Shown piece by piece: positions 1 through 52,120 of a stretch of 52,120 nucleotides of DNA. The notes below the pieces were generated by a model, which was given only the letters and a program-made list of their open reading frames with translations, searched no databases and was not told the origin of the DNA. Origin of the DNA: a virus; IMG/VR virus record IMGVR_UViG_3300021963_000173, positions 1-52,120 of that record, one strand, 5' to 3'. A program made the translations under genes and the position numbers. The stretch's first letter is position 1, and every line of letters begins with the position of its first letter.

Positions 1-989
1 TCACCATTGACATCTAATTCAACTTGAGGTGTTGGATGATTAATCCCAACTCTTTGATTCCTTCCGTCAAGTTTCATTACAATATTTTGTGACCCTTGAT
101 TAGAAATAATAAAATCAATTGATCCACCATTAGAAGTATTTTTAATTACAGATGTTCCTTGTAGAACAGATAAACTAAATCCACTAGTTGATCCTATATT
201 CAATCCTGCATCATTAAGAATACTTTGTTGACCATAAAATTGATTTGCACTATCTCTTCTAGCAAAATTATTTGCGCTAACTGTAGCCACTGACGGACTG
301 GTTACATTTAATGATTCAGCGATTGTTACAATTCCGTAAATTTTAGAAACTGTGTTTGCAATATTTGTATCTGCTGGACCAATAAACTTCTTAGATGATA
401 CGTTAATGCCTGGATTTAATATAGTAAATCCGTCAATAACTCGTTGTGGTTGAAAAGATTCTGTTGATACAATTTTTATAGCTTCATCATTGGCGTATTC
501 AATTGAAACTAAATGTTTAACACCAGATGAATCTTCAAGTTGCTCAACATAAGACCCAGTCTTTTTTCCTGATAGTGCAGTTGGTCCTACTAATACCCAA
601 TTGCTTCCGTTATATAAACTTAACTGCTGTGTTAATGTATCAACCCACAAATCACCTAGTAAAGGATTTTGAGGAATGTTGGTACTTGGTGCAACGTGTG
701 TTCCACCTGCTGGTCTCCAGTTGCTTGTACCGCCAGTAGAATCATTTATGTACAACCTTTTTGTAATGTTATTGTACCAAAGCTGTCCTTCAATACTATT
801 CCCTGGAGATGAAGGACTTGCAAAATTTTCTAATAGATGTACAAAATTCTTAGCAAATGCTACACCATAGTTAGAATAGTTTCTTCCAACCAACGATAAA
901 CTTGTACTGGTTATATTTTCAGTATTATCGTTAACTGTAATTGGACTAGATGATTTACTAGGGTCGCTAAAAGGTATGGTATAAGGCAT
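1..989 (-). CDS. Tail fibre/structural protein, C-terminus cut by window edge
   Basis: Open frame read leftward from an ATG at 987-989 and still open at base 1, giving at least 329 residues without a stop. It carries two copies of a short module common in marine phage fibres (GQLWYNNITKRLY and GDLWVDTLTQQLSLYNGSNW), so residues of roughly 65-140 form a W/Y-rich beta repeat. The last visible residues, QRVGINHPTPQVELDVNG, are the typical entry into a fibre-tip region found in phage fibres and adhesins. It starts 3 bases after the stop of the 223-residue gene, so it is the next gene in the tail operon. I infer a virion fibre or baseplate-attached protein; the exact role is not known and the missing end may hold the receptor-binding tip. 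Confidence 0.75.
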   Translation of the reverse strand, partial: MPYTIPFSDPSKSSSPITVNDNTENITSTSLSLVGRNYSNYGVAFAKNFVHLLENFASPSSPGNSIEGQLWYNNITKRLYINDSTGGTSNWRPAGGTHVAPSTNIPQNPLLGDLWVDTLTQQLSLYNGSNWVLVGPTALSGKKTGSYVEQLEDSSGVKHLVSIEYANDEAIKIVSTESFQPQRVIDGFTILNPGINVSSKKFIGPADTNIANTVSKIYGIVTIAESLNVTSPSVATVSANNFARRDSANQFYGQQSILNDAGLNIGSTSGFSLSVLQGTSVIKNTSNGGSIDFIISNQGSQNIVMKLDGRNQRVGINHPTPQVELDVNG

Positions 990-991
990 CT

Positions 992-1663
992 TTAGGTCTC
1001 ACTAAATGTAGTCAAAGTTTGAATACGAACAGTATAATCTATTTGAATCAATCTATTCAAAGCCTTTTGGACTGGGTGGAAAATAACGTGTGTTAACAAT
1101 CTTCCATTTCCTTCTACTAGATCTTGACTACTTGCTCTTAGACCAATTTCGTCAAAAACAAAATCGCTGTTCATATTTTGTGCATTATCATAGGCAGCTT
1201 GACCACTTGGCTCACCGTAATCTAATAAAACACTACAAAAAATGTCAGTATAAACCGTGCCTCTTACGTGACGTATTTCAGTAAAATTTCTTGTTGGATC
1301 TATATTTGATGTATTTTTTGGGTCAATAATTTTATAATAAGTTTGATTGTAAAGACCTGAGTTAACACCAACATTATTAGGTGTTAAATAGGTTATAATT
1401 CCATTAGGATCAACGGTGCTACCGCCATTTCCAAAACTCATACCTTCAATAATACCATACCCTTGATTGGCTAGTGCGGCAGCAAGGGCTACACTCATAT
1501 TTTCATAATGAATGGCGTTCCTTTTATCTATATAAACTTCCTTAGTTTCAGGGTCAAATATTTTAATATGACCCTCAATATGAAAGCCCGCTTGTTCATT
1601 TACGCCCGATTCTTGCGTATTTTCTGACGTTTTTTCGTTCATTTCATCAACCTTATTATCCAT
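992..1663 (-). CDS. Putative baseplate/tail structural protein (223 aa)
   Basis: Residues 1-25 are polar and low-complexity. After that comes a conserved-looking domain with GHIKIFDPETKEV, KRNAIHYENMS, FGNGGSTVDPNG, LDYGEPSGQ and FVFDEIGL. I recognise this pattern from uncharacterised structural proteins of marine T4-like phages but cannot tie it to a numbered T4 gene. It lies directly after the giant wedge protein, where T4 keeps gp8-gp10, which suggests a small wedge or fibre-attachment protein. Start choice: the ATG at 1661-1663 lies 4 bases after a late-promoter octamer, so it would begin a leaderless message. Met8 at 1640-1642 has AAGG 8 bases upstream and is a credible alternative start (216 aa). 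Confidence 0.7.
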   Translation of the reverse strand: MDNKVDEMNEKTSENTQESGVNEQAGFHIEGHIKIFDPETKEVYIDKRNAIHYENMSVALAAALANQGYGIIEGMSFGNGGSTVDPNGIITYLTPNNVGVNSGLYNQTYYKIIDPKNTSNIDPTRNFTEIRHVRGTVYTDIFCSVLLDYGEPSGQAAYDNAQNMNSDFVFDEIGLRASSQDLVEGNGRLLTHVIFHPVQKALNRLIQIDYTVRIQTLTTFSET

Positions 1664-1667
1664 AGTA

Positions 1668-1675
1668 ATATTTAT
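1668..1675 (-). promoter_or_regulatory. Late promoter octamer ATAAATAT
   Basis: On the minus strand the sequence reads GATAAATATTACTATGG. Aligned to T4 TATAAATA (-13 to -6), +1 falls on the A of the ATG at 1663. This gives either a leaderless message or initiation at Met8 after an AAGG site. Confidence 0.55.
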
Positions 1676-1696
1676 CCAGCATCTTTATCAAAGCAG

Positions 1697-4600
1697 TTAA
1701 TCAACATTTGACGCATAATAGTTTCTGTCTGGCAGTTCTGCAGAGAATTCTTGTAAGAACTTGGCTTGAACAGTATTATCTTGCTGTAACGTTTGATCTC
1801 CATTAAGTGTGTACCAAATTTTTCCAGTTTTTTGCACCACACGAATTTGCAAATCTGGAATTATATTATTTGCTTCGTCCCTCATTAGGGAGTTAGTATT
1901 GATTTGTAAAATATAACTTCCATTTACTTTAGACACAGTAAAATCTGGATCTATCTCAATATCCCCTGTTTGACCTTGACTGTTAGTTTCATTAGAATCA
2001 AGTGTTATAGAAAAGTCGTGTTTAATTAACGGATTATTAGATTTAGCGGGCTTTAGTAATACTCGACCTGCCATATAAACTGTAATTTGATCCTCATAAG
2101 GGATTTGATCCGTAAAATTAAATTCGTCAATTAGAGCGTACTCGCCTAGTTCACCATCTGCAAGTGAGATCCAAAATCCGTTGCTATATCTTTCATATTG
2201 ATCCATTTGTTCATTATATCGGAAGTTAGAAGGGGTAGTAACTGTTTGAACAACAGATCCTTCTTTATAAGGAACAGTCTCACTTTGGGACACATTAAAA
2301 ACTTTACTACCTGCAGGGTAAACCTCTGCTGATCCAGTTCCACTGGTACCCCTAGTCAAATTAGATAGAACATTCCCATTTACAGACTTAAATTCAATTC
2401 GTTCACCGCCAATAAAAATAACGCCTGATCTAGTACTGTTGGTTTCTAACACTCCAAAAATGGAAGCATCTTGAACACGAATTTCCCTATCAGTAATCAA
2501 CAAAGGGCTAGTCAAAGAAGTAGTATTTTTCTTTGAAATTCTCTTAAATTGAACAGTATTAGTCATATCTTTAAACAAACGATAAGCTATAGGATCAACA
2601 GAAGTAACATCACTGATACTAGTAATAACTATTCTATCAGAATCAAGAATATCAAACTTATCAGAAAGTTTAACATAATAATTGTCTCTAATATCATAAT
2701 CCACGTTTGGTATCAATGGACGACCATTTAAGTCAACCCAAACATTGTTTATACTTAAAATTCTTCTGCTAACTTTGTATTCATTTAACAGTCTTTGACC
2801 TTTAAATACTTCTCTTCTCATTAGATTGCCGTCGTGGTTGGTATACGTGGTAACCACTATTTTTTGACCAGCTTCTAAATTTGCAAAGTTTGTAAAGATG
2901 ATTTGGCCATTTCTTATTAGATATTCTGCACCTCTCAATACGCTAATTGCAATAACATCACCAGCAAACGCAACACCAGAACTTAGTTGTACTGAGTTAG
3001 TAACATTATCAAATTCGTAGTCCCTATTTGTTGCCATAATTTTACCATTTCGATAAACTTCAATATCTGAAACCGATAAAGAGCGCGATATATAAGGGAA
3101 GTTTTTACCAAGTTCAAATGTTTGAGAATCTTGCGTTACCTCATAATATTCAGTTTCTGGTGGTAACAATCTTTGTCTAGGAAGGGCTTCCCAATAAAGT
3201 CCGGAATAGTCTTCATCTGGTCTATTTCCAGTATGTAATGACCAAAGAAGATTATTATTAGGAGTGTTAGATGTATTATTAGAAACATGAGCACTGACAC
3301 AGATATATCTATTATTTCCAAAATTAACAACGTCACCTAATACATAGTTAGTTGCTAACGCCCAAGAAGAGAAAGTTACTCCATTTAAACTATAGTAACT
3401 CTTGTGACCTAAAACACAGACATAAGATCTATTAAAGAATAATACAGTGTCATTCACATTGTACTCAATTCCATCTTCCCAACTGCCTTTCCAATTTATA
3501 CTAGAAGGCGTTAATCTTGTCACTGCTGCCATAACATGCAATGGTTCAATGTCTCCTGGCGGTCTAGTTAAAAGGTATGTATTATCATATGTAATTGAAA
3601 TTTCTTGATTGAATACTTCACTATATGTTTTAACAGATGATGAAAACAATATTACAGTGATTAAGTCCCCTGCACTTAAAGATGGACTGTTATTAATAAC
3701 AACTTTTGCTCTCTTTGATCTATTTGATTTCTTTTCTAATGTTGATGCATTAGGAATTGACAAATAGTAACTTCCAATATCGTCAATACTTACATTTAAA
3801 TCAATTTCAATCAAATTAGAAGTGCTATCAGAAGGAGTAACAATATAATTTACTCTATTCAATATGTTACTTCCACCAATAGACATATTCTGTATAGTAA
3901 CTGAAATTTTGTCAACTAAATTAGCAGTGCTTATTCCGTAATCAGTAGTAGTTAGAGTTACTAAAGAGTTGCCGTTTCCTAAAGATGCGACTGTAAAATC
4001 AGTACTTCTATCTAATAGGAAATTATTTACGTAAACATCAATAGATTGGTTACTGTCAATATAACCTGTAATTTCATATGTTGGATTTGTTCCATCATAC
4101 AAGTATTGATATGTTCTAACTAAATTACTTCCTGAACTTGGACTATTAAAAACAGTCATTGACAAGGTATCAAAAATTTCCCCCTTGACTAACTCTTCTG
4201 TTGATGGACTATGTTCTATTGATAAGAATTGTCCTCCATCAACTGATATATCGTCTGGACGTAAACCAGTCGCTGTTCTAAATCTAGTCTCCAAAGCATC
4301 TCTAATTGTTGTAAAATCTCCGCCACTTAAACTGGTGTCAAGGACAAAATCATCAGTTGGCAATGTAACTCCATCACTTAAAGATTGTCTAATTTCAATT
4401 TTAACGCCATTTGCAGGAATTACAGGAAGAGTTATTCTACTAGTTGTTCCATTAGAAATAATAGTCTTAAACAATGCATCATTATTTTTTTGATCAGGGG
4501 TCCCAAAATATTCGTCATCAACACGAACACCATTAAAGTAAAAGTTTATTTGTACACCCTGTAAAGGAACGTACCCTAAATCGTATGTGGTTGTTACTCC

Positions 4601-7600
4601 GTCACTGACAACTAATAAATCTTTATAGTCATTAACAAATGTGTCCCAACCCTGTGTAAACCAAGGCAATCCATCCCAACCACTACTTACACTAAAGTTT
4701 AATCCTTGAACTTGAACGCCACCAAATTCAACACCTTTCATTAATTGAGTGATATCTTTGCCTGGCATGCCAACGGTTGGTTGATAACTGGTAATAATTC
4801 TATCAACTGCATTTTGAATATTAATATTTTTTGCATATTGAACAGTTATTATAGAACCAACTGTTGGAACATTTTTAAATTTAATATAACCAATGAACTT
4901 ATTATGGCTCACTTCAGATTGTACTAATTGTATTAAGTAATCTGAATAAGGAACTGTATAGCCAACATTTGTAATACTATTAATTGAAGTAATAACAATT
5001 TTTTGATTATCTAATTCTGGTGGGAAGGTTAATTGGAATGTATCCTTATAGCTTTCTGTAGTTTGCTCAAAAATATCCTTAGTATATAAGAAATTCTTGA
5101 TATATTGAATTCTCAAACTTTGATTAGCTGGCAAGGCAACATTGAAGGTTATGATTGTACTCAAATCTGTTCTAAACGTAACTCTATACGCATCTTCTCC
5201 AACTTCCACTTCATTAATCAAAACTTTAATAGTTTCTTTATCTTGCATTGCAGGATAGTTATCGTCAGAATCGTCAACGGGATAGGTTAATACATAATTT
5301 AATGTAATTCCGTCAGTTGTAAAATTACGACTATAATATTGACCAGTGAATAATCCTTTATCAGAAGTCCTATCAAATCTTAATTTAACCTCGCTTGTTC
5401 TAATATAATCATTGAACAACTCTGCACTGGCTTTTGCCTGTACAAAATCTGTGTCATAATTTCCGCCACCTACTACAACTACGTTAGGAGTCAATAAGTA
5501 ACCTGTACCTGGATTAGTAACTACGATTTCAGATAATTTTCCATTACTAATACGTGCAATAGCAGTTGCTCCTCTACCTACATCTCCTTGGGCAGGGTTA
5601 ATAACAACTTGGGGAGGTAATCGATATCCATTGCCTGAATTGGCTACGTTGATTCGTTTTACACTAAACCCTTTATTGTCACTCCAATATTTGAATGGAT
5701 AAACGCTTTCAATAACAGAAGTAGATGGTATTGTTATATTGCCAGTTACATCAATATAAGAAGGCAAATCAAAATCTGTTACACCAACATTAATAATTTC
5801 TTTAACTTGGTGATTAGTTGTAATTTCTCTAAATTTAGATCTATATGGTTTAATTTCATTAACAAATTCTTCAACATAAGCAAAATCGTTAAATCTGTAA
5901 ATTTCTTTTTGATCTAATAATCCAGCATCAATTATTGGTGTAATAAAACTTGTTTTATAAACCCAATCAACAAAAAGTTGTTCACTTAGAACATATTTTA
6001 TGGCAACAAAAATAAATTTATTCCAATACTGTGCTAAATCTCCAACAAATATATCATTTTTAACGCTTACTAATATTTTTCTTATTTCAGTAGCATTAGA
6101 TTCATCAAAACTGTTTTGATCAAATCCAACAAAACTGTCATACCCAAGACCTGAAACAGATTTATTATATAACTTTTCACTAAATTGGATCGTGCCTCTT
6201 TCCCTATAAATTAAATCATAGTCGCTTAGATAGTTGCCCTTTCCTAATTCAACTTTTCTTAATATTATACTTCTTCCATCTCCTGTATTTCTAATTTTTA
6301 CAGTGTCGTCAATAGAAAAATTAGATGTTGCTAAATCTGATGTAAAATCAATAACAAATTTAGGTGGAATTTCGACACTGTAATCATTAGATACCCAGTC
6401 AACAAAACTCCAATAATTTCTAACATCGTATATTTGACTTATCTTTCTTTCAAAAATATTATTGATGGATTGATAAATTGCCCACTTATTAATTTCTTCA
6501 TCCAATGTTACTAGCACGGAATATGGGCGAACTAATAATTTTGGCGCTGAAGTATAATTAATACCTTGACTTAATATTTTAACTGATACAATTTTACCAG
6601 ACAAATCAATAGCTGTCTGTATTCTAGCACCGGTACCATCTCCAATTACTTCTACGGTTGGAGCAATTTTATAACCAACACCAGAATCAACAATGTTTAC
6701 ATTGACTAATCTTCCATTAATTATTTCTGCTTCTAATTCTCCTGCAATTTTACCAGCAGTTCCAATAGAAGACAAGTCTGCCTTTGACTCTACTATTTCA
6801 TCGTAATAACCGTAACTTTCTAAAGGCACAGCATCATAATCATCTAAATTATCTAAATTAACTTTGCCTACTACATCATTCTTTAGTAAAATGTTATTAA
6901 CAAATACCAATAAAGTTTTTAAAGCCTTTTCTCTATTGACAAACCAACTTTGTCTTGGATTGTTTAAAATGCCATAGCGCATCTTTGGAGACAATCTTGG
7001 ATCAGGAACTGAGTTTCCTAATTGATCTTGCCCTACCAAACTATCAAATAACTTGAGTTCAATCATTGGATCTAACACAGCATATTTGTTATTCTCGTTA
7101 ATTAACTGCCAATGACTATGACGATTGATTTCAACGTCACTATCTCTATAATAAATGTCAATGTTTATCTTTTTAGCATCGAGATCTTTCTTAGTATTTG
7201 CTAGAGCAATACTACTTGGGCTTAAAAAGGAAGCATATTTAATACCTTGTGTTTTTGGATCTTCTATAATTCTTGAACATTCAAAAGAACTAATTGATCT
7301 AAAATTCAAATCTGGAATGGTTATTTTGTTTCTAACCCAGAAGTAGTACACGTTTACAAAATCATTAATGATAGGGTCAAAATATTGATTAATAGAAACT
7401 ACAGTATTATCTGGATTTTTTGGTTGGCCACTAATACCCTGAGCTAATCCATCTTCAGTATCAGCTAAAGTTGCCCATTCACTTGGTCTATAATCACTCT
7501 TGACCCACTCATAGACGTCAACAGTAGCACCTGGGAACAATTTACCCCAGTTATTAATCCTAAATTCTGCAGATCCTTGCTCATACCATACATATCTCAA

Positions 7601-10600
7601 TGTACTCGTGTCTAACCAAAGTTCTCCTACGTGCTCCGCAGTCCAAGTAGTTTTATTATCAACACGATTTTTATTGCCTACATTAACTGCCACAGTATAA
7701 ACAGCAGGATCATAAGGAGTAATATATTTTATTTCTTGAATAACTTTGGTGGGAATTTTTCCTTTAACAGGATCATATATTTCGTAATTTTCTAAAATAT
7801 TCAAAGTATCAGTATTATAGCTGATTACTTTTTTAATCTTGTCTATATCCACTAATCCTTTATCTTGATATCTAGCTTTTGACCAAGACCAAGTGTCAGT
7901 GGAGCCATCATCTTTAGGGCTATTATCAAAGAAAACAACAGTACCTGCATCACTATATGTAACTACTGATGTTATATTTGGGTTGATTTCATCTTGTCCT
8001 TCAACTCTATATTCATATCTTGGAGCACCAACTAAACAGTATTTTCCGTTTGTGGCTAGGCCTGTTCCATACCCATCTGCATCAGAAGCATCACCGCTAA
8101 CTAATGATTCTCCAAATACAAAATAATTTCCTAATTTTTGATACAGGTAAACTAGTCCGCTATCTTGTGCTTTATCAACAAACCTTGTACTACCACTATC
8201 AAATGTAGTCCTTAAAGGTCTCAATGCAGATTTTGGATTTAAAACATATTCAGAACCATATAATTCTTGTGCGTTTATAATTCTTTCAATATATGAATCA
8301 AAGTACATATTTGAGGCTTGATCGCCTCCGGCAGCGGTTACTAATAAAATTTTTCCATCAGGGCTAACTTCAATGTTATTTCCAAACAACTCACCTGGCT
8401 CAGCAGATGGAGATGATATTTTTTGATTTAATACGTATTGTCCTGAAGTATTTTTATTAAGAGCATATACCATTCCTGCATCAAGTTTGTTTTGTGAAGA
8501 ATGATCGCTAGAAATTAATAACAAGCTACCATCTGAAGTCATTGAAATTTTGTCACCAAATCTGTCTTTTCTAGCAGTACCTAATCCAATAATTGTAATA
8601 GGTGTGGTAACATTTTCATTAGCCATTAATTCATTGGCTTTAAAAGTCAATGTTGTTGTAGAAATTCCATCAATTACAAATTCAAAATTATTAAATCTAG
8701 ATCCAGTAACTTGTACTGTTTGTCCAGTTCTAAAACCATCTTGAATAAAATTTCCTCTATTTCTAGTTAATGTGTATTCTGTTGCATCAAAAACAAGTGT
8801 TATTTCAACAGTAGAGTAAGATTTTGACACACCTTTTAATAATAAATCACCTGGCTCAATAAAATCATCTGCAAATATAGATTGTTTTAAAGTATATGTG
8901 TAATTTACAGCATCTTTTTGGAAAACAAATACTGCTCCAATATGCGCCTGTGTTCTATCTTTCAAATAAGAAGGAGCAGAAATTGCCACGATATTCCCAT
9001 CACTGGATGATGCAATGTCCCAACCAAATTCAGATCCTTGATTAATTTGTGTAATTCTAGATCTAAAATCAAAAGGTTGATTATTTAATAATACAACTTG
9101 CCAATCCTCGTTGCTATCTAAGTAGTATATAAATGTTGAGCCAGTTTTTGAATCTTGTCCTGGTGCTGAAACCATTATGAAAGGATTAGTGTTGCCAACT
9201 ATCTTTACTTTATGACCAAAATTTGATGCTCTTTCTGCACTAGGGCTTGCTAATATAATATCAGTTACAAATTCTGCACCAAGATCATCATACTTTACAA
9301 TTTTTATTAACCCTTCATCAAAAATTCCACTTGACTGATAGGTAAAATCAACTGGTTTCTTGATTGGTTCGTTTTCAAATGTAACTCCAGATGATATCCA
9401 TTTAACCCCAGAAGCATTAGGTGCTCCTGTAACAATATACCTTAAAGACAATGATTCGTTTTCCCAAATACCAATTGAGGCGCCGTGGTTTCTAGGCATA
9501 GCCTCAACTATTACTCCGTCTTTAAGAGTTTGAACAGATAATACATCGCTTACATTTTCTTCTACTAGATAACTTTGATCTAATTGAACGTCAGTTGATC
9601 CAAGAACTTCTCTTCGATAAACATAAATTCTACCACCTTCAACATTAGTTGCAGAAACTGCAAAAATATTAGTGACTGGTGCTATAGCTACTGCTTGACC
9701 AAAATATTGTTTGGCTTCTTCTTTGTAAGGTCGCAAAGGGGTAGGAATAGAAGAATTTTCTTTTTCTAAAACTAACCAATTGCCTGTTTCATCATCATCA
9801 ATCCAAACAAATTCACAGTTCTTCCAACGAGCTATTCCAGGTATATTTGCTAATTCGTCTAAATTAGTAAAACGAGTTTTTAAGAAATAATAAAGAGATC
9901 CGTCTAATATAGATTCAGAATCAGGAATATCATTAAACGTTGTACTTACAACAAAAGTATTAGGAGTGTCAATTCCAATAACTTCATATACACCATTCAA
10001 AGGATCTGGCATTCTAGCAACTGAAATAAAATCTCTTAATTTTAAATTATGTGCAACATCGGTTATAAATTGGATTAAATTGTTTGCATTGTCAACTTGA
10101 TAATTGATAATCTTAGAACTAGATTTGGTATACCTTTTAACACTCCAATCTCCCCTTTTATCCATTGCAACCCAAACAGTATCTCCTTCTTGTAAAGAGC
10201 CGCTTGCGCCTAAAGAAAGTATATTATTTTCATATAAAGCAGTAAATGTAACATCATCAATTCTAGGATAACCAGCAGTTGGCAATTTTTGATATTGTAG
10301 ATAACTGGTTCCATTTTCTTTGTTAACGTCTAACGTTGGCCAAGGTGCACCATTGAAGTCAATGGGTTTAATTAACAGACTTGACTGATCTACTGGATAG
10401 CTTCTAGGGGAAGTTATAACATTTTCGCCGTATACAAATTCAAATAATTGAGGATCTTGATTAAATTTATTTTGATCTAGAGAAAATTCTATTTCTTTAT
10501 AAGTATTCTCACCACCAAACATTCCTAATCTAATCGCCCACTCTTCTTGTATAGATAAATGTGATCCCAATGCTTGATTAGATGCTACAGAAAACTTTTC

Positions 10601-13600
10601 TAATGGTGCAACAGTTCCTTTTTCTTTAATAAATCCTTGATAAAACTTATATTGACTTGTTTCATCAACAATTAGACTGTTCAAGTAATTTCTAGGAACA
10701 TAGCCAATTAATTTTTGTGCATACTTTTTTTGGCTATCGTCAAAATTTTCACTTTCTAAACTATAAAAATCTTCAAACTGTGTTATTTTATATTCAAAAT
10801 TAGGAAGTAATTGTGCCACCGGAGCTTTCCCAAGCTCAGACCAATTCTCATAATTAAAAGTTTCTGCAGGAAGTAATTTAGTATTGGCCTGATAATATCT
10901 AGTTTGAAACTTAACAACATCACCAATATTGTAATCAACATTCACTTGCCAATCTTCTATTTTTGCGCTGTCGTACACGAACCCTGGGATATAAAAATCA
11001 CCAGTCCAATTATCAGTAATATATCCAGAAACCTTAAACCTATTTTGTCTATATCCAGAATACGGTTGATATATCAAATCATTAAAAATAGTAAAGTTGT
11101 CAAAGACAACAATATGTTCTTTTTGTACTAGATTTATTTTTACAAAATATATTCCATCATTAGAAATTTTAGATGTATCAATTAAGAAAGTGTTATCATC
11201 TCTGACAATATTGATTCTGTTTTTATCTATTGCACTTCCATCTGATTTCAATAATGAATAATCATAAAATAAATCATTTATATCTTCTACAACTGATTTT
11301 TCACTATAAAACTTTACAGTATCTGCAAAAGGCGCTAAACTAATAACACTATTATTAGCCCAATTTTGTACACTCCAAAATAAGAATTCTTTTCCAGCTA
11401 ACTTCCAATCTGCAACAACTTCTAACTCAGATAAGATTTTATCAAAAATAAATCCTTCAGATTCTAAATAGCTGCCATATCCTAGAATAAAATTAAACAC
11501 CTCTTGAGAAGATTTTAAAATAGTTCCATAAGGAATCAACGTAATAGTATCTTCAAAATTTGATGGGACTGTTGCATCAATTCCACCAATTGTTGGAAGA
11601 TATGGAAGAGGATAATATAGAGCTGGATCAAAAGACTCTTTAGTCAAATGGGTTGACACTGCTCTATAATACTTTTGTCCAACTGATACTATACTTCCAC
11701 CAGTAATATTTGCATTTGGTGCCCAGTATATAAAGGATTCAGTTGTTCCTCCTACTGTAATAACTGGATCATTTGGCGCGGTAATTGCTTTATTAATTTT
11801 AAAATAAGGATTAACATTATCATAACCCTTAATAATGAATCCAGTAGTACCCCTTTCAACAATTATTCCTGACATTGAAAGTGTTTTAATAGGATTGCCA
11901 GTGGATAAAAATAATTGATAATTTTCCTGTGGAACAAAAACTTTATCTACTGTTTTGTAACTGGTAACTGTTTCCAATGCAACATTAAACTTGTCCTTGC
12001 TGGCGAACCCTCCTAATTTATACACTAAATTAGATTTGATATTATTGATATAATTTTTTAATGTAGTAGCAGGAGAAGTATTTCTTAATCTTAGATATTC
12101 TACTATATAAGGAGAATAGCCTGTTGCAAAAACAAATCCTTTGTTAAAGTCTGAATAAATTTTTAAATCTTTAGGAGATATTCTTTGGTTCGTGTCTTTA
12201 TATATTGTTTGATTGGCATTATTAAAAGTATTCCTAGAAGTATCAAAGCACAGAGTTAGATACTTTGCAGGAAGATTCAATGCCATAGCAATTTGAATAG
12301 CAAATGGATATAAATGGCTCCTTCTCCAAGAACTCTCAGCAGGACCCATATCGCCAAACTTCCATTGTTGATATCTTTGAGAAAAGTCAAAATACTTAAC
12401 AACATTTACATCAAATGGATCTTTTAAGTTTCCGTAAGAATCAACAGGCAATATGTTGGATAGGCCTAATCTTTTATATCTACTATCATAACCTTTTCTA
12501 TTGCCATCTCTAATGTAACCATCTTCTAAATCTTTCCACAAAACATCATTACCTGCACTATAAGGTGCTGGTCCGTATGTGGTCTCCCACCAGTCTGGCT
12601 TAATACTGAAACCCAGCATTTCCCAAGGATGAGAATGCGGTCTATCCGTATCAAAATAGTATCTATATATCTTTCTCCATGATCCATTTAAAACTGATTC
12701 TGGATTTAATTCTCCAACAGAGTTAATAAAATTATAGCTGAAATTACCGCCATAGATTTCATTTTCGTTTGTTTCATAGTCAATGTTATAAAGTCCAGTC
12801 CATCTTAAGAACTCTTCTTCAATAGTTTTGTTAACTCGAACTAATTCTTCTTTATTACTTCTAAAAATTCCTGGGACAACATCAATTACATCAAAAATTC
12901 TGTTGTCGTAAAAAGAATTTAAATTATTATAAATCCTTGTTTCTAATTCTAATAATAATAAATCTCTGTCATCGCCAAAACAAACTGTTATTGACCCATC
13001 ATGTCCTTGAATCACATCAGTAGGTTCTAAGTACGTTTCATCTTTGTAAATTTCTGGAATAAATGCAGGATAAAGTCCTAACTTAGTAGGACTGAATGGC
13101 ATGCAAGAACCGTAGATGTTGTTATAGAATTTAATTAAAACTTTGTCATTTAAAGTTAAAGTCCTATCAAATGTAACCAAAGGTTCAACTGTATCAAAAT
13201 GATAATCTTTATCTTTTATTAACAACTCATTGTTTAGATAAACAAGTATTGAATTATTGTTTAATTCTTTAGAGTTATAAATTTTAGATCCATAAGCATA
13301 AGATATAATATTGATGTCTCTAACTGTATATTCATAATCTCTCTTATTCAACCCATAAGGTACCATATCACTATAGTAGAAAGTTGATTTGGTGTTTTTG
13401 TCTTTACTAACATCTGTGATGATATCATCTAATGCAGAAGAAATGGAAGTATAAGAAGGTAAATCAACAAACTTTTGCAGAAGTAAAGTTTTATATCGTT
13501 GATATTCTAGAGCCGCCCAACGAATAGAACTGATAAAATTGATTTGTTTATCGCATAGCATTGCGCCAGCCATTGAAACAAGGCCTTGATGCTGTACAAA

Positions 13601-15964
13601 TCTTCTGCCATAAGAATATAAATTAGGAAGATCTCTCAAATTGTCTTTATTGACTGTTATTCCAATAGCTTTAGATGCATTTAATAAAATTGAGTTAACA
13701 TGGTCATTTATTTCTGCATAGCTGACAGTAAAAGGAACTTCATTTAATGGGTTGTTAATTAAATTTATTGGAGTTTCGTATTTTCCTTCTATTCCTTTGT
13801 CATATACTGGCAATGATCTAATTGTAATTACATCATTTTTTATTAAGGGTACATTGAAATTAATAAAATAAGAGTCAAATGTTACATCTGAAGAAACTGT
13901 ATAATCTATTTGCGATAATAATGTTCCATTTTTAAAAACTCTAATTGCATTTTTTGGAGTATTAACATTAATACTATTAAATTCTAAGTATTCTTCGCCA
14001 CCCATTGCAACTTGTTGATCAATAATTTCTTGAATTGATGGTGCATTGGTTAATGTCCAAAAATTTTCATATCTAGAATCATCAACTTTAATAAATCCGT
14101 CTTTAAAATCTACAGTGATTAAAGTTCCATTAATATCAAAGTAACTTGATGACTCTGTTTCTATAAAATTTTCAAATAGATAACCACCTACATTTGATAC
14201 GTTGGCATATTTTAAAGGAAATCCCAAGACACTGTCATTAATTCCTGTTCCTATTTGATAACCGAACAATTTTGTTCCACTGAAATTGTTATTGGTATAT
14301 GAGGAATCTGAAAAACTCTTACCTGTATTATCAAATAAATCAAACAAAGGTGATTGATTCAATGTTGTTTTTCTTTGAGCAGGGACCCATGCATCGTTTT
14401 TGTATAACCAAGTTGTTCCGCCATTTTCATTGCCTGACAATACTAATAATCCTTGATTTTCTAAAGGATCACTATCTATAACTTGTTCTAAATGCAATTT
14501 TTTATTGCCATCAATGTCTAAAAACTTTACTTCAAATATTTTGTTTCTTATACTTGCATCTTTTTCTGCGGTAAAGATTACTCTATTTCCATTCTGTAGT
14601 TGTATGCCATCCACAAAGAATCCAACAGATCCTTCAACTGAGCTGTATGCATCAGTTACTTTTGTATCTAAAAAATCAACATATCTTTTAGCTTGTGATG
14701 AAAAATTATAAAGACGAATATTTGGTTGAAATTCAATGATAGGTCTGCTTGCTCTAGTTCCATAGTTAGGTTCAACACCGTTAATTTCAGAGCTTAAAGT
14801 AACTACATCAATGTGAAACCATCTATTGTATCTAGACCAAGGATTTTTATCTTTACTAGATCTATTGATTAATATATAATCTGGTGTTAATGGATAATTG
14901 CTGACTTGATCAAATGGCAAATCGTCAAAAGAAGTTTCATCAAAAGAACTTTCAACTTTAGAAGAATATCCTTCAATTGTAACTAATGATTCATAGTCGA
15001 CCAGCGTAATTGATTCGCCAACACCTTCTACAATATATGTTTTTTCTCTATAAGATTCTGGCATAACAACATTAGAAAATCTAATTTTCATGCCATTGCT
15101 TAACTTAAACTTTCCTACTACTTCGTAATTCTTTTTTCCAAGTATATCTTCTTCAACATTTAGTGCAGTATTTTCAGTTTTATTTCTTATTAAAAATTTT
15201 CCAAAAGTTGTACTGTCTTTTCCGCTGATGTAAAACAATGTTGCGGGTATATCGTCAGTTACCTCAAATACTACATTTCCCTTGTTAGTTCCGTTGTTTA
15301 ATACATTTTCAACTAAATCTAAACTTCCACTTGTTCTCTTAGTCTTGATATAAAAAGGATTATCTACTGTATCAACATCAAAAACATAAGTCATACCTCG
15401 ATATAGTGTTATTGTTGGATTGACTGCGATTGAATCACTACTAAAATTCCAATATTCAGAATTTTCATCGCTAACAATGCCAACTTTAACTGTTGTATTC
15501 GTTACTTTTTCATCACCAATAACCAAAATAGTTGGAGGACCTTCTGGTATCCAAACATAATTTCTATAATTGATAAATTTATCTATATCAATATGTGGAT
15601 TCCAAGTATAGCTTTGTTGTTTAAAAAGTCTATCTTGATTAGATACATCAGACCCATAAAATTTTAAACTATTAAGAATGTCTTCGTATGATTTGGCAAA
15701 TTCAACATTGTCAGTAATGGCATTTCTAGTTACAATTCCTGGCTCTACTTCATAATCTGTTCTAAAAGATTTTTCTAAATTTGAATTGATGTATGAATCA
15801 GTTTCAGGGTTGAAGTTTGTTACGGTTCTTTCGCCAATAAAGCCATCAATCTTTTTAAGTTTAGGTTGTTGTATTAATTGATCTATTGTTCCAGAAAGAA
15901 AACGGTTGTTCGCGTCAGTCCTAAAAATAACTGGTAATAGGTCTAATGATTTTCTTTTACTCAT
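1697..15964 (-). CDS. Giant baseplate wedge/fibre protein (4755 aa), gp7 position
   Basis: The frame is open over 14.3 kb. The N-terminus (LDLLPVIFRTDANNRFLSGT, then GFIGERTVTNF) matches the opening of the large structural protein that follows gp6 in marine T4-like phages. Regions seen: about 150-265, a cupredoxin-like beta domain without copper ligands; about 1670-1715 and 4160-4270, W/Y-rich carbohydrate-binding-like modules (NIGDVVKFQTRYY, VLGDVVNFGNNRYICV); about 2075-2690, seven FG-GAP-like repeats; about 3085-3150 and 3425-3530, paired GxGY beta repeats (GVGYKIAPTVEV, GNGYRLPPQVVI). The last 1200 residues are mostly fibre-type beta repeats. T4 gp7 is about 1030 residues, so this is over four times longer. 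It starts 10 bases after gp6, with GGA before the ATG. I infer a wedge backbone fused to fibre modules; sequence alone does not show whether it is processed. Confidence 0.8.
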   Translation of the reverse strand: MSKRKSLDLLPVIFRTDANNRFLSGTIDQLIQQPKLKKIDGFIGERTVTNFNPETDSYINSNLEKSFRTDYEVEPGIVTRNAITDNVEFAKSYEDILNSLKFYGSDVSNQDRLFKQQSYTWNPHIDIDKFINYRNYVWIPEGPPTILVIGDEKVTNTTVKVGIVSDENSEYWNFSSDSIAVNPTITLYRGMTYVFDVDTVDNPFYIKTKRTSGSLDLVENVLNNGTNKGNVVFEVTDDIPATLFYISGKDSTTFGKFLIRNKTENTALNVEEDILGKKNYEVVGKFKLSNGMKIRFSNVVMPESYREKTYIVEGVGESITLVDYESLVTIEGYSSKVESSFDETSFDDLPFDQVSNYPLTPDYILINRSSKDKNPWSRYNRWFHIDVVTLSSEINGVEPNYGTRASRPIIEFQPNIRLYNFSSQAKRYVDFLDTKVTDAYSSVEGSVGFFVDGIQLQNGNRVIFTAEKDASIRNKIFEVKFLDIDGNKKLHLEQVIDSDPLENQGLLVLSGNENGGTTWLYKNDAWVPAQRKTTLNQSPLFDLFDNTGKSFSDSSYTNNNFSGTKLFGYQIGTGINDSVLGFPLKYANVSNVGGYLFENFIETESSSYFDINGTLITVDFKDGFIKVDDSRYENFWTLTNAPSIQEIIDQQVAMGGEEYLEFNSINVNTPKNAIRVFKNGTLLSQIDYTVSSDVTFDSYFINFNVPLIKNDVITIRSLPVYDKGIEGKYETPINLINNPLNEVPFTVSYAEINDHVNSILLNASKAIGITVNKDNLRDLPNLYSYGRRFVQHQGLVSMAGAMLCDKQINFISSIRWAALEYQRYKTLLLQKFVDLPSYTSISSALDDIITDVSKDKNTKSTFYYSDMVPYGLNKRDYEYTVRDINIISYAYGSKIYNSKELNNNSILVYLNNELLIKDKDYHFDTVEPLVTFDRTLTLNDKVLIKFYNNIYGSCMPFSPTKLGLYPAFIPEIYKDETYLEPTDVIQGHDGSITVCFGDDRDLLLLELETRIYNNLNSFYDNRIFDVIDVVPGIFRSNKEELVRVNKTIEEEFLRWTGLYNIDYETNENEIYGGNFSYNFINSVGELNPESVLNGSWRKIYRYYFDTDRPHSHPWEMLGFSIKPDWWETTYGPAPYSAGNDVLWKDLEDGYIRDGNRKGYDSRYKRLGLSNILPVDSYGNLKDPFDVNVVKYFDFSQRYQQWKFGDMGPAESSWRRSHLYPFAIQIAMALNLPAKYLTLCFDTSRNTFNNANQTIYKDTNQRISPKDLKIYSDFNKGFVFATGYSPYIVEYLRLRNTSPATTLKNYINNIKSNLVYKLGGFASKDKFNVALETVTSYKTVDKVFVPQENYQLFLSTGNPIKTLSMSGIIVERGTTGFIIKGYDNVNPYFKINKAITAPNDPVITVGGTTESFIYWAPNANITGGSIVSVGQKYYRAVSTHLTKESFDPALYYPLPYLPTIGGIDATVPSNFEDTITLIPYGTILKSSQEVFNFILGYGSYLESEGFIFDKILSELEVVADWKLAGKEFLFWSVQNWANNSVISLAPFADTVKFYSEKSVVEDINDLFYDYSLLKSDGSAIDKNRINIVRDDNTFLIDTSKISNDGIYFVKINLVQKEHIVVFDNFTIFNDLIYQPYSGYRQNRFKVSGYITDNWTGDFYIPGFVYDSAKIEDWQVNVDYNIGDVVKFQTRYYQANTKLLPAETFNYENWSELGKAPVAQLLPNFEYKITQFEDFYSLESENFDDSQKKYAQKLIGYVPRNYLNSLIVDETSQYKFYQGFIKEKGTVAPLEKFSVASNQALGSHLSIQEEWAIRLGMFGGENTYKEIEFSLDQNKFNQDPQLFEFVYGENVITSPRSYPVDQSSLLIKPIDFNGAPWPTLDVNKENGTSYLQYQKLPTAGYPRIDDVTFTALYENNILSLGASGSLQEGDTVWVAMDKRGDWSVKRYTKSSSKIINYQVDNANNLIQFITDVAHNLKLRDFISVARMPDPLNGVYEVIGIDTPNTFVVSTTFNDIPDSESILDGSLYYFLKTRFTNLDELANIPGIARWKNCEFVWIDDDETGNWLVLEKENSSIPTPLRPYKEEAKQYFGQAVAIAPVTNIFAVSATNVEGGRIYVYRREVLGSTDVQLDQSYLVEENVSDVLSVQTLKDGVIVEAMPRNHGASIGIWENESLSLRYIVTGAPNASGVKWISSGVTFENEPIKKPVDFTYQSSGIFDEGLIKIVKYDDLGAEFVTDIILASPSAERASNFGHKVKIVGNTNPFIMVSAPGQDSKTGSTFIYYLDSNEDWQVVLLNNQPFDFRSRITQINQGSEFGWDIASSSDGNIVAISAPSYLKDRTQAHIGAVFVFQKDAVNYTYTLKQSIFADDFIEPGDLLLKGVSKSYSTVEITLVFDATEYTLTRNRGNFIQDGFRTGQTVQVTGSRFNNFEFVIDGISTTTLTFKANELMANENVTTPITIIGLGTARKDRFGDKISMTSDGSLLLISSDHSSQNKLDAGMVYALNKNTSGQYVLNQKISSPSAEPGELFGNNIEVSPDGKILLVTAAGGDQASNMYFDSYIERIINAQELYGSEYVLNPKSALRPLRTTFDSGSTRFVDKAQDSGLVYLYQKLGNYFVFGESLVSGDASDADGYGTGLATNGKYCLVGAPRYEYRVEGQDEINPNITSVVTYSDAGTVVFFDNSPKDDGSTDTWSWSKARYQDKGLVDIDKIKKVISYNTDTLNILENYEIYDPVKGKIPTKVIQEIKYITPYDPAVYTVAVNVGNKNRVDNKTTWTAEHVGELWLDTSTLRYVWYEQGSAEFRINNWGKLFPGATVDVYEWVKSDYRPSEWATLADTEDGLAQGISGQPKNPDNTVVSINQYFDPIINDFVNVYYFWVRNKITIPDLNFRSISSFECSRIIEDPKTQGIKYASFLSPSSIALANTKKDLDAKKINIDIYYRDSDVEINRHSHWQLINENNKYAVLDPMIELKLFDSLVGQDQLGNSVPDPRLSPKMRYGILNNPRQSWFVNREKALKTLLVFVNNILLKNDVVGKVNLDNLDDYDAVPLESYGYYDEIVESKADLSSIGTAGKIAGELEAEIINGRLVNVNIVDSGVGYKIAPTVEVIGDGTGARIQTAIDLSGKIVSVKILSQGINYTSAPKLLVRPYSVLVTLDEEINKWAIYQSINNIFERKISQIYDVRNYWSFVDWVSNDYSVEIPPKFVIDFTSDLATSNFSIDDTVKIRNTGDGRSIILRKVELGKGNYLSDYDLIYRERGTIQFSEKLYNKSVSGLGYDSFVGFDQNSFDESNATEIRKILVSVKNDIFVGDLAQYWNKFIFVAIKYVLSEQLFVDWVYKTSFITPIIDAGLLDQKEIYRFNDFAYVEEFVNEIKPYRSKFREITTNHQVKEIINVGVTDFDLPSYIDVTGNITIPSTSVIESVYPFKYWSDNKGFSVKRINVANSGNGYRLPPQVVINPAQGDVGRGATAIARISNGKLSEIVVTNPGTGYLLTPNVVVVGGGNYDTDFVQAKASAELFNDYIRTSEVKLRFDRTSDKGLFTGQYYSRNFTTDGITLNYVLTYPVDDSDDNYPAMQDKETIKVLINEVEVGEDAYRVTFRTDLSTIITFNVALPANQSLRIQYIKNFLYTKDIFEQTTESYKDTFQLTFPPELDNQKIVITSINSITNVGYTVPYSDYLIQLVQSEVSHNKFIGYIKFKNVPTVGSIITVQYAKNINIQNAVDRIITSYQPTVGMPGKDITQLMKGVEFGGVQVQGLNFSVSSGWDGLPWFTQGWDTFVNDYKDLLVVSDGVTTTYDLGYVPLQGVQINFYFNGVRVDDEYFGTPDQKNNDALFKTIISNGTTSRITLPVIPANGVKIEIRQSLSDGVTLPTDDFVLDTSLSGGDFTTIRDALETRFRTATGLRPDDISVDGGQFLSIEHSPSTEELVKGEIFDTLSMTVFNSPSSGSNLVRTYQYLYDGTNPTYEITGYIDSNQSIDVYVNNFLLDRSTDFTVASLGNGNSLVTLTTTDYGISTANLVDKISVTIQNMSIGGSNILNRVNYIVTPSDSTSNLIEIDLNVSIDDIGSYYLSIPNASTLEKKSNRSKRAKVVINNSPSLSAGDLITVILFSSSVKTYSEVFNQEISITYDNTYLLTRPPGDIEPLHVMAAVTRLTPSSINWKGSWEDGIEYNVNDTVLFFNRSYVCVLGHKSYYSLNGVTFSSWALATNYVLGDVVNFGNNRYICVSAHVSNNTSNTPNNNLLWSLHTGNRPDEDYSGLYWEALPRQRLLPPETEYYEVTQDSQTFELGKNFPYISRSLSVSDIEVYRNGKIMATNRDYEFDNVTNSVQLSSGVAFAGDVIAISVLRGAEYLIRNGQIIFTNFANLEAGQKIVVTTYTNHDGNLMRREVFKGQRLLNEYKVSRRILSINNVWVDLNGRPLIPNVDYDIRDNYYVKLSDKFDILDSDRIVITSISDVTSVDPIAYRLFKDMTNTVQFKRISKKNTTSLTSPLLITDREIRVQDASIFGVLETNSTRSGVIFIGGERIEFKSVNGNVLSNLTRGTSGTGSAEVYPAGSKVFNVSQSETVPYKEGSVVQTVTTPSNFRYNEQMDQYERYSNGFWISLADGELGEYALIDEFNFTDQIPYEDQITVYMAGRVLLKPAKSNNPLIKHDFSITLDSNETNSQGQTGDIEIDPDFTVSKVNGSYILQINTNSLMRDEANNIIPDLQIRVVQKTGKIWYTLNGDQTLQQDNTVQAKFLQEFSAELPDRNYYASNVD

Positions 15965-15974
15965 TTTTTATCCA

Positions 15975-18900
15975 TTAACTTGCAGACACTACAATAGGTC
16001 CATTTGTTTTTAATAATCCAGATGTGATTGTGCTAATTATTTCTAAATCAGAGACATCAGCAGTGCTTAAAAATATTTCGTCTGGCTGGCAAAATACTTG
16101 GAAAAGACTTCCAAAATATCTTTCTGGTGCAGTTGGTACTATCAAAAAGTTTACTACATCAGGGCTCAATGACTTGATAACATACGCACTCAACTCCCCA
16201 AAATTAAAAGTATCTCCAAAATCCCAATTTTCAAGTGCAAAATATTGATTGATAGCAACTATAACTCTACTCTTAATGTCATTGTCATTTACTGTTGAAG
16301 AAGGATTCTTAACTATATAAAATTTAGCTTGTAAATCTTCTGTTGCTCCCGTACCAAACAGTAACTTGTACTTTGCAGGATGAAAAACAATCTCATCACT
16401 CAATGCTTTTACGTTGTTTAACGGAGCAGAGTATAATTCATATAATTGTGTTGAGTCTGGCGGCTCAGGTGGATCATCTTGTTGTGATAATATCCATGAT
16501 CTCAATGCATCATCATATGTTTTGGTTAATAAAAATATATCAATAATATTTGTTTTACAAGGATCAATCCTATAATCTTGACCTGCATTGTGAATGTATT
16601 GGAATTTAATATTGTTTCTTCCAATAAATGCCTCAACTCCAGTTTCTACAACAAGACCAATAGTTGTATCTAACCTTTTGATTATGTTTTCTGCTGAAGA
16701 ATAAAAATAAAATAATTGTCCTGAAGAATATAAACTTAGATTGACAATGTCTAATTCACTTTCAAATGTTAGAACAGAATTTGAATCTAATATTTCTTTA
16801 TACACTTGACCATCAAGTACAACTGTTTTAATATAAACAAAAGAACTTCTAGTATTTGTTATAGGATCTATCAATAACGGTTTAACTATATTAACAAAAG
16901 AGTCTGGATCATCAACTATACCATCTCCTGTTTTATCAGAAAAACTAATTTTAACCCTATTATTATCGTATACACCATCATCATTAGATATCATGCCAGT
17001 GATTTCAAACTGATAATCCTTTCCTAATACATTTCCTGTTTCTAAATCTTCGTTAACTGACAAGATATTAATATTGTCTTTAGACTCTCCGCCTAATTTT
17101 TGGCTAAACTGTTTATCTCTCTCGTTAAAATAAAAACTTATCTTTTTGTTACTTTGGAAAACGTATTCAAGTCCTCTGTAATATGTTATATAATTTTCTC
17201 CATCGCTCTTAAAAGCAACAAGCCAACTACTATCCTGTCTTAAATTACTAACATCGCCTGCATAAGTTAAACTAAATTCACTGTCTAAATCTAAATTACT
17301 TGAATTAATAATTTTCCACTCTGCTGAATCTCTGTCGTATCTAATTCCAAAATCTCTTCTTAAGGTAATTTGATTAACAATCTCTGTTTCAAAGGTAAAT
17401 GGTATGTCTGTAACAAATAATGGTATTATTTCTGAAGGTATTGCGCCATCAGGAACTGGATTTGATATAGATACTAGACCAACACCATTATCATCTGTTC
17501 CTTTTCCAGAGTTACTACCATCCCCAGAAACATAAACTACTTCACTCCAAATATAAGATTTAGTGTTCTTATTATTAACTGTGGTTAAAGTATTATTAGG
17601 TGCAAAATATTTTCCCGTAGGAGGTACAAATTTTACTAATGCTTGAGATTTTAAATATCTTAGTGGCGATTGTGTATATTGGCCTATAGAAACTGCCAAT
17701 GATGTTACTGAATCTTTGAAATATCCTGTAGCTTGATTGGACACTGAAAACACATTATTCCAAACAATATTGGTGTCACCTGTTAAAATTCTTTCAAACA
17801 GTTCATAATAAAAATCTCTAACTTCTTCTTTAGAAACTAGTGGCTCAATTTTAGATTTAACGATACCATATACTTCATTTTTTGTATTAAAATTAAAAGT
17901 AAAACTTGTGGTGTACGTATTTTGATAAACGCAGCCGTCATCTGAAAATAAATTTATTGAACTTGATCTGCCTGTTGGGTCATTGATTTCAAAATATCTA
18001 GAAATTCCAGAAGAAACCCTATTAATAGATTTTACTTTAACAATGTCTTGATTAATTGTAATAGGAAGTACATTATAATCTTCGCCTGTTATCATTCTAT
18101 TTTGTGTATAGTACATCTGAGGAGCATTTTGTTTAATGCTTTGATTGCTTTCACTCTGTGAGCTATTTGATACACTTACTTGTAAACTCAAAACTATTGA
18201 TAATGTCTGAGACTGTCCTGCTCCGTTCAAGTAAGGCATTCTTACTTGAATATTATTCATATCCTGCGGACTAACAATATAACTAAGACCGTTACTAGTC
18301 CTATAATATAATCTAAAATTACCAGATGGTAGTTTTCCAAAAACGCCGTCACCAAAATTTAAGTCAACTTGGTCATTCTCTCTAGTTGATGCGCTATAGA
18401 TATTTTTTGTTTTGTTTTTAATGCTGTTATAAATGACGCTGGTTCCGCCAACAGAATCTAATTTAGTCCACATGTTAGACAGATCGCCATTAGCATCTAA
18501 TTCATAAAGCCAAATATCAGAATTATTAATATTTTCTACATCAACACCAATAACTTCATTAGCTATAGGGTTTGTTATTGTAAAATCACTACTCTGTAGT
18601 GTACCTTCTTTAAACTGCACGAACCATCCACTATTTTTGCTGCCACTTCCTTTGTTATCATTTTTATAAATTACACCAAAACTAGCACCAATCTTTGGAT
18701 CTTGTTCTCCTACAGTTGATCTATCTATAATAGAAGAGCCGACAATTTCAAAATTCATTGGAATTCCACTGACTGTTTTAGAAAAAGCAAAAACAGGAAC
18801 GTCAGCAGAAACAACATTTAAATTATATTGTTCATTAACTATACCATCTATTGTTCTTCTTGAATTAGGTCTGCCAAATGTAGCAGAACTCATTGCAGAG

Positions 18901-19382
18901 TTCATTACAAATGTAAACTGCTGATACCAATCTGGATTAGTTCCATCATTCCAAACAACAATTTTATTTGAAAGATTGGTTCCATTTGAGTCAATTATGT
19001 TATCACTTGTACTTACAGAAACTACCTTTAGTAGACCGTTTGAAGTTTGATTTCTTTTTGGATTATAGCTGATTAACTTGGCTAATTTTAATATACTATC
19101 TCTTCTAGTTGCAGTTTCTAAAAAATTTTCTCTAGCATTTAAATCAACTCTAAAGCTCAAACTCTGTGCCAAAAAGGCAATCATATCAATAAGTGCTACA
19201 TATTCACTACTGTCAATATAATCGTTAAAACTTTCAGGATAATTTTGACGGAGATACTCAATCATGCTCCTACGAATAGTTTCAAAGTCGTAGGATTTGA
19301 AGTCAGCATTCTGAAAAGTTTGATAAATTTTGGTCCAATCTTCAGCAACCAATAGTGAGTTTTGTCGTTCTGTGCTAGCCAT
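15975..19382 (-). CDS. 6: Baseplate wedge protein gp6-like (1135 aa)
   Basis: The N-terminal 150 residues are characteristic of gp6/J-type wedge proteins: DFKSYDFETIRRSMIEYLR, then YIDSSEYVALIDMIAFLAQS and RENFLETATRRDSILKLAKL. Further on are NFGDGVFGKLPSG and YYTQNRMITGEDYNVLP, also typical of the family. gp6 dimers join neighbouring wedges into the ring around the hub that carries the iris movement on contraction. T4 gp6 is 660 residues; the extra length sits mainly after about residue 560, where beta-rich sequence includes a calcium-loop-like DKTGDGIVDDPD near residue 816. The gene order gp5-gp25-gp6 supports the call. A late octamer lies 22 bases upstream of the ATG, so gp6 can head its own late transcript. 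Confidence 0.9.
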   Translation of the reverse strand: MASTERQNSLLVAEDWTKIYQTFQNADFKSYDFETIRRSMIEYLRQNYPESFNDYIDSSEYVALIDMIAFLAQSLSFRVDLNARENFLETATRRDSILKLAKLISYNPKRNQTSNGLLKVVSVSTSDNIIDSNGTNLSNKIVVWNDGTNPDWYQQFTFVMNSAMSSATFGRPNSRRTIDGIVNEQYNLNVVSADVPVFAFSKTVSGIPMNFEIVGSSIIDRSTVGEQDPKIGASFGVIYKNDNKGSGSKNSGWFVQFKEGTLQSSDFTITNPIANEVIGVDVENINNSDIWLYELDANGDLSNMWTKLDSVGGTSVIYNSIKNKTKNIYSASTRENDQVDLNFGDGVFGKLPSGNFRLYYRTSNGLSYIVSPQDMNNIQVRMPYLNGAGQSQTLSIVLSLQVSVSNSSQSESNQSIKQNAPQMYYTQNRMITGEDYNVLPITINQDIVKVKSINRVSSGISRYFEINDPTGRSSSINLFSDDGCVYQNTYTTSFTFNFNTKNEVYGIVKSKIEPLVSKEEVRDFYYELFERILTGDTNIVWNNVFSVSNQATGYFKDSVTSLAVSIGQYTQSPLRYLKSQALVKFVPPTGKYFAPNNTLTTVNNKNTKSYIWSEVVYVSGDGSNSGKGTDDNGVGLVSISNPVPDGAIPSEIIPLFVTDIPFTFETEIVNQITLRRDFGIRYDRDSAEWKIINSSNLDLDSEFSLTYAGDVSNLRQDSSWLVAFKSDGENYITYYRGLEYVFQSNKKISFYFNERDKQFSQKLGGESKDNINILSVNEDLETGNVLGKDYQFEITGMISNDDGVYDNNRVKISFSDKTGDGIVDDPDSFVNIVKPLLIDPITNTRSSFVYIKTVVLDGQVYKEILDSNSVLTFESELDIVNLSLYSSGQLFYFYSSAENIIKRLDTTIGLVVETGVEAFIGRNNIKFQYIHNAGQDYRIDPCKTNIIDIFLLTKTYDDALRSWILSQQDDPPEPPDSTQLYELYSAPLNNVKALSDEIVFHPAKYKLLFGTGATEDLQAKFYIVKNPSSTVNDNDIKSRVIVAINQYFALENWDFGDTFNFGELSAYVIKSLSPDVVNFLIVPTAPERYFGSLFQVFCQPDEIFLSTADVSDLEIISTITSGLLKTNGPIVVSAS

Positions 19383-19404
19383 TGTGGGTCAATCTCCGAT
19401 ATCC

Positions 19405-19412
19405 ATATTTAT
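19405..19412 (-). promoter_or_regulatory. Late promoter octamer ATAAATAT before gp6
   Basis: The minus strand reads AAAATAAATATGGATATC in the 50-base gap between gp25 and gp6. Spacing to the gp6 ATG is 22 bases, leaving room for a short leader with a GGAG-like site. Confidence 0.6.
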
Positions 19413-19432
19413 TTTAAAAATTATCTGCGTGT

Positions 19433-19870
19433 TTAATCAACTATCAGTCCAATATCTCTATCAAAAGATAATTTGATATTTGACCTTTGATCGGTTACTC
19501 TATACTTTACTGTTATTTCTAATAATATTCCGCTGGAATATTCGTCCACTTTAACAGCTTCTGGTTCTATTCTAGGTTCTTTGTTTAGTATTTCTCTAAT
19601 ATCGTCAGTTATTGCATTCTTAGTTGATTCAGTTAATGGTTCAAAAATTGCGTCCCATATGATGGTACCAAAAGTTGGATCCATAACCCTCTCACCTTTT
19701 CTAGTATTGAACTGATTTAAAAGATCTTGTCTAACACAATCAAAGTCGTACATTTTGAAATTTTGGCCTGGACGATTACTATTAAATCCTTTGTACACAT
19801 GTACTGTTGAGATTCCATAGTTTGAAACTTGATTTGAATTTGGTTTAATTACTAATTTTTTAATAGGCAT
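19433..19870 (-). CDS. 25: Baseplate wedge protein gp25-like (145 aa)
   Basis: Length and sequence fit the gp25 family, which forms the inner ring of the wedge and connects with sheath in contractile systems. Visible features are the N-terminal YKGFNSNRPGQNFKMYDFD, the family hallmark QFNTRKGERVMDPTFGT followed by IWDAIFEP, and a C-terminal beta segment ILLEITVKYRVTDQRS. The family is called lysozyme-like, but it is a structural wedge component and no enzymatic role is claimed here. It lies between gp5 and gp6, with AAGGA 7 bases before the ATG. T4 gp25 is 132 residues, so the size is normal. Confidence 0.92.
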   Translation of the reverse strand: MPIKKLVIKPNSNQVSNYGISTVHVYKGFNSNRPGQNFKMYDFDCVRQDLLNQFNTRKGERVMDPTFGTIIWDAIFEPLTESTKNAITDDIREILNKEPRIEPEAVKVDEYSSGILLEITVKYRVTDQRSNIKLSFDRDIGLIVD

Positions 19871-19880
19871 GATTCTATCC

Positions 19881-21662
19881 TTATACGCTTTGTGCTACAT
19901 TACCATCTCTGTCAGTTTTTATAGGTTTGAATTGTTCTGGATCAAGACTTTCATGATGATCCCACGGTTCATGTGTTGGCACTCGCAACATAATACTTCT
20001 TATATCTGGTTGACGATAATAATTGTTGTTCTCCCAACCTTTCTGTATGCCCTCAGTAGCGTTCCTGTCAGCTTCTCTGTAAGGTAATACATAAGTGTCT
20101 AATACTGGGGCAACGGTGGCAGCTTCCGGCAAGATTGTCAGTGCTTCTAACGCATTAAGAAGATTAGTTTCAGAACTTAGAGACTCTGGAGCTGGAGTAG
20201 GTCCGTTCATATCTATCAGTGTGGCACGCTCAATATGGGCACCACCTGCATTAAAGACGTTAGCGCCGCCTGCTGAAATATAGTTTGCACCACCAGTATC
20301 AACAACAAATTCACCAATACTTTGTATATTTGTTGCGGCTCCAGAAATGACACTTAATCCTAATCCAGATCTTATATTCATTTCTAATAAAGATTGCATT
20401 TTAAAATCTGTGGTCGCATACATGTTTATATTTCCAGTTAAGGCATATAAATCAATACCAGAAGTTAACGGGTTTAAAGGATTTACTTGTGAGGTAAGAC
20501 GAATTTTTCCTCCACAATTTAAGTTAACATGGCTCTTGGCAGAAAAATTACAATCAAGTCCTGCATATCCTTCTACTATGCCCCCTGCTTCTAAATGTAA
20601 TGAACCCCTAGTGGCAACAATATTAACATTGTTACCTGCTTCCATGTTAATATTTCTATCTGCACGGAAGTTAAAATCAAACTCTGTATGAATACTAACA
20701 CTATCTGCGGCAAAGATGTCAATTTTACCGTCACTGGTAAACTCCATCCATGCAGTTCCCTTACTATTACAAATATAAATTAAATCTGCACTATTATGTA
20801 ATAATATTTGATGACCAGTTCTAGTTCTAATCCTAACATGCTCGTCTAATATACCCTCTTTTTTTGTTTTTTCATCTTTACCAATGTATCCATCATCCAT
20901 GACAAATTGTGTGCCACCTTCTCTTTCAGTATAAACGTCAAATGTTTGATTTTCTGGGCCTACTGAATACGACTTGCCTTTAACTCTAACAGGTCCTGGT
21001 GTTGAAATTCCATAAACATTACTGATAGCGTCTCGACGAGCACTGCTGGTTGTAATTCCTCGAATAGGATCTTTTAATAAGCCCTGTGTTGCCAGTCTTA
21101 GCGCAAAAGGATGTATTGGTCTTTTAACTGCATCAACTGAATCTAATCTTTGATCTCTAATTCTTCTATTAACTTCCATAACTGGAACATTGTCTGTACC
21201 AATTTTAGTTTTTTCTTGTGGGGTTAACTCTACTGCTTTAGATGCCGCAAGTCCTGGCACCATATGATTGATTCCGCCTTCAGGAACACATCCAATCCAA
21301 AAACATCTATTTGCAGTATTGTTTTCAATGAATATTACAACAACCTTGGTACCAACATCTGGAGGCACAAACCACATGCCATAGCTTGACTGTGTGCTCT
21401 TCCAATCTCTATTGTTTGGGTCCATGGCATCATAAGGAGTATATCCAAAAAATGATGGCAAATACTCAGCAGTATATTCTACCAAATCAGCTTGTTTTTT
21501 ACCTTTAACTGCTCCTCTATATAGCACAACCTTTAGTGCGCCCATTTTTCCGCCATCAAGAATGTCAACTACCTCAGCAATTACTGGACCTTGTTTACCT
21601 ATTAGGTCACGTATTTCACTATTAGGTAATTCAGACGATACCCCTAACTCTTTTGAACTCAT
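19881..21662 (-). CDS. 5: Baseplate hub spike protein gp5-like, no lysozyme domain (593 aa)
   Basis: Residues 25-130 look like the OB-fold of gp5/VgrG spikes (GPVIAEVVDILDGGKMG, SYGMWFVPPDVGTKVVVIFI, RCFWIGCVPEGG). Residues of about 225-300 include TFDVYTEREGGTQFVMDDG and HVRIRTRTGHQILLHNS, the GxQ-type entry into the spike. Roughly 300-480 consists of short alternating repeats (IHTEFDFNFRADRNINMEAG, GNINMYATTDFKMQSLLEMN) expected for the triple-stranded beta-helix. T4 gp5 (575 aa) has a lysozyme between the OB-fold and helix; here the central segment shows no lysozyme motif that I can recognise. It overlaps the upstream 374-residue gene by ATGA and is followed by gp25. The C-terminal 110 residues are proline-rich and unlike the helix. 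Confidence 0.85.
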   Translation of the reverse strand: MSSKELGVSSELPNSEIRDLIGKQGPVIAEVVDILDGGKMGALKVVLYRGAVKGKKQADLVEYTAEYLPSFFGYTPYDAMDPNNRDWKSTQSSYGMWFVPPDVGTKVVVIFIENNTANRCFWIGCVPEGGINHMVPGLAASKAVELTPQEKTKIGTDNVPVMEVNRRIRDQRLDSVDAVKRPIHPFALRLATQGLLKDPIRGITTSSARRDAISNVYGISTPGPVRVKGKSYSVGPENQTFDVYTEREGGTQFVMDDGYIGKDEKTKKEGILDEHVRIRTRTGHQILLHNSADLIYICNSKGTAWMEFTSDGKIDIFAADSVSIHTEFDFNFRADRNINMEAGNNVNIVATRGSLHLEAGGIVEGYAGLDCNFSAKSHVNLNCGGKIRLTSQVNPLNPLTSGIDLYALTGNINMYATTDFKMQSLLEMNIRSGLGLSVISGAATNIQSIGEFVVDTGGANYISAGGANVFNAGGAHIERATLIDMNGPTPAPESLSSETNLLNALEALTILPEAATVAPVLDTYVLPYREADRNATEGIQKGWENNNYYRQPDIRSIMLRVPTHEPWDHHESLDPEQFKPIKTDRDGNVAQSV

Positions 21663-22783
21663 GACTGATATTCTCCTGGCTTACATAGAAGATCATCTAA
21701 AGGATTGGTTCTAGGTATTAAACCTGCCCTGCTAATATCCTTACTGAGTACTGTTATGTCATTAACGACTTTTGAACTTGCTGTTATCAACCTATCTTGT
21801 ACTTGTCTAACTGAAGAATTTGTTTGTGTGACTGTTGGGAAGTTAGTAATGTTTAGATCCTGATCTAATTCAACTGATGCTACGCCAGAAGTATATAAAT
21901 TATATGGGTTGTATGTTCCTAGTAAATTAGTTATTTGATCATCAGTTAACGCCAAATTTGGTGTTGTTCCTGGACCAAATGGAATAGTAATTGTTGGAAC
22001 TTGCAAATCTATTTGTGAAAAAAATCCACCGGGAACAGTAATTGTTTGAGGGTCAACATCTGCATTAATAGGATCATTACCAATAAAAGCCGCAGGCGGT
22101 CTTCCAGAATAAAAACCATCAGTACATCCTGGAATAAAAGGTATGTAAGGCAATAATATTGGTGGAGGGAACTTATACTGCAAATATTCTCTTAACTTTG
22201 CTAGGAACTGAGTTAAGGGATTATTAATTAAAATATTCAAACCAATAGTTTTGTTGATTAGATCTCTAACTTGTTCTAGTGCTGCCTTAACTGGCGGTGG
22301 CAATGATATCCATCCTTGTCTAATTAATTTTGCAATCAACGATGCTGCCAACAAAGGATTTTTTAAAAAACATTTGAATAAATTTTCAATGCTTGAAACT
22401 GCTGATTTGACATAATTTTTAATAGCATTTATTTTTCCTCTTAACACTTGTAATAAAAAATTAATTCCTTGACTAGCACCAAATAAAGTTGCCAATGAAA
22501 CTCCTGCATCTATTGTAATATATTTTGGTTGTGGTGTTGGATCAGCAGGCGAATTGCTTAGTCCAAAAATACCTAAAATTCCTTGTATAATTGCAGATAC
22601 TTGAGCTAATTGTGGTATCGCACTAAGTGATCCGCTAATATTAATTCCAAACGTACCATCGGCTTGTAAAGAAAAATTAATAAATCGTCCAGGTGTGCCA
22701 CCCTGTAGAGATTTGGCGTACAGCCCGCCAGTTGTATCTTTTTCTATCCTAAACCAATTTGTTGGAGCACTTGCTACTGTCAT
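21659..22783 (-). CDS. Unknown baseplate-region protein (374 aa)
   Basis: I do not recognise a family. The first 60 residues are beta-like (TNWFRIEKDTTGGLYAKSLQ, GTFGINISGSLSAIPQLAQV). Residues of about 60-190 hold several hydrophobic, possibly amphipathic helices, including SLATLFGASQGINFLLQVL and NPLLAASLIAKLIRQGW. Then comes a proline-rich stretch (KFPPPILLPYIPFIPG) and a polar C-terminus. There is no signal peptide. It is locked between the hub-like gene (10-base gap, AAAGGA before its ATG) and gp5 (ATGA overlap), so it is almost certainly made with the hub and spike. A membrane-active or hub-plug role would fit the hydrophobic helices, but that is speculation. Confidence 0.6.
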   Translation of the reverse strand: MTVASAPTNWFRIEKDTTGGLYAKSLQGGTPGRFINFSLQADGTFGINISGSLSAIPQLAQVSAIIQGILGIFGLSNSPADPTPQPKYITIDAGVSLATLFGASQGINFLLQVLRGKINAIKNYVKSAVSSIENLFKCFLKNPLLAASLIAKLIRQGWISLPPPVKAALEQVRDLINKTIGLNILINNPLTQFLAKLREYLQYKFPPPILLPYIPFIPGCTDGFYSGRPPAAFIGNDPINADVDPQTITVPGGFFSQIDLQVPTITIPFGPGTTPNLALTDDQITNLLGTYNPYNLYTSGVASVELDQDLNITNFPTVTQTNSSVRQVQDRLITASSKVVNDITVLSKDISRAGLIPRTNPLDDLLCKPGEYQS

Positions 22784-22793
22784 CTTAAATCCT

Positions 22794-24857
22794 TTATCTT
22801 CTAATACTTAAATCAATTTTTTGTTCACTAAATCTGTCGCCCGTATTCAACGAGTCTAACTGTGCTAATAATGCCATATCTTGTTGTGTATTTCTATTGC
22901 CTTTTAATTTTTGCTTGAACGTGCCATTTTGAAAGAAAGATTCAATTTCTATTACAGTATAATGTGCGCTATACGAAGCTAATCTTCTTGATTCGCCTTC
23001 ATTAGCCGCAATAAAACCATCGTTGTTTACATCAGTAGGCGCATAACATAAAACCCTAATCACTGGATCCACTGTTCTTATTGCTATACCACCGTCAACA
23101 GTAAACAACCCACCTTCTGGACTAGTACTCACTTTGGCAGCTTTATCAATATATTGTGTGCCTAACCACATTGGATCTCCTAATATTTCTAAATTCAACA
23201 TTACTTGTTCATATGGATTATTAATAATTTTACTAATATCTCTTGAAATATCAAAAAGTGGATTAGTCTCTGATCCTGACCTCACTTGATCTTGTTTTGC
23301 AGAGCCGCCTGTAGGTGTAAAGGCTGTAGTAGAACCAACAGGAGTGTTTGTTCTAAAAGCAACAACTCCGGTAGGTGCTTTCACTACATTTCCGTCTTCA
23401 GTTTTAGACGGATTTGAAGAACCCTGTGTCTCTGGCTTTTTACCATAATTTGGAGTTATTAGTTTAGTCCACAATTGATTGAAATTAATATTGAGTGACG
23501 TTATATCTTTGTTATTGCCTGTGTAGTTCCATTCGTAAATCCTCGCTGTTAGTTTTTCATAATCTTTAGCAGGAGCGATAAATGAAGGGACAAAAATACT
23601 TGTCAATTTAGTATAATGAACTTTTCTTGGAACAATATAATAAGTGATTATTTTTTGAAAGGTCGATAATTCTGGTATCCATTCTCCATTTTCAACTTCA
23701 GGAATAATTCTCCACCAATCCAACTGTCCATCTTCTTTATTATATTCGCCTTCAAATTTCTTTTTTACTTTATCTACTAGATAATAACTGTCAACAATAA
23801 TGCTATCGATCATTGTTAATATACCCATTCTTCCGTCAAGAGTTAGTGTAATTTCTGGTTGTTCTGCGTTGTCTGCTCCTGTTCTTTCTCCAATTGATCT
23901 AGACACTTTGTATAAACTTTTGTCTTTTAAAAATTCTCTAACACCAGAATCTTGAGCCGAGTCAAACATCCTAGTACCTTTTATTTTACCAGTAACTATT
24001 TCTGAATTTTCATCAACGGGATTATTTTGATCATCAACAAATAAAATTTCAACTTTAGTAGGAACAATGTCAGAATCTTTTTTCTTAGATTCTCCTATAC
24101 CATTTAAAGCATTTTGTAATGACGCTATCATATCTCCAACTGTTTTACCTTTTAACTTAATTGACTCTGGTATAATGTTAACGTCATCTAATTTAGCAAC
24201 CTCACTTGTTGGCATTGCTGTTAGTTCGTACTTGGTTCCTTCACTAGTCAAACTTGCTGTTAAAGATACTACCGCTAACGTATAATATCTAGTAGAATAT
24301 GGTACTACTTCTGGCTCTTCTGAATTTTCTCTGTACCCTACAAAATCAATTTTTAATACGAATGCGGCATTTTTATCAAGTGTATAATATCCTTTGGCAG
24401 CAAGACCAGTCATAATAGATGTTAGAAATGTATCCATACTATATGGTTCTACAATTTTTAATTTGATCTGTGTTCCCCAATCTCTGCCGCCAGATGACAT
24501 AGAGCTTCTAATATAAAGATCTTCTAAATAAAAATCAAATTTATTTCTATTACCATAAGCAACCATATTAACAAAAGATTGCAATTTATTAAGTGTTTCG
24601 CTACCGCTAGGTGTGATTCCGTCAACGTTTTTGCCGTGACTTTGGAATACTATATAATCAAATCCATTTGTTTTATAAGATTGAGTTTTCTTCTCTTGAG
24701 CAGATACTACAGCTAAAGTAACTCTATAATTAAAAGTACGGTATTGATGTAGTATATTATTGGCAGGAAAAGGATTACCAAATACCATTGTATTTAGAAA
24801 ATCTCTTTTAGCATTTGATATTACTTGTCCAATATCTAAATTGTTTCTAGTTATCAT
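22794..24857 (-). CDS. Probable baseplate hub-like protein with calcium loop (687 aa)
   Basis: The first 200 residues resemble a tail-tube/hub barrel: ILHQYRTFNYRVTLAVVSA, FDYIVFQSHGKNVDG, FDFYLEDLYIRSS, IKLKIVEPYSMDTFLTSIM and FVLKIDFVGYRE, a layout seen in hub proteins that match six-fold tube to three-fold spike. The middle (about 330-470) is also beta-rich. Near residue 609 is DVNNDGFIAANE, with acidic/amide ligands at loop positions 1, 3, 5 and 12, an EF-hand/dockerin-type calcium loop. It overlaps gp53 by ATGA and lies two genes before gp5, the right place for a gp27-type hub. I infer the hub role from context and shape; T4 gp27 is only 391 residues. Confidence 0.6.
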   Translation of the reverse strand: MITRNNLDIGQVISNAKRDFLNTMVFGNPFPANNILHQYRTFNYRVTLAVVSAQEKKTQSYKTNGFDYIVFQSHGKNVDGITPSGSETLNKLQSFVNMVAYGNRNKFDFYLEDLYIRSSMSSGGRDWGTQIKLKIVEPYSMDTFLTSIMTGLAAKGYYTLDKNAAFVLKIDFVGYRENSEEPEVVPYSTRYYTLAVVSLTASLTSEGTKYELTAMPTSEVAKLDDVNIIPESIKLKGKTVGDMIASLQNALNGIGESKKKDSDIVPTKVEILFVDDQNNPVDENSEIVTGKIKGTRMFDSAQDSGVREFLKDKSLYKVSRSIGERTGADNAEQPEITLTLDGRMGILTMIDSIIVDSYYLVDKVKKKFEGEYNKEDGQLDWWRIIPEVENGEWIPELSTFQKIITYYIVPRKVHYTKLTSIFVPSFIAPAKDYEKLTARIYEWNYTGNNKDITSLNINFNQLWTKLITPNYGKKPETQGSSNPSKTEDGNVVKAPTGVVAFRTNTPVGSTTAFTPTGGSAKQDQVRSGSETNPLFDISRDISKIINNPYEQVMLNLEILGDPMWLGTQYIDKAAKVSTSPEGGLFTVDGGIAIRTVDPVIRVLCYAPTDVNNDGFIAANEGESRRLASYSAHYTVIEIESFFQNGTFKQKLKGNRNTQQDMALLAQLDSLNTGDRFSEQKIDLSIRR

Positions 24858-25168
24858 GTTTTTCCTGCGCCTAATAATGTTAATAATTTTTGTTTTTGTG
24901 GAATGTAAATTTTTAATCCTGATACTAAATCATATATTGGGTCTTTAATAACGTTGGGATTTCTAACTGCAAACACCCACCAAAGTCTAGGATCACCATA
25001 TGCATCATTTGCAAGCAGGTCTGGTCTGTGTTGATATTGACTTGGTAATTCTACCATGACATCATCGTCAAGTGCGGGCACTGCTCTAGGTGTCCAAATA
25101 TCTAAATAATATCCATTAAATTCAGTATCTCGATAAGGAGAATAATTTGAATATTGTGCGTTTATCAT
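24854..25168 (-). CDS. 53: Baseplate wedge protein gp53-like (104 aa)
   Basis: The central and C-terminal motifs are diagnostic: LPSQYQHRPDLLANDAYGDP, RLWWVFAVRNPNVIKDPIYD and SGLKIYIPQKQKLLTLLG, the LysM-like core of the gp53 family that binds the wedge ring together. T4 gp53 is 196 residues; only the LysM-like part is clear here, so this is a short version, as in other marine relatives. It begins in an ATGA overlap with the tube-cap gene and ends in another with the hub-like gene, so translation is probably coupled through all three. Confidence 0.88.
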   Translation of the reverse strand: MINAQYSNYSPYRDTEFNGYYLDIWTPRAVPALDDDVMVELPSQYQHRPDLLANDAYGDPRLWWVFAVRNPNVIKDPIYDLVSGLKIYIPQKQKLLTLLGAGKT

Positions 25169-25923
25169 AGATAACCTCTTCTTGGTAATTGACTATTAAG
25201 GAATGCGTCAACTCCAAATCTAGACATTTCTGCTCTGCTGTATACAGGTATTAATGTCATTGATATTGTACTCATTGTTGGAACTTTATTTTCAATTCCA
25301 TCAAAACTAAATCCTGTGGTATAGTCCACATCAGATGGAAGATCTACACTATAACTACCTACTACTACTGGAACATTTTCATAAATGTCTGTACCATAAG
25401 CATTAAACCTACATATAGGAGGTGGGGCTCCTGGTACACTGTCATTACCCGTCTGCATTTTAGTGATTGCTCTAAGTGCATTCAGTGTGGCTACATAATA
25501 ATATGCTTCTTGTTGTGACTGTACTGGAAATTGTCCTGACACTTGTATGGTTCCAACATCACCATTAGAGAAAGAGTAAACTTGATAATTATTATGCTGA
25601 AGGGTAGATGCTACCCAATTAGCTTTGATGTCTTGCTTGATTGAAGGAGTCACCGGGAAATAAATGCCTCCCCAACCTAATTTATCATTACCTAGCATTT
25701 GTAATTTTGTTCCGGCGGCCCAGTATTTTCTAGGTATACTTAGATATACTCTATTTTTAATGCTGGACTCTGTGCCCAACCTTGCAAAACCAATCTTAAA
25801 GGTTGTACCAGTAATTCTACCGTTCGCAGCCTGCTGTATCAAATTTGTACCGTATACCTGTGGCGGAAAGGTATCTTGAAACTGTGCAAGACCATTTGTT
25901 AAACTGTCGACTATATCACCCAT
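25165..25923 (-). CDS. 48: Baseplate tail-tube cap/initiator, gp48-type (252 aa)
   Basis: The C-terminal half carries conserved-looking segments: PVQSQQEAYYYVATLNALRA, PPPICRFNAYG, VPVVVGSYSVDLPSDVDYT and MTLIPVYSRAEMSRFGVDAF, ending QLPRRGYL. In T4 gp48 and gp54 cap the hub and nucleate tube growth; I favour gp48, although the two families are related. The frame extends upstream to a TTG at 25956, but the ATG at 25921-25923 has GGGAG about 10 bases before it and a late octamer 18 bases upstream, so I use the ATG. It is the first gene of the leftward baseplate block. Confidence 0.75.
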   Translation of the reverse strand: MGDIVDSLTNGLAQFQDTFPPQVYGTNLIQQAANGRITGTTFKIGFARLGTESSIKNRVYLSIPRKYWAAGTKLQMLGNDKLGWGGIYFPVTPSIKQDIKANWVASTLQHNNYQVYSFSNGDVGTIQVSGQFPVQSQQEAYYYVATLNALRAITKMQTGNDSVPGAPPPICRFNAYGTDIYENVPVVVGSYSVDLPSDVDYTTGFSFDGIENKVPTMSTISMTLIPVYSRAEMSRFGVDAFLNSQLPRRGYL

Positions 25924-25941
25924 TTTGTTTAATCTCCCAAC

Positions 25942-25949
25942 ATATTTAT
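25942..25949 (-). promoter_or_regulatory. Late promoter octamer ATAAATAT for the baseplate operon
   Basis: Minus-strand octamer 18 bases before the tube-cap ATG, with GGGAG in between. It directly adjoins the -35 box of the opposite-facing gp55 promoter (base 25949 next to 25950). Confidence 0.65.
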
Positions 25950-25978
25950 TTGACAAAATTAAGTGCGTAGTTTATAAT
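25950..25978 (+). promoter_or_regulatory. Perfect sigma-70 promoter driving gp55-gp47-gp46
   Basis: TTGACA at 25950-25955, a 17-base spacer, TATAAT at 25973-25978: both boxes and spacing match the bacterial housekeeping consensus exactly. The expected start is near 25985. AGGAG follows at 25988-25992, 12 bases before the gp55 ATG, a slightly long spacing. This is the form expected for a phage early promoter read by unmodified host polymerase. Confidence 0.85.
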
Positions 25979-26004
25979 ATAAGGAATAGGAGTCTATAAT
26001 AATA

Positions 26005-26901
26005 ATGACAATAACGACTGCAACAACTACGAAGCGCAACAAATATTTGAATAATAAGGATCTATTACTACAGATCCACAGAAGCAAGAATACCTACGGT
26101 TCATTTCTAGACAAGAAATATGAGGATTACGATCTTATCCTAGGCGGTTTAGATAAAATCAATATTAGGACTGTTGCTCAAGCAAAAAAGAATCGAGCGA
26201 AGAGATTGGGGCAACAACTATACGCATCTAAAAAGGCAGCAGGAATTAAGGATGTAAAATTAGTAGACTGTGTAATAGATTATAGGAAAGTACCAAAAGA
26301 AGATGTAGTGTTTAGAATAATGACACACGAACATATTCCTCTTGCGCCTGGTCGTAAGAAAACTGTCAAATCAACTGCTGATGCACACGAGCGTTGTAAC
26401 TTTCCACCATATCAACACTGGGCATTTGATAACAAAGACAACTTAATATGTGTGGGGAAAAGCCATTGGAAAGGCGATTTAAAGAATGGAATTTTTAATA
26501 AGGAGCACGGTCGAATTACAGAAGAACTAGGGCGTATGTTTTTAATGCTGGCAGAACGATATGCCCAGCGAAGCAACTGGCGAGGATATACTTACGTTGA
26601 CGAAATGAAGGGGCAAGCGATTCTTCAACTCAGTCAAATTGGTTTGCAGTTTGACGAATCTAAATCAGAAAATCCATTTGCTTACTATACTGCCGCAGTC
26701 ACTAACAGTTTTACCCGTGTTCTTAATATTGAAAAAAGAAATCAAAATATTCGAGACGATATGTTAGAACAAAACGGGTTGACACCAAGCTTCACTAGAC
26801 AAAATCAACAAGAATATGCAGAAGAAACTGCAAGACAAGCTGCCTTATATAAAGGTATGAGACAAGCAAAAAGTGACGAAGACCCTGATGAGGAGGTTTG
26901 A
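26005..26901 (+). CDS. 55: Late transcription sigma factor gp55-like with N-terminal extension (298 aa)
   Basis: Residues of about 165-265 match T4 gp55: GRMFLMLAERYAQRSNWRGY, then YVDEMKGQAILQL, ENPFAYYTAAVTNSFTRVLN and IEKRNQNIRDDMLEQNG, the sigma region-2-like core that reads TATAAATA promoters. T4 gp55 is 185 residues; here about 130-160 extra basic residues precede the core (KKNRAKRLGQQLYASKK, PLAPGRKKTVKSTADAHERC). The C-terminus is acidic (SDEDPDEEV); T4 gp55 ends in a clamp-binding tail, and I do not see an obvious match. The gene starts the early-type operon behind a perfect sigma-70 promoter and its TGA overlaps the gp47 ATG. Its likely targets are the ATAAATAT octamers elsewhere in this window. 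Confidence 0.88.
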   Translation: MTITTATTTKRNKYLNNKDLLLQIHRSKNTYGSFLDKKYEDYDLILGGLDKINIRTVAQAKKNRAKRLGQQLYASKKAAGIKDVKLVDCVIDYRKVPKEDVVFRIMTHEHIPLAPGRKKTVKSTADAHERCNFPPYQHWAFDNKDNLICVGKSHWKGDLKNGIFNKEHGRITEELGRMFLMLAERYAQRSNWRGYTYVDEMKGQAILQLSQIGLQFDESKSENPFAYYTAAVTNSFTRVLNIEKRNQNIRDDMLEQNGLTPSFTRQNQQEYAEETARQAALYKGMRQAKSDEDPDEEV

Positions 26902-27923
26902 TGAGCAACCTATTTAAAAAAGCTGCCTGTTTTACAGACATACATTTTGGATTAAAAAGTAATAGTAAAACACACAATGAAGATTGCATGGCATTTGTTG
27001 ATTGGTTTATTGACACTGCCAAAAAAGAAGGTGCAGAAACTTGTATTTTCTTAGGTGACTGGCATCATAATCGTAGCACTACAGATGTTAGTACTATGAA
27101 TTATACTGTTAGAGCGTTAGAAAAATTAAATTCTGCATTTGATGTTGTACATATTATTACAGGCAACCACGACCAGTATTATAAAGACAAACGTGATCTT
27201 CACAGTTTAGAGTACGGCAGACTATTTCCTAATATCAATATGGTAAATCATGAATTTACAGAAGGAAATGTTACTATACTTCCTTGGCTTGTTGGCGACG
27301 AGTGGAAACGAATGGAAAAGATCAAAAGTCGTTATATCTTCGGTCACTTTGAACTTCCATTATTCTACATGAATGCAATGGTACAGATGCCAGATCACGG
27401 CGAGTTACAGGCTACACATTTTAAACACCAAGATTATGTTTTTAGTGGACATTTCCACAAACGTCAAAATCAAGACAAGATACATTATATTGGTAATGCC
27501 TTCCCACACAACTATGCAGATAGTTGGGACGATGCACGTGGTATGATGATTTTAGAATGGGATAAAACTCCTCAATATATTGATTGGCCTGATTGCCCTA
27601 AATATCGAACTGTCAAACTCAGTAGACTTTTAGATGAAAAAGACAGTATAATGAAGAGCAAAATGTATTTGAGGGTAACCCTTGATATCGACATCACGTT
27701 TGAAGAAGCAAACTTTATTAAAGAAACTTTCATGAATGAGTTCGATATTAGGGAACTTAGTCTAATCACTGAAAAAGATAACTTAGAAGGACTAATTGAA
27801 GAAGCTACAGATGCAAAATTTGAAAGCGTTGACCAAATTGTAGCAGAACAGATTTTGGCCTTAGAGACTGGAACATACAATACAAATACACTTTTGGCAA
27901 TCTACAACGGACTTCATGTTTAA
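26901..27923 (+). CDS. 47: Recombination endonuclease subunit gp47 (SbcD/Mre11-like, 340 aa)
   Basis: The metallophosphoesterase motifs appear in order: DIHFG, GDWHHN, TGNHDQYY, FGHFELP and SGHFHKRQ, which bind two metal ions. With gp46 it resects DNA ends for recombination-dependent replication and host DNA breakdown. T4 gp47 is 339 residues, so length is normal. The frame can be extended by one TTG codon, but the ATG at 26901 has AGGAGG at 26891-26896 and overlaps the gp55 stop as TGATG, so I use it. Its end overlaps gp46 by 8 bases, so the two subunits are probably coupled in translation. Confidence 0.95.
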   Translation: MSNLFKKAACFTDIHFGLKSNSKTHNEDCMAFVDWFIDTAKKEGAETCIFLGDWHHNRSTTDVSTMNYTVRALEKLNSAFDVVHIITGNHDQYYKDKRDLHSLEYGRLFPNINMVNHEFTEGNVTILPWLVGDEWKRMEKIKSRYIFGHFELPLFYMNAMVQMPDHGELQATHFKHQDYVFSGHFHKRQNQDKIHYIGNAFPHNYADSWDDARGMMILEWDKTPQYIDWPDCPKYRTVKLSRLLDEKDSIMKSKMYLRVTLDIDITFEEANFIKETFMNEFDIRELSLITEKDNLEGLIEEATDAKFESVDQIVAEQILALETGTYNTNTLLAIYNGLHV

Positions 27924-29709
27924 AATAAAAAATATAACAGTAAAAAACTTCATGAGTGTGGGCAACCAAACTCAAGCAGTAGATTTTGATAAAAATCATT
28001 TGACTCTTGTGCTGGGTGAAAACTTAGACTTAGGCGGCGACGACAGCGGTAGTCGAAACGGCACAGGAAAAACTACTATTGTTAATGCCCTGTGCTACGC
28101 ATTGTATGGTGAAGCATTAACTAAAATCAAAAAAGAAAATTTGATCAACAAGACTAATGGTAAGAACATGGTTGTCACTGTAGAATTTGACAACAATGGG
28201 CGCAGTTACAAGATAGAACGTGGTCGTAAACCAAATTTTTTAAAATTTTACATAGATCATGTAGAACAAAAGACAGGCGACAATGCTGACGACGAGGCAC
28301 AAGGCGACAGTAGAGAAACACAAAAATCCATTGAGACATTGTTAGGAATGAGTCAAACTATGTTCAAGCACCTAGTTGCTTTGAACACTTATACTGAACC
28401 ATTTTTAAGTATGAGAGCCAATGATCAAAGAGAAGTCATTGAGCAACTACTTGGCATAACATTATTGAGTGAGAAAGCAGAATTACTTAAACTTCAAGTT
28501 AAAGACATTAAAGACCAAATTCAAGCAGAAACTTTTAAAATTGAAAGCATAAGGAGTAGCAATGAAAAAGTCCAACAATCAATCGATAGCCTCATTACTA
28601 AAAGCAAAGCCTGGGAAACAAAAAGAGAGCAAGACATCGCAGGATTCGAAAAAGCGATTCGAGAATTGCGCTCTGTTGATATCGAGGCAGAAATTACAAA
28701 GCATACTCAGCTAAAAGAATATGATGAAAAATCTGCTAAGGTTAAATCCTTAAACAAACAAAAAGCAACCTTAGAGACTGCTGTTTACCAAGCTGATAAA
28801 GCAGTAAACAAATATACCGCAGAGCTTGAACATTTAGATGAAAATAAATGTCCTGCTTGTGAGCAAGAGTTGCACGATCACAAGCATGAAGAAATGCGTA
28901 AGGTTGCAGAAAAAAATCTAACTGATTCCATAACATATTTAGAAAAAGTCAATACCGATCTAATGTCAGTTTTAGCAGAGCTAAAAGAGATTGGTGAAAT
29001 TAACGGTAGGCCTTCTACATATTACGACACCGCTGAAGAAGCATACAATCACAGAAATAATGTAGAGTCATTAGAAACTGCTCTATCAGCAAGACAAATA
29101 GAATTGAACCCTTATACAGAACAAGTAGAAGAACTTAAAAAAACAGCCATACAAGAAATATCATGGGATACAGTTAATGATTTAACTGGGGTAAAAGATC
29201 ATATGGATTTCCTACATAAGTTATTAACCAATAAAGATAGCTTTATTCGTAAGAAAATCATTGATCAGAATTTAGCATACTTAAATAAACGCCTAAGTTA
29301 TTACCTAGCCAAGAGCGGATTGCCGCATCAAGTGAAATTTTTGAACGATTTAAACGTCGAAATCACACAACTTGGACAGGACTTAGACTTTGATAATCTC
29401 AGTAGAGGTGAACGAAATAGACTAATTTTAAGTCTATCTTGGGCATTTAGAGACGTTTGGGAGAGCTTATATCAGCCCATTAATTTGTTGTTTATTGACG
29501 AATTAATTGATGCTGGCATGGATGCCGCTGGTGTAGAAGCAGGTCTCGGAATACTGAAGAAGATGGCTAGAGAACGTGATAAAAATATCTATCTAATTAG
29601 TCACAAGGACGAATTGGCTGGGCGTGTAAACAGTATCCTTAGAGTAATCAAAGAGAATGGTTTTACCAGTTACTCAAACGATGCTGATGTTGTGGAGCAA
29701 CCCGCATAA
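27916..29709 (+). CDS. 46: Recombination endonuclease subunit gp46 (SbcC/Rad50-like, 597 aa)
   Basis: All expected ATPase parts are present: Walker A GSRNGTGKTT at 45-54, a long coiled coil interrupted by a zinc hook CPAC at 312-315, the signature LSRGERNRLILSLSW near 494-508, and Walker B LLFIDELIDAG near 524-534. SMC-like gp46 dimerises through the hook and gates the gp47 nuclease. T4 gp46 is 560 residues, so this is full length. It overlaps gp47 by 8 bases and abuts the next gene, giving a compact recombination cassette under the gp55 promoter. Confidence 0.96.
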   Translation: MFKIKNITVKNFMSVGNQTQAVDFDKNHLTLVLGENLDLGGDDSGSRNGTGKTTIVNALCYALYGEALTKIKKENLINKTNGKNMVVTVEFDNNGRSYKIERGRKPNFLKFYIDHVEQKTGDNADDEAQGDSRETQKSIETLLGMSQTMFKHLVALNTYTEPFLSMRANDQREVIEQLLGITLLSEKAELLKLQVKDIKDQIQAETFKIESIRSSNEKVQQSIDSLITKSKAWETKREQDIAGFEKAIRELRSVDIEAEITKHTQLKEYDEKSAKVKSLNKQKATLETAVYQADKAVNKYTAELEHLDENKCPACEQELHDHKHEEMRKVAEKNLTDSITYLEKVNTDLMSVLAELKEIGEINGRPSTYYDTAEEAYNHRNNVESLETALSARQIELNPYTEQVEELKKTAIQEISWDTVNDLTGVKDHMDFLHKLLTNKDSFIRKKIIDQNLAYLNKRLSYYLAKSGLPHQVKFLNDLNVEITQLGQDLDFDNLSRGERNRLILSLSWAFRDVWESLYQPINLLFIDELIDAGMDAAGVEAGLGILKKMARERDKNIYLISHKDELAGRVNSILRVIKENGFTSYSNDADVVEQPA

Positions 29710-29982
29710 ATGCTACAAAAGGAACACGACAAATTTTTAGATTTGATTGTAAAATATTACAACTGTAGAGAAGACTGGCTTTCTAATAATACCGTAAAGT
29801 CAGGGATTGTCTATAGAAAAACATTGAAAGAATTTGTTGCTGTTTGTAGAGACATGATGAAGGGCGTCCAAGAAATACAAAATGAAAAGAGAAAAGAGTA
29901 CAAAAAAATATATAGGGAAAAAGGCAGCGTTCCAAGGAAAGCAAAGCCAAAAGAACGACCTGTTCGACCTACAGAAGATTAA
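29710..29982 (+). CDS. Small basic protein of unknown function (90 aa)
   Basis: Starts at the base after the gp46 stop, without a clear ribosome site, so it is probably coupled to gp46. The N-terminal 60 residues look helical (EHDKFLDLIVKYYNCREDW, TLKEFVAVCRDMMKG), and the C-terminal 30 are strongly basic and proline-containing (YKKIYREKGSVPRKAKPKER). The composition suggests nucleic-acid or protein-partner binding, perhaps with gp46/47, but no family is recognised. Confidence 0.65.
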   Translation: MLQKEHDKFLDLIVKYYNCREDWLSNNTVKSGIVYRKTLKEFVAVCRDMMKGVQEIQNEKRKEYKKIYREKGSVPRKAKPKERPVRPTED

Positions 29983-30017
29983 GTACTGAGCAATTAACAA
30001 ATTCTAAAGGAAATTTT

Positions 30018-30215
30018 ATGAGTGATACTATTAAATTAATTGAAGACACATTGACACAGTGGAAAGCAGAAGACGAAAAGTTTGTTAAGGGCAATAACGC
30101 CGCTGGCACTAGAGCACGGAAGGCTCTAGCAGAACTAGCGAAAGCAGTCAAAGCTCGAAGAAACGAGATCACCGCAGAAAAGAACGCCAGAGTAGAAGCA
30201 AAAAAGGCAGCGTAA
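30018..30215 (+). CDS. Histone H1-like (Hc1-type) DNA-binding protein (65 aa)
   Basis: The segment KGNNAAGTRARKALAELAKA, followed by VKARRNEI, closely follows the Hc1 pattern (a GNxAAGTRxRKxLxEL core and a basic helix) of small bacterial histone H1-like proteins. At 65 residues it is essentially that domain alone, with alternating basic and alanine residues. AAAGGA lies about 7 bases before the ATG. It is in the early-type recombination operon, so a role in coating or compacting phage DNA during replication, or in host nucleoid takeover, is a reasonable inference. Its stop overlaps the start of the 51-residue gene (TAATG). Confidence 0.72.
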   Translation: MSDTIKLIEDTLTQWKAEDEKFVKGNNAAGTRARKALAELAKAVKARRNEITAEKNARVEAKKAA

Positions 30216-30370
30216 TGTCCCAAACAGTCGACGTATCACAAGTTAAAGAACTACAAAAACAAATTGCTCAATTAGAAAAAATGATGCAACAACTAATCAA
30301 GCGAGTAGATCTTTTGGACCGTGAACGTCGACGTATCAAGCAAGAAATTGGAAATGTTAAAAATAAATGA
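30215..30370 (+). CDS. Small coiled-coil protein (51 aa)
   Basis: ATG at 30215 shares a base with the upstream stop, and its TGA shares bases with the start of the GIY-YIG gene, so the frame fits exactly between two real genes with overlaps on both sides. The protein is one long predicted coiled coil with heptad leucine/isoleucine positions (VKELQKQIAQLEKMMQQLIK, then LDLL-type spacing and RERRRIKQEI) and a basic C-terminus. Probably a dimeric partner or regulator; similarity to slyX-type small coiled coils is by shape only. Confidence 0.65.
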   Translation: MSQTVDVSQVKELQKQIAQLEKMMQQLIKRVDLLDRERRRIKQEIGNVKNK

Positions 30371-30792
30371 CTTGGGAGTATCAAGGCAATGTAGTTACAG
30401 AACTACCTGAAGATTGTGTGGGTTTTGTTTATATCATAACCAACATTCTAACAGGTAGAAAATACATTGGTAAGAAACTAGCCAAATTTAGCAAAACGAC
30501 ATATCGCGTAATAAAATTAAAAAACGGCACTAAAAAGAAAAAGAAAATCAGAAGTAAAATAGACAGCGATTGGCAAGAATATTATGGCTCAAGTCCAAAT
30601 CTTACAGCAGACATAGAAAAATTAGGCAAAGAAAATTTCAAAAGAGAAATACTGCATTATTGTGACAGTAAATCACAAACATCATATCTAGAAGCAAAAG
30701 AGCAATTTTTAAGGCAGGTATTAGAATCAGATGATTACTATAACGGACATATACAAGTCCGTGTCCATGGCTCTCACATACTAAAATCCTAA
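30367..30792 (+). CDS. SegE-like GIY-YIG endonuclease (141 aa)
   Basis: The GIY-YIG core is visible as GFVYIITN (19-26) and RKYIGKK (31-37), followed by a lysine-rich insert (KLKNGTKKKKKIRSK), SDWQEYYGSS, LGKENFKREIL and the glutamate-bearing SYLEAKEQF (about 107-114). This is the pattern of SegE-like nucleases in T4-type phages. Some relatives are homing enzymes that spread between co-infecting phages; others are resident genes. There is no separate C-terminal DNA-binding domain beyond about residue 120. It overlaps the coiled-coil gene (ATGA) and is the last gene before the structured non-coding region. Confidence 0.82.
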   Translation: MTWEYQGNVVTELPEDCVGFVYIITNILTGRKYIGKKLAKFSKTTYRVIKLKNGTKKKKKIRSKIDSDWQEYYGSSPNLTADIEKLGKENFKREILHYCDSKSQTSYLEAKEQFLRQVLESDDYYNGHIQVRVHGSHILKS

Positions 30793-31178
30793 GGCTTATC
30801 AGTGGTTACAGCTCGCGCAGGCTAAGTTCGTGCGCCAAAGAATCCTACGGAATGGTGGGGGACGGAAATCTTTTTGCCACAAAAAGTACTCAGCGACTAT
30901 CCTTAACAGGACGACGATCGTTAAGACCTACGATTTTGCTGTTTGAATGGAGTTAAAAATAGGCCAAAGGATGGGAACATCAACGTGATTCCCAGTGCTA
31001 TACAGAATGTTAGTGTATTATGTATAGTATGCCGTCAGAATAAGACGTGGCTCGAGGTACAGGCTGACCGCCTCTGTAATGCCATAACACTAAGTGGATT
31101 GTGATACTCAGATGAGAACTTTCTTTCTTTGCCCGGCAACGGGCGAAGTGTGGACGTTCTATCTAGATGAGTATTAAC
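30793..31178 (+). ncRNA. Candidate large structured RNA, family unknown
   Basis: No credible coding frame is seen between the GIY-YIG stop and 31296. The plus strand holds many local helices: GCGCA/TGCGC near 30815-30836, CTTAAC/GTTAAG near 30902-30925, GGGA-AC-ATCA/TGAT-TCCC near 30973-30993, GTGCTATAC/GTATAGTAT near 30995-31029, CGTC/GACG near 31033-31047, TACAG/CTGTA near 31058-31078, and a 9-bp CTTTGCCCG/CGGGCGAAG stem closed by a GCAA tetraloop at 31127-31148. The last sits inside GATACTCA/TGAGTATT and AGAAC/GTTCT pairings (31103-31174). The nested helices and GNRA loop argue for a functional RNA. It is not tRNA, tmRNA, RNase P RNA or a recognisable group I intron. Strand is inferred from the GCAA loop; ends are approximate. 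Confidence 0.5.
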
Positions 31179-31261
31179 AACTGCTTCGCAGTTATTCTTC
31201 TTAATCAAATGAAATAAAATGTGAGTTACGAAGTAACGAACAAATGAGCGTTAGCTCATTT
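31179..31261 (+). terminator. Cluster of three short hairpins, possible 3' end of the RNA
   Basis: Three perfect stem-loops follow in a row: AACTGC-TTC-GCAGTT (31179-31193, then ATTCTTCTT), GTTAC-GAA-GTAAC (31225-31237), and AAATGAGC-GTTA-GCTCATTT (31242-31261). None has a long run of T, so they are weak as classical terminators. They could protect the RNA 3' end, or stop transcription from both sides between the convergent gene blocks. Confidence 0.4.
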
Positions 31262-31295
31262 AATAATACCACTATACTTTAAGGAAACTTATGAC

Positions 31296-31523
31296 TTAGA
31301 TAAAAGGCATTTTAGTTTCTTTTGTAAATTCAAAATTCTCTTTGATTATATCTTGTAGGATATCTAATTGTTCAGAGCTCAGTGCGTAGGTTTGATCTAA
31401 ATTAATAGCACCTCGCATGTGCCAACTTACCCTGAATGCTTCTTTAGTTAAGGCCTTTGCCTGTGCCTCAAGTTTGTCTGTAAACTCGAGAATTTCGGGC
31501 ATTGTCATGGACAAAAGCCTCAT
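31296..31523 (-). CDS. Small protein coupled to gp26 (75 aa)
   Basis: Recognisable as a short protein of marine T4-like phages by SWHMRGAINLDQ, ALSSEQLDILQDIIKENFEF and the terminal TKETKMPFI. The N-terminal half is an amphipathic helix (MPEILEFTDKLEAQAKALTK). The outer ATG overlaps the gp26-like stop as ATGA; Met6 (31506-31508) has GAGG 9 bases upstream and may be the true start. Lying after a gp26/tail-chaperone-like gene and across from the tape measure, it may be a tail-assembly chaperone partner or hub-assembly factor, by inference only. Confidence 0.68.
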   Translation of the reverse strand: MRLLSMTMPEILEFTDKLEAQAKALTKEAFRVSWHMRGAINLDQTYALSSEQLDILQDIIKENFEFTKETKMPFI

Positions 31524-32377
31524 TCGAAAAAACTTGCGTAGTCTAATTCAAATTTAGTAGTAATAGTTGGTGGTACACCTTGTTCTATATATTTAGGCGG
31601 AGTTTGTACTGTAAGTTCTGAATACGTGTTCTTTTCATTGAGCTCTCTATATCGTTTGCTAATAGCTTTAAATACAGTGGGTTCACTGTTGTTTAAAAAC
31701 TCCCTAATATATTCAAAATCATCAGTACTACCATTGGTAGTGTCAATACGTTCAATACCGTTAACAACCTGTATGACGTTAGCGTCGGCTAGTTTTTCGG
31801 CAGCTTGATTCATTAACTGTACTTTTAGATCTTCTGATATTTCTGGATTAATTAGTTGTCTTAGTATACGTTCTGCTTCAAAACTTACTATATTAGCCTG
31901 TGTTAAGTTCCTATAACTAATTGGTTTAATATGCACTGTGATATCTTCATTGACCTTAATCACTGGGTCCCATACTACGTTATCTATAACATTGTCTAGC
32001 ATCGGTCTTAGATCAATCTCGTAAGGTTCTGTTTCACTGGTACCAGGTATAGCAATGTCTAAATTGACTTTTTCACCAAAACTAGCTATTCTAATGGCTA
32101 TTAAGATAGCATCTAAATCAACACTGGGCATTTGCCAAGCATCTTTGATAGAAGGTATACAACTCTGTACTACTGCTACTGTGGCATACCCATTGAGTAG
32201 AGCATCAGGAGTCTTCAACAACAATTCATCTTTGACAGTCATAGCATAGACTTCGTACTCATTCTGCTCATTGATTTCAATGCTACCTTCAGACCAATAA
32301 TGTCCTTTGCTAGGCAATCTTAGAAAGATTTTAGGCCTACGCATAAATGCGGTTAGGGGATTTTTGCTGTTTTCCAC
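31520..32377 (-). CDS. 26: gp26-type baseplate hub/assembly protein (285 aa)
   Basis: The N-terminal 120 residues fit the T4 gp26 family: NPLTAFMRRPKIFLRLPSKG, WSEGSIEI, YEVYAMTVKDELLLKTPDAL, QSCIPSIKDAWQMPSVDLDA and ILIAIRIASFG. The C-terminal part is helical and less conserved. In T4 this family helps assemble the central hub. The frame can be opened upstream to a TTG at 32392, but GTG at 32375-32377 has GGAG 9 bases before it and is the better start. It has its own minus-strand late octamer at 32411-32419 and sits back to back with the tape measure gene. Confidence 0.82.
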   Translation of the reverse strand: MENSKNPLTAFMRRPKIFLRLPSKGHYWSEGSIEINEQNEYEVYAMTVKDELLLKTPDALLNGYATVAVVQSCIPSIKDAWQMPSVDLDAILIAIRIASFGEKVNLDIAIPGTSETEPYEIDLRPMLDNVIDNVVWDPVIKVNEDITVHIKPISYRNLTQANIVSFEAERILRQLINPEISEDLKVQLMNQAAEKLADANVIQVVNGIERIDTTNGSTDDFEYIREFLNNSEPTVFKAISKRYRELNEKNTYSELTVQTPPKYIEQGVPPTITTKFELDYASFFE

Positions 32378-32391
32378 GATGTGTAACTCCA

Positions 32392-32399
32392 ATAAATAT
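32392..32399 (+). promoter_or_regulatory. Late promoter octamer ATAAATAT before the tape measure
   Basis: Plus-strand octamer in AACTCCAATAAATATAG, 45 bases before the 32445 ATG. The predicted start near 32405 nearly coincides with that of the opposing late promoter at 32411-32419. Confidence 0.6.
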
Positions 32400-32410
32400 A
32401 GTATAGGTTA

Positions 32411-32419
32411 ATATTTATA
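32411..32419 (-). promoter_or_regulatory. Late promoter TATAAATAT before gp26
   Basis: The minus strand reads GCGTATATAAATATTAACC and contains the full T4 late consensus TATAAATA. It is about 33 bases upstream of the GTG start and faces leftward, across the rightward promoter. Confidence 0.68.
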
Positions 32420-32444
32420 TACGCAGTTTTCTAGGAGAATTTTA

Positions 32445-34790
32445 ATGGCTGGATCAGTAACAGGTAATATTGGTAGTGAAAATGTTACGTTGCGCAACAT
32501 GGCAACGGAAGACACCCTTGAAGCCATTTTTGACGTACTGACTAAAAGCAAAATAACTGACAGTAACGTTGATAAAGACAATAAGAGAAGAATATCATCA
32601 GCGGCAGATCGCTTGGCCAATACTGCAAAATCTATGAAGGATATTGCAGAAATATTCAAAGGAGTGGGCACAGGTGCTTACAAGATAGTTCGAGGGCTTG
32701 AATCTAATATTGAAAATGTCAGCTTTACTTTTAGTACGATAGCAGGAGAACTTAGAAAAGAAAGTAGTGCATTAGCCAAATTCTTTGGATTTGCTTCTGA
32801 ATCTGTTGCAATGCTACAGGAACAACAGAATGCTTACAGTAGAATGGTACAAGTAGGCGCAGCAACTTCTGAAGAATTTAGTAATTTAGGCGTACAAGCC
32901 ACTGAACTAGGTACTGATGTGCGCGGTGTCACTGAACTGGTTGATAAATTTGGTTTTAGTTTAAAAATTGGGTCAACATCAGTTAGTGGTGGACTTAAAA
33001 ATTTAAGAAATGTATTTAAAGAAGTAACACCTGATTTGATCAATCAATTTGGTCGTCTTGGCATTGCACCGCAAAAAGTAACAGAACAAATGTTACTAGC
33101 TGCCGAAGCATCTGGTGGTTTTGGTGACGTAATGAAACGATATGGTAACGATTACAAAGCATTTGGTCAATCTATGTTGAGATCTACTAGAGAGTTGAAT
33201 ATATTTGCCACAGCGATAGGTTCCAATAGTAGAGCAATGATGGAAGAAATGGCTAAGGCAAATCAACAGATCACCAATAGGCTTTTTATGAGAACTTTGA
33301 ATGACGGCGAAAAGGCTGCTACTAATTTTTTACAAAGTATGACTGGTAGTGCTGAAATTGCCATAGCTGTGATGAAAAGTAGAAAGGGTGAAGCAACAAC
33401 TGCGGAAGCAGCCTTGTTTGAATCTTTAAAAAGTTTTACAGGAATAGGTAATGAAATAGATAGTTTTGTAGATATCCTAGCACGTAATGGCGGTAATGTA
33501 GAAGAAGCACTTAATAAATCTGGTCTATTGGCTGCTACAAAAAATATTTCTGAAGAAGCTATACAAATAATGAGAAGAGATGTTGATGCATATAGAGCGA
33601 CGCCAGGTATGGAAGCACAGGCAAAATTTTTAGAACAACAACTATTGATGATAACTGGTCTTAGAGATGCTAAACCAGAAGAATTGAAAAAAATTATTTC
33701 AAATTTAAAAGATAACTTGAGTCCTGACGGTAAAACATTAGATTCCTTTACACAATTACAAAATAATCAAATTAAATTAGCTCACACAACTGCTGGAGTT
33801 AATAGACAACTAAACAGACTTGGACTAGCCATAGCAACATCTTCATTAAAATTAGCTGATTTAGGTTTAGAAGCAGGCGGGAATACTTTACAATCAGCTA
33901 GAAAGTATTTTAATCAAATGTTAGAATCATACGGAATTAACATAGAAATCCCTGATGATATCATGAACAAAGGTATTAATGAAATGGAAGCATGGGTTGA
34001 AAAATTACTCAATGTAGGAATAAATCAAGCTGTTGTAAATTCAAACAATACTCCAGTTTCCTCAGATCAATCTGCGTCAAATAGATTAACTGTCAATGCA
34101 AGAACAGCGGCTGGGGAAAATCGCGAACTTGATGTCACTGAAACAGTAAACAATAATTTAATTAAAAAGCTCACAGAAGCACTTAAAGGCACTGATAATC
34201 AAGCTGGAACGCTTATTCTAGGAGCAATGTTGCAGAAACAACTTAAATCAACTGGTAGGGCAACTTCTGATCCTAGTCTAATAACAAGTGAGAACTCAAA
34301 AGAATCTGCATTAGGATTTAAAGTTAAAGAACTAGAAGGAAAGAATTTAGACGAATCTGCAAAATTAACTAAGGATGCTATAGTTAATTCATTAATGAAT
34401 GATTTTGGATTGAAAAAGGATCAATTTAGGATCATTGATGAAAAAACAAATAATGGAGAATCATTGGTTAAAGTTCAAATTATTGATCCTACAATCAGTG
34501 CGAGTCTTCGAAATGATGCACAGAATATATTAAAGCAATATCAAGATAATGCTCAAACTCAAACAAGAACAAACACAGAGGTTAGTGTCCCTAGAGTTAA
34601 TGCAGAAAATGTTGCAGTGCCCGTGGCAGGAACGGTAAATAACAATGTGTCAGTGGTATCATTTGTTAAACCTGATTGGTGGGACGGTGCTATGAAATCG
34701 GCAAATGAAGGAACAATGTCCGCTGTAAAAAATTTAGAAGGTGCATTTTCTAGATTAACTGATATGTTAAAACAAAACCTACAAAAATAA
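32445..34790 (+). CDS. 29: Probable tail tape measure protein (781 aa)
   Basis: Long, mostly helical, alanine- and glutamine-rich, without cysteine-rich or enzymatic motifs, as expected for a gp29-type tape measure that fills the tail tube and fixes its length. Visible helical segments include ADRLANTAKSMKDIAEIFKG, SALAKFFGFASESVAMLQEQ and HTTAGVNRQLNRLGLAIATS. The C-terminal third (from about 520) is polar with N/T-rich linkers and ends in a helix (NLEGAFSRLTDMLKQNLQK). T4 gp29 is 590 residues. AGGAG lies 8-9 bases before the ATG, and a late octamer is upstream. Position between gp26 and the portal supports the role; an injected internal protein is the main alternative. Confidence 0.65.
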   Translation: MAGSVTGNIGSENVTLRNMATEDTLEAIFDVLTKSKITDSNVDKDNKRRISSAADRLANTAKSMKDIAEIFKGVGTGAYKIVRGLESNIENVSFTFSTIAGELRKESSALAKFFGFASESVAMLQEQQNAYSRMVQVGAATSEEFSNLGVQATELGTDVRGVTELVDKFGFSLKIGSTSVSGGLKNLRNVFKEVTPDLINQFGRLGIAPQKVTEQMLLAAEASGGFGDVMKRYGNDYKAFGQSMLRSTRELNIFATAIGSNSRAMMEEMAKANQQITNRLFMRTLNDGEKAATNFLQSMTGSAEIAIAVMKSRKGEATTAEAALFESLKSFTGIGNEIDSFVDILARNGGNVEEALNKSGLLAATKNISEEAIQIMRRDVDAYRATPGMEAQAKFLEQQLLMITGLRDAKPEELKKIISNLKDNLSPDGKTLDSFTQLQNNQIKLAHTTAGVNRQLNRLGLAIATSSLKLADLGLEAGGNTLQSARKYFNQMLESYGINIEIPDDIMNKGINEMEAWVEKLLNVGINQAVVNSNNTPVSSDQSASNRLTVNARTAAGENRELDVTETVNNNLIKKLTEALKGTDNQAGTLILGAMLQKQLKSTGRATSDPSLITSENSKESALGFKVKELEGKNLDESAKLTKDAIVNSLMNDFGLKKDQFRIIDEKTNNGESLVKVQIIDPTISASLRNDAQNILKQYQDNAQTQTRTNTEVSVPRVNAENVAVPVAGTVNNNVSVVSFVKPDWWDGAMKSANEGTMSAVKNLEGAFSRLTDMLKQNLQK

Positions 34791-34799
34791 GGATTAAGG

Positions 34800-36524
34800 A
34801 TGGCTTGGAAAAAGTATTTCACACCTGTTAAAGTTAACAATCAAGGCGGAGCCATGAGTCCTATAAGCGGACAAGGTAGTGCGTATAATGCTTATCGTAG
34901 TAATTACTCCAGTTTCCTTCCAGATGTTTACAGCGGTCATCCTAACAGATTAGAGCGTTATCAGCAGTATCAAACCATGGATGCTGACAGTGAGGTCAAT
35001 GCGGCCCTAGACATTTTAGCAGAATTTTGCACACAGAAAAACAAAGATAACGGTACTTGTTTTACTGTAAGTTATAACGAACAAGCAACAAATACCGAAA
35101 TTAAATTAATCAAAAAGTATCTACAACAGTGGTATAAACTCAATCAATTTGATGTTAGAATTTTTAAAACAATACGTAATTTATACAAATACGGGGACTG
35201 CTTCTTTGTTCGTGACCCAGAAACACAAAAATGGATTTACATTGATCCTAGTAAAGTTGACAAAATTATTGTTAACGAAAGCGAAGGTAAGATTCCAGAG
35301 CAGTATGTTATCCGTGATCTAAACATTAATTTACAAACATTAACAGTTACACAAATCAATCCAAATGCTCCAGGAGCAACACCAGGAAATGCGGCTTATG
35401 TAACTGGAGGCGGATTTCAACGTGGTATGGTTGGTGGATATCCGCAATTAACTGGCAGTAGATTCAGTCACAGCCAAGATCAAGTTGCAGTTGATGCTAA
35501 TCATGTTATTCATTTAAGTTTAAGTGAAGGGCTTGACAGCAACTACCCATTTGGCAACAGTCTGCTTGAAATGTGTTTTAAAGTTTACAAGCAAAAAGAG
35601 TTATTGGAAGATGCGATCATTATATATCGTGTTGTCCGTGCCCCAGAACGTAGAATTTTCTACATTGACGTTGGTAACATGCCAAGTCACATGGCTATGA
35701 GTTTCGTAGAACGTGTTAAAAATGAAGTTAATCAACGCCGTATCCCAAGTATTACAGGCGGTGGACAGAGTGTTATTGACAGTGGCTTTAATCCACTAAG
35801 CACTACAGAAGATTACTTCTTCCCTCAAACAGCAGAGGGTCGTGGTAGTCGTGTTGACACATTACAAGGTGGTTCAAACTTGGGTGAGATTGAAGATTTA
35901 CGCTTCTTTACTAACAAATTGTTCCGTGCTTTGCGTATACCAAGTAGCTACTTGCCAACAGGTCCAGACGATTCAAATGCAAGTTTTACTGATGGTCGTG
36001 TAGGTACAGCATATATTCAAGAACTACGTTTTAACTACTATTGCGAACGTTTACAAAGTCTTTTTGCAGAAGCATTTGACTTAGAATTTAAACTATATCT
36101 AAAGAATAGTGGCATTAATATTGATCCTAATATCTTTGATTTAAAGTTCAATCCACCACAAAACTTTGCCGCGTATCGTCAAACTGAGCTTGATGGACAG
36201 CGTGTAAGTACATTCCAAGCAGTATCTGAAGTACCCTATATGAGCAAGCGATTTGCATTAAAGCGTTTCTTAGGACTAAGCGCAGAAGAAATGCAGGAAA
36301 ACGAAATGCTATGGCGTCAAGAAAACATTGTTGGAGACACTGGTACAGCGCAAGCACCAGGGCAAGAAATGCGTGGTATTGGCATTACACCAGGTGGTAT
36401 ACAAGGTGATATGGATTCATTAAGCGGTGAAGAAGAAAATCCAGCTGTGCCGCCACCAGGAGCTGAACCAGCTGGAGGCCCAGAATCTATGGGTGCAAGT
36501 GCAACTCCTGCCCCTGCACAATAA
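34800..36524 (+). CDS. 20: Portal protein gp20 (574 aa)
   Basis: Clear gp20 family: YQTMDADSEVNAALDILAEF, YGDCFFVRDPETQKW, HVIHLSLSEGLDSNYPFGNS, YRVVRAPERRIFYIDVGNMP, LQGGSNLGEIEDLRFFTNKL and LRIPSSYLPTGPDDSNASFT. Twelve copies form the portal ring that starts head assembly and passes DNA. The body ends near residue 510; the final 60 residues are acidic, glycine/proline/alanine-rich and probably disordered. T4 gp20 is 524 residues. It begins 9 bases after the tape measure stop with AAGGA 6 bases before the ATG. Its stop codon lies inside a late octamer for the next gene. Confidence 0.95.
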   Translation: MAWKKYFTPVKVNNQGGAMSPISGQGSAYNAYRSNYSSFLPDVYSGHPNRLERYQQYQTMDADSEVNAALDILAEFCTQKNKDNGTCFTVSYNEQATNTEIKLIKKYLQQWYKLNQFDVRIFKTIRNLYKYGDCFFVRDPETQKWIYIDPSKVDKIIVNESEGKIPEQYVIRDLNINLQTLTVTQINPNAPGATPGNAAYVTGGGFQRGMVGGYPQLTGSRFSHSQDQVAVDANHVIHLSLSEGLDSNYPFGNSLLEMCFKVYKQKELLEDAIIIYRVVRAPERRIFYIDVGNMPSHMAMSFVERVKNEVNQRRIPSITGGGQSVIDSGFNPLSTTEDYFFPQTAEGRGSRVDTLQGGSNLGEIEDLRFFTNKLFRALRIPSSYLPTGPDDSNASFTDGRVGTAYIQELRFNYYCERLQSLFAEAFDLEFKLYLKNSGINIDPNIFDLKFNPPQNFAAYRQTELDGQRVSTFQAVSEVPYMSKRFALKRFLGLSAEEMQENEMLWRQENIVGDTGTAQAPGQEMRGIGITPGGIQGDMDSLSGEEENPAVPPPGAEPAGGPESMGASATPAPAQ

Positions 36525-36528
36525 ATAA
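36520..36528 (+). promoter_or_regulatory. Late promoter variant AATAAATAA across the gp20 stop
   Basis: The sequence CACAATAAATAATACTACTATG includes the gp20 TAA. On T4 spacing +1 would be the A 3 bases before the ATG at 36536, so the message would have almost no leader; no ribosome site is visible. Confidence 0.45.
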
Positions 36529-36535
36529 TACTACT

Positions 36536-36796
36536 ATGTTCTTACGTGAATTCATTTATTTTGATAAAGATTATAAAGGCGAAGATGATTTTGACGCCGA
36601 TATGATTGCGGATAAACGCTATGAGCCAGAAGACGATAAACACAAACTTGAATTATCTGATACAAGAAAGACACGTTTGTCTTTGAAACAGATAAATCAA
36701 ATGCGTAAAAATTATGAAGCACACATGGCAGAACTTGCAATGGAGTCTGAATTAATACAAGCTCAGTACGCAACTCCAGTTCAACCTGCTCAATAA
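36536..36796 (+). CDS. Small prohead-region protein (86 aa)
   Basis: Follows gp20, where T4 has the core genes 67 and 68. The first 45 residues are acidic (EDDFDADMIADKRYEPEDDK), then comes a basic helical segment DTRKTRLSLKQINQMRKNYE shared, as I recall, by small proteins next to gp20 in marine T4-like phages. No catalytic motif. No Shine-Dalgarno precedes the ATG; a late octamer ends about 8 bases upstream. A prohead core or portal-associated role is likely by position only. Confidence 0.65.
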   Translation: MFLREFIYFDKDYKGEDDFDADMIADKRYEPEDDKHKLELSDTRKTRLSLKQINQMRKNYEAHMAELAMESELIQAQYATPVQPAQ

Positions 36797-36917
36797 AATT
36801 AAAAATTATTTGACATTTAACGTCAAAAATGCGTCTTTTTGACGTATTTCTGCTATATAAATTATCTACGCTGTAAATATACTCGACAGCCTTGCCTAAA
36901 TTTAAGGAGACCTTGCA
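36797..36917 (+). promoter_or_regulatory. Intergenic region with nested inverted repeats and late-promoter-like boxes
   Basis: A perfect 10-bp inverted repeat ACGTCAAAAA/TTTTTGACGT spans 36820-36845 with a 6-base loop. Its left arm can instead pair with TTTGAC at 36809-36814 to form GTCAAA/TTTGAC. Downstream are TATAAATT (36856-36863) and TGTAAATAT (36872-36880), both near the late consensus. AAGGAGA at 36904-36910 serves the core gene. Confidence 0.5.
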
Positions 36918-37760
36918 ATGCAATCTAAATTTGAACAATTACTAGATTATCTAGTTAACGAAGAAACTGAAAAGGCCAATGAGCTTTTCCATCAAATCGT
37001 TGTGGAAAAAAGCCGCGGCATTTATGAAAGTCTAATTGCTGAAGAAGAAGCAAAAAAAGACGAGGAAGATGAAAAAAATAAACAAGACAAAACTGAAGAA
37101 AGTTTTGGTATGGAAGAAGAAAGCGTGATCGAAATTGGTGGCGCAGTTGAAGATGAAACTGACGATTTAGTTGGTGACATGGAAGCTGACGACATGGGCG
37201 ACATGGACGGAATGGACGACATGGGCGACGAGTTTGGTGACGAAGGTGAAGAAGGTGATACAGATGCACGTATCGATGACCTAGAAGACGCTCTAGCAGA
37301 ACTAAAAGCAGAATTTGAAGCTCTAATGTCTGGCGAAGAAGGCATGGACGATATGGGCGATGAAGAAGGTGAAGAAGGTGAAGAAGGTGAAGACGACGAT
37401 GAACAGAAAGATGAGTTCATGATTCGTGAATACACTGAAAAAGTAAGTGATGGTCACGGCGCAGAGAAGAAAGGCGCTGGTGAAAAGAATGTAAGTGCTA
37501 AAAGTCCAGTAGCAGGCGAAAACCGTATGGGCGGCACAGCATTTAAATTAGGATCTGGTGATGAAAAGGGTGGTGTTAAAGGTGGCCTACTAAACCCAAA
37601 TGCAAAGGAAGATAACGCAGGTAATGTTAATGTTCCAGGCGGCACCAATGCTAAACAGTTTTTCAGCAAAGACAGCAAAGGTCATGGCGCTGAGAAAAAA
37701 GGTAGCGGAGAAAGCGCGGGTAATACCAAGAGCCCACTAGCTCCAAGCCACGCCAAGTAA
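36918..37760 (+). CDS. Acidic prohead core protein, gp67-like position (280 aa)
   Basis: The N-terminal 40 residues form a helical domain (MQSKFEQLLDYLVNEETEKA, ELFHQIVVEKSRGIYESLI). Residues of about 42-165 are extremely acidic with glycine/methionine repeats (DDMGDMDGMDDMGDEFGDE) broken by one coiled coil (RIDDLEDALAELKAEFEALM). The basic, glycine-rich tail holds two copies of a GHGAEKKGxGE...KSP unit, about residues 178-198 and 254-274. Acidic core proteins of this kind fill the T4 prohead and are destroyed by gp21 before packaging. T4 gp67 is 80 residues, so this is much longer. It lies directly before the protease and scaffold genes. Confidence 0.7.
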   Translation: MQSKFEQLLDYLVNEETEKANELFHQIVVEKSRGIYESLIAEEEAKKDEEDEKNKQDKTEESFGMEEESVIEIGGAVEDETDDLVGDMEADDMGDMDGMDDMGDEFGDEGEEGDTDARIDDLEDALAELKAEFEALMSGEEGMDDMGDEEGEEGEEGEDDDEQKDEFMIREYTEKVSDGHGAEKKGAGEKNVSAKSPVAGENRMGGTAFKLGSGDEKGGVKGGLLNPNAKEDNAGNVNVPGGTNAKQFFSKDSKGHGAEKKGSGESAGNTKSPLAPSHAK

Positions 37761-37773
37761 TTAGGAAAAGTTA

Positions 37774-38400
37774 ATGAGCTTTTTATTACGTGAAAACCTA
37801 AGCTTCGATCAAGCACGTTGTATTGTTGAATCCGACGATAAGGATGGCAAAAGCCTTTATTTAAAAGGTATTTGCATTCAAGGTGGGATACGCAACGCAA
37901 ATCAGCGTGTTTATCCTGTAGAACAAATTGGCAATGCTGTCAAAACGTTGGTTGATCAGATGAAAAATGGTTATAGCGTATTAGGCGAAGTTGACCATCC
38001 AGATGACTTAAAAGTAAACTTGGACCGTGTTTCCCATATGATTACAGATATGTGGATGGACGGTCCAAATGGTTACGGCAAGTTTAAAATCTTGCCTACA
38101 CCAATGGGGAATTTAGTCCGTACCATGCTAGAGTCTGGTGTTAAACTAGGTGTTTCTAGCAGAGGTAGCGGCAACGTTGATGATAGAACTGGCGAAGTGT
38201 CAGATTTTGAAATTATTACAGTCGACGTAGTAGCACAGCCAAGTGCGCCAGGAGCATATCCTACAGCCATTTATGAACATTTTATGAATTCTAAAGGTGG
38301 TTATAGAGCAATGCAAATAGCACATGAAGTTAAAGAAGATCCAAAGGCCCAAAAATATCTTAAGGAAAGTCTCCTTAATATTATTCAAGGTCTAAAATAA
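37774..38400 (+). CDS. 21: Prohead core protease gp21 (208 aa)
   Basis: Serine protease of the T4 prohead type (U35/herpes assemblin fold). The catalytic histidine is in VLGEVDHPDDLKVN (H75) and the serine in LGVSSRGSG (S128/S129), with the conserved DFEIITVDVVAQPSAPGA following at about 144-161. It cleaves scaffold, core and capsid proteins after short hydrophobic-x-Glu sites during head maturation. T4 gp21 is 212 residues, so it is full length. Order core-protease-scaffold-capsid is exactly that of T4. Confidence 0.95.
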   Translation: MSFLLRENLSFDQARCIVESDDKDGKSLYLKGICIQGGIRNANQRVYPVEQIGNAVKTLVDQMKNGYSVLGEVDHPDDLKVNLDRVSHMITDMWMDGPNGYGKFKILPTPMGNLVRTMLESGVKLGVSSRGSGNVDDRTGEVSDFEIITVDVVAQPSAPGAYPTAIYEHFMNSKGGYRAMQIAHEVKEDPKAQKYLKESLLNIIQGLK

Positions 38401-38418
38401 GCCCGAGGAGAAATAGAA

Positions 38419-39522
38419 ATGTTGGACGCATTCAAAAAACTTTTCGAGAGCGGCGTAATTTCTGAGGAAATTAAAGCTGACATCGAAACAGCTTGGACCA
38501 CAAAGCTCCAAGAAACTCGCGACCAACTTACTGCCGAATTGCGTGAAGAATTTGCACAACGTTATGATCACGATCGTAGCGTTATGATTGAAAGTCTTGA
38601 CAAGATGGTAGGTGAGAAGTTGACCGGAGAGATCGCTGAATTCGTTGCTGACAGACAGAGCCTAGCGGAAGCACAAGCTCAATATGTAGCAAAGATGACC
38701 AAAGATTCTCAATTACTTGAAACTTTTGTTATCCAGAATTTAGCAAAAGAACTAGGTGAATTCCAAAGCGACCGTCAAAAAGTTGCAGAAAACTTCGCTA
38801 AGTTAGAGTCATTCGTAGTAGAAGCTCTAGCTCGCGAAATACACGAATTTGCTGAAGACAAAAAAGACCTTGCAGAAACTAAAGTGCGCTTGGTACGTGA
38901 AGCAAAAGATAAATTTGCTGAAATCAAACAAGCATTCATTAAGAAGAGCGCAACCATTGTTGAAAACGCAGTTACTGAAAAACTTAACGGTGAAATCAGT
39001 CAGCTACGTGAAGACATTGATAGTGCCCGTCAAAATCACTTTGGACGCAAGATTTTTGAAGCCTTCACAGCAGAATATATGGCTAGCCATGTTAATGAAA
39101 AATCCACAACTTCACGTTTGTTGAAGATTGTTGATAAGAAAGAAGCAGAACTAGCTGAAGCACAACAAGCATTATCTGAAGCACACCAACTGGTTGAAAG
39201 CAAGGAGCGTGAAGCTCGTATTGCTCAAGACTTGATGGAACGCAAAGAAGCAATGCAAGAATTACTAGCTCCGCTAAGTAGTGAAAAGAGAGCGATTATG
39301 AGTCAACTCCTAGAGTCTGTACAGACTGCTAAGTTGTCCGTAGCGTTTGACAAGTACTTACCAGCGGTGATGGAAGGTAAGGCACACGCAAAGGCACAAA
39401 AACAGGCACTAAATGAAAGCAAAGAAATTACAGGCGACAAGCCTACCAAAATCACTGCCGAAGTTCAAGAAGGTATTGATAATTTAATTGACATCCGCAA
39501 ACTAGCGGGTCTTAAAAACTAA
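38419..39522 (+). CDS. 22: Prohead scaffold protein gp22 (367 aa)
   Basis: Almost entirely helical, charged and alanine/glutamate-rich, with long coiled coils (LVRTA-free repeats such as FAEDKKDLAETKVRLVREAK and KKEAELAEAQQALSEAHQLV). Three similar blocks of about 30 residues (EIAEFVADRQSLAEAQAQ, ELGEFQSDRQKVAENFAK, EIHEFAEDKKDLAETKVR) suggest internal duplication. It ends NLIDIRKLAGLKN, as scaffold proteins of this family often do. GAGGAG precedes the ATG. It shapes the prohead and is digested by gp21. T4 gp22 is 269 residues. Confidence 0.9.
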   Translation: MLDAFKKLFESGVISEEIKADIETAWTTKLQETRDQLTAELREEFAQRYDHDRSVMIESLDKMVGEKLTGEIAEFVADRQSLAEAQAQYVAKMTKDSQLLETFVIQNLAKELGEFQSDRQKVAENFAKLESFVVEALAREIHEFAEDKKDLAETKVRLVREAKDKFAEIKQAFIKKSATIVENAVTEKLNGEISQLREDIDSARQNHFGRKIFEAFTAEYMASHVNEKSTTSRLLKIVDKKEAELAEAQQALSEAHQLVESKEREARIAQDLMERKEAMQELLAPLSSEKRAIMSQLLESVQTAKLSVAFDKYLPAVMEGKAHAKAQKQALNESKEITGDKPTKITAEVQEGIDNLIDIRKLAGLKN

Positions 39523-39534
39523 GGAGATGACAAA

Positions 39535-40713
39535 ATGTCCGTATTGCTAAACGAAAAATGGCAAGAAACTAAAGAGGCCCTACTAGAAGGCCTACAAGGT
39601 CATAAAAAGGCCGTTATGGGTGTTACATTAGAGAATACTCGTAAGTATCTTGCAGAAAGTGCAACAGCTGGCTCTACAAGTGCCGGTAATGTTGCAACAC
39701 TAAACCGCGTGATTCTTCCAGTAATCCGTCGTGTTATGCCAACAGTTATCGCTAACGAAATCGTTGGCGTTCAACCAATGACTGGTCCAGTTGGTCAGAT
39801 TCATACACTACGTATCCGCTATGCTGATACAAGTGATGGTATCACAGCTGGTGAAGAAGCACTAAGCCCATTCAAGATTGCTACTAGCTATTCTGGTACA
39901 GGTTCCAGTGGTGACGGTAAAGCTGCCGCTACTGCTAGCCTAGAAGGTACACCAGGCAAGCGTATGAGCATTCAAATCTTGAAACAAGCTGTTGAAGCTA
40001 AGACACGCAAACTAAGCGCACGTTGGACCTTCGAAGCTGCTCAAGATGCACAAGCACAACAAGGTATCGATATTGAAGCAGAAATTATGGCTGCTCTAGC
40101 ACAAGAAATTACTGCTGAAATCGACCAAGAAGTTCTAGCTTCCCTACGTACACTAGCTGGTGTTGGTTCTACATACGACCAGGCAGCAGTAAGTGGTACA
40201 GCTACATTCGTTGGTGACGAGCATGCCGCATTGGCAGTTCTAATCAACCGTGAAGCAAATAAGATTGCACAACGTACACGTCGTGGTGCGGCTAACTGGG
40301 CAGTTGTAAGTAACCAAGCTCTTACAATTCTTCAGTCTGCTACAACTAGTGCTTTCGCTCGTACCACAGAAGGTACTTTCGAAGCTCCAACAAACACCAA
40401 ATTTGTTGGTACACTAAACGGCGCAATGCGTGTTTATGTTGACGCATATCTAGCTGACAGTGGTCAAGACACTAACCAAGTTCTACTAGGTTACAAAGGA
40501 CCAAGCGAAGCTGATGCGGCTGCATTCTATTGCCCATATATCCCTCTAATGAGCTCTGGCGTTGTTCTAGACCCAGCTACTTTTGAACCAGTAGTTGGCT
40601 TTATGACACGTTACGGTTACGTAGAACTAAGCAATACTGCTTCTTCTCTAGGTAACGCGGCTGATTACCTAAGCAAAGTTGGTATTACATCTAGCAACGT
40701 TAGCTTCCAGTAA
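39535..40713 (+). CDS. 23: Major capsid protein gp23 (392 aa)
   Basis: HK97-fold capsid protein of the gp23 family: NRVILPVIRRVMPTVIANEI, VGVQPMTGPVGQIHTLRIRY, then RKLSARWTFEAAQDAQAQQG and the C-terminal YCPYIPLMSSGVVLDPATFE, VVGFMTRYGYVEL. At 392 residues it lacks much of the T4 insertion domain (T4 521). YLAE at 38-41, followed by SATAGS, fits the gp21 cleavage rule (I/L-x-E), predicting a 41-residue N-terminal peptide removed on maturation. AAGGAGA lies 8 bases before the ATG. Codon choice is visibly more uniform than in the fibre genes (ggt, cta, gct, cgt), as expected for the most abundant protein. Closed by a strong terminator. Confidence 0.97.
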   Translation: MSVLLNEKWQETKEALLEGLQGHKKAVMGVTLENTRKYLAESATAGSTSAGNVATLNRVILPVIRRVMPTVIANEIVGVQPMTGPVGQIHTLRIRYADTSDGITAGEEALSPFKIATSYSGTGSSGDGKAAATASLEGTPGKRMSIQILKQAVEAKTRKLSARWTFEAAQDAQAQQGIDIEAEIMAALAQEITAEIDQEVLASLRTLAGVGSTYDQAAVSGTATFVGDEHAALAVLINREANKIAQRTRRGAANWAVVSNQALTILQSATTSAFARTTEGTFEAPTNTKFVGTLNGAMRVYVDAYLADSGQDTNQVLLGYKGPSEADAAAFYCPYIPLMSSGVVLDPATFEPVVGFMTRYGYVELSNTASSLGNAADYLSKVGITSSNVSFQ

Positions 40714-40734
40714 TCTTAGAGTTACAAAGCAAAC

Positions 40735-40761
40735 AAAAAGCCCACTTCGGTGGGCTTTTTT
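40735..40761 (+). terminator. Rho-independent terminator after gp23
   Basis: GCCCAC-TTCG-GTGGGC stem with the very stable UUCG loop, flanked by A5 on the left and T6 on the right, so the helix extends to 11 pairs and may work in both directions. Confidence 0.95.
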
Positions 40762-40765
40762 GTGG

Positions 40766-40774
40766 GTAAATATA
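40766..40774 (+). promoter_or_regulatory. Late promoter variant GTAAATATA
   Basis: Four bases after the gp23 terminator. The sequence GGGTAAATATAAACATGG puts +1 on the A of the ATG at 40778 by T4 spacing, a predicted leaderless message; no ribosome site is seen. Confidence 0.5.
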
Positions 40775-40777
40775 AAC

Positions 40778-41056
40778 ATGGAAGAATACGTTATTACTTC
40801 AAGTTTAGATTGGCAAAAAGTTAGAAAACGTTTGGAAAACAGCAAAGGAAATTTGCCAATGTTTAAAAAAGATGTAGTTAGAATGCTACATGCTATAGAT
40901 TTAGAAGTTGTAAAACTTGGTAATCTTGAAGTGGTTGCTAGAAATCAAAAATCTAGATCTAGTTTACAAAGGGTAGATGAACAAACAGTTATTATCAATA
41001 AACTGATCAAAAATTTTAATAAGTTATACATGGTAGCTCTTTTATCGCAAAGTTAA
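40778..41056 (+). CDS. Small helical protein of unknown function (92 aa)
   Basis: I use the ATG at 40778; a longer frame starts inside gp23 and would run through the terminator. The protein is basic and helical (SSLDWQKVRKRLENSKG, MFKKDVVRMLHAIDLEVVKL, IINKLIKNFNKLYMVALLSQ). No family is recognised. It is isolated between the capsid terminator and the first fibre-type gene, with its own late-type octamer directly before the start. Confidence 0.6.
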   Translation: MEEYVITSSLDWQKVRKRLENSKGNLPMFKKDVVRMLHAIDLEVVKLGNLEVVARNQKSRSSLQRVDEQTVIINKLIKNFNKLYMVALLSQS

Positions 41057-41072
41057 TGATTTTGCCATACAG

Positions 41073-41080
41073 ATAAATAT
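41073..41080 (+). promoter_or_regulatory. Late promoter octamer ATAAATAT
   Basis: In CAGATAAATATCATACAAGG, 17 bases before the 41098 ATG, followed by AAGGA at 41086-41090. A standard late promoter and leader for the fibre/decoration block. Confidence 0.65.
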
Positions 41081-41097
41081 CATACAAGGAAACGAAC

Positions 41098-42204
41098 ATG
41101 CCATCTATTAAAAAAGTTAATCGAATTAGTGGCGATTGGCACGTACAATCGACTAACGATATCTATCTAGAAACCAAATACGACAGTGACAATTTAGGCA
41201 CCGTTCACATCTACGGAAATTTACAAGTCAACGGTCAAACTACTACTATTGAAAGTAGTGACCTAGTAATTAATGATAAAATATTAGTCTTAAACAAGGG
41301 CGAATCAGGTTTAAGTAACGGTGCAACTGCTGGTGTCAGCGGTAATGGTATTTCAGGTTTAAGCATTGCTAGAGGAGGTCCTGCATCTCCTAATTATAAT
41401 GCAAACTTATTTTATAATCAAAATAAGAGTTGGACTTTTAATGGTGTAACAAACTCTGGACTTTGGGAATTTTATATTGGTCCTCCTTCTGGTGGAATAA
41501 GTTCAGAAGGACATTCTGCAATTATAGTAAACGCCATTAGAACAGGAACATCAAATACTGATCTTAGTCTTTTAGGATCAGATAATTCACAAGGAACTGT
41601 TACTGTTGACGGAGTTCAAAACTATACACAAAGAATTATTACTAGAAATAAAGACAACGACATTCCAAATAAAGGCTATGTAGATTTTGCGATTGAACTT
41701 CAACCAGATAGAAGACGTATTCAGTTAAACTATAGAACTGGTGCAGGTGTTCCAGTTTTTAGAAATAACACTTATCTAGAATTTGTTGAACAGGACGTTC
41801 CAGGTTATCCAAGTTCTGGCGCAGGAGCTGTAACAGAAGCGCAATTAAGAACAAGTATTGGCGGCAATCAATGGATTACAGTCTTTGGTAATAGGATGGT
41901 CATTGGTGATATAAAAATCAATGATTCAAACGAGATTACCATGGAGACAGCTAATACAAAAATGATACTGTCTACTAAACCAGGACCTGGAATATCAACT
42001 AATCCTTCTATAGAATTAAAGACTTCATTGAGTATGGTCATTGATAGTGTTTACCAAGCGCCAGCCAATGAAAGTGGAAGAGTTAAAATTTATCCTGATT
42101 ATGAAGGACCAGGAGGTACAGGATTATTTTTTGTGAATAGTGAAAATGTGAGAGATGAATTACCTAGCAAACGCCGTGCGTTTTTTGCTAGTTTAATGTT
42201 CTAA
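41098..42204 (+). CDS. Structural fibre-like protein (368 aa)
   Basis: The N-terminal part (GNLQVNGQTTTIESSDLVIN, DKILVLNKGESG) is a motif of phage fibre proteins that I recognise from marine T4-like phages; it usually starts a beta-rich shaft. The middle includes NKDNDIPNKGYVDFAIEL and GGNQWITVFGNRMVIGDIKI. The end, LPSKRRAFFASLMF, is basic-aromatic and may be an attachment peptide. No enzymatic motif. It heads a run of genes spaced by 0-10 bases up to 46103, so these products probably assemble together on the virion. Confidence 0.72.
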   Translation: MPSIKKVNRISGDWHVQSTNDIYLETKYDSDNLGTVHIYGNLQVNGQTTTIESSDLVINDKILVLNKGESGLSNGATAGVSGNGISGLSIARGGPASPNYNANLFYNQNKSWTFNGVTNSGLWEFYIGPPSGGISSEGHSAIIVNAIRTGTSNTDLSLLGSDNSQGTVTVDGVQNYTQRIITRNKDNDIPNKGYVDFAIELQPDRRRIQLNYRTGAGVPVFRNNTYLEFVEQDVPGYPSSGAGAVTEAQLRTSIGGNQWITVFGNRMVIGDIKINDSNEITMETANTKMILSTKPGPGISTNPSIELKTSLSMVIDSVYQAPANESGRVKIYPDYEGPGGTGLFFVNSENVRDELPSKRRAFFASLMF

Positions 42205-42212
42205 GGATTATT

Positions 42213-42527
42213 ATGATAACAGCAACGAATTTAGCAAATACTAACCCAACAGACGTTTTTGTGTCTGTTGGTGAAAACGGTATAACAACATTAATGATTT
42301 GCAATCACAGCACTAGTACAGATGCTGTTGTGGATGTTTGGGTAATACCTGATGGAAGCAGTCGAGGAAACGCTAATCAAATTTTAAAAAGTTTAACTAT
42401 AGTGGCCAGCGACACTTTTGTTATGGATATGGAAAAATTAGTTTTAAGTGATGGGGACACTGTTACTGTGCAATCTAATGCCGCAGAAGTTGTTAATGTT
42501 GTAATCAGCAGTATGGCGGTAGCATAA
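42213..42527 (+). CDS. Small beta-sandwich structural protein (104 aa)
   Basis: Wholly beta-like: TTLMICNHSTSTDAVVDVWV, then SLTIVASDTFVMDMEKLVLS and VTVQSNAAEVVNVVISSMAV. The same layout recurs in the 112-residue protein at 49937-50275, so the two may be paralogues. AAGGA precedes the ATG and the stop overlaps the next start (TAATG). Likely a decoration, neck or fibre-joint subunit; the evidence is context and shape only. Confidence 0.65.
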   Translation: MITATNLANTNPTDVFVSVGENGITTLMICNHSTSTDAVVDVWVIPDGSSRGNANQILKSLTIVASDTFVMDMEKLVLSDGDTVTVQSNAAEVVNVVISSMAVA

Positions 42528-43279
42528 TGAAATTTATAAAACGTAAAAATATTGACACGTACAAACCAAAAGGTCAACGATTCTCTGTTGAAGTTGATGG
42601 TAGAGCAATAGTCAATACTAATAAATCATTAACCTTACCAATTGGAACTACCAATGATAGGCCTGTGACTGGTGTGCCAGGTATGATGCGTTATAATTCA
42701 GAAGAAAACGATTTTGAAGTATATACTGATTATGATCCTTCTTGGAGTTGGGAAAAAATTAGAACCAATAGACCAAGTAGAATTAAATTAAAAGAAATTG
42801 GTGTTGGCGCCGCCACAGGAGAAATTAATACTATAACAGTTTTAAATGGCGGCAGTGGATACGATCCTTTAGATCCGCCTGACGTTACAATTAGTCCTCC
42901 AGATATTGGAGATGACAATGCAGTAGCAATAGCTGTGGTAAATCCGTCTGGTGTAATCACTGGAATTACAGTTGTGTCTGGTGGTACAGGATACGTAACA
43001 GTACCAACTGCAACTGTTTCAGGAACTGCGACATTAAAAGTAAATTTAGATGGTTCTTTAACTCACGAAATTTTAGACATTGATAATAATAATTTTATTC
43101 CAGTCGATGATTTAGGAAATCCTAGTTCAACTAACATACAAGTTTATGTTGAAAACGTGTACCAACTTCCAGAAATTAATTACACTATAGAAGTCACAGA
43201 CAATAAAGGATATGTTAAATTTGACAATCCAGTGCCTTTAGGAAAACCTATATATATCATATACGGTTTTGATAGATAA
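42527..43279 (+). CDS. Structural protein with GxGY beta repeats (250 aa)
   Basis: Residues of about 25-80 hold the fibre module KSLTLPIGTTNDRPVTGVPG, then MMRYNSEENDFEVY with a W-rich end. Residues 90-170 contain the pair NGGSGYDPLDPPDVTISPP and VSGGTGYVTVPTATVSGTA, the same GxGY/P repeat found twice in the giant wedge protein. The C-terminus (NIQVYVENVYQLPEINYTIE, then DNPVPLGKPIYIIYGF) also resembles repeats near that protein's end. It appears to be a small protein built from modules of the giant one. Translationally coupled to the gene before it. Confidence 0.7.
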   Translation: MKFIKRKNIDTYKPKGQRFSVEVDGRAIVNTNKSLTLPIGTTNDRPVTGVPGMMRYNSEENDFEVYTDYDPSWSWEKIRTNRPSRIKLKEIGVGAATGEINTITVLNGGSGYDPLDPPDVTISPPDIGDDNAVAIAVVNPSGVITGITVVSGGTGYVTVPTATVSGTATLKVNLDGSLTHEILDIDNNNFIPVDDLGNPSSTNIQVYVENVYQLPEINYTIEVTDNKGYVKFDNPVPLGKPIYIIYGFDR

Positions 43280-43289
43280 GGAGTAAAAT

Positions 43290-46103
43290 ATGTCCAACGT
43301 CGGAAGAATTTCTGGACCGTTACTCAAAGCTAACCTTGAAAGAAAAGGCATAGATTTAGCCTTTGAAACAGACCTATTATACTTAGATGTACAAACACGT
43401 CGTGTTGGTATAAGAAAGAACAATCCCACAACTGAGTTACAGGTAACGAACTCTGGTCTTAGAACCGTAGACATAATTTCAGACTTTTCAGTTGGAGTTA
43501 ATGGAGTAACATTTACCACAAACAATATTACTTCGTCAAATAATTCAGATTTTATTATTGAATCACCACAGTTAATAAATGTACCAAAACTTGATACAGA
43601 CGATTTAAGATTTTCTGCGGCAACAATAAGCACTACTAGCACTAACTCTAGTGTTAATATTAATCCATCAGGTACAGGAAGAACAAATTTCAAGTCTACA
43701 ACAAATGTCACTGGCAACGTTTTTATTAATGGAAATGCACTATATTTTACAACAACTGTAACAACTCCATTACCACAAAACGAAGTAGGCAATCTAAGTA
43801 TTAATGTAAGACCTGCAATTGACAATACAGGTTCTGTTGGTAGTCCTGAATATACTTGGGATCAAGCATATTTTGAAAATCTTAGCACTAATAATGTAAT
43901 AATACCTACAGTTCCTCCAGGTATATCAGTATTTTTAACATTACCAGGCAATAGTTATTATGTTAGTATTTTGGGATCAGACACAAATCAAGGTAATATT
44001 CAGCTAAGTCCATTTAGGACCATTGCAAAAGCTCTAAGTGTAGCAACTGCTGGAACGACTATTCATATAACCAGCGGGATATATACTGAAGTTTTTCCTT
44101 TAGTAGTCCCTGCAGGTGTTTCCATAATTGGGACATCAATAAGAGGAGTTACAGTACAGCCTACAGTAGGAACTGTTGATAAAGATGCTTTTCTACTAAG
44201 CGGCGATACGTCAGTAGAAGATTTAACAGTGACTGGGTTTAGGTATAATGCTATAGACAACACTGGACACGCTTTTAGATTTGTAAGCAATTATCTAGTT
44301 ACCAAGAAGAGTCCTTACATTAGAAATGTTAGCGTAATTACCAAAGGATCAAATATAACATTGTCTGATCCATTGAGTTATGATACACACGATGCAGGTA
44401 AAGGTGCATACATTGATGGTAGTGTAGTTAATAACACCAGTATCAGTGCCAGTATGTTATTTTATGGGGTAACTTTTATTACTCCTGGCGTTGATGCTGT
44501 TACCATGACCAATGGAGTAAGAGTAGAAGCAATTGATTGTTTTACATATTACGCTAATAGAGGTTTTTACGCAACACAAGGTTTAGAAGGATTTGCTAAT
44601 CTAAGCACAATTTTTGGTGCAGAGATTCGATGTATCAGTTGTGCCAATGTTTATGGCAAATATGGTTTTGTTGGGAACGGCGCAGACGTTTTAGCATATC
44701 TAATAGGACATAATTTTGCCTATATTGGTACTGAAAATGATGCATCAAATGATAACACATTGAGAGTACAAGCCAATGAAACTGTAGAGTTAAACGGTGC
44801 TAAGGTTAGATATATTTCTACCGATCATGGTGGAGATTTTAGAATTGGTGATAATTTTTTAGTAAACTTTAAGAAAGGAACTACTAGTGTTAGTGGTGAT
44901 TCTTTTGACTTATCTGGATTATCAACTATCACAATTAGTGACGGAACAAATACAACAATCCTAGCTCCTTATAAAGTTGAATCTAATAACTTTAGATTTA
45001 GCGGGTCTACTATTGAAACTATATCAGGTCCTATAAACTTTAAAACTGCAACTGGTATATTTTTACTTGACGACGATGTCAACATTACAAAAAATTTAAA
45101 TGTTTCAGGAATTTTAGACTTCAAAGGCACAATTACTGTTGGAAATGAAAGCACTGATACTGTAACTATTGCAATGGATCTAAACCAAGATATCATACCA
45201 GATGTTGGCGACACGTATAATCTTGGATCTAGCTTAAAAAGATGGACAACTTCTTGGATTAATAGTATTGATCTGCCGAATTTAACAATAGACAACAATA
45301 CGATAACAGCACTTAACTCTAATCTAAATTTAGTAGGAAATGGCACAGGTGGTGTAATCGTTGACGGTTTAACGTTCACTGACAATATATTATCAGCTAA
45401 TACTGGCGTTAACATTAGAATCAAACCCAAATCTAGCTATCATGCTTATATAGATTCAACTAATTCTTTAAGATTACCTTCAGGCTCAAACACAGATAAG
45501 CCTATTATGAACAGTGCAGAAATTAGGTATGATAATGTACTGAATCAATTTGTAGGGCAAAGAAATTTTAGAACTGCTCTAGGGGGAGTATATTCATCTA
45601 ATAGGAATACAAGAGTTGTTGCCCATCCAACCAATAATACAATACCATTTGTAATTAATAATTCAACAGTGGCTAGTATAGCTACGAGCGCAGTAATATC
45701 TAACACCATAAACGTTGATCAAATTACAGGAACAGGAAATACGATTTCTGTTACTGGTTCAAATAGTATAAATTTATCTACATCTGGAACTGGTTATGTA
45801 ATGCTTAATAATATTAAAATTGATGGTGATAATATTATTAATTTAACTAACAATCCTATTAGGATGCCTGGAACACAATATAGCTGGGTTAAATTAGGAG
45901 GCACGTCTGCGGTATTGACACCAACTAATAACTTGGCATCACCCACAGCAAATGAAATTGGAACAATTCGATTTAATCCTGATACACAAGCCATGGAAGT
46001 TTGGGACGGTGATTCTTTTGATAACTTTGGCGGAGTAGGAGGCAACGCTACCGAAGACGATGTTGAACAATTAACCAATGTTTGGACCCTTATCTTGGGT
46101 TAA
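43290..46103 (+). CDS. Beta-helix tail fibre protein, paralogue 1 (937 aa)
   Basis: Starts GRISGPLLKANLERKGIDLA, an N-terminus shared with the next gene. Residues of about 223-480 form a right-handed beta-helix like pectate-lyase/DUF1565 proteins: YYVSILGSDTNQG, SGIYTEVFPLVVPAGVSIIG, DTSVEDLTVTGFRYN and KSPYIRNVSVITKGS. Then come NVYGKYGFVGNGADVLAYLI and GHNFAYIGTENDASND, and a long C-terminal shaft of short beta repeats (GDTYNLGSSLKRWTTSWINS). It ends with the RFNPDTQAMEVWDG module. Probably a fibre binding surface sugar; I see no catalytic acid cluster that would prove depolymerase activity. AAGGAG lies 7 bases before the ATG. Confidence 0.78.
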   Translation: MSNVGRISGPLLKANLERKGIDLAFETDLLYLDVQTRRVGIRKNNPTTELQVTNSGLRTVDIISDFSVGVNGVTFTTNNITSSNNSDFIIESPQLINVPKLDTDDLRFSAATISTTSTNSSVNINPSGTGRTNFKSTTNVTGNVFINGNALYFTTTVTTPLPQNEVGNLSINVRPAIDNTGSVGSPEYTWDQAYFENLSTNNVIIPTVPPGISVFLTLPGNSYYVSILGSDTNQGNIQLSPFRTIAKALSVATAGTTIHITSGIYTEVFPLVVPAGVSIIGTSIRGVTVQPTVGTVDKDAFLLSGDTSVEDLTVTGFRYNAIDNTGHAFRFVSNYLVTKKSPYIRNVSVITKGSNITLSDPLSYDTHDAGKGAYIDGSVVNNTSISASMLFYGVTFITPGVDAVTMTNGVRVEAIDCFTYYANRGFYATQGLEGFANLSTIFGAEIRCISCANVYGKYGFVGNGADVLAYLIGHNFAYIGTENDASNDNTLRVQANETVELNGAKVRYISTDHGGDFRIGDNFLVNFKKGTTSVSGDSFDLSGLSTITISDGTNTTILAPYKVESNNFRFSGSTIETISGPINFKTATGIFLLDDDVNITKNLNVSGILDFKGTITVGNESTDTVTIAMDLNQDIIPDVGDTYNLGSSLKRWTTSWINSIDLPNLTIDNNTITALNSNLNLVGNGTGGVIVDGLTFTDNILSANTGVNIRIKPKSSYHAYIDSTNSLRLPSGSNTDKPIMNSAEIRYDNVLNQFVGQRNFRTALGGVYSSNRNTRVVAHPTNNTIPFVINNSTVASIATSAVISNTINVDQITGTGNTISVTGSNSINLSTSGTGYVMLNNIKIDGDNIINLTNNPIRMPGTQYSWVKLGGTSAVLTPTNNLASPTANEIGTIRFNPDTQAMEVWDGDSFDNFGGVGGNATEDDVEQLTNVWTLILG

Positions 46104-46222
46104 TTTCAAAAACCGATAAATATCTATAATTGTAAAGCCGACCAAGTTTTACATGACATACTGTGGTAAACCCGCAATGTAAGGTGGTTAACCGTGAAAC
46201 ACGGGGTTAAAGGAGTGATTGT
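46104..46222 (+). promoter_or_regulatory. Late promoter plus 100-base structured leader
   Basis: ATAAATAT at 46116-46123 is followed by a leader of about 94 bases, the longest late leader in the window. It can form TGTAAA/TTTACA (46131-46136 with 46148-46153) or the competing TTACAT/ATGTAA (46149-46154 with 46177-46182), then CCGTG-AAA-CACGG (46192-46204) shortly before AAAGGAG. Confidence 0.5.
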
Positions 46223-49200
46223 ATGGCCGTTGGTCAAATTTCCGGTCCATTGCTCAAATCGAATCTGCTTCGTAATGGAGTTGATTTAGCGTTTGACACG
46301 GATCTATTGTATTTAGATGTTAACGATCGCAAAATTGGGATCAAAACCAACACGCCCACTCACGAATTAACCGTAAACGGAACAACAAAAACTACAAATT
46401 TAATAGTTGACAATCAACTAAAGGTCGGCGATAACACCACATATCTAACAGTTACAAACAATTCCATCACTTCTACTAATGGAATTATTAATATTCTTCC
46501 TTCTGGAGCTAATGCTGTAGTTTACAATGGAAAACTACGTGCAGGGGATTTAACTGTTGAAGACAATATTATTGGAGCATACACTCCAAACACCGATATT
46601 GATATTGATCCTTCTGGTACAGGTGATGTAAACATAAATTCTAATTTAGAGATTTATGGTGATTTACATATTCAAGGAATTATCACTGCTACTGGAACTA
46701 TTAACTCAGAAAACGTTACATTGGCAGGCGGGATAGATGGAAATCTACTACCATCTCAAACTGACACATATGACATTGGTCAAAGCGATAAGCGTTGGCA
46801 AACTGCTTATATTAATACAGTTAATGCAGACAATATTGTTACAAACTCCCTAACTGTGGGCGGAATTGATCTAGCATTTCGACCAGGAAATACAATATAT
46901 GTTTCAACTTTTGGCGATAACGCTAATTCAGGCACCCATCAAAATGATCCTTACGGATCTGTAAAATATGCACTAACACAAGCAACTTCTGGAACTACTA
47001 TCATAGTTTATCCAGGAGTCTACACTGAAATTTTCCCAATGACAGTTCCTGCCGGAGTAACAATTAGAGGATCAGGAATTAGAAGTGTGATCATCAAACC
47101 AACATTAGGTTCAAATGATAAAGATGCATTTTTATTAAATGGCGAAGTAACCATTGAAGATTTAACAGTTGCTGATTTTTTCTATAATAGTACAAATAAT
47201 ACAGGACACGCTTTTAGATATGCTTCTGGGATGACTGTAACTTCTAAGAGTCCTTATATTAGAAATGTAAGTGTAATAACAAAAGGAAGTGTAACAAGCC
47301 CAACAGATCCGTTAGGATTTGATCAAGGTGATGCTGGTCGCGGAGCATTATTAGATGGAAGCGCAGTAAGTCCATCAAGTAAAGAAGCTGCCTGCCTATT
47401 CCACGGAGCAACATTTATTACTCCTGGAGCAAATGCCATAACCATGACCAACGGTGTTAGAGTTGAATGGTTAAACAGCTTTACATACTATGCAAATTAT
47501 GGCTTAAGAGGTTTAACTGGAACAACTGGATTTGCCAATGTTGGCAAAACAGCTATTAGAGTTTCTACTACTACAGGAACATTTAGTGCTGGACAAACAC
47601 TTACTTCCTATGCAAGCGACGGAACAACTATCTTAGCACAAGGTGTTATCAGCAGTGTAAGTGGGAATAAAATTTTCTTAACTGGCAAGGTTGACGGACT
47701 GCTTTCTAAAGCTGACGCAAACGGAAAAACAGTAACAGTTTTAGGCAATGCACAATTAACACAAACAAATAAGAAGTTTGGAACCGCTAGTTTATTATTA
47801 GACGGAACTGGAGATAATATTAGCGTACCGTCTACTCCAGATTTTAATTTTGGAACTGGTGATTTCACAATAGAATGTTTTGTTAATCGAAGCGTTTCTG
47901 GAGCCCAGCATAATATCTTTGATTTTAGAACGACCAATACACAAAACGCACCTGTAGTTTATATTCAAAGCAATAATTTGCTTTCATATTATGTGAATGG
48001 TGCAATTAGAATTACAGGAACTGCTGTCACTACTGGTTCCTTCAAACACATAGCACTTTGTAGAAGTGGAACATCTACTCGTTTATTCTTAGACGGAGTT
48101 CAAATTGGTTCTACTTGGACTGATACTACAAATTATATACAAAGTCCGTTGACTATTGGTTCAAGATTTGATGGTCTTTCAGGTGGGTTTAATGGATTTA
48201 TTGACGAAGTAAGAGTTAGTAAAGGAATAGCAAAATATACTGGAAGTACATATACTGTTCCAACTTCAGAATTTGTTAAAACAGCTGATACAGTATTATT
48301 GTTACATTTCAATGGAACTGAAGGTTCTACAGCTATAGAAGATGATTCTTTTGTAATACAAGATATTAGAACAGCAACAGGAACTGCAAAATATCTTGAA
48401 CTAGTTGATTATTCAGACTTTGGCGCAGAAGTTAGATCAATGTCCAGCGCAAACGTTTATGGAAATTATGGAGTTTCAGGTGACGGCAAAGGCGTCATCA
48501 TGTATTTGATAGGTCATAATTTTGCTTATATTGGAACTGGTAAAGACAGCTCCAATGATGCTGGTTTAGTAATTCAAGCAAATGAAGTAGTTGATACAAA
48601 TGGCGCATATATCTATTATAACTCTGTTGATCACAAAGGTGATTTTAGAGTTGGCGATTTATTCTATGTTAATCAAGTAACAGGACAAGTACAATTCACC
48701 GCATCTAATATCAATATTGTAAGTAGTACTGGTTTAACATTAAGCGATGGAACCAATGTTACAACTGTTGAACCAACACAAATAACAACTGGCGATATAA
48801 AGATCAGTGGGTCAACAATTGAAACATTGACCACTAATTTAAACATTGTTTCAGCTGGTGATCAAATCAACTTACAAAACAATGTTTCTATTACCGGTGA
48901 CTTAGAAGTTGGCGGAAATGTTACTATTGGCGGCAACATTATTATTGGCGATCAACCAACAGACACTATTAGTTTTGTTGCAGGAATAACTAGCGATTTA
49001 ATTCCAAGCGGAGTATACAATTTAGGATCAACATCAAAACGTTGGAATAATTTATATACTAATACATTAAATGTTGACACTTTACAAATTACTGGATCAA
49101 CTGTACAATCATCAAATGTCAATAGTCCATTGACTCTAGCTGCCACTGGTATAGGGGTTGTCAAATTTGAAAATTTTGAAATTCAGGACAATGAACTAAG

Positions 49201-49933
49201 AACAACATCTAATGAAAATTTTGTGATTAAGCCAAACGGCTCTGGGATTGTTTATATTGATTCAACACAGAGTTTAAGACTTCCTTCTGGAACTATTGAT
49301 CAAAGAGGATCACAAGTTGGCGGTATTAGATATAACAGTGAAACAACTCACTTTGAAGGTTACAACGGCAGCAATTGGCTTATATTAGATGGTGTATATG
49401 ACACAGATTTAAACACCTATATTACAGCTGAATTAACACCAGGCGCAAACGATAACGTTATTAGATTTTACTCTAATGGAAATTTGATAGCAGATATTAA
49501 TGCTACAAGGTTACGTGCTGATAGATTTGAGATTGGTCAGTTAGCAATAGATAATAATACAATTTCTACATTAACCACCAATACCAATATTAATATTCAA
49601 GCTACTGGTACAGGATTCGTTAATATTGAAAATTTTGCATTTAAAGATAATGTAATTACAGCAACAACAAATAATGCAGTTTTAACTTTCCAACAAACTG
49701 GTACAGGATATTACAAGTTTGAAGGAACTGGCGGAATAGTTATTCCTTATGGATTAACCCCTGAAAGACCAATTGCTCCTGAAATTGGAATGCTTAGATA
49801 TAATACTTCTGATAAACGAGTGGAAGTTTATAACGGAAGTCAGTGGATTAACTCCGCAGGTGAACAGACTGCAAATATTACAGTTGGTGAAGCTGAAGAA
49901 TTATCAATTCAATTAGTTTTAACATTAGGATAA
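46223..49933 (+). CDS. Beta-helix tail fibre with inserted LamG-type lectin, paralogue 2 (1236 aa)
   Basis: Aligns with the previous gene from the start (GQISGPLLKSNLLRNGVDLA) through the beta-helix (about 224-435: YPGVYTEIFPMTVPAGVTIR, KSPYIRNVSVITKGS) and again from FGAEVRSMSSANVYGNYG (733) to the shaft. Between about 441 and 732 is an extra segment absent from the paralogue. Residues 508-710 of it read as a concanavalin/LamG lectin: KFGTASLLLDGTGDNISVPS, FNFGTGDFTIECFVNRS, LFLDGVQIGSTW and GFIDEVRVSKGIAKYTG. The C-terminus carries two RYN...W modules and ends ELSIQLVLTLG, close to the paralogue's QLTNVWTLILG. I infer duplication followed by acquisition of a sugar-binding domain. Confidence 0.8.
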   Translation: MAVGQISGPLLKSNLLRNGVDLAFDTDLLYLDVNDRKIGIKTNTPTHELTVNGTTKTTNLIVDNQLKVGDNTTYLTVTNNSITSTNGIINILPSGANAVVYNGKLRAGDLTVEDNIIGAYTPNTDIDIDPSGTGDVNINSNLEIYGDLHIQGIITATGTINSENVTLAGGIDGNLLPSQTDTYDIGQSDKRWQTAYINTVNADNIVTNSLTVGGIDLAFRPGNTIYVSTFGDNANSGTHQNDPYGSVKYALTQATSGTTIIVYPGVYTEIFPMTVPAGVTIRGSGIRSVIIKPTLGSNDKDAFLLNGEVTIEDLTVADFFYNSTNNTGHAFRYASGMTVTSKSPYIRNVSVITKGSVTSPTDPLGFDQGDAGRGALLDGSAVSPSSKEAACLFHGATFITPGANAITMTNGVRVEWLNSFTYYANYGLRGLTGTTGFANVGKTAIRVSTTTGTFSAGQTLTSYASDGTTILAQGVISSVSGNKIFLTGKVDGLLSKADANGKTVTVLGNAQLTQTNKKFGTASLLLDGTGDNISVPSTPDFNFGTGDFTIECFVNRSVSGAQHNIFDFRTTNTQNAPVVYIQSNNLLSYYVNGAIRITGTAVTTGSFKHIALCRSGTSTRLFLDGVQIGSTWTDTTNYIQSPLTIGSRFDGLSGGFNGFIDEVRVSKGIAKYTGSTYTVPTSEFVKTADTVLLLHFNGTEGSTAIEDDSFVIQDIRTATGTAKYLELVDYSDFGAEVRSMSSANVYGNYGVSGDGKGVIMYLIGHNFAYIGTGKDSSNDAGLVIQANEVVDTNGAYIYYNSVDHKGDFRVGDLFYVNQVTGQVQFTASNINIVSSTGLTLSDGTNVTTVEPTQITTGDIKISGSTIETLTTNLNIVSAGDQINLQNNVSITGDLEVGGNVTIGGNIIIGDQPTDTISFVAGITSDLIPSGVYNLGSTSKRWNNLYTNTLNVDTLQITGSTVQSSNVNSPLTLAATGIGVVKFENFEIQDNELRTTSNENFVIKPNGSGIVYIDSTQSLRLPSGTIDQRGSQVGGIRYNSETTHFEGYNGSNWLILDGVYDTDLNTYITAELTPGANDNVIRFYSNGNLIADINATRLRADRFEIGQLAIDNNTISTLTTNTNINIQATGTGFVNIENFAFKDNVITATTNNAVLTFQQTGTGYYKFEGTGGIVIPYGLTPERPIAPEIGMLRYNTSDKRVEVYNGSQWINSAGEQTANITVGEAEELSIQLVLTLG

Positions 49934-49936
49934 AAA

Positions 49937-50275
49937 ATGGCAACGGCATTTAAAAATAAAATAACCCCAAATGTGTTGACAAGCCCAACATCAATCATAG
50001 CAATGTCGCCTACAGCAAGGGCAACTGTGATTGGTATGAGTTTGGCCAATAAAACATCGGACCCAGTGACAGTCAGTATTACAGTCACTGACTCAAGTGT
50101 AGTTCCATCAGTTTTAGGATATTACATGAAAGATATAATTATACCTGCTAATCAAACATTGAGAGCAGTTAATGGTGGAGAAAGATTGTTGGTCGCTCCA
50201 GATAACATAGTACATGTGATAGCAAATGTAGCAAACGCAATCGATTCAATTGTGAGTTACGTAGAAATATCGTAA
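49937..50275 (+). CDS. Small beta-sandwich structural protein (112 aa)
   Basis: Beta-rich throughout: ARATVIGMSLANKTSDPVTV, YYMKDIIIPANQTLRAVNGG, ERLLVAPDNIVHVIANVANA and IDSIVSYVEIS. The strand order and spacing match the 104-residue protein at 42213, suggesting the same fold. It starts 3 bases after the fibre stop. As the first copy sits before fibre paralogue 1 and this one after paralogue 2, these may be attachment or neck/collar subunits; that role is inferred. Confidence 0.66.
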   Translation: MATAFKNKITPNVLTSPTSIIAMSPTARATVIGMSLANKTSDPVTVSITVTDSSVVPSVLGYYMKDIIIPANQTLRAVNGGERLLVAPDNIVHVIANVANAIDSIVSYVEIS

Positions 50276-50287
50276 TAAGGAGAAATT

Positions 50288-50653
50288 ATGAGTACATATT
50301 ATGTAGGAGATCAGGATACATCAGCACTGCTTGGTGCAAATAATCCAAGATATTATTACGCTCTACGTAGAAACGAAGAAGGTGATTTGTATTTCACTAG
50401 AGTAGACCAATTATTAGGTGTTGATGAAGTAATTGTTGTCAACAATATAGGATTGGCAGAAGACGATTTTACAGAGTTTGAGGTAGGAGTAGACTATTTT
50501 GACGGTCGAAATGACGATCATATTAGACCAGATACTAATCTAAATCCAGACCAATATAGATGGGATAGTAGGAGCATTTATTATTATTTGAACGCAGAAG
50601 GCGAGTTGGTTGCACGAGTCAACAAGGCTTACACTTACCCTTCAGATGTGTAA
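50288..50653 (+). CDS. Conserved marine-phage structural protein of unknown role (121 aa)
   Basis: Recognisable opening STYYVGDQDTSALLGANNPR, then YYYALRRNEEGDLYFTRVDQ, a pattern I know from small uncharacterised proteins next to fibre genes in marine T4-like phages. Acidic overall, with an aromatic C-terminal segment (RWDSRSIYYYLNAEGELVAR). AAGGAG lies before the ATG. Its stop overlaps the late octamer of the next gene. Confidence 0.7.
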   Translation: MSTYYVGDQDTSALLGANNPRYYYALRRNEEGDLYFTRVDQLLGVDEVIVVNNIGLAEDDFTEFEVGVDYFDGRNDDHIRPDTNLNPDQYRWDSRSIYYYLNAEGELVARVNKAYTYPSDV

Positions 50654-50660
50654 TAAATAT
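50653..50660 (+). promoter_or_regulatory. Late promoter octamer ATAAATAT before the repeat fibre
   Basis: In GTGTAATAAATATAAAAATT, 36 bases before the 50697 ATG; AAAGGA at about 50683-50688 is the ribosome site. Confidence 0.65.
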
Positions 50661-50696
50661 AAAAATTAATAGGATTTACCTTAAAGGAAAAAGAAA

Positions 50697-52120
50697 ATGG
50701 CAGAATTTAAACTTGGTAGATTGCGTTTCGTATGGAAAAACGTATGGACCAACTCTACAACATACGTAAAAGATGATATTGTACGCTACGGCGGCAAAGC
50801 ATACGTCTGTGTGCAAGGTCACATTGCAGACGCTGACGCAACTGGCGGGTTTGAGACTGACTTAACTGCTGGCAAATGGCAGTTAATGAATGATGGTCAG
50901 TCTTGGGGAAGTACTTGGGCAACCGCCACATACTACAAAGTTAACGACATTGTTAACTATGGTGGACGTAGCTACATTGCAAATACCAGTCATACTTCTG
51001 CTTCAACTGCCGCACTAGGTCTTGAAGATGATTTTGGCAAGTGGAGTTTGTTCAACGACGGTATTGCTTTCAAGGGAACATGGGCAAGTGCTACTCGATA
51101 CAAGCTAAACGATATGGTTAGCTATGGTGGACAAGTTTATATTTGTAACACACATCATACTAGTACAGTAACATTTGATACTGTCAAATTTACCATGTTT
51201 GCAACTGGTTTGCAATTTGAAGGTACGTATGATAACGGTGCAACTTATCAACCAGGCGATGTAGTTAGTTATGGCGCTAATACATACGTTGCCTCAGTAA
51301 CTACCACAGGTAATCTTCCAACAGACACAAATTATTTTACAGTAATTACACAAGGTGTCGTTTATAAAGGAATTTATAATGGCGCAACTCTTTATAAGAA
51401 AGGCGACATTGTTACATACGGTGCAAGCGCATTTGTAGCAAAACAAGATACAACAGGCAATTTACCATCTGATACAGCCAACTGGGATACAATGGTCAGC
51501 GGCCTACAATCATTAGGTGCATATAGCGGAGCAACAGCATACGTCAAAGGTGATATTGTACAGTATGGTGGTTATAGTTATGTAGCTAAAGGAAACACCA
51601 CTGGCAACTTGCCAACAGTAACAGCCAACTGGGACGTACTAACCAAAGGTTATACTTATGCAGGTGTTTATAGTGCCGTCACAGCATATAAGCCAGGTGA
51701 GTTAGTGAACTACGGTGGTAGCATTTATGCCGCCAAAGTTAATACAACTGGTACTACACCAACTAATGCAGCCAATTGGGATCCGTTCACCACAGGATTT
51801 AGCTATGCAGGCGATTATGCTGGAGGAACAACTTATAAAGTTGGTGAAGTAGTCAAGTATGGTGCAAAGTTATATATTGCTACCGCAGAAGGATCAGGCA
51901 ATTTACCAACTAATGCCAGCTTCTTTACATTGTATGTTGACGGTGTTAGACTAGCACCAAATCCAACTTATGCAAATGGAACTGCTTATCTAGCAGGTGA
52001 CATTGTAAGATATGGAGCACGTAGTTATATTTGTATTCTTGCACATACTTCAAATAACGGTGGAGGAATTGAACCACCAAATGCTACATATTGGAGTTTG
52101 TTGGCTGCTGGTATGTTCTG
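50697..52120 (+). CDS. Fibre of tandem carbohydrate-binding-like repeats, C-terminus cut by window edge
   Basis: ATG at 50697 opens a frame with no stop to the window end (474 codons). After a short lead (AEFKLGRLRFVWKNVW) it consists of nine copies of a roughly 50-residue unit with consensus Y-x(3)-T-x-Y-x(2)-GD-I/V-V-x-YGG-x(2)-Y followed by TTGNLPT and a W about 10 residues on, e.g. TAYVKGDIVQYGGYSYVAK. This resembles the W/Y face of CBM5/12 chitin-binding modules, also present singly in the giant wedge protein. The early copies carry the GH/SH/HH ending, the middle ones TTGNLP, so the array has two subtypes. Likely a sugar-contacting fibre shaft or tip. Confidence 0.8.
   Translation, partial: MAEFKLGRLRFVWKNVWTNSTTYVKDDIVRYGGKAYVCVQGHIADADATGGFETDLTAGKWQLMNDGQSWGSTWATATYYKVNDIVNYGGRSYIANTSHTSASTAALGLEDDFGKWSLFNDGIAFKGTWASATRYKLNDMVSYGGQVYICNTHHTSTVTFDTVKFTMFATGLQFEGTYDNGATYQPGDVVSYGANTYVASVTTTGNLPTDTNYFTVITQGVVYKGIYNGATLYKKGDIVTYGASAFVAKQDTTGNLPSDTANWDTMVSGLQSLGAYSGATAYVKGDIVQYGGYSYVAKGNTTGNLPTVTANWDVLTKGYTYAGVYSAVTAYKPGELVNYGGSIYAAKVNTTGTTPTNAANWDPFTTGFSYAGDYAGGTTYKVGEVVKYGAKLYIATAEGSGNLPTNASFFTLYVDGVRLAPNPTYANGTAYLAGDIVRYGARSYICILAHTSNNGGGIEPPNATYWSLLAAGMF

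Follow-up and report, generated by a model that had tools for sequence, protein, structure and literature searches.

The viral sequence analysed here (IMG/VR record IMGVR_UViG_3300021963_000173, positions 1 to 52,120; the whole stretch of 52,120 nucleotides is hereafter called the window) holds, at 30793-31178, about 390 bases that an earlier note had described as gene-free and as a candidate for a large structured phage RNA of an unassigned or new family. This locus raises the question of which RNA it encodes, how far the RNA extends and what it could do for the phage. No plausible gene is found in this stretch, the only ORFs inside being short ones of 53-57 aa, and the existence of a structured RNA is borne out by covariation together with folding energy.

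Extent of the RNA and its relation to RF01718

The Infernal search against Rfam that had been proposed returned RF01718 (Polynucleobacter-1) as the sole match in the whole window, at 30810-30944 on the plus strand, with 85.1 bits against a gathering cut-off of 37 and an E-value of 1e-16. The segment scores well above gathering and covers all of model positions 1-141, and because of this full-length match the candidate is, over its first third, a described but orphan motif. In its source paper, RF01718 is a likely RNA, possibly cis-regulatory, listed from Burkholderiales, fresh water and estuary, and is not presented as an RNA of T4-like phages (Weinberg et al., 2010, PMC2864571); a literature search, with most subscription literature outside its reach, found it named in no other paper. 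The 141-nt model spans only the 5' third of the RNA, a shortfall that limits the model and not the membership of the window RNA, and conservation and covariation continue for about 230 nt 3' of the model, to about 31178 in the homologue alignment. What the model leaves out is the 5' arm of a first pseudoknot (PK1) and, on the 3' side, two pseudoknots, a GGUAC core and a module with twin heptamers.

The full RNA body, of about 380-390 nt on the plus strand, was delimited at 30802-31178 by nhmmer/MAFFT conservation and covariation among 111 homologues. The improved boundaries are 30802, where the 5' arm of PK1 lies 10 nt past the stop codon of the preceding gene, and about 31195; the probable 3' end is a terminator-like hairpin on the plus strand (31179-31193, AACTGC-TTC-GCAGTT) followed by ATTCTTCTTA. 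Two more hairpins noticed by inspection within 31225-31260 (31225-31237 and 31243-31260) may constitute a bidirectional terminator between convergent operons. A promoter scan gave scores no better than those of shuffles.

The failure to fit the sequence to tRNA, tmRNA, RNase P or introns was confirmed with Rfam and ARAGORN. A tRNA or tmRNA was rejected, as neither program gave a match, and so was a group I or II intron, considered on account of the GIY-YIG neighbour and of an R-like CUCAGCGACUA: no P7-type pairing and no Rfam match were found, and the flanks in the window are complete separate genes, not split exons.

Fold, covariation and pseudoknots

The plus strand of 30793-31178 folds at -118.3 kcal/mol (z = -2.67), with one of 100 shuffles as good, and the minus strand reaches z = -1.72 against shuffles. 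The local helices seen in the single sequence are supported by the homologues: in a hand-drawn structure of 55 pairs that includes pseudoknots, 96.0% of the cells are paired across 55 homologues and 38 of the 55 pairs show double-sided changes, with 412 doubly changed cells, a number that falls to 118 for shuffled data and to 29-56 once the partner columns are displaced by 1-3 positions. Covariation compared with substitutions re-dealt along the tree (111 sequences) gave 18 canonical pairs with E < 0.05, the E-values being rough since they come from our own R-scape-like script with 20 simulations. The RNAalifold consensus score was -133.7 for 107 sequences; for the 55-sequence alignment, where the energy is weaker because of gap columns, 55 pairs were predicted, 30 of them with compensatory changes, and those long-range pairs whose columns do not vary are uncertain. 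Of the refuting conditions named in the note, neither a lack of covariation among homologues nor a coding reading applies: the covariation is strong, and no coding reading was found.

From a structural perspective, the RNA body is a pseudoknotted fold with three long-range pseudoknots, all on the plus strand. PK1, absent from the Rfam model, joins 30802-30805 (GUGG) to the hairpin loop 30877-30880 (CCAC), with 4/4 pairs doubly changed and 85.5% of cells paired; the hairpin that offers this loop (30870-30874/30882-30886) is 98% paired with 3/5 pairs doubly changed. The 5' part also contains the stem 30815-30819/30831-30835 (97.8% paired, 5/5 doubly changed) and the stem 30891-30896/30936-30941 (100% paired, 4/6 doubly changed), which encloses the hairpins 30900-30911 and 30916-30935. 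A fourth, short pseudoknot between 30810-30812 and 30821-30823 is weakly supported by the 55-sequence alignment. Further 3', the long variable stem 30997-31009/31016-31029 (13 pairs in the alifold consensus) carries the loop 31010-31015 (UUAGUG) that forms PK3 with 31088-31093 (CACUAA), 6/6 pairs being doubly changed and 98.1% of cells paired, and PK2 links 31034-31038 (GUCAG) to 31064-31068 (CUGAC), with 3/5 pairs doubly changed and 91.9% paired. The stem 31048-31051/31081-31084 and its inner stem 31054-31057/31071-31074 frame a near-invariant GGUAC-GG...ACCGCC core, and the pair 31048/31084 gives the strongest covariation of the whole RNA.

The nested domain that had been drawn at 31103-31174 is retained only in part. 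Its GCAA-capped stem is present, inside the plus-strand hairpin 31126-31149, whereas the outer AUACUCA/UGAGUAU stem belongs to this phage only; across the family, the pairing in the domain is RGAU/AUCU (31110-31113 with 31161-31164). The suggestion of tertiary docking through a GNRA loop fails because the loop of this hairpin is not conserved, reading GTGC, GAGC, CTAG, GCAA and others within the family.

Related architectures at the same site

Some of the GIY-YIG loci hold other RNA architectures at the site occupied in the window by the type 1 RNA: type 2 in at least 120 contigs and type 3 in 36, to which the RNA of one further locus (L146) might be added as a type 4. Types 2 and 3 had no Rfam match in cmscan searches. 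Both covary, with 39 of 87 pairs doubly changed in type 2 (77 sequences) and 18 of 105 in type 3 (18 sequences). The core GGUACCGG...ACCGCC is common to types 1 and 2, and all of types 1-3 share the 3' module while their 5' bodies differ; the 5' domains are thus exchangeable around a common 3' module.

This organisation, a conserved 3' part and a variable 5' part in a phage-borne ornate RNA, recalls GOLLD, which the note had named as an example of large phage RNAs. In other respects the two differ: no match to the GOLLD covariance model (RF02032) appears in cmscan even at permissive E-values, the window RNA measures about 390 nt compared with more than 800 nt, and its site, next to a GIY-YIG gene, is fixed. 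ROOL is likewise a large pseudoknotted phage RNA, but there is no Rfam match to it and size and neighbours differ.

Genomic context and distribution

Upstream of the RNA, on the plus strand, lies a SegE-like GIY-YIG gene of 141 aa (30367-30792; PF19835, E = 1.1e-33) whose stop codon is about 10 nt before the RNA. Downstream, on the minus strand, stand a convergent small gene (31296-31523) and a T4 baseplate-type gene (31520-32392; PF12322, E = 1.3e-10), neighbours that recur in many homologues. The recurrent order, that of a T4-like lineage, is gp47, gp46, small genes, GIY-YIG, the RNA and then baseplate genes on the opposite strand. Among loci with room for it, the GIY-YIG gene is upstream in 79/95 of type 1, a count whose misses include chance pattern matches, in 88/90 of type 2 and in 17/17 of type 3. 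Many phage records label SegE-like GIY-YIG proteins 'NAD synthetase' (phrog_447), which is probably a propagated misannotation. In homologous loci (L197 and others), the interval from gp46 to GIY-YIG often contains genes resembling radical-SAM enzymes (CNAACPQCPR motif). In the window itself, a 65-aa protein similar to Hc1 histone H1 (30018-30215; PF07432, E = 9.8e-14) is encoded in the phage operon adjoining gp46, and an ORF of 4,755 aa (1697-15964) has CBM_5_12 and FG-GAP matches.

A DNA pattern taken from the RNA core hits at least 120 viral contigs, some by chance, and about 100 true members are left after removal of duplicates. No member of types 1, 2 or 3 was found in the isolated phages searched; their GIY-YIG relatives occupy other positions, and no match to the RNA accompanies them. 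Each of 13/13 type 1 viral records has one RF01718 copy, and each of 11/11 phage contigs of 85-133 kb has one twin-heptamer module. Because of the single RF01718 copy per record, the RNA is no element jumping between phage sites, and a mobile GIY-YIG and RNA cassette of the homing type was rejected, the RNA being single-copy and syntenic in phages with the exception of one tRNA array and rare bacterial copies.

These exceptions bear on the manner of action. In the viral contig L054 (996-11187), the RNA is found without a GIY-YIG gene, inside an array of 18 tRNAs and a permuted tmRNA match. In bacteria, it occurs in 5 of 201 genomes of the family of a Methylococcaceae MAG, again without the GIY-YIG gene, and at least four of these copies (L202:2581-2991, L371:900-1316, L369:1841-2221, L370:1007-1327) diverge from a gene with a capsid-targeting-like protein start. 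They could be remnants of a phage satellite. One of them has a resolvase-type recombinase nearby.

A cis-acting element, protecting or controlling the gp47-gp46-GIY-YIG mRNA from its 3' UTR or forming the 5' leader of whichever gene follows, would account for the start of the RNA about 10 nt past the GIY-YIG stop in most phages and agrees with the tag possibly cis-regulatory (PMC2864571). It is also in keeping with the downstream genes: the next ORF is co-directional in 59 of the 127 loci that have one downstream, and 41 of these 59 have a T4 capsid-targeting-like N-terminus of MKxxEII type, compared with 13 of 973 other ORFs. The other 68 loci have a convergent next gene, an extra gene can intervene between GIY-YIG and the RNA, and neither a 3' UTR nor a 5' leader role can cover all loci because of the L054 array and the Methylococcaceae copies. 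We regard a cis role as rather unlikely, and place it first among the alternatives to the reading preferred below, followed by cut sites of one ribonuclease, GOLLD-like self-assembly and recombination at the DNA level. The genes of MKxxEII type (at L041, L090, L135 and other loci) have differing bodies, and the side of the RNA is likely a hot spot for cargo genes.

The twin heptamers and their identity rule

In the 3' module, a heptamer preceded by ACTC, a hairpin and a second heptamer preceded by ATCT follow one another on the plus strand; in the window both copies read AGATGAG (31110-31116 and 31165-31171), offset by 55 nt. At this offset the alignment shows covariation of same letters, not of complementary ones, at 31105/31160, 31110/31165, 31114/31169 and 31116/31171, with 31111/31166 as a fifth same-letter pair and 31105/31160 looser (84/108). 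The heptamer differs between phages and is almost always identical within one RNA: the two copies agree in 182 of 187 modules of all types versus 30 when copies are shuffled, a count in which the motif search itself fixes part of the heptamer, and in the alignment, free of that constraint, identity reaches 107-108 of 108. On the tree, the two copies changed together on one branch in 21/21 cases at position 1, in 13/13 at position 5, in 5/6 at position 2 and in 11/13 at position 7. A scan of the viral collection found first letters G-G in at least 120 contigs, A-A in at least 120, G-A in 2 and A-G in none, and the bacterial copy in L202 has its heptamer changed to ACTTAAAGAG in both places. When modules were counted by the heptamer only, with no regard to the RNA body, all 229 distinct ones proved to be parts of RNAs of type 1 or type 2.

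Such a rule cannot arise from pairing of the two copies with each other. Pairing of copy 1 with AUCU (31161-31164) is plausible, yet it cannot explain the A/G identity because U accepts both. A complementary partner was sought in cis and within about 5 kb, where the complement of the heptamer is not enriched and is no commoner than for shuffled heptamers, and among 54 orthogroups shared by phages (11 contigs), where the single apparent match adjoins the RNA, most likely because it represents the antisense strand of the module. A likeness to Box C/D (GAUGA) was discarded, being broken in over half of the variants. The bypass of T4 gene 60 similarly involves a hairpin flanked by a short sequence and its identical repeat some 50 nt away, the first of them followed by a stop codon. 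Here both copies carry an RSA codon followed by UAA/UGA, no reading frame runs into them and the spacing varies, and this candidate was rejected as well.

The identity could have a cause at the DNA level, the repeats being crossover sites of a recombinase or products of gene conversion and the heptamers having no function in the RNA. Strict identity combined with free sequence does resemble the overlap regions of recombinases, and a resolvase-type gene lies near one bacterial copy. Nevertheless, ACTC and ATCT, in front of the heptamers, remain distinct from each other as the 7 nt beside each change in concert, no single-copy (excised) form occurs among full-length aligned homologues and no recombinase was seen beside phage copies, which makes this origin very improbable.

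By analogy with type III antitoxins, the RNA might be a counter-defence decoy in which a single sequence-specific host ribonuclease would cut at both heptamers; this would free the intervening hairpin, and the RNA would keep the enzyme occupied. In type III systems the antitoxin is a pseudoknotted repeat RNA that its own toxin cuts, and pseudo-antitoxins are known from phages (PMC5086642). Sites cut by the same enzyme would also have to stay identical while drifting jointly, as observed, and ToxI shares with the window RNA the pseudoknots and a repeated sequence co-varying as identity. We nonetheless consider this function improbable: there are two 7-nt copies only instead of tandem repeats of 34-36 nt, the body is much larger, no ToxN-like or other toxin gene is among the neighbours tested, and the sites cut by known toxins are A-rich, which RSATRAN is not.

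Only a small chance is given to an RNA-only multimer like those of GOLLD and ROOL, which would self-assemble through the 3' module. The analogy draws on the shared organisation of conserved 3' and variable 5' parts (PMC12286853), the phage origin and, in one case, the proximity to tRNAs, as well as on the self-complementarity of AUCURGAU at copy 2 in common variants. The variants GCAT, GAAT and ACAT, however, lose this self-complementarity and still obey the identity rule, intermolecular pairing needs no identical letters, and the RNA is half the length of GOLLD.

A proposed role

The reading towards which we lean, with modest confidence, is that of a structural noncoding RNA, about 390 nt long and stand-alone, which belongs to a T4-like lineage and acts in trans, its twin heptamers offering two sites to a single partner. 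The analysis establishes the structure, the synteny, the single copy, the exchangeability of the 5' domains and the identity rule; transcription, action in trans and the single partner are what we infer. The RNA would probably be transcribed as the last part of the gp47-gp46-GIY-YIG unit, or have a start of its own, and would end at the terminator hairpin. Its exchangeable 5' body may act as a scaffold, with the 3' module presenting one short word twice to a shared trans partner, which could be a protein, a ribonuclease or a host RNA; when the partner shifts between phages or hosts, both heptamers would shift together. Action in trans is favoured by the RNAs without GIY-YIG in L054 and in Methylococcaceae, the latter divergent from their neighbour, and by the 68/127 convergent next genes. 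Against it count the many cases in which the RNA directly follows a stop codon, which also fits a 3'-UTR element, the lack of a complementary partner in the searches above and the tag possibly cis-regulatory of the 2010 listing.

More tentatively, and with considerable doubt, the types may form a phage RNA superfamily with exchangeable bodies, in which the heptamers of the 3' module follow a code of identity and not of complementarity, one partner reading both sites. To our knowledge, recognition of an RNA through such an identity code has been described for no Rfam family.

Significance for phage RNA biology

The RNA in its full length and its sister architectures, as well as the synteny in the T4-like lineage and the coupled heptamers, were found neither in Rfam nor in the literature searched, from which subscription titles were mostly absent. 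An orphan Rfam motif of 2010 is recognised as a fragment of a widespread RNA of T4-like freshwater phages, and at least two further architectures are missing from Rfam. Screens that seek complementary covariation only can miss functional couplings of this kind, and the identity-coupled heptamers make the contacts of the RNA directly testable.
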